Shown: piece by piece, positions 1-39,736 of the stretch
Numbering within the stretch: the first letter of the stretch is position 1
Layout: each line of letters begins with the position of its first letter
Assembly: GCA_028247015.1 (NCBI GenBank)
Contig: JAOKFJ010000009.1
Span: forward strand, 1 to 39,736
Origin: Methylophilaceae bacterium
GTDB taxonomy: Bacteria; Pseudomonadota; Gammaproteobacteria; Burkholderiales; Methylophilaceae
Direction: 5' to 3'
Length of the DNA stretch: 39,736 nt
Notes under the pieces: generated by a model
The model's input: only the letters and a program-made list of their open reading frames with translations
Told to the model about the DNA's origin: nothing
The model's database searches: none
Position numbers and translations under genes: made by a program

Positions 1-105
1 CTTAAATTTATTCAACTATCACTAGTAATCACTATTAAAATATTTATTTAATTTTTCTTCCATGAAATATCAAGTAAAATAATGATTTTGTTTGAAGGTC
101 ATATA

Positions 106-846
106 ATGCTATTAAAATCAGATTTTATCGATTTAGAAACTCCAACAGGCACAATGAGAACATATGTTCATAAACCAACCAAACCTGGAAAGTATCCAGC
201 TATTCTCTTTTACTCTGAGATTTTTCAACAAACAGGGCCTATAGAGCGAGCAGCTAAAATTATTGCTAGTCATGGTTATGCTGTCCTAGTTCCTGAAGTT
301 TTTCATGAGCTCAACCCAATTGGAACAATACTAGAATATGATGATGCCGGTCGTGATAAAGGAAATGCAGATAAAAGTGCCAAGAATGTAGAAGATTATG
401 ATTCTGATAATCAAAGTATGATTGACTGGATCAAAAAACAAGATTGGTTTAACGATCATATTGGAGCAATGGGATTTTGTATCGGAGGGCATTTAGCATT
501 TAGAGCGGCTTTAAATACTGCAGTTGAATCAACCGCTTGTTTTTATGCTACAGACCTTCACACGACAACAATTCCAAATAAACCAAAACAACACAGCATG
601 GAAAGATTAGGAGACATAAAAGGTGAGTTGTTAATGATTTGGGGTAAGGATGATACTCATATTCCTAGTCCTGCACGAATGGAAATCCATCAAAAATTAT
701 TAGATACAAATATTGTATTTAGTTGGCATGAATTTAATGGGCAACACGCTTTTATGAGAGATGAAGGAGAGCGCTACGACGCTGAGCTAGCAGCAATAGG
801 CTATCAACTCAGTCTAAGAATGTTCTCAAGAACACTATTTAGTTAG
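106..846 (+). CDS. Dienelactone hydrolase family protein
   Basis: An alpha/beta hydrolase of the dienelactone hydrolase family, about 246 residues and probably cytosolic. The triad is visible: a nucleophile Cys in GFCIGGH (residue 125 from this start), an Asp in WGKDDTHIP (about 182-183) and a His in NGQHAF (214). A Cys nucleophile rather than Ser is the hallmark of this family, which hydrolyses cyclic ester or lactone bonds; the real substrate cannot be read from sequence. An upstream in-frame ATG at 82 would add eight residues. I prefer 106 because GAAGG lies at a good distance before it and the protein then starts as family members do. It is monocistronic and ends just before a strong hairpin. 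Confidence 0.85.
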   Translation: MLLKSDFIDLETPTGTMRTYVHKPTKPGKYPAILFYSEIFQQTGPIERAAKIIASHGYAVLVPEVFHELNPIGTILEYDDAGRDKGNADKSAKNVEDYDSDNQSMIDWIKKQDWFNDHIGAMGFCIGGHLAFRAALNTAVESTACFYATDLHTTTIPNKPKQHSMERLGDIKGELLMIWGKDDTHIPSPARMEIHQKLLDTNIVFSWHEFNGQHAFMRDEGERYDAELAAIGYQLSLRMFSRTLFS

Positions 847-998
847 ACGCAGTCTGAAAAAGCTTCTAGCGTGCGATAGATAGAAGCTTTTTCTTTAGTC
901 TTTGAGTTATCAAATAAAGTTTTATTAACTTTTTCTGGAACATTTTTATTGTTATTCGAATCTAGCTCACTCTTAGCAGGAGTTTTATTATTTGTCAT
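843..998 (-). CDS. Candidate small hydrophilic protein, 51 aa
   Basis: This minus-strand reading frame runs from ATG at 998 to TAA at 843, in the only stretch between the hydrolase and thiS. The product would be a Lys/Asn-rich soluble peptide ending in YRTLEAFSDCV, without a signal peptide or membrane segment. I do not recognise it. The ribosome-binding site is weak (GGAAAATTGAA). A short GGGA/TCCC hairpin near 1028 would lie in its leader. The last third is encoded by the terminator hairpin, so the frame may be chance in AT-rich DNA. A Cys-containing, less biased C-terminus is mildly in favour of a real gene. Confidence 0.35.
   Translation of the reverse strand: MTNNKTPAKSELDSNNNKNVPEKVNKTLFDNSKTKEKASIYRTLEAFSDCV
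856..893. terminator. Bidirectional hairpin terminator
   Basis: A perfect 12-bp stem (GAAAAAGCTTCT at 856-867 with its complement at 882-893) encloses a 14-nt loop. An A-run on one side and a T-run on the other allow it to act as an intrinsic terminator on both strands. It follows the hydrolase stop by 10 nt. It also overlaps the last codons of a candidate minus-strand small ORF. Confidence 0.7.
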
Positions 999-1138
999 TT
1001 CAATTTTCCATTTTAGGAATAAAACGGGATTTTGTCCCTATAATGACTAGATACTTTATTACAGTAATAATTCATTTTTTTTATAATAAAATTAAAATAG
1101 GTTATATTTAAGCTTATTAAACAAATTAATATTCATAT

Positions 1139-1342
1139 ATGAAAATTACTATAAATGGGAATATTCGAAATTTTAAATATGAGTCAATGACGGCAGATGA
1201 ATTAGTCTTGGAGCTTAAATTAAAAGGTAAAAGATTTGCTATAGAAAAAAACGGGCAAATTATGCCAAAAAGTCTCTTTAAGGAATTTACTATAAATGAT
1301 GGAGATAATTTAGAAATTGTTGGGGCCGTAGGTGGTGGATAA
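1139..1342 (+). CDS. thiS: Sulfur carrier protein ThiS
   Basis: A 67-residue ubiquitin-like sulfur carrier for the thiazole moiety of thiamine. The C-terminus is GAVGGG, supplying the Gly-Gly tail that is adenylated and converted to a thiocarboxylate. The length is typical of the family. It is followed seven bases later by thiG, its partner enzyme. There is no clear Shine-Dalgarno before the ATG, and the 140-nt AT-rich leader shows none of the conserved TPP-riboswitch elements. ThiF, ThiO/ThiH and ThiC are not in this window. Confidence 0.95.
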
Positions 1343-1349
1343 ATTTGAA

Positions 1350-2135
1350 ATGAATAAAGATGAGTTAATTATTGCTGGTAGGTCATTTCAATCAAGGCTT
1401 TTAGTCGGGACTGGAAAATATAGAGACTTTAAGGAAACTCGCTCAGCAATTGAACAAAGTGGATCTCAAATTGTTACTGTGGCCATTCGTAGAACAAACA
1501 TCGGCCAAAATGAGAAAGAACAATCATTAATAGATTTTCTACCTACTGAAGAGTTTACCTACTTACCAAATACTGCCGGTTGTTATTCTGCGGATGATGC
1601 AATTAGAACATTGCACTTAGCCCGAGAATTATTGGATGGCCATAATCTTGTTAAACTTGAAGTTCTTGGAGATCCAAAAACACTATACCCTAATGTAGTT
1701 GAAACATTGAAAGCAGCAACTGTCCTTATTAAAGATGGATTTGATGTAATGGTATACACTTCGGATGATCCTATTATTGCCAAACAACTAGAAGATATCG
1801 GTTGCTGCGCTATTATGCCGCTTGCATCTTTAATAGGCTCAGGAATGGGTATTTTAAATCCCTGGAACCTAGAAATAATTATTGATACCCTTTCCGTACC
1901 AGTTATTGTAGATGCTGGTGTAGGTACAGCATCCGATGCTGCAATCGCAATGGAATTAGGCTGTGATGGTGTATTAATGAATACTGCAATTGCTACTGCT
2001 CGAGATCCCATTATGATGGCCAATGCCATGAAAAAAGCAATTGAAGCTGGGCGTGAAGCATTTTTAGCAGGAAGAATGTCTAAGAAACTTTATAGTGCAT
2101 CACCAAGTTCACCGGTGTCTGGATTAATTAAATAA
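1350..2135 (+). CDS. thiG: Thiazole synthase ThiG
   Basis: Thiazole phosphate synthase, about 261 residues, a TIM-barrel enzyme that builds the thiamine thiazole from deoxyxylulose 5-phosphate, the ThiS thiocarboxylate and dehydroglycine. The signature RLLVGTGKY and the Schiff-base lysine motif [14 protein letters not shown] are present, as is the phosphate-binding [11 protein letters not shown] segment. A GTG at 1332 in the same frame would overlap the end of thiS. I chose ATG 1350 because the GGTGG run in the thiS tail can serve as its ribosome-binding site and the protein then begins like other ThiG proteins. Translation is probably coupled to thiS. Confidence 0.95.
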
Positions 2136-2519
2136 ATGTCAAAAGCTAGAAACCAAGATATTGAAATTACAGTAAAAACTGAATTTTTAGAAGATCGTTC
2201 ATTTATTAATCATGATCGATATTTTTTTACTTATACCATCACAATTCATAATCATGGATCTCATAGTATTCAGCTAATGAGTCGTCATTGGGTAATTGAA
2301 AATTCAGCAGGAAAAATTTTTGAAGTACAAGGAGATGGTGTTGTAGGAGAGCAACCTATTATTAATGAGAGCGAAAGTTATTCTTATACTAGCGGTACCG
2401 AGATCGATACTCCTACTGGCTTCATGTCAGGAACATATAAAATGCAAAGCAAGGATGGGAAATTTTTTAATGCAAAAATTCCTAAATTTGAACTTCAGAT
2501 GCCTAGGACCTTACATTGA
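2136..2519 (+). CDS. apaG: ApaG (CorD) family protein
   Basis: A 127-residue ApaG-domain protein with an immunoglobulin-like beta fold. Family features include YTITIHNHG, SRHWVI and the glycine-rich EVQGDGVVGEQP segment. The biochemical role of ApaG is not settled; mutants in enterobacteria affect cobalt resistance and diadenosine tetraphosphate levels. The ATG follows the thiG stop directly, with no intervening base, and its own stop overlaps the mltA start, so all four genes from thiS onward should be one transcript. Confidence 0.93.
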   Translation: MSKARNQDIEITVKTEFLEDRSFINHDRYFFTYTITIHNHGSHSIQLMSRHWVIENSAGKIFEVQGDGVVGEQPIINESESYSYTSGTEIDTPTGFMSGTYKMQSKDGKFFNAKIPKFELQMPRTLH

Positions 2520-3727
2520 AATTTAATCATTTTCTAATTGCCCTTTGTTTATTATTAATCAGTAGCTGCGGGCAGATTAATATTCAAGAACCATGCGACT
2601 GCGATAAGCTTGTTATTACTCCCGAAGAATCTCAAAAATGTGAAATAATTCCAATAAAGAAAGAAATTTCAGAATATGGGCTACTTAAAAAAATAGCATG
2701 GGATGCGATTAACCATAAGATGGAACAAGATCATCTTATTCTTGCCTGGCCAGCATGGTTAAGGAGTTGCTCTGTTTTAATCAAAAAACCATTTTGGGAA
2801 AAATCTTGTGCATCAGCACTTGAAATTACTAGCAACCCTTCTAATCAGAATTTAATTCAATACTTTCATAGCCACTTTAATCTGTATCAAGCTCATCAAG
2901 AAGACGATTCTACTGAAGGTTTAATTACTGGCTATTACCAACCATTACTGAAGGGAAGTCGAAAACAATCAAATCAATTTAACGTTCCACTTTATGCACC
3001 GCCCAAAGATTTGATCACAGTTGATTTAAGTGAGCTATATCCAGACCTTAAATACAAAAGATTACGGGGACGTATCGAAGGAAATAAATTAATTCCTTAT
3101 TACACTAGAGAAGCAATATCAGATAAAAAAATACCACTTAAAGGAAATGAACTTTTTTGGGTTAAGGATCCAGTTGAGGCATTCTTTTTAGAAATTCAGG
3201 GCTCAGGAGTTATTCAGTTTCAAGATGGTTCGCGAACTCAGGTTGGATATGCAAATCAAAATGGGCATCCCTATAGGTCTATGGGACGTGCATTAATAAA
3301 TGAAGGTGAGCTTTCCAGACATAAAGTATCAATGGAGAGTATAAAAGCATGGGCTAAGAAAAATAAGAAAAAATTAAAGAAATTCTTAAATGCTAATCCA
3401 AGTTTTGTGTTCTTTAGGGAATTACCCAAAGGGCTGCCAGGACCTATTGGGGCTATGGGAATTCCTATTTCAGCTAAACGTTCTGTAGCTGTTGATCGTA
3501 AATTTATTCCATTAGGCTCACCTATATTTCTCTCAACTACAGAACCTAACTCAAACGTTCCTCTTGAGCAATTAATGATAGCTCAGGATACCGGTGGAGC
3601 TATTGGTGGGGGGGTGCGTGCTGACTTTTATTGGGGTCAAGGAGATAAAGCTGGGAAAAAAGCTGGGTCCATGAAACAGCAAGGTACTATTTGGGTTTTA
3701 CTTCCTAAAGAATTTAAATTTAAATAA
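2516..3727 (+). CDS. mltA: Membrane-bound lytic murein transglycosylase A
   Basis: A 403-residue lipoprotein lytic transglycosylase that cleaves the MurNAc-GlcNAc bond of peptidoglycan with formation of 1,6-anhydro-MurNAc. The N-terminus is a lipoprotein signal with lipobox LISSC (Cys18). The MltA barrel is recognisable by GYYQPLLKGS and EIQGSGV. The C-terminal 3D domain holds DTGGAI (Asp358) and RADFYWG, the region of the catalytic Asp. The start is TTG at 2516, overlapping the apaG stop; no ATG lies in frame before the signal peptide, so TTG is needed to keep the lipobox. It is the last gene of the thiS operon. Confidence 0.93.
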   Translation: MKFNHFLIALCLLLISSCGQINIQEPCDCDKLVITPEESQKCEIIPIKKEISEYGLLKKIAWDAINHKMEQDHLILAWPAWLRSCSVLIKKPFWEKSCASALEITSNPSNQNLIQYFHSHFNLYQAHQEDDSTEGLITGYYQPLLKGSRKQSNQFNVPLYAPPKDLITVDLSELYPDLKYKRLRGRIEGNKLIPYYTREAISDKKIPLKGNELFWVKDPVEAFFLEIQGSGVIQFQDGSRTQVGYANQNGHPYRSMGRALINEGELSRHKVSMESIKAWAKKNKKKLKKFLNANPSFVFFRELPKGLPGPIGAMGIPISAKRSVAVDRKFIPLGSPIFLSTTEPNSNVPLEQLMIAQDTGGAIGGGVRADFYWGQGDKAGKKAGSMKQQGTIWVLLPKEFKFK

Positions 3728-3756
3728 AAAAAAGGAAGCTTAAGCTTCCTTTTTTT
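3727..3756. terminator. Perfect palindromic bidirectional terminator
   Basis: A 30-bp perfect palindrome: seven A, GGAAGCTTAAGCTTCC, seven T. It sits exactly between the stops of the converging mltA (plus) and pqqA (minus) and can end both transcripts. It begins on the last base of the mltA stop codon. Confidence 0.9.
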
Positions 3757-3775
3757 AAATATTTGAAATAAACAA

Positions 3776-3847
3776 TTACTTGTTCATTACGTACATTGTT
3801 ACTTCAAAACCAAAACGCATTTCTGTTGCTGCTGGTGTTGTCCACAT
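3776..3847 (-). CDS. pqqA: Coenzyme PQQ precursor peptide PqqA
   Basis: A 23-codon gene, too short for ordinary gene calling. Its product begins MWTTPAATEMRFGFEVTMY and continues for four residues. The family signature is complete: the W-x-x-P start and R-x-G-F-E-V-T-M-Y, in which the Glu (15) and Tyr (19) are the residues joined and rearranged into pyrroloquinoline quinone. A strong ribosome-binding site, AAGGAG, lies 7-8 nt upstream of the ATG. The gene stands alone: pqqB, C, D and E are not adjacent, and terminators flank it on both sides. A separate pqqA is known in several methylotrophs. It supplies the cofactor for quinoproteins such as the PQQ dehydrogenase at 16.2 kb. Confidence 0.95.
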   Translation of the reverse strand: MWTTPAATEMRFGFEVTMYVMNK

Positions 3848-4006
3848 AATGTAATCTCCTTTTTTATTTTTAAATTCTATCTATCAAATAAATCTCTAAA
3901 TAGTTGTAATACTATAGATTGACTTACGATAATCTGCACTTACTTGATGATGAATTAACCCTAAGTAAAATCATGATTAAATTTATTTTAATAACTTGTT
4001 CAAACG
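3848..4006 (-). promoter_or_regulatory. Leader/promoter region of pqqA
   Basis: About 160 bases between the amtB terminator and pqqA hold no reading frame of note. They must contain the pqqA promoter, since a terminator separates pqqA from amtB. On the minus strand a TATAGTAT run near 3910 is a candidate -10 element, but I see no convincing -35. The leader just before the ATG is A-rich and carries the AAGGAG ribosome site. Confidence 0.4.
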
Positions 4007-4033
4007 AAAAAAAGGCTCATTTTCATGAGCCCC
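4007..4033 (-). terminator. Intrinsic terminator after amtB
   Basis: On the minus strand GGGCTCAT-GAAA-ATGAGCC is followed by a run of seven T. This is a compact GNRA-type-loop hairpin about 45 nt after the amtB stop, separating the nitrogen module from pqqA. Confidence 0.88.
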
Positions 4034-4076
4034 TTTCCTATCACGCATTACTTATTACAACAGGAGGTAGTAATAA

Positions 4077-5408
4077 CTAGCTGCGATAAGCAGTTTCGCC
4101 ATGAGAGGTACTGTCAAGACCTGTTCTCTCGTCTTCTTCAGAAACTCGAAGACCTATTGTGGCATCAATAATTTTAAATAGAATGTAGCTAATTACGCCA
4201 CACCAAATAACTGTTATACCTATTGATTTAGCCTGAACTACAAACTGACTCATCATAGATACACCATCATCATAACCAGAACCACCAAATTGTGGAGACA
4301 TTAGAATTGCAAGACCTAGTGCACCAACAATACCGGCAACACCATGAATACCAAATACGTCTAATGAATCATCGTATCCAAGACCAATCTTAAGACTAGT
4401 TACAGCCCAATAAGCAATAATTGAAGCAATAATACCTAGAATTATTGCGCCTAATGGCCCAACTACCGCACATGCTGGAGTAATTGCAACTAATCCTACA
4501 ATAGCACCTGAAGCTCCACCCAGCATTGAGGGCTTACCCTTAGATATCCACTCCATTACAATCCAACCCAGCACTCCTGCGGCAGCTGCAACTTGTGTGT
4601 TAATCATCACTAAACCTGCTGTGCCATCAGCAGCCAATTCACTACCGACATTAAATCCAAACCAACCAGCCCAAAGTAACGATGCGCCGATCATAGTAAA
4701 TGGCAGATTATGAGGTGCCATAGACTCTTTGCCGTAACCAATTCGCTTGCCAAGAACTAATGCACCTACAAGCGCTGCGATACCAGCATTAATATGAACA
4801 ACAGTACCACCAGCAAAATCAACCGCTCCCATCTGCGAAATAATTCCTCCGCCCCAAACCATATGACAGATTGGTGCATAAACCAGTGTTCCCCAAGCAG
4901 CAAGGAATACTAATAATGAAGAGAATTTAATTCGCTCAGCGAATGCTCCAACAATAAGTGCTGGAGTTAATGCAAAGAATGTAAGTTGAAAAGTCACAAA
5001 TACAAACTCTGGAATAGTCCCAGAAATACTGTCACCAGTAATGCCACTTAAAAATGCTAGGCTTAATCCACCTACATAATCATTATATGGCCCTTCCGAG
5101 AAAGCTAGGCTATAACCCCAAAGAACCCAGATTACAGACATCATCGAGAAAGTCACAAAAACTTGCATCAACACTGATAGCATGTTCTTCGAGCGAACTA
5201 AACCACCATAAAATAATGCAAGGCCAGGAATAGCCATTACTAATACAAGGATTGTTGCCATAATCATCCAGGCAGTATCACCTGAGTTAATTGTAGCGAC
5301 TGCTTCCACCACCGCTACCATTTCTTCTGACATTGCAATGTGGGAAAATCCCATCATTAAAAGGCCCGTAAGGCCAGTCAAACTAAACTTTGATAATAAT
5401 TTTTTCAT
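4077..5408 (-). CDS. amtB: Ammonium transporter AmtB
   Basis: A 443-residue ammonium channel of the Amt/MEP/Rh family in the inner membrane. An N-terminal signal-like segment (about 1-27) is followed by the mature start GDTAWMIMATILVLVMAIPGLALFYGG and eleven hydrophobic helices; LLWAGWFGFNVGS, DVFGIHGVAGIVGALG and VHINAGIAALVGA are conserved pore segments, the latter two with the His residues of the conducting pore. The gene is nine bases downstream of the PII gene, the classic glnK-amtB pair in which GlnK plugs the channel when ammonium is plentiful. The sigma-54 promoter upstream of the porin gene should drive the set under nitrogen limitation. Confidence 0.96.
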   Translation of the reverse strand: MKKLLSKFSLTGLTGLLMMGFSHIAMSEEMVAVVEAVATINSGDTAWMIMATILVLVMAIPGLALFYGGLVRSKNMLSVLMQVFVTFSMMSVIWVLWGYSLAFSEGPYNDYVGGLSLAFLSGITGDSISGTIPEFVFVTFQLTFFALTPALIVGAFAERIKFSSLLVFLAAWGTLVYAPICHMVWGGGIISQMGAVDFAGGTVVHINAGIAALVGALVLGKRIGYGKESMAPHNLPFTMIGASLLWAGWFGFNVGSELAADGTAGLVMINTQVAAAAGVLGWIVMEWISKGKPSMLGGASGAIVGLVAITPACAVVGPLGAIILGIIASIIAYWAVTSLKIGLGYDDSLDVFGIHGVAGIVGALGLAILMSPQFGGSGYDDGVSMMSQFVVQAKSIGITVIWCGVISYILFKIIDATIGLRVSEEDERTGLDSTSHGETAYRS

Positions 5409-5417
5409 GTCAGTCTC

Positions 5418-5765
<348 letters not shown>

Positions 5766-5771
5766 CTATTT

Positions 5772-5806
5772 TTATTAAAAAAGGGAGGAATCTTCATTCC
5801 CCCTTT
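5772..5806 (-). terminator. Intercistronic hairpin, partial terminator
   Basis: On the minus strand AAAGGGGGAAT and ATTCCTCCCTTT pair with one bulge around a four-base loop, followed by T-rich sequence. It sits between the porin stop and the glnK ribosome site. Since glnK has no obvious promoter of its own here, it probably attenuates or stabilises the message rather than ending it fully. Confidence 0.6.
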
Positions 5807-5819
5807 ATATTATTACTTT

Positions 5820-6602
5820 TTAGAATCCAGCAGACACATAAATGCCAGGAGTACCATCCCCTAAGTAGACATCATTAACTGTCCAGTCAGATGTAGATTG
5901 ATTTGTATCTGTGTAAAAAGCGCCCACAGCAAAAGTATCATTAACTACATACTCTAAATTTAATTTCCAATCTGTGTAGTCAAATGGATCATTACCCACA
6001 CCTTCAAATGTTTGACGACCTACATGAAATGATGCAGTCAGAGGTGTTGAGCCAATAGGTACGTCTACGTCAGCAGTAAAATATTTACTCCCGTCTGCAT
6101 CGGCAAAGCCCCATGCATCATCAGAAACTACAACATAAACACCAAGGCTGGCGCTAACTGGCCCAATGTCTTTACTTAGGCTTGCGTAAACTTCTGTAGC
6201 ATCTGTATCAGCCTGACCTGAAGTATTTTCACCTGGGTAATAGAACTTTAAGATACCAACATCGTATCCAATTCCAGTTTCACCTAAACCACCTGCAAAA
6301 CCACCATAAAAATCAAGCTCTAAACTATTGTCATCCATATACCCGCCTTCAGTTGTCCAATTTACATTGGATGCCCAAACACCAGCATATGCTCCGCTTT
6401 CATGTTCAACATCAAACCCACCTTGTAATGCTGGATCTTCTTTTGTTTGTGTATAACCACGAAAGATATAATCAGAAAAAAGTCCAACGTTTCCGCTAAC
6501 ACTAAATTCTGAAGTCGCTGCTTTCGCTTCTTCTGCAACTACTGGCATTATAGGAGTCATTAAAGCGCCTAATATTGCCATTTTCATTTTTAAAACTTTC
6601 AT
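5820..6602 (-). CDS. TorF-family putative porin (TIGR02001)
   Basis: A 260-residue exported beta-barrel protein. A signal peptide (about 1-23, ending VVAEEA) precedes FSVSGNVGLFSDYIFRGYTQ, the hallmark start of the TIGR02001/Gcw_chp family, and alternating polar and aromatic residues run to a C-terminal Phe (IYVSAGF), as in outer membrane barrels. Family members often lie beside glnK-amtB in betaproteobacteria and are thought to help nitrogen compounds cross the outer membrane, but the substrate is not known. It is the first gene behind the sigma-54 promoter, with a strong AGGAG site. Several in-frame Met codons follow closely (residues 6 and 8); the first fits the ribosome site. Confidence 0.88.
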   Translation of the reverse strand: MKVLKMKMAILGALMTPIMPVVAEEAKAATSEFSVSGNVGLFSDYIFRGYTQTKEDPALQGGFDVEHESGAYAGVWASNVNWTTEGGYMDDNSLELDFYGGFAGGLGETGIGYDVGILKFYYPGENTSGQADTDATEVYASLSKDIGPVSASLGVYVVVSDDAWGFADADGSKYFTADVDVPIGSTPLTASFHVGRQTFEGVGNDPFDYTDWKLNLEYVVNDTFAVGAFYTDTNQSTSDWTVNDVYLGDGTPGIYVSAGF

Positions 6603-6649
6603 TTTGTTTCTCCTGGTTTAAAACTTCTTGTTCATACATTTAATTTAAA

Positions 6650-6665
6650 GCAATTAGCGTGCCAA
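6650..6665 (-). promoter_or_regulatory. Sigma-54 (RpoN) promoter for porin-glnK-amtB
   Basis: Reading the minus strand gives TTGGCACGCTAATTGCTTT, a near-perfect -24/-12 element with invariant GG and GC exactly ten bases apart. Transcription should begin about 12 bases downstream of the GC, near 6638, leaving a leader of about 35 nt before the porin ATG. No clear NtrC palindrome (GCAC-N-GTGC type) is visible in the 88 bases up to ubiK, so activator sites may be degenerate or lie within ubiK. Confidence 0.9.
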
Positions 6666-6753
6666 CTTTTCCTTAAGGGAATAACAAAAAATCTGCGACT
6701 AATTCTTAAAACATAAAATTCCTGATAGAATCAACGTTTTAGGACACAATATT

Positions 6754-6993
6754 ATGATAGAGAAAAAAAATATCCAAGATATATCAAACAAGATTCGTGA
6801 AATGACAGAAAATTCACCAATTAGTGACATTGAAGATAATATAAATGCACTCCTTCAGGGCGCATTCACCAAAATGGGGCTTGTTAGTCGAGAGGAATTT
6901 GATATACAAACACAAGTTCTTAAGCGAACCCGGCTAAAACTAGAAGCCTTAGAGAAAAAATTATTAGACTTAAATACTAAACCAAACAAATAA
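6754..6993 (+). CDS. ubiK: Ubiquinone biosynthesis accessory factor UbiK
   Basis: A 79-residue member of the BMFP/YqiC family, a small coiled-coil protein that helps the UbiJ-containing soluble complex of ubiquinone synthesis and has membrane-fusogenic behaviour in vitro. The N-terminal half has the amphipathic GAFTKMGLVSREEFDIQ segment typical of the family, and the C-terminal half (about 45-74) is a heptad-patterned coiled coil. It is divergent from the porin operon, sharing a 151-bp intergenic region, and lies 44 bases before metH. Confidence 0.9.
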   Translation: MIEKKNIQDISNKIREMTENSPISDIEDNINALLQGAFTKMGLVSREEFDIQTQVLKRTRLKLEALEKKLLDLNTKPNK

Positions 6994-7037
6994 ACACTTA
7001 TAATTCCTCCAAATTCTCTTTAATATAATAGGTAAGA

Positions 7038-10000
7038 ATGAAAATCATACAACAGCCTGATACTGAAAAAATCTTAAAAAAGATTCTTAACCAAAGAATT
7101 ATGTTCATGGATGGTGCCACGGGGACAATGATCCAACAACATCATTTAACTGAAAAAGATTATCGTGGGGGTGAACAAGGACGTTTTTTAGATTTTAGTG
7201 CGCCAGCTGGTGAACGGGAGATTTTTCTAAAAGGTAATAATGAGCTCCTTTCGCTTTCGCAACCTAGTATTGTTCAAAAAATTCATGAGGATTATTTAGC
7301 AGCCGGTGCAGATATTATTGAAACCAATACGTTTGGAGCAAATACTGTTGCTCAAGATGACTACTATATGCCTCACCTGGCTCATGAGATGAACATAGCA
7401 TCCGCTCAGCTGGCTAAAAAAGCTGTAGAAAAATATACCACCCCAGATAAGCCTCGCTTTGTGGCTGGTGCTATTGGTCCCACGCCAAAGACTGCTTCTA
7501 TATCCCCAGAGGTTAATGACCCTGGAGCAAGAAATATTAACTTTGATCAGCTAGTTAAATCCTACAAAGATCAAACTAAAGCCCTTATTGAAGGTGGAGT
7601 AGATATTATTCTGGTAGAAACAGTATTTGACACTCTTAACTGCAAGGCCGCACTATTTGCTGTAAATACAGTATTTGAGGAAGAATCCATACGCCTGCCT
7701 TTGATGATATCTGGAACGGTTACTGATGCCTCAGGAAGAATATTATCAGGTCAAACAGTAAGTGCGTTCTGGAATTCAATAAGGCATGCTAAGCCATTAA
7801 CAATTGGATTAAATTGTGCCTTGGGTGCAGCCTTAATGAGGCCTTACGCAGAAGAGCTATCTAAGATTGCTGATACTCATATATGTATCTATCCAAATGC
7901 GGGGTTACCCAATCCTATGTCAGATACGGGTTTTGATGAAGAGCCAAGCGATACATCTTCATTATTAAAAGAGTTTGCAGATAGTGGCTTTATCAATATT
8001 GCTGGGGGCTGTTGTGGTACAACTCCAGATCATATTAAAGCCATTGCTGATCAGTTACAGAATATTCCACCCAGAGTCCTTCCCGATCTGGAAACCTTTA
8101 CCAGACTTTCAGGCTTAGAGCCTTTATCTATTAAAGACGATACTCTTTTTATTAATGTAGGTGAGAGAACTAACGTCACGGGATCTAAAGCATTTGCAAA
8201 CCTAATTATTGACGAAAAATTTGAAGAAGCAGTATCAGTGGCAAGGCAACAAGTTGAAAATGGAGCTCAAGTTATAGATATTAATATGGATGAAGGCATG
8301 TTGGACTCCCTTCAAGCAATGCAACACTTCCTTAATCTAATTGCCTCTGAACCAGATATTGCTCGCATACCTATAATGATTGATTCATCAAAATGGGAAG
8401 TTATTGAAGCAGGTTTAAAGTGTGTGCAAGGTAAAGCAGTAGTCAACTCGATATCACTCAAGGAGGGCGAGGAAAGCTTTATTAAACAAGCTAAGCTTTG
8501 TCGTAACTATGGAGCGGCAGTAATAGTAATGGCATTTGATGAAAAAGGTCAGGCAGATACCTATGAGCGAAAAACAGAAATATGTAAACGTGCCTACGAT
8601 ACATTAGTTAAAAAATTAAGTTTTCCACCAGAAGATATTATATTTGATCCAAATATTTTTGCAGTCGCTACAGGAATTGAAGAACACAATAATTATGCTG
8701 TAGATTTTATTAATGCAACAAAATGGATTAAAGACAATCTTCCTTATGCCAAAATTTCGGGGGGAGTATCAAATGTTAGTTTCAGCTTCCGAGGAAATGA
8801 TTTAGCTAGGGAAGCTATTCATACAGTTTTCTTACATTACGCGATCAAAGCTGGATTAACTATGGGAATAGTAAACGCTGGGATGATCGGATTGTACGAC
8901 GACCTTGCTGATGATCTCAAAGAGGCAGTAGAAGACGTAATTCTCAACAGAAGGCCAGATGCTACAGAGAGAATGATTGATATTGCAGGGACCCTCAAGG
9001 GAAGCAAAAAAGAAGAATTAAAATTAAACTGGCGAGGTGATGACGAAAAGCCTGTCTCCATTGAGAAGAAAATTGAGTACGCTCTAGTTCATGGCGTTAC
9101 AGATTATATTGTAGAAGATACAGAAGAATCTCGACTAAAGATCATGAATAAAGAAGGTGGTCGTCCTATTAATGTTATTGAAGGTCCGTTAATGGATGGA
9201 ATGAATATAGTAGGAGATTTATTTGGTCAAGGTAAGATGTTCTTACCACAAGTAGTAAAGTCAGCAAGGGTAATGAAGCAGGCTGTTGCTCATCTTGTCC
9301 CTTTTATTGAGAAAGAAAAAGAAGCAGATGAAAAAAGAACTGGAATAAAAGCAAAACCTAAAGGGAAAATGTTAATAGCTACAGTAAAAGGTGACGTACA
9401 TGATATCGGGAAAAATATTGTTTCCGTAGTCTTACAGTGTAATAATTTTGAAGTAGTAAATATGGGAGTGATGGTGCCATGCGCTGAAATACTTGCCAAA
9501 GCTAAGGATGAAAACGTAGATATTATTGGTCTATCAGGACTAATTACTCCTTCACTTGAGGAGATGACAAACGTAGCCAGTGAAATGCAACGCGACCCTT
9601 ATTTCAATGAAAATAATATCCCTTTACTTATTGGCGGGGCAACTACGTCGAGAGCTCATACGGCAGTAAAAATTGCCGAGCATTACGATGGGCCTGTCAT
9701 TCATGTTTCGGATGCATCAAGATCAGTCTCTATTATGCAGTCGCTGATGGACCCAAAACAAAAGATCGAATACCTCATTAATTTATCTAAAGATTATGAA
9801 AATGTAAGAGAGCTTCATGCGAAGAAAAAAGGAGCAACGTATATCTCAATTAAGGATGCCAGGAAAAATAAATTGAGCTTAAGCTTCGAGCCAAAGAGAC
9901 CTAAATTTATTGGGCGGCGTGTATTTAACAATATCGATCTTCAGTTAATTAAAGAATATATCGATTGGACACCATTCTTCCAGACATGGGACCTGCATGG

Positions 10001-10811
10001 AAAGTATCCAAATATTTTAGGTGACAGCGTTGTTGGTAAAAGCGCTACCGAATTATTTGCTGAAGCGCAAAAAATGTTATCTAAAGTTATTAATGAAAAA
10101 AAATTAAAGGCTAACGGAGTTGTTGGATTTTATCCTGCGAATACTGTGAACGATGATGACATAGAGATTTATGCAGACGAAGAATCGACAAATCCTATTT
10201 TTACATACTACGGGTTGAGACAACAAACTCAGAAACCTAATATCAAGGGCCAACAAAAACCTAACTTATGTTTGGCAGATTTTATTGCCCCAAAGGGAAG
10301 TGGTATTAAAGATTATATTGGTCTTTTTGCTGTCACATCAGGTATTAATGTAGAGGCATATGAAAAAGTTTTTGAGAAAAATGAAGACGATTATAGTGGC
10401 ATTATGATTAAAGCTATAACAGATAGACTTGCTGAGGCCTTTGCTGAATATATGCATGACAGAGTAAGGCAGGATCTTTGGGGTTACCAGCCAGAAGATC
10501 TCAGTAAAGAGGATATGATTCATGAAAAATATCAAGGCATAAGACCTGCCCCAGGATATCCAGCCTGCCCAGAACACACAGTAAAGCAAGATATCTTTAC
10601 ACTACTAAAAACAAATGAAATTGGTATGCAGATAACAGATGGCATGTCTATGATGCCGGCATCCTCGGTCAGTGGTTTTTATTTTGCACATCCTGAAGCT
10701 AAATATTTTAGTGTAGACAAAATAGATAAAGACCAATTAGAGGATATGGTATCAAGAAGATCGGTTCCGACTGAGCAATTGAAAAAATGGCTAGCATCAA
10801 ATATTAGGTAA
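7038..10811 (+). CDS. metH: Cobalamin-dependent methionine synthase MetH
   Basis: A full-length 1257-residue methionine synthase transferring a methyl group from 5-methyltetrahydrofolate to homocysteine through cobalamin. Modules are in the usual order. The homocysteine domain (about 1-350) has zinc ligands Cys260 in GLNCALGA and Cys325/Cys326 in GGCCGT. The pterin domain follows (from about 360, [12 protein letters not shown]). The B12 domain has DVHDIGKN, with lower axial His788. The C-terminal AdoMet reactivation domain has [13 protein letters not shown] and [13 protein letters not shown]. There is no room for a cobalamin riboswitch in the 44-nt gap after ubiK. The enzyme implies a need for B12; no B12 synthesis gene is in the window. 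Confidence 0.97.
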
Positions 10812-10813
10812 TC

Positions 10814-12160
10814 ATGCATATTCATATATTAGGTATATGTGGAACATTTATGGCGGGGATAGCCGCTCTAGCAAAGTCTCAAGGTCATAAAGTAACTGGC
10901 TGCGACCAAAATGTTTATCCCCCTATGTCTACACAACTTGAAGATTTAGGCATTTCTATTACAGAAGGATTTTCTGAAGAGCAAATAATAATAAATCCAG
11001 ATGTCTTTGTAATTGGTAATGTAATCTCACGTGGCAATCCATTGATGGAAAGTATTCTAGATAAGGGGCTTCCATATATATCTGGCCCCCAATGGCTATA
11101 TGAAAATATCTTATTCGATAAATGGGTAATAGCTGTAGCAGGAACTCATGGTAAAACAACAACGACTGCAATGCTTGCATGGATACTTGAGTTCTGTGGT
11201 TTTGCTCCAGGGTTTTTAATTGGCGGCATTCCAAATAACTTTGATGTTTCAGCCAGAATTCCAGTAGATAGTAAAATAAATACCCCATCATTTTTTGTTA
11301 TTGAGGCAGATGAATATGACACCGCTTTTTTTGATAAACGGTCGAAGTTTATTCATTACCATCCTAAAACCTTAGTACTAAATAATCTAGAATTTGATCA
11401 CGCAGATATTTTTAAGGATTTAACACATATAGAAACTCACTTTCATCATTTAGTTAGAACGATTCCTAGTCAGGGTCGTATTATTATTAACCACGAAAGT
11501 CCGTCTCTTAAAACTGTTATCGAAAGAGGTTGTTGGGCAGAAGTTGAGTATATTGGAGCTAATACAGAATGGGAGACTAAGGACCATGAAATATTCCACG
11601 ATGAAGTAAAACAAATACCACTTCAGTGGGACCTAATTGGACGGCATAACTATATGAATGCCTTAGCAGCAATTGCGGCAGCCAGACATATTGGAATTAC
11701 TCCTGAAAACTCAATTAAAGCATTAAGTCAATTCAAGAGCGTAAAGAAGCGTATGGAGAAAATCTATACTATTGATAAAATTGAATTATATGACGACTTT
11801 GCTCATCATCCGTCTGCCATTCAGACAACATTAGAGGGACTTCAAAAATCTATTAAAAATGGAAGAATTATTGCAATCATCGAACCTAGATCTAATACGA
11901 TGAAACTTGGTAATATGAAAACTCAACTTATCAAGAGTCTCAAAGCTGCAGATGCTATCTTTTGTTATGCACATAATTTATCTTGGGATGCGCATAAATT
12001 GTTTAAAAATGTTTCTAATACAGAGGTCCATGAAAATGTTAGCCATCTCGCGGAAAAAATTGCCCAATTTGTCCAAAGTGAAGATAAAATTATATTTATG
12101 AGCAATGGAAGCTTTTCTGGACTCCAGTCAAAGGTCGCAAAATTACTGAATCATGAATAA
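10814..12160 (+). CDS. mpl: UDP-MurNAc:L-Ala-gamma-D-Glu-meso-DAP ligase Mpl
   Basis: A 448-residue Mur-ligase-family enzyme that recycles the murein tripeptide by joining it to UDP-MurNAc. It has the Rossmann-like N-terminus IHILGICGTFMAGIAALA, which is Mpl-specific compared with MurC, an ATP-binding loop GTHGKTTTT at 110-118, the NNLEFDHADIF metal/substrate region, and DDFAHHPSAI near residue 330. The start is two bases after the metH stop and the end overlaps the TonB-like gene. With mltA in the same window, which releases anhydro-muropeptides, it points to active cell-wall turnover and recycling. Confidence 0.95.
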   Translation: MHIHILGICGTFMAGIAALAKSQGHKVTGCDQNVYPPMSTQLEDLGISITEGFSEEQIIINPDVFVIGNVISRGNPLMESILDKGLPYISGPQWLYENILFDKWVIAVAGTHGKTTTTAMLAWILEFCGFAPGFLIGGIPNNFDVSARIPVDSKINTPSFFVIEADEYDTAFFDKRSKFIHYHPKTLVLNNLEFDHADIFKDLTHIETHFHHLVRTIPSQGRIIINHESPSLKTVIERGCWAEVEYIGANTEWETKDHEIFHDEVKQIPLQWDLIGRHNYMNALAAIAAARHIGITPENSIKALSQFKSVKKRMEKIYTIDKIELYDDFAHHPSAIQTTLEGLQKSIKNGRIIAIIEPRSNTMKLGNMKTQLIKSLKAADAIFCYAHNLSWDAHKLFKNVSNTEVHENVSHLAEKIAQFVQSEDKIIFMSNGSFSGLQSKVAKLLNHE

Positions 12161-12941
12161 TTCCATGAGTAATTATTTTAATAATCTCTATTTACTTACG
12201 GCAATTCTAGTGTCAATGATTATTCATCTAATTTTATTAATAATAACTGATCTTACATTAAATCATCGTGTCTATTTATCACCTCCCTCAGATATAGAAA
12301 TTAGTTTTATAAATAAAATACCCAATAATAACCTAACTGAAAAATTAATAGCTAACCCAAAGAATTCAATCCAAGAAGAAAAAATTACAGCGCCTAAAGA
12401 AAAAAAACAGATAAAAAATAATGCTAAATCTGTGAAAGTTTCTCCTGTTATTAATAAAATAAAAAATAATGCTAAATCTGTGAAAGTAGTTCCATCTATT
12501 AAGAAAATTACTACAATTGATACCAATCAAATTCTCTCTAATATTAAACAATCAATTCCGATTGCTATTGAAGGTATTAATAAAAAAATTCGCAGTAAAA
12601 AAATTTCTAGCTCAACTGCAGATTATGAATATAGACTTTATTTTGAAGCATGGCGCCAAAAAGTTGAGAGAATTGGGGCACTCAATTATCCTGAAGCAGC
12701 AAAATCAGGTGTTTTTGGGGCCCTTCGTTTAACAGTTTCTTTATCACAGACGGGTAATATTGAAGATATTATTATTAATAAAAGTTCTGGTAATCCTGCA
12801 TTAGATAAAGCAGCTATTTCGATAGTTAAGATGGGAGAACCATATGCAAAGTTCTCTAATAGAATGAGAAATGAAGTTGATTTAATCCGAATTACAAGAA
12901 CTTGGAAATTTACCGAAGGAAATAAATTTTCTTCCCAATAA
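12153..12941 (+). CDS. TonB-like energy transducer
   Basis: A 262-residue periplasm-spanning protein. An N-terminal membrane anchor (about 14-34) is followed by a Lys/Asn/Ile-rich linker (about 60-150) and a C-terminal TonB domain (about 175-258) with YPEAAKSGVFGALRLTVSLS and INKSSGNPALDKAAI. The linker is not the Pro-rich type of classical TonB and carries a tandem 16-residue repeat. ExbB, ExbD and a TonB-dependent receptor are absent here. The gene overlaps the end of mpl by eight bases. It could energise a receptor elsewhere, or belong to the TonB-like proteins with envelope roles. Confidence 0.85.
   Translation: MNNSMSNYFNNLYLLTAILVSMIIHLILLIITDLTLNHRVYLSPPSDIEISFINKIPNNNLTEKLIANPKNSIQEEKITAPKEKKQIKNNAKSVKVSPVINKIKNNAKSVKVVPSIKKITTIDTNQILSNIKQSIPIAIEGINKKIRSKKISSSTADYEYRLYFEAWRQKVERIGALNYPEAAKSGVFGALRLTVSLSQTGNIEDIIINKSSGNPALDKAAISIVKMGEPYAKFSNRMRNEVDLIRITRTWKFTEGNKFSSQ
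12411..12487 (+). repeat. 48-bp-period direct repeat in the TonB-like linker
   Basis: A 29-base identical block occurs at 12411-12439 and again at 12459-12487, exactly 48 bases later. The period of 16 codons keeps the frame, giving two copies of KNNAKSVKV followed by diverged spacers. It is an in-frame duplication that lengthens the periplasmic linker. Confidence 0.9.
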
Positions 12942-12945
12942 CAAT

Positions 12946-13254
12946 ATGACACACTTTAAATATCATATTTTCTTCTGCCTTAATCAACGTGAAAATGGGG
13001 AGCAATGCTGCTCTGATTTTAATGCTGATGCTATTTACATATATATGAAGAAGAAGGTTAAAGGATTAGGGCTTAATGGTCCTGGTAAAATACGAGTTAA
13101 TCGAGGTGGATGCTTTGATCGCTGTCATGAAGGTCCCTTATTAGTAATTTATCCAGAAGCCATATGGTATAGATACATTGATGAATCAGATATTGATGAA
13201 ATTATTGACAAGCACCTCATTAACGGAGAGGTTGTTAAACGGCTAGTTGCTTAA
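12946..13254 (+). CDS. Thioredoxin-like [2Fe-2S] ferredoxin
   Basis: A 102-residue protein of the thioredoxin-fold 2Fe-2S ferredoxin family (Shethna-type, related to the NuoE C-terminal domain). Candidate cluster ligands are Cys11 in HIFFCLNQR, Cys21/Cys22, and Cys56 and Cys60 in GGCFDRCHEGP. The segment GPLLVIYPEAIWY is typical of the family. Its redox partner is not known. It begins five bases after the TonB-like gene. Its last 12 bases overlap, tail to tail, the HIT gene on the other strand. Confidence 0.9.
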   Translation: MTHFKYHIFFCLNQRENGEQCCSDFNADAIYIYMKKKVKGLGLNGPGKIRVNRGGCFDRCHEGPLLVIYPEAIWYRYIDESDIDEIIDKHLINGEVVKRLVA

Positions 13255-13665
13255 TTTTTTCTGGACAAGTGTTATTAGAGTTAAAATTTCTGATTCTGAA
13301 AGTTCTTTTTTTTTAGTTCGCTTAGAATTCGACCATATGCTCTCTGGAAAATGATTATCATGTTTATATCTAGGTATTATATGCCAGTGCAAGTGAGGAG
13401 TAATATTTCCAAGAGTAGCTAAATTAATTTTATCAGGAATTAGATTTTCCCTAAGAACACTTTCAACCACAAATATAATTTCCATAAGCTCATGTCGTTT
13501 TGAATTACTTAAGTCAGTCATTTCTTTAATATGAGGAATTGACTCCACCCTGCAATAACCTGGGTAGGAATGGTCGTTAATCAAAACTACTCTAAAATCT
13601 GAATTGCTCCACATTGTTGGGTATTTTGACGGAAGGCATAATACACAGTCCTTCTCTTTTGTCAT
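13243..13665 (-). CDS. HIT family protein
   Basis: A 140-residue histidine-triad nucleotide hydrolase or transferase. The motif PHLHWHIIPRY gives His91, His93 and His95, the last being the usual nucleophile. Two N-terminal Cys (CVLC, residues 7 and 10) with the later histidines may form the zinc site seen in some HIT proteins. A GTG at 13683 would add six residues. I chose ATG 13665 because the sequence GGGAGGAG, which also encodes the end of the upstream hydrolase gene, is a perfectly placed ribosome site for it. The two genes are therefore translationally linked. Confidence 0.88.
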   Translation of the reverse strand: MTKEKDCVLCLPSKYPTMWSNSDFRVVLINDHSYPGYCRVESIPHIKEMTDLSNSKRHELMEIIFVVESVLRENLIPDKINLATLGNITPHLHWHIIPRYKHDNHFPESIWSNSKRTKKKELSESEILTLITLVQKKLSN

Positions 13666-13670
13666 TGAGC

Positions 13671-14624
13671 TTACTCCTCCCACTCCATTTTAGGATAAAT
13701 CATATTAATATTACGCCCATTCTGAATATCAAATAATTCCCAATTTGAAGATTCTTCTTTCGCTATATTATCAATTGCCATTTGAAGATCTAACCCTTCG
13801 TCAATTGCAGCTCTAATATCATCTCTCAAAGTAACTAGATAGCGCCTTATGTTATTCCAAGCTATATTTGGCTTTAGTGTAGGTGTCCCATGACCTGGAA
13901 TTAATAAATTAAATTTAACCTGGCTCATAGAATCAATTGCGTTGATAAATCCATGTATATCTCCATCAACTACTGGGGTTCTTTCAGCAAATAATAAGTC
14001 TCCTGTCCATAAAGTTGAGGTCTTATAATCTTCAATCGTAATATCAGTATCGGTATGGGCAGTTGGATAAGCTGTTATTTTTAACAATCTATCACCTAAA
14101 TCTATCTCAAGGGGCTGAGTTACTTTGACTAATAAATTAGGAGGAATTTGAATACTTTTTTCATAAGGAATATTTAAATATTTTAAATTTAATCCTTTAT
14201 AAAACTCTTCTCTCAATTTCATAGCTTTAGTTAAATTCTCATGGCCAATAAACTTTGCCCCTTCTTCTTTAAAAGCTATGTTTCCATATATATGATCAAG
14301 ATGGACATGGGTATTAATTACATACTTAACAGGAAGGCTGGTTCTTTTTTTTATTTCAGAAAGTAGAGCATATCCCATAGACGCCGAACCACCGGTATCA
14401 ATTACAGCTACACTCTTTTGACCTATTATAAAACCAATGTTACATATATCACCTTGATATCCATCATCTACATCAAGATGCTTTCCCTGATGAACAAAAA
14501 TTCCAGTTGCTACCTCTTTCATTGATAAGGTTTCTTGTTTCATTGATAAGGTTTCGTGAGAGAAAACACTCGTTGAAGTCATACTAAGTATACAAATAGT
14601 CCACAAAAAAATTATTTTTTTCAT
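13671..14624 (-). CDS. Exported metallo-beta-lactamase-fold hydrolase, quinoprotein relay type
   Basis: A 317-residue secreted MBL-fold protein. The signal peptide (about 1-23, ending SVFSHE) is followed by the fold with VIDTGGSASMG, metal motif THVHLDHIYGN (HxHxDH), a further His in PTAHTDTD, an Asp in WTGDLLF and a His in IPGHGTP, so the two-zinc site looks complete. It resembles the SoxH-related group that occurs with PQQ dehydrogenases (quinoprotein relay system zinc metallohydrolases). The substrate is unknown. It is divergent from a b561-radical SAM-PQQ dehydrogenase set, in agreement with that role. A seven-residue duplication (ETLSMKQ, ETLSMKE) lies just after the signal peptide. Confidence 0.85.
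   Translation of the reverse strand: MKKIIFLWTICILSMTSTSVFSHETLSMKQETLSMKEVATGIFVHQGKHLDVDDGYQGDICNIGFIIGQKSVAVIDTGGSASMGYALLSEIKKRTSLPVKYVINTHVHLDHIYGNIAFKEEGAKFIGHENLTKAMKLREEFYKGLNLKYLNIPYEKSIQIPPNLLVKVTQPLEIDLGDRLLKITAYPTAHTDTDITIEDYKTSTLWTGDLLFAERTPVVDGDIHGFINAIDSMSQVKFNLLIPGHGTPTLKPNIAWNNIRRYLVTLRDDIRAAIDEGLDLQMAIDNIAKEESSNWELFDIQNGRNINMIYPKMEWEE
14517..14558 (-). repeat. 21-bp tandem duplication after the signal peptide
   Basis: Two adjacent 21-base units (14517-14537 and 14538-14558) differ at one base. They add seven residues in frame at the start of the mature MBL-fold protein, a recent slippage-type duplication. Confidence 0.9.
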
Positions 14625-14691
14625 CTTTCTTTTTTCTCATTAGGGCATTAAACTTACTTTCATATTATCATCAAAATAAAATTTAAACTTA

Positions 14692-15318
14692 ATGGCACAA
14701 ACTAAAAAAAATTTCTCTTACCTTAATAAGCCTACAAGCTATTCAAAAGTAGCAATAATATTACATTGGCTCATTGGGATAAGTATTATTTTTATGTTTA
14801 TATTAGGCTGGTTTATGCAAGAGCTTCCTAAAGAAGCAGCTAAATCTTCGACCTATGATTTATTTAATCTAGGTATTTATACATGGGAGCTAGCTAAAGA
14901 AACTTCACCAAGATCATTTTATTTCAACTTGCATAAATCAATTGGCGTTACATTATTTGCTTTAATTATTTTTAGAGTTTTTTGGAGATTTACACACAAG
15001 CCACCTGCATTATTATCATCAATGAAGTCATGGGAAAAGAAATTGGCGACTATTGCACATCATGGACTATATCTTTTAATGATATTAACTCCATTGGCCG
15101 GCATAATTATGTCAGTTGCAAGTAAATATGGAATTAAATGGTTTGGAATTGAATTAATTCCTGGACTAGATATTCCTTCAGTACGAGAACTTTTTTATGA
15201 GTTTCACGAAATATTTGGATTATTAATTTTATTTATTCTAGTATTTCATATTGTGGGTGCACTTAAACATACTTTTGTAGATAAAGACGGGACTCTCCGA
15301 AGAATGTGGTTTAAATAG
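14692..15318 (+). CDS. Cytochrome b561 family protein
   Basis: A 208-residue di-heme b-type cytochrome of the bacterial b561 (CybB) family with four membrane helices (about 18-40, 82-98, 121-141, 171-190). Candidate heme ligands are His25 (ILHWL), His81 (NLHKS), His172 (FHEIFG) and His186 (VFHIVG). Such proteins carry electrons between quinol and periplasmic donors or acceptors. It is the first plus-strand gene opposite the quinoprotein-relay hydrolase and two genes before a PQQ dehydrogenase. It is therefore a plausible electron acceptor linking that enzyme to the quinone pool. The 67-base divergent gap must hold promoters for both directions. Confidence 0.88.
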   Translation: MAQTKKNFSYLNKPTSYSKVAIILHWLIGISIIFMFILGWFMQELPKEAAKSSTYDLFNLGIYTWELAKETSPRSFYFNLHKSIGVTLFALIIFRVFWRFTHKPPALLSSMKSWEKKLATIAHHGLYLLMILTPLAGIIMSVASKYGIKWFGIELIPGLDIPSVRELFYEFHEIFGLLILFILVFHIVGALKHTFVDKDGTLRRMWFK

Positions 15319-15327
15319 ACCAAGAAC

Positions 15328-16167
15328 GTGCCTACCAAACTCTCAGCCGTTAATCATGACCGTAGAATATTTAAAAGTAAATATATTTATCCTGTTGTCT
15401 CAAGAAGAGCTGATGGATTATCGATTGGTGTCAATTTAAATACAAATAATGCATGTAACTGGCAATGTATTTATTGTGAGGTTCCTAATTTAAAAAGAGG
15501 CAAGCCCGAACCAATTGACCTAACTCTTCTTAAAGAAGAGTTAATCTATTGGCTCAACCAAGTTATTAATAAAGATTTTTTAGATAAACATACTGAGCCA
15601 GGGACCCTTTTAAGGGATATCGCCTTTTCAGGCAATGGAGAACCTACAGCAGCCAAAGAGTTTGGTGCAGCTGTCAAAATTGTAATGGAACAGATTCATA
15701 GTTTTCAATTAGAAAGTAAGGTTACTATACGTCTTATTACAAATGGTAGTTATTTAGATCATTCGTCAACTCAAAAAGCATGGGGCCAATTAGAAAATCT
15801 TAATCGAGAGATATGGTTTAAGATAGATGCAATTGATTCTATTGAATCCAAAAGAATCAACCAAATAAATATATCGAAAAAAAGTGTACTAAGTAATCTT
15901 AAATCTTCAATTAAAATCTCGCCTACTATTATCCAGACCTGCGTATTAAAAATAAATAATGAGTTACCATCAATGCAAGCAATCAATCATTACATTGAAT
16001 TTTTAAAGCCATTTGAGAATAGCTTAAAAGCCATTCATTTATATAGTCTTGCTAGGCCCACAGAACAACAGACTTCTAATTTTATTGAAAGATTATCCTA
16101 TGATGAATTACAATCAGTTGCGGAGAATATTAAACAACTAAACATACCTGTCTTATCTTTTATATGA
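15328..16167 (+). CDS. Radical SAM protein, COG0731-like
   Basis: A 279-residue radical SAM enzyme with cluster motif CNWQCIYC (Cys43, Cys47, Cys50) and SAM-binding FSGNGEPT. The overall form resembles the COG0731 group (Fe-S oxidoreductases related to wyosine synthetase), whose bacterial members have no settled function. It is not PqqE: it lacks the C-terminal SPASM cysteines. The start is GTG at 15328; a stop in the same frame 12 bases upstream (the b561 stop) and the absence of an ATG before the cluster motif force this choice. Its stop overlaps the PQQ dehydrogenase start (ATGA). Confidence 0.85.
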   Translation: MPTKLSAVNHDRRIFKSKYIYPVVSRRADGLSIGVNLNTNNACNWQCIYCEVPNLKRGKPEPIDLTLLKEELIYWLNQVINKDFLDKHTEPGTLLRDIAFSGNGEPTAAKEFGAAVKIVMEQIHSFQLESKVTIRLITNGSYLDHSSTQKAWGQLENLNREIWFKIDAIDSIESKRINQINISKKSVLSNLKSSIKISPTIIQTCVLKINNELPSMQAINHYIEFLKPFENSLKAIHLYSLARPTEQQTSNFIERLSYDELQSVAENIKQLNIPVLSFI

Positions 16168-17915
16168 AACATATTAAATCGCTTATTTTTCTATATTTAT
16201 TGATCTTCCTCTCAGGCTGCCAAGAAAGAAATGTAGATTGGTTATCCTACGGTAATAATTTGGAAAATCAGCGTTACTCAAAACTTAGTCAAATCAATGA
16301 AAAAAATGTTAATAATCTGAAACTAGCTTGGCAGTATCAAACAGGTATTAAAGCAACTTTTCAAGCCACACCACTTATTTATAAAGGAATAATGTATATT
16401 TCTCTTCCTTATAATCATGTTATTGCATTAAATGCAGAAACTGGAGAAGAGCTTTGGCGTTATGAACATCAAAGAAATCTTGGGTGGAAAATGTGTTGTG
16501 GTCCATCGAATAGAGGCTTAGCTATACATGGAAGTCAACTTTTCATGGGAACAGTAGACGCTCGATTAATTTCTCTAAACATCAAAACAGGTGAAAAAAT
16601 ATGGGACATTGATGTAGTTGAGAATCTTGTAACTACTGAATCTATTTCCTCTCTCAATGATATTGATCCAAATCGAAAAAAATTAGTTAGTGGAGGAACA
16701 GGCGTAGGGATCTCAATGGCGCCCGTCGTCTATGAAAATAAAGTTATTATCGGTATTACTGGAGTTGGTTACGGGCTTCATGTTGAAGATGCTAAGAAAG
16801 ATTCACCACTTGGTGCAGTTGTAGGTGTAACTGGAAGGTTTGGACGCCCAGGATTTTTAGCTGCATATGACATTTACTCAGGAAAACAAATTTGGCAATT
16901 TGACACTATTCCCAATGAAGGCTGGGAAGGTGAAATGAGTAACTATACTCGTGATGGTGAATCCTTAAACCGAAATTTATTAATTGAAAAAGAATCACTC
17001 GAGAATTATCCTGATGCATCAAAATATGGCGGTGGCTCAGCCTGGACCACACCCGCCATTGATTCTGAAACACACACATTATTTTTCGGCACTGGGAATC
17101 CTTCCCCTCAAATGAGTGGAGAAAGTCGCCCAGGAGATAATTTATATACAGTCTCTTTAATAGCATTAGATGCAAACACTGGAAAAATAAAATGGTTTTA
17201 CCAGCAGGTTCCACATGATATTTGGGGTTATGACGTTGCAAGTCCTCCAGTTCTTTTTCATACTATTAAAGAAGGGAAGGTTATTCCTGTTGTAGGACAG
17301 GCAGGAAAGACCGGTTGGTTTTATATTAATAATAGAGATACTGGTGAATTAATTCTGAAATCAGAAGCATTCGTCCCACAGCAAAATATGTTTGCAGAAG
17401 CCACCAAAGAGGGGACTATCATTTATCCAGGAATTTTGGGGGGGTCAAATTGGTCGCCCGTAAGTCTTGATATTAATGAACATATTGCATATATATCAGG
17501 AATACATGCTCCCATAAAATATATGCTTCATGAAAAAATTTCTAGTAATAATAATATTACTACTCGTTATACTAGTTCTGAGCCTACAGATGATCAACAG
17601 TGGGGATTACTCTCAGCTATCAATTTATCAAACGGTAGAATAGTTTGGCAATATAAAACAGAGCAGCCTCTTCTTGGGGGGACGCTTGCTACAAATGGAA
17701 AACTAGTCTTCTCTGGTGAAGGCAATGGAAACCTAAATGCTTTTCATAGCTTAACTGGAAAACTACTATGGACAACTAAAATCAATGCTGGGGTAAATGC
17801 TCCACCAATTACATATATGGTTAATGGTAAGCAATTTATTGCAGTCGCTGCAGGGGGAAATAAGATTATGGGATATAAACAAGGAGACTATATCAATGTC
17901 TATAGCCTTAACTAA
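16164..17915 (+). CDS. PQQ-dependent dehydrogenase, lipoprotein
   Basis: A 583-residue eight-bladed quinoprotein dehydrogenase with periodic W-motifs such as LIALDANTGKIKW. The N-terminus is a lipoprotein signal with lipobox FLSGC (Cys19), so it is probably membrane-anchored facing the periplasm. PQQ-site features are the vicinal disulfide Cys111-Cys112, Trp294 in GGGSAWTTP and calcium-type Asn312 in GTGNPSPQ. Where methanol dehydrogenases have W-D-Y-(A/D), this protein has W-G-Y-D (354-357), so it is not MxaF or XoxF; the substrate is unknown. No C-terminal cytochrome c domain is present. Cytochrome b561 upstream may take the electrons, and pqqA at 3.8 kb would feed cofactor synthesis. Confidence 0.88.
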   Translation: MKHIKSLIFLYLLIFLSGCQERNVDWLSYGNNLENQRYSKLSQINEKNVNNLKLAWQYQTGIKATFQATPLIYKGIMYISLPYNHVIALNAETGEELWRYEHQRNLGWKMCCGPSNRGLAIHGSQLFMGTVDARLISLNIKTGEKIWDIDVVENLVTTESISSLNDIDPNRKKLVSGGTGVGISMAPVVYENKVIIGITGVGYGLHVEDAKKDSPLGAVVGVTGRFGRPGFLAAYDIYSGKQIWQFDTIPNEGWEGEMSNYTRDGESLNRNLLIEKESLENYPDASKYGGGSAWTTPAIDSETHTLFFGTGNPSPQMSGESRPGDNLYTVSLIALDANTGKIKWFYQQVPHDIWGYDVASPPVLFHTIKEGKVIPVVGQAGKTGWFYINNRDTGELILKSEAFVPQQNMFAEATKEGTIIYPGILGGSNWSPVSLDINEHIAYISGIHAPIKYMLHEKISSNNNITTRYTSSEPTDDQQWGLLSAINLSNGRIVWQYKTEQPLLGGTLATNGKLVFSGEGNGNLNAFHSLTGKLLWTTKINAGVNAPPITYMVNGKQFIAVAAGGNKIMGYKQGDYINVYSLN

Positions 17916-17955
17916 AATGAACTATATGGCTTAAAATACTCTGGATAAACATAAT

Positions 17956-18228
17956 ATGCACAACGAAAATTTATTTAAAAATCTTATTGATAAGAAAAAG
18001 CTTATCATTCGCCCTCTTCTTTTCTTGACTGTTGTTCCTTACCTAACATTCATATGTATTATTGCTTTTTATCCGCACTATTTTGGCAATATGCTTTTTA
18101 ATTCCAGTGTGTCAATTGGAATTATATTAGGATTTATACTCATAATAATTATATGGGTTATTACATTGCTTTATGTATACCTGGCAAATAAGCATATTGA
18201 GCCTATTATTAAAGAACTAAATAGCTAA
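17956..18228 (+). CDS. DUF485 membrane protein (YjcH-like)
   Basis: A 90-residue inner membrane protein with two hydrophobic helices (about 19-41 and 51-75) and a short charged tail ([11 protein letters not shown]). DUF485 proteins are found directly upstream of acetate permease-type sodium symporters, as here, where the stop overlaps the next start (TAATG). It is believed to be an accessory of the transporter. It begins 40 bases after the PQQ dehydrogenase, so may be on the same transcript. Confidence 0.87.
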
Positions 18229-19805
18229 TGTTAAAATTTTTTACTTCATCACAATCGGGAGATCTTAATATTGTTGCTATCTGGATGTTTTTAATTTTTG
18301 TTGTAGTGACTCTCTATATAACCTTTTGGGCTGCGAAAAAAACACAATCAACAAATAATTTCTTTACTGCTGGGGGAAATATTACTGGCCTGCAAAATGG
18401 CCTAGCAATATCAGGTGACTTTATGTCTGCAGCCTCATTCCTAGGCATATCTGGCTTAGTTTTTTTATCTGGATTTGATGGACTTATCTATTCAATTGGA
18501 TTTTTAGTAGGCTGGCCGATTATTCTTTTATTGATTGCTGAGCCTCTTCGAAATCTAGGAAAATATGGTTTTTCAGATGTGGTGTCATTTCGCTTAAATG
18601 AAAAGCCCGTTCGAATACTCTCTGCTTTTGGTTCCTTATCTACCGTTATCTTATATTTAATTGCTCAAATGGTTGGTGCAGGAAAACTAATTGAGATTTT
18701 ATTTGGACTACCTTACATTACGGCTGAAATTATTGTAGGTATTTTAATGATTTTATACGTTACTTTTGGAGGTATGTTGGCAACGACATGGGTACAAATT
18801 ATTAAGGCTATATTGCTCCTAACTGGCGCAACAATTATTGCATTTCTTGTATTAAATCAATTTAATTTTAGCTTTAATCAATTTTTTGACGCAGCCGTTA
18901 ATACTCACGATAATGGTTCTGCAATTCTGGCGCCTGGAGGACTAATATCAGATCCTGTCTCAGCAATTTCCCTAGGCCTCGCCTTAATGTTTGGGACTGC
19001 AGGATTACCCCATATACTAATGCGCTTTTTTACTGTTTCAAATGCGAAACAAGCAAGAAGGTCAGTAGCCTTTGCTACAGGATTTATTGGGTACTTTTAC
19101 ATACTAACTTTTATTATTGGTTTTGGTGCCATTATATTAGTATCAAACAACCCAGCCTATCTTTCTGGCACTGGTGAAATTCTTGGAGATAATAATATGG
19201 CTGCTATTCATCTCGCCCATGCTGTTGGAGGCAACATACTACTAGGTTTTATTTCTGCAGTTGCTTTTGCAACAATTCTTGCAGTTGTTTCTGGATTAAC
19301 CTTAGCAGGGGCATCGGCAATATCACATGACCTATATGCAAATGTAATAAAAAAAGGTGCAAATGATAAATCTCAGATGATAGTATCAAAATTTGCAACT
19401 ATCTTACTTGGTTTCATGGCAATTCTTTTAGGAATAATTTTTGAGGAACAAAATGTTGCATTTATGGTTGGCCTAGCTTTTGCAATTGCTGCAAGCACAA
19501 ATTTTCCTATCTTATTCTTATCTATTTACTGGAAAAATATTACAACTAGAGGGGTGCTTGCTGGAGGAAGTGCTGGCCTAATCTTATGTATTATTCTTGT
19601 AATTCTTGGCCCTATTGTTTGGGTAGATATTCTTAATAATACAAAAGCTATATTTCCATATAAATATCCAGCATTATTTTCTATGACTATAACTTTTATT
19701 GGAATTTGGTTTTTTTCTGTTACAGATCGGTCATTACAAGCTTCAAAAGAAAAAGCATTATTTGAAAATCAATATTTTCGTGCTCAAACAGGAAAAAATA
19801 AATAA
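18228..19805 (+). CDS. actP: Sodium:solute symporter, ActP (acetate permease) type
   Basis: A 525-residue cation/monocarboxylate symporter of the SSS family with about thirteen membrane helices. The N-terminus has [16 protein letters not shown], then [14 protein letters not shown], the ActP-type hallmark, and [20 protein letters not shown] in the middle, typical of the acetate/glycolate/pyruvate branch. The DUF485 partner supports this branch, but the substrate cannot be fixed from sequence. In a methylotroph it would allow uptake of short organic acids. Confidence 0.88.
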
Positions 19806-19819
19806 AAGGATATTAATCA

Positions 19820-20461
19820 TTGAATAAATTACATAAAATATTAATTTTAATTGGTATATTTTTTTTAAATCCCATTAGTGCAGAAGATATTAATGAGAAT
19901 GTGAAAAAAATAATTAATGAAGAGTCAGCTGCTATCTTAGTAAAAAACCTTAATCAACATTTTATTACTAATTTTCCAAGTGAACGACAACTATGTGAAA
20001 AAAATCTTATTACAATTATAAATAATAGATCACTTTCATTTTTAAAAGAATCAGAAAAAAAACAAAGTATTGATAATAAAAAATCTTTAAAAATGCATGC
20101 TAATAAGATGAAGAGTATGGCCCCAGTTTTTGCAAGAGCTGGCTGTTTAGTAAAGTACCGCTTTGAGCTAGAAAAAATTCTTTATGGTTCTTTTCATGAA
20201 TCTGAAGAAACAATATTATTTCAGAAGGCTTCTCAATTAAACCTTAATGAACCTAAAAAATTATTAATTATTCATGCTCTTTCAAAAGATCATAATACTT
20301 GGATTAAAGATAATTTGGACCTAGAAGATAAATCAGAGCGAGAAAGAAGAAACAATGGATTTAATGAGGTGCTTAATAGTATTGCTGGCTTCTATATTAA
20401 TAATTCTTCTCTAGGTTGCAAAAAAAAATCTGCTAATTCTGAAGTTTTTTTATGTAATTAG
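19820..20461 (+). CDS. Unknown exported protein, 213 aa
   Basis: A protein I do not recognise. It starts with TTG at 19820, preceded by an AAAGGA ribosome site; no in-frame ATG precedes the hydrophobic segment. A signal peptide (about 1-21, ending NPISAED) predicts a periplasmic product, predominantly helical and rich in Lys, Asn and Glu. Four Cys (in RQLCEKN, RAGCLVKY, LGCKKK and at the penultimate position, FLCN) could form two disulfides. It follows actP by 14 bases and ends the plus-strand run. It faces hemE, converging, with only 33 bases between them and no clear terminator. Confidence 0.75.
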   Translation: MNKLHKILILIGIFFLNPISAEDINENVKKIINEESAAILVKNLNQHFITNFPSERQLCEKNLITIINNRSLSFLKESEKKQSIDNKKSLKMHANKMKSMAPVFARAGCLVKYRFELEKILYGSFHESEETILFQKASQLNLNEPKKLLIIHALSKDHNTWIKDNLDLEDKSERERRNNGFNEVLNSIAGFYINNSSLGCKKKSANSEVFLCN

Positions 20462-20494
20462 AATTACTAATAGATATAAAAAAATGTAGCTGTT

Positions 20495-21559
20495 TTATTT
20501 ATGAAATTTTGGACTATAACTTCTTATGGTTTCAAGCATACATTGAACATTCTCTGGTGGAGTAAATTGAGTTATTCCATGGCCTAAATTAAAAATATGG
20601 CCCTCTCCATAACCATAATTATCTAATACTTTTTTCACTGAAGCCACTATCGCTTTTGGACTAGATAGTAAAATAGAAGGGTCTAAATTTCCTTGTAACG
20701 TAATACTTTCACCAACAATCTTTCTTGCTTTTGCAATGTCTGTTTGCCAATCCAATCCAATTGCACTTGCTCCAATTTTAGACTGAGCTTCAAGCCACTG
20801 CCCGCCACCTTTAGTAAAAATTATTTTTGGAATACTTTCATAACCCAATAAGTTAAGATTGGAAATAATAACTTTCATATAATTAAGGGAGTGATTCTCA
20901 TATTCTGAATGTGCTAAAGCTCCTCCCCAAGAGTCAAATATCATTACTGCATCTACACCTGCTTCAATTTGAGATGCTAAATATTTAGTAACTGTTTCAG
21001 TATTTATCTTCAATATGTGACTCATTAAATCTGGTCTTGCGTACAACATTTTTTTAATATTATGGAAGTCTGTTCCTCCTTTTCCTTCAACCATATATGT
21101 CGCAAGTGTCCAAGGGCTTCCAGAAAATCCGATTAATGGTACTCGTTGGTTTAATGCTTTTTTAATAGTTCTAACCGCTTCAAAAACATATTGTAATTTT
21201 TCATCTACGTTTGGAATATCAAGTTTTTGTACTTCTTTTTCATCTTGTAAAGGCCTTTCAAATTTTGGTCCTTCACCTTCAATAAAATATAATCCCAATC
21301 CCATCGCATCTGGAATAGTTAATATATCTGAGAATAAAATAGAGGCATCAAGATATGGGTAGCGATCTAAGGGTTGAAGTGTTACTTCTGTTGCAAAATC
21401 ATTATTTTTACATAGCTCTAAAAAACTACCAGCATTCTTTCGAGTTTTTCTATATTCAGGTAAATATCGTCCAGCTTGGCGCATCATCCACACAGGGGTA
21501 TATGAAGTGTGTTGTTGTTTAAGTGTTCTAAGAAAAGTATCGTTTTGAGTTGAGTCCAT
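20495..21559 (-). CDS. hemE: Uroporphyrinogen decarboxylase HemE
   Basis: A 354-residue TIM-barrel enzyme converting uroporphyrinogen III to coproporphyrinogen III in heme synthesis. The N-terminal signature [16 protein letters not shown] and the second signature [16 protein letters not shown] are intact, as is the catalytic Asp region [17 protein letters not shown]; the C-terminal NLGHGI is also present. It is the last gene of a minus-strand run from thiD; a small lipoprotein gene stands 14 bases upstream. No strong ribosome site is visible before the ATG. Confidence 0.96.
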
Positions 21560-21573
21560 CAGATTAGCTTAAG

Positions 21574-21729
21574 TTAATCATCATCAATGATATCTGGAGT
21601 TATCAAATCAATAGTATCAACGACTAATTCTCCAGTAGATATAACTGCGCTTGATGCTGTATCAACAACTGCTCCCGTTGTCATGCACCCTGACAATAAT
21701 ACAATGATAGGAATTAATATATATTTCAT
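21574..21729 (-). CDS. Small lipoprotein, 51 aa
   Basis: This short gene fills the gap between gltD and hemE. The product has a lipoprotein signal MKYILIPIIVLLSGC with lipobox LLSGC (Cys15), then a 36-residue mature part rich in Val, Thr and Asp that ends DIIDDD. Its ATG is nine bases after the gltD stop and its stop is 14 bases before the hemE ATG, the spacing of an operon member. No enzyme domain is possible at this size; I do not recognise a function. Such short acidic lipoproteins are often missed by gene callers. Confidence 0.8.
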   Translation of the reverse strand: MKYILIPIIVLLSGCMTTGAVVDTASSAVISTGELVVDTIDLITPDIIDDD

Positions 21730-21738
21730 AGTTCTTAA

Positions 21739-23166
21739 TTAGCGGGGAAGATTAGTTATGCCCATCAAAAATTCATCCACAGAGCGCGCACATTGTCGAC
21801 CCTCTCTTATGGCCCATACTACTAATGACTGTCCTCTGCGCATATCACCTGCAGCAAAAACCTTGCTTTTTGATGTTGAGTAGGATTTATCACCTTCAGT
21901 TTCTGCTTTTACATTTCCCCTGGCATCTTTCTCAATACCAAATTTATCAAGCATTGTTTGTTTAGGCCCCATAAATCCCATAGCCAATAATACTAAATCA
22001 GCTTTTATTCTGAATTCAGAACCTGAAATCTCCTGCATTTTTCCATCTTTCCATTCAACCTTAGCCGCAACTAATTCTTTAACTTTACCATTTTCACCTT
22101 CAAAAGCTTTGGTAGCAATTGACCAGTCTCTATCACAGCCTTCTTCGTGTGAGCTTGATGTCCTCATTTTTAAAGGCCAATATGGCCATACTAATGATTT
22201 ATTTTCCTGCTCGGGTGGCTGTGGCATTAATTCAAACTGCGAAATTGATTTCGCTCCATGGCGATTCGATGTTCCAACACAATCTGATCCTGTATCTCCT
22301 CCACCAATTACTACTACATGTTTTTTTGTTGCCATGATTTGATCAGAAACAGAATCGCCTGCAACTATTTTATTTTGTGACGGTAAAAAGTCCATAGCAA
22401 AATGAACACCATCTAATTCTCTACCAGGAACAGGTAAATCTCTTGGCCACTCAGCTCCCCCCGCTAGAATTACTGCATCAAAATCATTAGTGAGTTTTTC
22501 AGGGTCAATATCTTCACCAACATTCTGGTTAACTTTAAATTTTACACCTTCGGCTTCCATTTGGTTCACACGGCGATCAATATGAATTTTTTCCATTTTG
22601 AAATCTGGAATACCATATCTTAACAATCCCCCAATACGATCATTTTTCTCATATACAACTACATCATGTCCTACTCTTGCTAATTGTTGAGCAGCGGCTA
22701 ATCCAGCTGGGCCAGATCCTATGATTGCAATTGACTTACCTGTTTTATTTTTTGATGGCTGGGGAACAACCCAGTTATTTTCCCATGCTTTATCAATAAT
22801 TGCATGCTCTATTGACTTTATTCCTACTGGGTCTGAGTTAATATTTAGAGTACAGGCTGCTTCACATGGAGCAGGACAAATACGAGCTGTAAATTCTGGA
22901 AAATTATTTGTTGAATGGAGAACTTTGATTGCAGCTTCCCAGTCTTGCTTAAAAACTAAATCATTCCAATCAGGAATAATATTATTCACCGGACATCCAT
23001 TATTACAAAATGGAATTCCACAATCCATACACCGAGCACCTTGGACTTTTGCTTCTTCATCTGATAAATGTAAAATAAATTCTTTGTAATTCTTTACACG
23101 TTCTTCAGCTGGAAGATTGCTCGCACTTTGTCGAGGAAAATCTAAAAATCCTGTAACTTTTCCCAT
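21739..23166 (-). CDS. gltD: Glutamate synthase small subunit GltD
   Basis: The 475-residue FAD/4Fe-4S subunit of NADPH-dependent glutamate synthase. The N-terminal cysteine region [16 protein letters not shown] holds cluster ligands, [12 protein letters not shown] binds FAD, and [12 protein letters not shown] binds NADPH. It delivers electrons to GltB for making two glutamates from glutamine and 2-oxoglutarate. The start codon overlaps the gltB stop by one base. It is next to glnK-amtB functionally, though not on the same transcript. Confidence 0.96.
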
Positions 23167-26100
23167 TAAGCTAATTCCTTTGTTTTAGTTTCTTTTATTT
23201 CATTCAATGCTCTTTTATACTCAATTGGCATTACTTTCACAAAATTTTTGAGTTCTTTATCCCAATCAATCAATATCTTTTTAGCTACATTACTATTGGT
23301 ATACTGACTATGTTTTTCAATTAAAGTTTTTAATATATCTTCATCTGCTAAATCTAAATGCTTAGGCATATCTGTTTTTATATTTTCTTTTTCAACATTA
23401 TGAAGAGTAACCATTGTTAAATTACAATAATTCTTAAATGTATTTTTTGGATCATAAATATATGCAACACCACCCGACATTCCAGCTGCAAAATTTTGGC
23501 CAGTTCGACCTAAAATTATAACTGTACCTCCAGTCATATATTCACAACCGTGATTACCTACTCCCTCAACAACTGCAGATGCTCCTGAATTCCTTACACA
23601 AAATCTTTCGCCCCCAATTCCATTAAAGAAGGTTTCTCCAGAAGTTGCGCCATACATAACAGTATTTCCAATAATAATATTATCTTCAGCTTTTCCAGAA
23701 AACTCTTTTGGCGGACGTATAATTATTTTACCCCCACAAAGGCCCTTACCTACATAGTCGTTTCCCTCTCCAACAAGATCAAATGTTATCCCTTTAGCTA
23801 AAAACGCACCGAAGCTTTGACCAGCAGTTCCAGTTAGATTAATTTGAATCGAATCATCATCTAGTCCTTTATTTCCATACCTTTTGGCTATCTCATGTGA
23901 TAACAATGTTCCAACAGTTCTATTAGTGTTAGTAATGAATGTATCAAATTTTATTTTTTTCTTATTTTCAATAGCTGATAAAGACTTTTTAATAAGAGAA
24001 TTATCAAGAGCTTCTTCTAGTCCATGATCTTGACTATCTGTATTATATTTATGATTATCATCTGTTACCTTAGGCTGGTAAAATATTTTACTAAAATCAA
24101 GTCCCTGTATTTTCCAATGTTCTATGCCTTTTTGCATATCTAGTAAATCTGATCGTCCAATTAAATCATTAAATTTTTTAATGCCCAGTGATGCCATTAT
24201 CTCTCTTGCCTCTTCTGCAATAAAAAAGAAGAAATTAACAACGTGCTCTGGCTGACCTGAAAATCTTTTTCTTAGTTCAGGATCCTGAGTAGCGACACCA
24301 ACAGGACATGTATTTAAATGACATTTTCTCATCATTATGCATCCCTCAACAACAAGTGGAGCAGTTGCAAAACCAAATTCATCTGCTCCTAACATTGCCC
24401 CTACAACGACATCTCTCCCAGTTTTCAATTGGCCATCGACTTGGAGGATGACTCTACTTCTTAATTGATTTAATAATAAAGTTTGTTGAGTTTCTGCTAA
24501 ACCAATTTCCCAAGGCCCACCAGCATGTTTAATAGAAGTTAAAGGAGATGCTCCTGTTCCTCCGTCATGGCCAGCTATAACGATATGATCTGCTTTAGCT
24601 TTAGTTACGCCTGCAGCTACTGTTCCAACGCCTGTTTCTGCTACTAGCTTTACTGAAACACTTGCATTTGGGTTTGCATTTTTTAAGTCATGAATTAATT
24701 GAGCTAAATCCTCAATGGAATAAATATCATGATGGGGGGGAGGTGAGATTAATCCAACACCGGGCACAGAAAATCTTAAGCGTGCTATATACTCACTAAC
24801 TTTATGTCCAGGTAACTGTCCTCCTTCACCTGGTTTTGCACCTTGTGCCATTTTTATCTGAATTTGATCTGCTGATGATAAATATTCAGCAGTTACTCCA
24901 AATCTTCCAGATGCAACTTGTTTAATTCTTGATCTTAAAGAATCCCCTGCTTTTAAAGCTATATCACTAACTACAATATCAGATCCCAAATGTTCTGAAA
25001 GAGAAGTATCTTTAAGAATTGGAATACTTCTCTTAATATCTTCTCCACCTTCCCCAGTATTTGATTTTCCGCCGATTCTATTAAGCGCAATTGCTAATGT
25101 TGTATGAGCTTCAGTAGAAATAGATCCTAAAGACATTGCCCCAGTTGTGAATCTTTTAACAATTTCTTTTGCTGACTCTACTTCATCTAAAGGAATTGAT
25201 TTATTTTTCTTAAAAGAAAACAAGCCTCTTAAAGTCATATGCCTATGAGCTTGGTTATTAATTAATTCTGCATATTCTTTATATGTATCAAAATTATTTT
25301 TTTTAGTAGAGTGCTGAAGTTTAGCAATAGATTCCGGCGTCCACATATGCTCTTCGCCACGGATTCTAAACGCATATTCACCTCCTGCGTCTAATGCGTT
25401 ACTTAGTACAGGATCATTTCCATAGGCCAGGTTATGAATTCTTTCTGTCTCCATAGCAACTTGCTTTATTCCAATGCCCTCAATGTTAGAAGTTGTCCCA
25501 GTAAAATACTTTTCAATAAATTCCTTGCTTAAACCAATTGCCTCAAAAACTTGAGCGCCACAATAAGATTGATAAGTTGAAATACCCATCTTTGACATAA
25601 CCTTAAATAAACCTTTACCTACAGCCTTTATAAAATTTTCTTGGGCAGTAAAGAAATCATCAGTTAATGTTTTAATTGTTTCATAAGCCAACCAAGGACA
25701 AATTGCCTCTGCACCGTAACCTGCAAGTAATGCAAAATGGTGAACCTCTCTTGCTGAACCTGTATCAATAACTAATCCAACATTGGTTCTATTTCCAGAT
25801 CTAACCAAATGCTGATGTGTTGCTGAACAAGCAAGTAAGGCTGGAATTGCCGCTTTTTTATTTGAGGTATTTCTATCAGATAGTATTATTATATTGTAAC
25901 CGTCATTTATTGCCTTATTTGCTTTCTTGCATATATCCTCTAAAGCATTATTTAGTTTTTGACCATGATCTTCATCTTTTTCTGGTTCATAAGTGATATC
26001 AAGAACAACAGATTTAAATTTATTTTGTGTCAGAGAATCAATCTGCTTTAGCTGCTCTAATTCTTCAATACTTAAGACTGGCTGGCTTGCTTCTAATCTA

Positions 26101-27785
26101 AACGGTGGTACTTCATCCTCAATACCCAAAAGATTTGGCTTAGGGCCAATAAATGTCACTAACGACATCACAATATTTTCACGAATTGGATCTATTGGAG
26201 GATTAGTTACTTGAGCAAATAATTGCTTAAAGTAATTATATAAAAGTTTAGGTCGGTTCGATAAAACAGGTAAAGCAGCATCATTTCCCATAGACCCTGA
26301 ATTTTCCTGTCCAGCTGAAATCATTGGACTTAAAACAAAGGATAAGTCTTCTTGGCTATATCCAAAACTTTGTTGCAAATCTAACAAGCTTTCTGTCTGA
26401 CTAAACTTCCCCTTAACAGCTTTTAAGTCGCCTAAAAAATATCGAGATTTTTTTAACCAATCTCGATATGGTTTTTTAATGGATAATAATTTTTTTATTT
26501 CATCATCTTCTATTAATTTGCCTTGTTCTAGATCAATCAACAACATTTTTCCTGGCTCTAAACGCCATTTCTTTATGATTTTTTCTTCTGGAAACTTTAA
26601 AACACCCATTTCTGAAGCCATCATTAAATCACCATCGTCAGTTAATAGGTATCTAGCAGGCCTTAATCCATTTCTGTCTAGTGTAGCCCCAATGAGTCTT
26701 CCATCAGTAAATGCAACAGCCGCTGGCCCATCCCAAGGCTCCATTAGTGCAGCATGATATTCATAAAAAGCTTTTCTTTCATCACTCATGAGCGAATTAC
26801 CCGCCCAAGGTTCTGGAATTAACATCATCATTGCATGAGGAAGACTATAACCCCCGGCAAGTAAAAGCTCTAAACAATTATCAAAACAAGCTGTGTCTGA
26901 TTGACCATCTTCTATTAATGGCCATAACTTTTCTAAATCTGTTCCTAGCAAGAGTGACTGCATTTTATCGCGGCGCGCATTCATCCAATTTACATTTCCC
27001 TGTACTGTATTTATCTCTCCGTTATGCGCTATTAATCTGTAAGGATGAGCTAGCTCCCAAGATGGAAAAGTATTTGTAGAAAATCTTTGGTGGACTAAGG
27101 CTAAAGCAGAATTTACAGATTCGTTTAATAAGTCTTTAAAATAAACACCAACTTCATTTGCAAGCAACATTCCTTTATAAACAAGAGTTCTTGAAGACAT
27201 TGAGGTAATATAAAAATTAGCTGAATCATCAATATTCAACTTCCCAACTTCGATTTCTATTCTTTTGCGAATTACAAATAACTTTCTTTCAAAATCTTCT
27301 TGAGTTTTACAGTTCTTATTTCTTCCAATAAAAATTTGCTTAATAGTTGGCTCTACATCTTTTGCTGCTTGAGCAATATCATTATTGTTAACAGGTACTT
27401 CACGCCATCCAAGATTTACCTGATGTTCTTCTGTAATCATTTTAGAAATTATTAATTCACATTTTTTACTAAGCGCCTTTGATTGCGGTAAAAAAATCAT
27501 TCCAACGCCATAATGTCCGGATTCAGGTAACAGAAATTTTAGATTTTCAGTCTCTTGACGCAGAAAATTGTCAGGAATTTGAATTAATATACCTGCACCA
27601 TCTCCAAGTTTAGGATCATAGCCAGTAGCACCTCTGTGCGTAAGATTTGTTAAAATTTCAAGCCCTTGCTTTACAATCTTATGGCTTTTTTTACCATGAA
27701 TGTTAGCAACAAATCCAACTCCACATGAATCATGTTCATTCTTGGGATTGTATAATCCTTGCTTTAGGTTTTTTCGATTAGCCAT
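23166..27785 (-). CDS. gltB: Glutamate synthase large subunit GltB
   Basis: The 1539-residue glutamate synthase alpha subunit. The glutaminase nucleophile is Cys21 in [14 protein letters not shown], exposed after removal of a 20-residue propeptide. The order is amidotransferase (about 21-430), central domain, FMN-binding synthase barrel ([33 protein letters not shown]), the cluster cysteines [13 protein letters not shown], and the C-terminal beta-helix ([10 protein letters not shown]). Length matches the family. The 90-base gap from hemL contains an AT-rich hairpin at 27866-27891 and may hold a promoter of its own. Confidence 0.97.
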
Positions 27786-27875
27786 TTATTTTTTCTTTTC
27801 TCTGCTTGTTGCTTTATACGGAACCTTCAATTTTATTCTTATTTGGGTATTTTTTCAACGCTATATTTTAATCAG

Positions 27876-29153
27876 TTAGAGCTGATTAAAAGCATAAATA
27901 GCGGCTTCAACTGTCTGGTCAATATCTTTTTTTGAATGAGCAGTTGATACAAATCCAGCCTCAAATGCTGATGGGCCAAAATAAAAGCCTTGCTCTAACA
28001 TTAAATGAAAAAATTTATTAAATTTTTCACGATCACTATTCATTATTTCATCAAAACTGTTTGGAGGATTATCCCTGAAATACATCCCAAACATACCGCC
28101 TATATTTTTAGCACAAAAGCTTATCCCTTTGGATTGTGCAGCCTTTGTCATTCCATCCACTAATCTTTTAGTTATCAAGGATAAATCATCATAAAAATTT
28201 GGCTTTTGAACTAACTCCAATGTTTTCAAGCCCGCTGCTACAGCTACTGGATTTCCTGATAATGTTCCAGCTTGATAAACTGGTCCTAATGGTGCTAATT
28301 GCTCCATAATTTTTTTCTTGCCACCAAAAGCCCCCATAGGTAAACCTCCACCAATAATTTTACCTAGAGTTGTCATATCAGGAGTAACTTTGTATAACTC
28401 TTGTGCGCCCCCTAAGGCTACTCGAAACCCTGTCATGACTTCGTCAAATATTAATACAGCCTCATTTTCTGTACAAAGACTTCTTAGAGACCTAAGAAAA
28501 TTAATATCTGGCAGAATTAAATTCATATTTCCAACAATTGGCTCAATAATTACGCATGCTATCTCACCTCCTATGTCTTTAAAACATTTCTCTAATGCTT
28601 TGATGTCATTAAAAGGTAAGGTATGTGTATGTTTAGCAACATCTTTAGGCACGCCAGCAGAGCTAGGTTGCCCAAACGTTAAAGCACCTGATCCTGCTTT
28701 AACTAAAAGTGCATCAGCATGGCCGTGATAGCAGCCTTCAAATTTTACAATTTTATCTCGTCCAGTAAATCCTCTGGCAACCCTAATTGCACTCATAGTA
28801 GCTTCCGTGCCACTACTGACTAAACGAACTTGTTCAATACTAGGTACTAATTTAACCAGCAATTCTGCCATTTGAAGTTCACCGGCTGTTGGTGCACCAA
28901 AAGATAAACTATTTTTAGAGGCTTCTTGCACCGCAAGAATAACTTCGCGATTTGCATGCCCAAGGATCATAGGTCCCCATGAATTTATATAATCAATATA
29001 TTCTTTACCATTCTCATCCCATAAACGGCTGCCATTTCCTTTCTTAAAAAAGATAGGTTTCCCCCCCACTGAATTAAAGGCGCGGACTGGAGAATTTACT
29101 CCTCCTGGAATAGATTCAAGTGAACGTTCAAATAGGTCGTGATTCTTATTCAT
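27876..29153 (-). CDS. hemL: Glutamate-1-semialdehyde 2,1-aminomutase HemL
   Basis: A 425-residue PLP enzyme of the class III aminotransferase group making 5-aminolevulinate from glutamate-1-semialdehyde. PLP-binding Lys265 is in [18 protein letters not shown]; other family marks are [25 protein letters not shown] and FDEVMTGFR. Its start overlaps the thiE stop (ATGA). It precedes the glutamate synthase genes, and hemE is at the far end of the same run, so glutamate and tetrapyrrole genes are interleaved. Confidence 0.96.
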
Positions 29154-29791
29154 GATTTTTCGTTAATACTCAAAAGATTAATAAACTGTCTAGTTGTAGC
29201 TTCAATATTATCAGACATAAAAAGACTCTTAATTACTGCAATTGTTTTTATCCCTTCAAATATTAATGAAGGAGCATTCTCAAGTGTAATTCCACCAATA
29301 GCAACAATAGGTAGTTGTGTCTGTGCTCGAGCCTTCTTAAAAATATTAAGACTTACTTTTCGTGCTTTTGGCTTAGTACTAGTATTAAAAAAAGCACCTA
29401 ATGCTAAATAATCAGCCCCACTATCTTTTGCCAGCCTCACTCTATCAAGTGAGTTGTAGCAGGACACCCCTATTACTTTTTCTGTACCTATAATTTTTCT
29501 TGCTGTTTCTATAATGCCATCATCTTCGCCTAAATGTACGCCAAAAGCATCTAAATGTAAGCATAATTCAATATTGTCATTAATAATTAAATAAGCATTA
29601 TACCGATCACACAACTCCTTTATTACTTCAGCCTGTAAAAATTGTTGGGTTTTATTTAGAGTTTTTGCTCTGTACTGGACTAACCTTGCTCCCCCCTTTA
29701 ATGTTGCCAAAACCATAGCTGATAATTTATTGGTATCTGGCTCATCTGGAGTGATGACATATAAACCATTAATTATGGTTGTATCTACCAT
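29150..29791 (-). CDS. thiE: Thiamine-phosphate synthase ThiE
   Basis: A 213-residue TIM-barrel enzyme that couples hydroxymethylpyrimidine diphosphate to thiazole phosphate. Visible marks are [10 protein letters not shown] (pyrophosphate-binding), HLGEDDG and [11 protein letters not shown]. The frame is open to 29863, but upstream Met codons would overlap thiD by more than 40 bases and add a non-homologous stretch. The ATG at 29791 has AAGGA seven bases before it and gives the normal length, so I chose it; it still overlaps the thiD tail by 23 bases. It completes thiamine phosphate with products of ThiD and ThiG. Confidence 0.92.
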
Positions 29792-30608
29792 CGTCATCCT
29801 TAAAATCATTCCTCCAAAAAAAACGATCGGGGATCGATTGCCCCATACCTGGCTTGAATGCATTATTTAATGTGTGCCATGTAAAATTCTGGGCTTCTTC
29901 GACCGCTACCTCTAAACTTAGCCCTTGAGCATAATAGCCTGCTATGGCTGATGTTAAGGTACATCCTGAGCCATGGTAGTTGCCAGGAAGACGATCCCAA
30001 TAAAAAGGAGTAGGTTGGCCTTGATGGTCGAATAAAGTATTAATAACTGAATCTGTTTTCTCGTGTGTCCCTGTAATCAAAGTATTTTCGCAGCCCATTA
30101 CTCTTAATCGTTCAGCACATTCTTCAATAGTAATACTAGAGAATTCCTCATTATCTTCAATAACTAAGCGTCGAGCCTCAAAACTATTAGGTGTAATTAA
30201 TAATGACTGAGGAAATAATAGTTCTGTCATGGCTAATAACATATCTGCATTAGCTAGATCATCTCCCCTACCTGAAGCTAAGACAGGATCAATAATAAGA
30301 GGGATATTAGGATAATCGGCCACAATCTCTGCCACAGCAGTCATATTTTCAAGGCTGCTAAGTACTCCACATTTAAAAATAACAACATCCATATCCTCAA
30401 GAATTGAACGAGCTTGATCATTTACCCAATCACTGCCTAATGCCATGAGGCTATCCACTCCCACAGTATCTTGGACAGTAATACCCGTAGTCACCGATAG
30501 AGGATGGCACCCTAAGCTTGCTAATGTCAAAACATCAGCCTGAAGTCCAGCACCGCCGCTTGGGTCAGTTGCTGAAAATGTCATAACTTTTGGTGGTAAT
30601 TTTATCAT
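29769..30608 (-). CDS. thiD: Hydroxymethylpyrimidine (phosphate) kinase ThiD
   Basis: A 279-residue ribokinase-fold enzyme phosphorylating HMP and HMP-P. The substrate segment FSATDPSGGAGLQAD, ITPNSFEA, and the anion-hole motif YHGSGCTLTSAIA are intact. It is the first gene of the thiD-thiE-hemL run. The 129 bases upstream (to priA) show no TPP-riboswitch core; a TTGCAG-N18-TAAATT pair is only a weak promoter candidate. Confidence 0.95.
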   Translation of the reverse strand: MIKLPPKVMTFSATDPSGGAGLQADVLTLASLGCHPLSVTTGITVQDTVGVDSLMALGSDWVNDQARSILEDMDVVIFKCGVLSSLENMTAVAEIVADYPNIPLIIDPVLASGRGDDLANADMLLAMTELLFPQSLLITPNSFEARRLVIEDNEEFSSITIEECAERLRVMGCENTLITGTHEKTDSVINTLFDHQGQPTPFYWDRLPGNYHGSGCTLTSAIAGYYAQGLSLEVAVEEAQNFTWHTLNNAFKPGMGQSIPDRFFWRNDFKDDDGRYNHN

Positions 30609-30737
30609 CTGTAATGAATTGGTACGTAAAATTTAACTGGTGATATAAGGTAACTGCAAAGCTTACTCTTTACAATTGAATTTCGCCAAATATACTTTTT
30701 ATTAAAAATATTATTGTATATGAAGGATTCCATAGAA

Positions 30738-32924
30738 TTAAAACTCAATAGGATCAACATCAATTGACCATTTTACTCTGTTGGCCATAGGGTGCGACCT
30801 TAATTCCTTAATCCAGGGCTTTAATAAATTTTGTAATTCAGTTCGTGATTGCGCCTGCAGAAATATTTGATGCCTTTCATATCCATTTAATCGTTGCATA
30901 ACTGGGCGAACTGGGCCATAGAGGGTTACAGAAGATTTAAATGCATTAGCTTTTTTTAAAGCCATATTACTAAAAGCTACAGAGTGATCTAATGTTTTAG
31001 CTTCAATTTGTAATAAAGCATTATAACTAAAGGGGGATAATTGCATTTGTTTCCTTTCTTCTAATAAGCTTTGAGCAAAATCTGAAAAGTCATTAGTCTT
31101 TAAGGCCTCATAAACAGGATGATTAGGAAATGCAGTTTGAATTAAGACTTCTCCTTTAATCTCTGCACGACCAGCTCTTCCTGCAACCTGCATAAGCTGT
31201 GAAAATAATCTCTCGGGCGCTCTAAAATCGGAACTATACAAAGCATTGTCTGCATCAATAACTACTACTAATGACAAATTTGGAAAATCATGCCCCTTTG
31301 CTAACATTTGTGTTCCAACTAAAATATCAATTTCTCGTTGATTCATACGTTGGTAAAGTTTATCTAATGCATCTTTTGTTCGAGTAGTATCTCGGTCGAC
31401 TCTTAAAATATTTGCACTAGGAAATAATTGATTTAAACTTTCCTCAATTTTCTGAGTTCCTAAACCTAATGGATGTAAATCAGTATTTCCACAATCCACA
31501 CATTGCATAGGAATTTTTTTATCATAGCCACAATGATGACATTTTAATCTTTTTGTTTTCAAGTGAACTACCAAGCGAGTGCTGCATCTCTCACAATTTG
31601 CAGACCATGCGCAATTTGAACAGACTAATACTGGGGCATATCCTCGTCGGTTAATAAAAATTAATACTTGTTCTTTTCGATTAATCCGAGATTGAATTGC
31701 CTCAATAATAATATTTGAAATTGTAGGGCCATATTTATCTCCTGCAGGAATAGTATGAATAATTGGTAATTTAGCATTTTTGACAGCACGGGTCGTTAAT
31801 TCTAAATAACGATACTTTGCATTTTCTCCTCTAGCATTAAACCAAGTTTCAAGTGCAGGGGTTGCGGTACCTAACACAATCGGAACATTTTCATATTTAG
31901 CTCGCATCATAGCAACATCCCTTGCATGATATCTAAGACCTTCATGCTGTTTAAAAGATCCATCATGTTCTTCATCAATAATAATGAGCTTAAGATTTGG
32001 TAAAGGAGTAAAGACTGCTAGTCTTGTCCCAATAATAATCTGAGCTTCACCTGATTTTGCCTTTCTCCAATTGCTAAGCCGCTCAATACCTGACAAATGA
32101 CTATGTAGAGTAACTAAAATTTTATTTGGGAACCTATGCTTAAATCGTGCTTCAAGTTGAGGGGTTAAATTTATTTCTGGGACTAAAATTAATATCTGTG
32201 ACTTATCTTTACCTACAAATTTATTTAACAACTGAAGATAAATTTCAGTTTTCCCACTGCCTGTAATGCCATGAATTAGCCAAGCGGCATTGCCATGCTT
32301 TTTTACTAAAGCTGATAATACTTTTTTTTGCTGGACATTTAATTCAGGAGAAACTTCAGGTTGGTTCAATTTTGGAATCCACTTTTTTTCAGTGGCTACT
32401 CCCAGAGAAACTAATTCTTTTGCACATTCTCGACCGTTAGATACAGAAAGATTTAAATCAGAATCTCTAATAGAATTTAAAAATAATGCATGCGCTAACT
32501 TTTTCAGCCTAACTTTTCTTTTAGGTAGCTCCTCAATCCATTTAAGGTTAAGTTTATTTGTAGCTTCATAAATTTTTGCAATTTTTTTAATTTGTCCTTT
32601 TGCTTGTTTAATTCTTGAGGGCACAACAGACATAATTGTCTGACCAATAGGGTGATGATAATAATTTGAAACAAAATATAATAATTTAAATAGATTTTTA
32701 TCAAAAATAATTTCTTCTTCGGCAAAAATAATTTTTTTTAGCTTTTGGCTTGGCACATTTGTATATGAAGAGATGCCACATATAATGCCAATTATCTGTC
32801 TTTTTCCAAAGGGAACTTTGACATATTGACCAATTTTTAAGATTTGATCATTAGGTAAATAATCAAATAATTGATCCATAGGAACATCAATTGCTACTTG
32901 TATAAATTTTTCTTTAGCTGCCAT
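30738..32924 (-). CDS. priA: Primosomal replication protein PriA
   Basis: A 728-residue 3'-to-5' DNA helicase that restarts stalled replication forks. An N-terminal DNA-binding domain (about 1-105) precedes helicase motifs GITGSGKTEIY (Walker A) and DEEHDGSFKQ (Walker B). The zinc-binding insertion has paired cysteines (CSNC, CERC, CHHC, CVDC), and motif VAGRAGRAE lies near 600. Its length is typical. It is divergent from argS, with 80 bases between the starts. Confidence 0.96.
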   Translation of the reverse strand: MAAKEKFIQVAIDVPMDQLFDYLPNDQILKIGQYVKVPFGKRQIIGIICGISSYTNVPSQKLKKIIFAEEEIIFDKNLFKLLYFVSNYYHHPIGQTIMSVVPSRIKQAKGQIKKIAKIYEATNKLNLKWIEELPKRKVRLKKLAHALFLNSIRDSDLNLSVSNGRECAKELVSLGVATEKKWIPKLNQPEVSPELNVQQKKVLSALVKKHGNAAWLIHGITGSGKTEIYLQLLNKFVGKDKSQILILVPEINLTPQLEARFKHRFPNKILVTLHSHLSGIERLSNWRKAKSGEAQIIIGTRLAVFTPLPNLKLIIIDEEHDGSFKQHEGLRYHARDVAMMRAKYENVPIVLGTATPALETWFNARGENAKYRYLELTTRAVKNAKLPIIHTIPAGDKYGPTISNIIIEAIQSRINRKEQVLIFINRRGYAPVLVCSNCAWSANCERCSTRLVVHLKTKRLKCHHCGYDKKIPMQCVDCGNTDLHPLGLGTQKIEESLNQLFPSANILRVDRDTTRTKDALDKLYQRMNQREIDILVGTQMLAKGHDFPNLSLVVVIDADNALYSSDFRAPERLFSQLMQVAGRAGRAEIKGEVLIQTAFPNHPVYEALKTNDFSDFAQSLLEERKQMQLSPFSYNALLQIEAKTLDHSVAFSNMALKKANAFKSSVTLYGPVRPVMQRLNGYERHQIFLQAQSRTELQNLLKPWIKELRSHPMANRVKWSIDVDPIEF

Positions 32925-32989
32925 ATAGAATTTACAGTTATTTCCTTAAATAGAAATCAGAGGATAGGGTAAAATAACCTTTTACTCAT

Positions 32990-32995
32990 TATAAT
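32990..32995 (+). promoter_or_regulatory. Candidate -10 element of argS
   Basis: A perfect TATAAT lies only nine bases before the argS GTG. If used, transcription would begin at about 33001-33003 and the message would have almost no leader. The expected -35 position (about 32967-32972) is a poor match, so the assignment is tentative. Confidence 0.5.
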
Positions 32996-33004
32996 TGTAA
33001 CCTT

Positions 33005-34663
33005 GTGAAAGAACATCTTACTGATTTACTTTTTAATGCTGTCAGACAATTGACAGACGAGATCAATAAAAGCCAGATTATTATTGAGAGACCTAAACTC
33101 ATAGAGCATGGCGACTTCTCAACTAATATAGCGTTAGTGCTTTCAAAAACCTTAAAAAAACAACCTCGAGATATTGCACAATTAATTTTAGATTATCTAC
33201 CTGAAGCATCTCATTTCAATAAAATTGAAATTGCAGGAGCAGGTTTTTTAAATTTTTTTCTAAGCGCTCTCTCCCATCAAACAATTATCAATAAAGTTAT
33301 TAAAGAAAAAGATGGTTATGGGGGAAGTCAGAACGGAAAGTCTCAAAAAATTCAAATTGAATTTGTTTCTGCCAACCCAACTGGTCCCTTGCATGTTGGT
33401 CATGGACGAGGAGCAGCAATTGGGGATTCTATTGCACGATTATTTGAATTTTCAGGCTGGGAAGTAACACGAGAATTTTATTATAATGATGCTGGTGCCC
33501 AAATCGATAATTTAATGCGTTCAGTCAAAGCTCACTGTCTGAATATTAAACCAGATCATAAAGACTTTCCTGAAGATGGTTATCGAGGTAACTATATTGC
33601 AGACATTGCTAAGGAATATTTAGCTAAAACTTCTATAAAATGCGCAGATAATAAGATTAAGGCATCTGGTGATATTAATGATGAAGAATCTATAAGAATT
33701 TTTAGTATTGCCTATCTAAGAAATGAGCAAGATCAGGACCTAGAAGCTTTTCAAACTAATTTTGATATTTATACCCTGGAATCAGACCTATACAAAAATA
33801 ATAAAGTAAATTTTGTCGTTGATACTCTAATCAAAGAAGGCCATACCTATGAAAAAGATGGGGCTTTATGGCTAAAAACGACTAATTTTGGCGATGATAA
33901 AGATCGTGTCATGAAAAAATCCGATGGTGATTTTACCTATTTTGTGCCAGATATAGCCTATCATTTGGATAAATGGACACGAGGATTTATTAAGGTGATT
34001 AATGAGCAAGGCGCTGATCATCATAGTACTATTAGTCGAGTTCGTGCAGGCCTTCAAGGTCTTAATAAAAATATTCCTAAAGATTGGCCTGAATATGTCT
34101 TACATCAAATGATTACCGTAATGAAAGATGGCGTTGAAGTTAAAATCTCAAAGAGGGCAGGTAGCTATGTCACACTTAAAGATTTAATAGATGAGGTTGG
34201 ATGCGATGCTACTCGATATTTTTTAGCTGCTCGCCGAGCCGACTCGCAACTTATTTTTGATATTGATCTTGCAAAAAGTCGAAACAATGACAACCCTGTT
34301 TACTATATTCAGTACGCACATGCTCGGGTTGAAGGTGTATTAAATCAGTGGGAAGGGGATAGAAATACACTGTATATTAATGCTCCGCACCCCTTTGAAA
34401 CACAAGCAGAAAAAAAACTTATAAAAAGAATCAGTGAGTTTCCTGAAGTAGTTGTTCAGGCTACCAATGAATTAGCTCCTCATCAAATCACAAATTTCTT
34501 AAAAGACTGTGCAGCCGACCTGCATAGCTATTATAATGACAGCAAATTCTTAGTAGATGATGAATTAACTAAGAAAGCAAGACTTGCCCTTATTTATGCC
34601 ACGCAATGCGTTATAAAAAATGGTTTAGCCTTATTAGGTATTACTGCGCCAAAAAAAATGTAA
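33005..34663 (+). CDS. argS: Arginyl-tRNA synthetase
   Basis: A 552-residue class Ia aminoacyl-tRNA synthetase charging tRNA-Arg. The N-terminal additional domain starts KEHLTDLLFNAV, the HIGH-type signature is SANPTGPLHVGHGRG (130-133 HVGH), a KMSK-like KISKRAG stands near 380, and the DALR anticodon-binding domain ends the protein. The start is GTG; no in-frame ATG is found near the expected N-terminus. No Shine-Dalgarno precedes it, in agreement with a possible leaderless transcript. It is followed by SPOR-dsbA-SDR, an order common in betaproteobacteria. Confidence 0.96.
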   Translation: MKEHLTDLLFNAVRQLTDEINKSQIIIERPKLIEHGDFSTNIALVLSKTLKKQPRDIAQLILDYLPEASHFNKIEIAGAGFLNFFLSALSHQTIINKVIKEKDGYGGSQNGKSQKIQIEFVSANPTGPLHVGHGRGAAIGDSIARLFEFSGWEVTREFYYNDAGAQIDNLMRSVKAHCLNIKPDHKDFPEDGYRGNYIADIAKEYLAKTSIKCADNKIKASGDINDEESIRIFSIAYLRNEQDQDLEAFQTNFDIYTLESDLYKNNKVNFVVDTLIKEGHTYEKDGALWLKTTNFGDDKDRVMKKSDGDFTYFVPDIAYHLDKWTRGFIKVINEQGADHHSTISRVRAGLQGLNKNIPKDWPEYVLHQMITVMKDGVEVKISKRAGSYVTLKDLIDEVGCDATRYFLAARRADSQLIFDIDLAKSRNNDNPVYYIQYAHARVEGVLNQWEGDRNTLYINAPHPFETQAEKKLIKRISEFPEVVVQATNELAPHQITNFLKDCAADLHSYYNDSKFLVDDELTKKARLALIYATQCVIKNGLALLGITAPKKM

Positions 34664-34675
34664 AGGAAATAAAAA

Positions 34676-35233
34676 ATGACAGATGATTATCGAACAACTA
34701 AAGCGATCAACGCTGAAAAAACTCCTTTTACCAATGGTTTATTTTTTGGTTTACTACTTGGAATTTTAGTGTCAATTGCAGTTACTCTTTTTATTACTAA
34801 TGGTAAAAGCCCTTTTGTTTCGAAAGAAACAGAAGGGGCATGTATTGAAGTTAATTCATCTATAGGGCAAGAAGAGGTTATTAATATTGATGAAGATGCA
34901 ACTTTTGACTTTTATGACACTCTTCCCAAGGAATCATCTGTTTATAGAGATGAAAAGGTAAAAACTAATCCTGATAAGGATCGAAATGTTGATTACTTTA
35001 TTCAGGTTGGGGCTTTTTCTGAAGAAAGTCCAGCAGATAATCTTAAGGCGAAACTAGCACTAATGGGATTTGAATCCGTTATTATGTCTGCAAAGATTGG
35101 GAACAATGTTTTTCATCGAGTCAGTGTGGGGCCTTATCAGAAATATGAAAAAGCTAAGGATGTAAGTGAGCAATTAATGAAAGAAGGTTTTAAGGCGAAC
35201 TTAACTAAGCTAACTAGGCCTAAAGTAAACTGA
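34676..35233 (+). CDS. SPOR-domain protein, FtsN-like
   Basis: A 185-residue bitopic inner membrane protein: short cytoplasmic N-terminus, one membrane helix (about 20-41), an acidic linker, and a C-terminal SPOR domain (about 103-180, DYFIQVGAFSEESPADNLKAKL in its opening part). SPOR domains bind denuded glycan strands at the division septum. The layout is that of FtsN, though much shorter than the E. coli protein, as is common in betaproteobacteria. It starts 12 bases after argS with an AAAGGAAA ribosome site. Confidence 0.88.
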   Translation: MTDDYRTTKAINAEKTPFTNGLFFGLLLGILVSIAVTLFITNGKSPFVSKETEGACIEVNSSIGQEEVINIDEDATFDFYDTLPKESSVYRDEKVKTNPDKDRNVDYFIQVGAFSEESPADNLKAKLALMGFESVIMSAKIGNNVFHRVSVGPYQKYEKAKDVSEQLMKEGFKANLTKLTRPKVN

Positions 35234-35249
35234 GATAATAGGAGATAAA

Positions 35250-35885
35250 ATGAAAAAATTATTATTAGCATTTTTAGTGATCATCGCAAATACTGGTATT
35301 GGTATTGCTGTCGAGCCTAAACCAGGAATTAATTTTAAAGCTACTAATGAAACTATTGAGACTAATTCTGGAAATAAAATTGAAGTTGTTGAGTTGTTTT
35401 GGTACGGCTGTATTCATTGCTACACGATGGATCCATATTTAGACAAATGGGCTGATAAATTACCAAAAGATGTTGTGTTTAAAAGAATTCCTGCTATTCC
35501 AAGAAAAAACTGGGCTCCAGGAGCCAAAGCCTACTATGCATTAGAAACACTAGATTTAGACCATAAGCTACATGAAAGGTTATTTAAGGCAATTCATAAA
35601 GAAAAAACTCTAAATCCTGTCGATCAAAAAGGTCTAGTAAAATGGATTGCAGCCAATGGAAAATTAGATATAACTGAAGTTAATTCAGCCTTTAACTCTT
35701 TTTCTATGAATGCTAAATTATCACGCTCAGCCAAGATGTTTAAAGCGGCCGGAGCCACAGGAGTTCCAAGTATTATTATAGATGGACGTTATCTAACTTC
35801 TAGTACAATGGCTGGTGGTGAACAAAACACAATTGATATAATGAATTATATTATCAACAATATTCGAAAAGAAAAAACAAAATAA
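35250..35885 (+). CDS. dsbA: Thiol:disulfide interchange protein DsbA
   Basis: A 211-residue periplasmic oxidase introducing disulfides. It has a signal peptide (about 1-20), an active site CIHC (Cys54, Cys57) in FWYGCIHCYTM and the cis-Pro loop GATGVPSIIIDG. Length is typical. The central dipeptide Ile-His differs from the Pro-His of E. coli DsbA and should change the redox potential. It lies 16 bases after the SPOR gene, behind a GGAG ribosome site. It could act on Cys-bearing exported proteins in this window. Confidence 0.94.
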   Translation: MKKLLLAFLVIIANTGIGIAVEPKPGINFKATNETIETNSGNKIEVVELFWYGCIHCYTMDPYLDKWADKLPKDVVFKRIPAIPRKNWAPGAKAYYALETLDLDHKLHERLFKAIHKEKTLNPVDQKGLVKWIAANGKLDITEVNSAFNSFSMNAKLSRSAKMFKAAGATGVPSIIIDGRYLTSSTMAGGEQNTIDIMNYIINNIRKEKTK

Positions 35886-35894
35886 TAGGCCTTT

Positions 35895-36659
35895 ATGGCG
35901 CTCAAAATTATAATAACAGGTGCCAGTTCTGGAATAGGACAGGCCCTTGCAAAAGAATACGACAAGAAAGATGTTGTAATTGGACTTCTTGCCAGACGTA
36001 AAGATAAGCTAATCGAGCTACAAAAAACTCTTTCGTGCAAATCTCTAATTTTTTCTGTTGATGTTACAGACCTTGCTCAATGCAGACGGGCCGCAGAAGA
36101 ATTTATGGCGCTTCATGGCACGCCTGATATTGTTATTGCCAACGCAGGTATTAGCTCAGGTACACTTACTGAAAATTTTTCTGACCTAGTTACTTTTAAA
36201 AAAATTATTGCTACAAATTTAATTGGGGTTACTCATACATTTTATCCATTTATCCAGCCCTTTAGAAAAAGAGGCTCCGGTCACTTTATTGGAATATCGA
36301 GCGTTGCAGGTATCCGAGGTATACCTGGAGCAGGTGCCTATAGTGCATCAAAAGCAGCTCTTATTAACTATCTAGAAAGTCTACGTATTGAGCTTTCAAC
36401 CTCTAATATTAATGTTACAACAATTGCACCAGGCTACATTACAACCCCTATGACTGATGCAAACCAATATTCAATGCCTTTTCTTATGCCAGTTGATAAA
36501 GCTGCACAAGCCATGGTTAGAGCTATTAAAAAGAAAAAGAAATTTATCGTTATTCCATGGCAAATGAATTTTATCGCGAGAATCATGCGCCTCCTTCCAA
36601 TCTCAGTTTGGGATCTTCTTGCTAAAAAAGCGCCTCGAAAAAAAACTATTTCTCTATAA
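35895..36659 (+). CDS. Short-chain dehydrogenase/reductase
   Basis: A 254-residue classical SDR with Rossmann motif TGASSGIG (8-15), NAGISSG (83-89), and a catalytic set Ser136, Tyr149 and Lys153 in YSASK. The substrate is not predictable. A basic C-terminal tail (KKKKKF, then PRKKTISL) and a hydrophobic stretch (WQMNFIARIMRLLPISVW) suggest peripheral membrane attachment. It follows dsbA by nine bases. Confidence 0.9.
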   Translation: MALKIIITGASSGIGQALAKEYDKKDVVIGLLARRKDKLIELQKTLSCKSLIFSVDVTDLAQCRRAAEEFMALHGTPDIVIANAGISSGTLTENFSDLVTFKKIIATNLIGVTHTFYPFIQPFRKRGSGHFIGISSVAGIRGIPGAGAYSASKAALINYLESLRIELSTSNINVTTIAPGYITTPMTDANQYSMPFLMPVDKAAQAMVRAIKKKKKFIVIPWQMNFIARIMRLLPISVWDLLAKKAPRKKTISL

Positions 36660-36681
36660 ATAGATTCATTACATTAATAAC

Positions 36682-36720
36682 AAATCATTTGTCGAATAAT
36701 AGCCACAAATAATTTAGAAT
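36682..36720 (+). promoter_or_regulatory. Imperfect dyad over a candidate promoter of the oxidase-flavoprotein gene
   Basis: AAATCATTTGT (36682-36692) and ACAAATAATTT (36705-36715) match as an inverted repeat at 10 of 11 positions with a 12-base spacer. TAGAAT (36715-36720), a good -10, begins on its last base, so the dyad would cover the -35 region. No T-run follows, which argues against a terminator for the SDR gene. An operator for a dimeric regulator is my reading; it does not match the FNR or NsrR consensus as I know them. Confidence 0.45.
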
Positions 36721-36764
36721 GTCACCTTTAAAGAAGTATCTCCATTTTATAAAGAAAGGTATAA

Positions 36765-38519
36765 ATGTTAGAACACCGTACGCCTAAGAATAGCAGCGAC
36801 TTCATCGCAATTTTAATTACTAAATTTTTACGTTTTTTTGCAGACACTTTTTTTTCAAAGCGTTACGGTCACCGTGCGGTAGTTCTCGAAACAGTAGCGG
36901 CAGTCCCTGGTATGGTAGCTGGAATGTGGATTCATTTAAAATGCTTACGAAAAATGGAACACGATAGGGGTTGGATTAAAATATTACTGGACGAAGCAGA
37001 AAACGAACGTATGCATTTAATGACTTTTATTGAAATTGCAAAGCCCAACTGGTTTGAACGCGCTCTAATTTTAATTGCACAAGCAATTTTTTGGCACTTC
37101 TATTTCATCATTTATATATTTTTTCCTCGTACAGCTCATCGTATCGTTGGTTACTTTGAAGAAGAGGCCGTGTTAAGTTATACATCATATCTAGAACAAG
37201 TTGAAAGTAATCCTGCTCTTAATGTTGATGCCCCTCAAATTGCTATTGATTATTGGAAGCTTAAGAGTGACGCCAAATTGATTGATGTTATTAAAGTAGT
37301 TCGCAATGACGAAAAAGGGCACGCCATTGTTAATCATAATCTTGCAGATATCCTCGACGAAGATGCCAATAAAAAACATATAAAAAAAATTGAATTAAAA
37401 AAAGAAGAACCTAAATTTGACTCTACACCAGAAGGTTCTAATACTTCACGTTATAATCAATTTCATTTAGGTGATCTTATATTTTTTAATCGGATTGTCA
37501 TGGCACCATTAACACGAAATCGTGCAACACCTGAAGGGGTCCCGACTTCAATAATGACCACCTACTACGAGCAGCGCGCTAGTGCTGGACTTGTTATTGC
37601 TGAAGCAACTCAGATAAGCCAACAAGGCCAAGGTTACTACTGCACACCTGGTATTTATTCTGAAGTACAAACTAAAGGCTGGAAAAATATTGTAGATGCG
37701 GTTCATACACGTGGCGGGAAAATCTGCTTACAACTCTGGCATGTAGGGCGTATTTCGCATAATGAATTTCAACCAAACCAAGGGCAACCAGTAGCCCCCT
37801 CCGCCATTAAAGCAAATGCACAAGTCTTTACTTCCTCTGGATTAACTGATGTATCAGAACCACGATCCTTAATGGCATATGAAATTCCTTTAATTATTGA
37901 AGAATATAGACAGGCTGCTGTAAATGCTAAAAAAGCAGGCTTTGATATGGTGGAGATTCATGGCGCTAATGGTTATCTCGTAGATCAATTTTTACGTGAT
38001 AGCACTAATGTTCGAGCCGATGACTATGGAGGTTCGATTGAAAATCGTACACGATTCTTATTGGAAATCGTTGATGCAGTCTCAACCATTTATCCTCCTA
38101 AACGTATTGGCTGCCGTATTGGTCCATCATCAGAATTCAATGATATTCGAGATTCTGATCCACAGACCCTATTTAACTTTGTAGCAGAGCAACTTGGACA
38201 AAAAGGCTTAGGCTATATACATGTAATTGAAGGCCAAACTGGTGGGGATAGAAATACCACAGCGTTTGACTATAATAAAATTTATCAAAGTTTTAAAACG
38301 CACGGTGGTGTTGCGACTATGGCAAACAACGGTTACGATAGACATTTATCAGAAAAAACGATGGTAGATTTAGTAGCTTTTGGCGTACCTTTTATAGCTA
38401 ATCCAGATTTAGTGTATCGCCTAGAACATAACTTACCCCTTGCAAATGCTGATAAGACCACTTTTTATGGAGGAACTGAAAAAGGCTATTCAGATTATCC
38501 ATTTTACTCAAAAGAATAG
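36765..38519 (+). CDS. Alternative oxidase-Old Yellow Enzyme fusion
   Basis: A 584-residue two-domain protein. Residues 1-195 form a diiron alternative oxidase (ubiquinol to oxygen, non-proton-pumping): Glu42 in LETVAAVPGM, Glu81/His84 in NERMHL, a Glu in FEEEAV (132-134) and Glu183/His186 in DEKGH give all six iron ligands, with hydrophobic helices near 98-121. A Lys/Glu-rich linker (about 200-228) leads to an Old Yellow Enzyme FMN barrel (231-570): NRIVMAPLTRNRA, LQLWHVGR, and HGANGYLVDQFLRDS with His399/Asn402/Tyr404. No in-frame start exists between the domains before Met246, inside the first barrel strand, so the fusion is genuine in this sequence. A clear ribosome site (AAAGG) precedes the ATG. 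What the flavin domain reduces is unknown. Confidence 0.93.
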   Translation: MLEHRTPKNSSDFIAILITKFLRFFADTFFSKRYGHRAVVLETVAAVPGMVAGMWIHLKCLRKMEHDRGWIKILLDEAENERMHLMTFIEIAKPNWFERALILIAQAIFWHFYFIIYIFFPRTAHRIVGYFEEEAVLSYTSYLEQVESNPALNVDAPQIAIDYWKLKSDAKLIDVIKVVRNDEKGHAIVNHNLADILDEDANKKHIKKIELKKEEPKFDSTPEGSNTSRYNQFHLGDLIFFNRIVMAPLTRNRATPEGVPTSIMTTYYEQRASAGLVIAEATQISQQGQGYYCTPGIYSEVQTKGWKNIVDAVHTRGGKICLQLWHVGRISHNEFQPNQGQPVAPSAIKANAQVFTSSGLTDVSEPRSLMAYEIPLIIEEYRQAAVNAKKAGFDMVEIHGANGYLVDQFLRDSTNVRADDYGGSIENRTRFLLEIVDAVSTIYPPKRIGCRIGPSSEFNDIRDSDPQTLFNFVAEQLGQKGLGYIHVIEGQTGGDRNTTAFDYNKIYQSFKTHGGVATMANNGYDRHLSEKTMVDLVAFGVPFIANPDLVYRLEHNLPLANADKTTFYGGTEKGYSDYPFYSKE

Positions 38520-38533
38520 GCCTAATTTATTCT

Positions 38534-39364
38534 ATGCTTAATATTAAAAATATATTAATAATCTGCCTTTTAAATATAGGCCTTGTAAACACTTTATTGG
38601 CTAATCAGATCGGTGATACTGCACCTAATTTTACCGCTATGACTACGAAGGGAGAAATCAACTTCCATGCCTGGAGTAATAAAAAATGGGTTGTACTGTT
38701 TTCACATCCCAGTGACTTTACTCCTGTATGTACTACTGAATTAGCACAAGTTGCCAAACTTCAACCCGAGTTTAAAAAAAGAAACGTAAAAGTAATCGCC
38801 CTTAGTGTTGATTCTCTTGAAGATCATAAAGAATGGATTCCAGATATCAATCGATATAAAGATAAGATTAAAGAAAAAAATACTTTAGATAAAATTATTA
38901 CTAATTTTACTAAAAATACTGACGTTGACTTTCCATTAATATCTGATGAAAAATTTGAAGTTGCCAGTCTTTATGGAATGTTCCATCCAAAAGCTAAGCC
39001 TAATCTAGGCTCTTTTGGTAATATAGATAAAGCCACTATTCGTTCAGTATTTATTATTGACCCAAGTAAAATAATCCAAACTATTTTAATTTATCCAAAA
39101 AATATTGGCAGAAACTTTGATGAGATTATTAGAATTGTTGATGCACTTCAACTATCTGAAAAGTATAACGTATCAACCCCTGCTAATTGGCAAATGGGAG
39201 ATCCTGTAATAGTTTCGAACGATATTCCCCCAGAAAACATCCAAGAAAAATTTGATACTGATGGAGTTATATTTTTTGAGGATTATCTAAAGATGGTAGA
39301 TCAACCAGGTTACTTTGGCGGCTCAAAAGAAGGCAAGTCTCGAACAAAAGGAAATTTTAAATAG
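38534..39364 (+). CDS. Exported Prx6-type (1-Cys) peroxiredoxin
   Basis: A 276-residue peroxiredoxin. The peroxidatic Cys66 is in HPSDFTPVCTTEL (the P-x3-T-x2-C motif), and RSVFIIDPSK and the C-terminal arm mark the Prx6 branch, which reduces hydrogen and organic peroxides. Two oddities: a signal peptide (about 1-23, LLANQ) predicts a periplasmic protein, whereas most Prx6 members are cytosolic and about 210-220 residues; and a Lys-rich insertion (about 105-130) plus a C-terminal extension (EGKSRTKGNFK) lengthen it. It starts 14 bases after the oxidase-flavoprotein fusion, probably on the same transcript. Confidence 0.9.
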   Translation: MLNIKNILIICLLNIGLVNTLLANQIGDTAPNFTAMTTKGEINFHAWSNKKWVVLFSHPSDFTPVCTTELAQVAKLQPEFKKRNVKVIALSVDSLEDHKEWIPDINRYKDKIKEKNTLDKIITNFTKNTDVDFPLISDEKFEVASLYGMFHPKAKPNLGSFGNIDKATIRSVFIIDPSKIIQTILIYPKNIGRNFDEIIRIVDALQLSEKYNVSTPANWQMGDPVIVSNDIPPENIQEKFDTDGVIFFEDYLKMVDQPGYFGGSKEGKSRTKGNFK

Positions 39365-39387
39365 TTCTTGTAAAAATTTTAAGGCTT

Positions 39388-39736
39388 TCATCTTATTAAT
39401 AATAATTGAGGTCTCGCATCTTCACTGCACCAAATAATTGCATTTTGATTGTAATTAATTCCTAAATTAGTAGATTGCTCTTGAGTAATACCGAAAATTA
39501 AATAACTTTCTTCACCCACTTTATCGCTTTCATCACATCGGCCATCACCCTTTATATAATTAAAATTAAACCGTTGAATCTCTAACTCTAGTTGCTGATT
39601 TCTAATTTTGTTTTCTTTTAAGTTTAATTCTTCACTTTGTGGGTTAAATGCTGTTATAAAAGCTGCTGATTTTTTTTTAAACTTATGCATTAATTTTTTA
39701 AGCTCAGCACTATATTGGCTCACTTTAAAAATAAAT
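39388..39736 (-). CDS. DUF3293 protein, probably truncated by the window edge
   Basis: A minus-strand gene whose C-terminal part, AAFITAFNPQSEELN through IFGI and the WCSEDARPQLLL end, matches DUF3293, a family of unknown function. A GTG at 39723 would give 111 residues, but the frame stays open to the window end and family members usually have about 25 more N-terminal residues before AAFITA. The true start is therefore probably outside. It converges on the peroxiredoxin gene with only 23 bases between the stops and no clear terminator. Confidence 0.75.
   Translation of the reverse strand, partial: FIFKVSQYSAELKKLMHKFKKKSAAFITAFNPQSEELNLKENKIRNQQLELEIQRFNFNYIKGDGRCDESDKVGEESYLIFGITQEQSTNLGINYNQNAIIWCSEDARPQLLLIR

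Follow-up and report, generated by a model that had tools for sequence, protein, structure and literature searches.

An alternative oxidase joined in frame to an Old Yellow Enzyme flavoprotein in coastal marine Methylophilaceae

Described relatives and architecture of the fused protein

To our knowledge, alternative oxidase (AOX) is known only as a single-domain enzyme, and we are aware of no respiratory role for the Old Yellow Enzyme (OYE) family, whose natural role is an old open question. The nearest solved chains to the AOX half of the gene described here are those of trypanosome AOX (3vv9, 9kun; E 4e-48), and the solved AOX chains that we found carry no OYE domain, whereas the protein studied here continues into a C-terminal flavoprotein. 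The OYE half resembles NerA (4jic, 4jiq), XdpB (5epd) and NostocER1 (6uff) at 49-52% identity (Foldseek) and rmsd 1.5-1.7, with the catalytic residues kept; phmmer E-values for 5epd, 4jic and 6uff range from 6e-120 to 4e-115 (6.4e-120 for 5epd), and Foldseek aligned it to NerA 4jiq with E 3.5e-45, TMt 0.93 and rmsd 1.5. These solved chains comprise OYE enzymes of the glycerol trinitrate reductase type as well as bacterial ene-reductases, and the fused OYE differs from them in being joined to a membrane oxidase. A natural fusion of comparable make-up is the Trichomonas flavodiiron-rubredoxin-reductase, which likewise places a diiron oxygen reductase and a flavin NADH oxidoreductase on one chain and whose activity as a water-forming NADH oxidase is demonstrated in the accessible part of its report (PMC9364112). 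Its folds are unrelated to those of AOX-OYE, it is not membrane bound and it relays electrons through rubredoxin rather than quinone (PMC9364112).

The window, by which we mean the whole 39,736-nucleotide stretch of Methylophilaceae DNA that was analysed, holds both domains in a single frame of 584 residues (Table 1), and the profile matches and the residues read place the diiron and flavin sites on one chain, as the original prediction had claimed. The Pfam profile PF01786 (AOX) matches residues 2-195 over its whole length (11-216 of 216, E 9.5e-78), and PF00724 (Oxidored_FMN) matches residues 234-559 (7-341 of 342, E 1.7e-73), i.e., a complete barrel, which had also been proposed. All six diiron positions that had been reported can be read in the sequence (E42, E81, H84, E132, E183 and H186, which we take to be the AOX diiron ligands), and the alignment with the trypanosome chains spans the whole domain, including these six positions as well as R23, D27 and R37, presumably the counterparts of AOX quinol-pocket residues. 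The catalytic positions of the OYE are filled by T250, Q323, W325, H399, N402, Y404 and R451, whose roles we assume from OYE1.

The linker is charged, in agreement with the prediction (K, R, D or E at 16 of the 35 residues 196-230), and the stated lack of a start codon for a separate flavoprotein was borne out, with no in-frame ATG, GTG, TTG or CTG in codons 190-245 and the first ATG past the linker at codon 246, within the conserved MAPLTR strand of the OYE. The AlphaFold model of the fusion (mean pLDDT 84.6, pTM 0.63) is good for each domain, and in the model of the OYE domain pLDDT exceeds 90 across most residues. Residues 203-226 of the linker are predicted to be disordered (pLDDT <50), and the arrangement of the domains in the model is unreliable because of the pTM of 0.63.

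In contrast to stand-alone OYE, the fused domain is four residues shorter ahead of the DLVAFG strand (relative to the stand-alone rows shown) and has a valine near the FMN phosphate, V541 being present in all five tabulated fusions against arginine in 40 of 49 stand-alone rows; the fragment from genome G009 also has V at this position, and genome G046 has I. An arginine near the FMN phosphate is common in OYE without being strictly defining. Since V is also found in L026, the closest stand-alone OYE relative, and the solved relatives have T (6uff) or K (4jic), V541 is no evidence of a dead flavin site, and a dead flavin domain on this account is unsupported.

Table 1 Features of the fusion gene and its neighbours in the window.
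Feature	Position	Strand	Basis or remark
AOX-OYE fusion gene	36765..38519	+	ATG start, 584 aa, stop codon included
Alternative oxidase (AOX) domain, residues 1-198	36765..37358	+	Pfam PF01786; trypanosome AOX alignment
Charged linker, residues 199-229	37359..37451	+	Alignment; disorder predicted at 203-226
Old Yellow Enzyme (OYE) domain, FMN ene-reductase, residues 230-584	37452..38516	+	Pfam PF00724, phmmer, Foldseek
DsbA-type thiol oxidoreductase	35250..35885	+	Left border of variable slot
Short-chain dehydrogenase (SDR, NCBIfam NF005437)	35895..36659	+	Upstream of fusion
1-Cys-type peroxiredoxin	38534..39364	+	14 bases downstream of fusion
DUF3293 gene, probably cut by window end	39388..39735	-	Kin of domain fused to AOX in sister clade

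Inheritance and distribution of the fusion

AOX-OYE is a genuine inherited two-domain gene. The original prediction had cautioned that an assembly error at A-runs in the linker could have joined two genes, and such runs are indeed present in the linker DNA, but an assembly or sequencing artefact that fused two adjacent genes has next to no probability, being refuted by independent genomes that carry the fusion (seven, including an isolate, with open frames of 584, 584, 593 and 588 residues in G000, G005, G015 and G044), and the lack of a start codon for a separate flavoprotein also speaks against it. That the fusion is kept by selection is supported by low dN/dS in both halves. Estimated by NG86 over the four unsaturated close pairs (window/G044, window/G005, G044/G005 and G015/G041), dN/dS ranged from 0.013 to 0.073 for the AOX half, from 0.061 to 0.097 for the OYE half and from 0.02 to 0.26 for the linker, and these values point to strong purifying selection on the AOX and OYE halves alike. 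The pair window/G015 was saturated in all parts; window/G009 was saturated in AOX and linker, with an OYE value of 0.065 over 85 codons, and window/G046 gave 0.115 for AOX, 0.087 for OYE and 1.06 for the linker (25 codons). A chance ORF is ruled out by the profile scores together with selection.

Our sample comprised the 31 genomes of the window's genus and the 187 genomes of its family, the window's own genome being 62% complete in 28 contigs. AOX was present in 52 of the 187 family genomes and in 18 of the 31 in the genus, and the fusion in seven of these 31: G000, G005 (AH-541-D17, Methylophilaceae), G009 (bin.678, Methylophilales), G015 (Methylophilales bacterium HTCC2181), G041 (UBA4017, Methylophilales), G044 (Methylophilaceae bacterium cluster2_bin.246) and G046. 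HTCC2181, which NCBI places in the OM43 clade, is an isolate (PMC10872708) and has been grown on methanol (PMC5120137), according to the accessible parts of these papers. The fusions of G000, G005, G015 and G044 are complete (the frame lengths given above run stop to stop), that of G041 is cut by a contig start (569 residues, the first 20 missing), and that of G009 by a contig end (314 residues), with an OYE end on a second contig that we take to be its remainder. In G046 the frame counts 582 residues, and a stop immediately ahead of about residue 6 means that the start is either damaged or misread; this genome (locus L219) also has K at the position of diiron E183 and an ArgS broken into four frames, defects that are likely sequencing error in an error-prone assembly, decay being possible. 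The fusions of five relatives are 72-90% identical to the window protein, and that of G046 is more distant (70% identity between the OYE domains over 344 columns).

Relatives in which the two domains are always separate genes had been named as grounds for doubt, and the genus shows the opposite, with seven of 31 genomes fused and none carrying a stand-alone OYE. All PF00724 matches in the genus fall inside AOX fusions, in these same seven genomes (the match of G009 being in two pieces on two contigs), although absences are soft because 12 of the 18 AOX genomes are <90% complete. A search for the same two-domain architecture with a conserved linker had been proposed as a check; the architecture recurs in the seven genus genomes, and a motif, K(K/R)EEP.F, is present in all seven, but the linker otherwise varies in length and sequence across the alignment, and no fusion was found outside the genus. 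None of the 34 AOX-bearing family genomes outside the genus carried it (longest frame 290 residues), nor, judged by frame length, did any of 34 AOX-bearing genomes outside the family (longest 343 residues), drawn from samples of 399 genomes in the order (8 with AOX), 369 in the class (9) and 398 in the phylum (17 more). A scan of genome contigs found five of 37 AOX loci fused among the matches listed (79 loci; 80 of 214 relatives), and all five, again among the matches listed, came from Methylophilaceae or Methylophilales. No AOX locus in a viral collection extended into an OYE (0 of 80, the best 80 of 81), and no place covering 80% of the query was found in any of 2444 plasmid records or 44 phage records. 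We thus reject the fusion as a widespread AOX form, having found none beyond the genus in the family, order, class, phylum, viral, plasmid and phage samples. Separately, many putatively viral contigs in that collection carry an AOX gene, with identity reaching 69% across the domain and 75% in one short piece among the best 80 of 81.

The open literature searched held no description of AOX-OYE, of AOX in HTCC2181 or OM43, or of AOX-DUF3293 (DUF3293 was no query term), consistent with the claim that the pairing had no prior description; with the sequence of HTCC2181 publicly available, the pairing may already appear in automated domain listings. The papers on OM43 or Methylophilaceae that were searched, among them PMC10872708, PMC5120137 and PMC6794327, mention neither Old Yellow Enzyme nor alternative oxidase in their accessible main text.

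Origin of the fusion and exchange with cytochrome bd

In the OYE tree (54 rows, G009 left out as split) the six fused rows form one clade (100/100), whose sister is L026, a stand-alone OYE from a betaproteobacterial MAG (100/97). The AOX of the genus likewise form one clade (100/96 in the first of two AOX trees, which differ in branch order at its base), and they occur in several forms: AOX-OYE in seven genomes, AOX alone in four, AOX-DUF3293 in six, and a 62-residue remnant in G002. The AOX-DUF3293 fusions make up a sister clade (G014, G017, G019, G022, G023 and G024; loci L224-L229), with DUF3293 (PF11697) matched by Pfam in G014 and G023 and by phmmer in the other four. They share with AOX-OYE the locus, an orthologous AOX and a linker stretch that reads KKEP or KQEP, against KKEEP in the AOX-OYE fusions (KREEP in G009), and they differ in their C-terminal domain, DUF3293, a domain of unknown function.

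The AOX of G046 groups with the DUF3293 clade (100/97 and 100/99 in the two trees), yet this genome carries OYE, and directly after its fusion, on the same strand, lie a separate DUF3293 gene and then the small gene that also follows DUF3293 in the other clade. The simplest account is that an ancestral AOX-OYE adjoined DUF3293 and that one branch lost OYE by an in-frame deletion and another had it cut off, the sister clade's AOX-DUF3293 probably having arisen after OYE loss; the reverse order, with AOX-DUF3293 first and OYE inserted later, is possible. A single clade of the seven fused AOX was rejected by the AU test (p 0.006), as expected under an ancestral AOX-OYE with OYE loss, but the rejection hinges on the long-branch G046, without which p is 0.48.

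The gene order ArgS-SPOR-DsbA-(SDR)-AOX is found in 17 of the 18 AOX genomes, with G041 split over contigs; no SDR was found at the locus in G046, in the genomes with AOX alone or in those with AOX-DUF3293. Six of the seven fused genomes have the peroxiredoxin downstream of OYE, in the window perhaps on the fusion transcript, and G046 has DUF3293 there; a stand-alone DUF3293 gene lies near AOX-OYE in the window, G044 and G046. By eye, the N-terminus of the peroxiredoxin resembles a signal peptide, which would make the protein periplasmic, alongside DsbA.

Cytochrome bd (cydAB), an energy-conserving haem protein unrelated to AOX, holds the same slot in seven relatives (G001, G003, G006, G007, G008, G012 and G016; L273-L279), in the order ArgS-SPOR-DsbA-SDR-cydA-cydB (cydB named by eye), and the SDR of bd genomes stands before cydAB or before a rubrerythrin-like gene. 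Genomes G020, G042 and G045, which the ArgS tree places inside its AOX-OYE group with unstarred support (92/93 and 86/85), have bd on another contig; at their locus a rubrerythrin-like, an iron-sulphur oxidoreductase-like and a further gene (all three by eye) precede the peroxiredoxin. With these three genes, judged by eye and present at the locus in G020, G042, G045 and G041 (L281, L282, L283 and L287), the locus looks like a redox-stress island.

AOX and cytochrome bd were never found together in the 31 genomes: 18 have AOX (only the remnant in G002), 10 have cytochrome bd subunit I and three (G011, G021 and G013) have neither, giving a Fisher p of 6.4e-6 that overstates the exclusion because the ArgS tree (28 genomes) implies only about two independent switches. 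The 14 genomes that are >=90% complete and <=5% contaminated divide into six with AOX, seven with bd and one with neither. At 99% completeness, G011 (L280) has neither oxidase, with no SDR, AOX or cydAB behind its DsbA. COX1 was matched in 28 of the 31 genomes (unmatched in G000, G009 and G010), and in HTCC2181 it adjoins a CtaG-like gene and a COX2 ending in a CxxCH part (by eye), which makes it look like a cytochrome c oxidase rather than a rival quinol oxidase. AOX is the sole quinol oxidase found in the AOX genomes (the type of COX1 was read in HTCC2181 only), which supports a real respiratory role for the AOX half, and as AOX and bd never co-occur and cydAB occupies the same slot, the AOX half probably serves the cell as its non-pumping quinol oxidase.

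Proposed activity and alternatives

The reading that we lean towards, with a little better than even confidence, is that of a bifunctional membrane enzyme in which a quinol oxidase would tether an NAD(P)H-dependent ene/quinone reductase. Judged from its family, the AOX half would lie on the cytoplasmic side of the inner membrane and there oxidise ubiquinol with oxygen, with no proton pumping, taking the place that cytochrome bd has elsewhere in the genus. The OYE half, on its flexible charged tether, would pass electrons from NAD(P)H to FMN and reduce quinones or unsaturated carbonyls near the membrane. The genes around the fusion have thiol and peroxide redox functions, and the neighbours DsbA, SDR and peroxiredoxin suggest for the OYE half a role in redox or electrophile stress. 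The activity of both halves, the topology and the OYE substrates are what we infer. Because AOX is kept without OYE in four genomes and with DUF3293 in six, the AOX-OYE pairing is dispensable, and the AOX half needs no OYE as its electron donor. The earlier suggestion that the oxidase keeps the quinone pool oxidised as the flavin domain detoxifies fits at least as well as an electron relay between the halves.

Such a relay had been proposed as well, namely a self-contained NAD(P)H:oxygen oxidoreductase in which the OYE would reduce ubiquinone and the AOX of the same or a dimer-partner chain would re-oxidise the quinol, so that excess reductant would be burnt and no ATP made; we regard this as a serious but unlikely alternative. 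Most quinones on which OYE enzymes have been tested are small, soluble compounds, and reduction of ubiquinone by these enzymes is not established, which weighs against it, as do the long linker predicted to be disordered and the relatives that keep AOX at the same locus without OYE, an arrangement that is nonetheless possibly compatible with a relay in the fused form. The relay gains from both catalytic sites looking complete, from an OYE never found apart from AOX in the 31 genus genomes, and from the existence, in another protein class, of a water-forming NADH oxidase whose diiron and flavin parts are naturally joined (accessible part of PMC9364112), and it loses from the presence in HTCC2181 of another quinone reductase, NQR (accessible part of PMC6794327). 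That the protein would be a membrane-bound NAD(P)H:ubiquinone:oxygen oxidoreductase, i.e., a one-gene respiratory bypass in the place of cytochrome bd with OYE as its quinone reductase, seems to us slightly less probable again.

More doubtful than either is the view that the OYE is a passenger, for which the join would give co-expression and membrane anchoring only, and which would act on soluble enals, nitro compounds or quinones. The sister lineages that lack OYE or have DUF3293 in its place, and a linker that varies in length and sequence, are in its favour, but the strong selection that maintains both halves despite the small genomes and the lack of a lone OYE in the 31 genomes argue against it.

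The bifunctional enzyme that we favour and the relay can both be followed up in culture, since the fusion is present in the isolate HTCC2181, where a one-gene NAD(P)H-to-oxygen route and a natural OYE role are directly testable; if the relay were true, OYE domains would gain a respiratory role. The carriers of the fusion are small-genome, methanol-using coastal marine bacteria, and, with AOX and cytochrome bd replacing each other at a single locus, their very small genomes offer a natural comparison between a quinol oxidase that wastes energy and one that conserves it.
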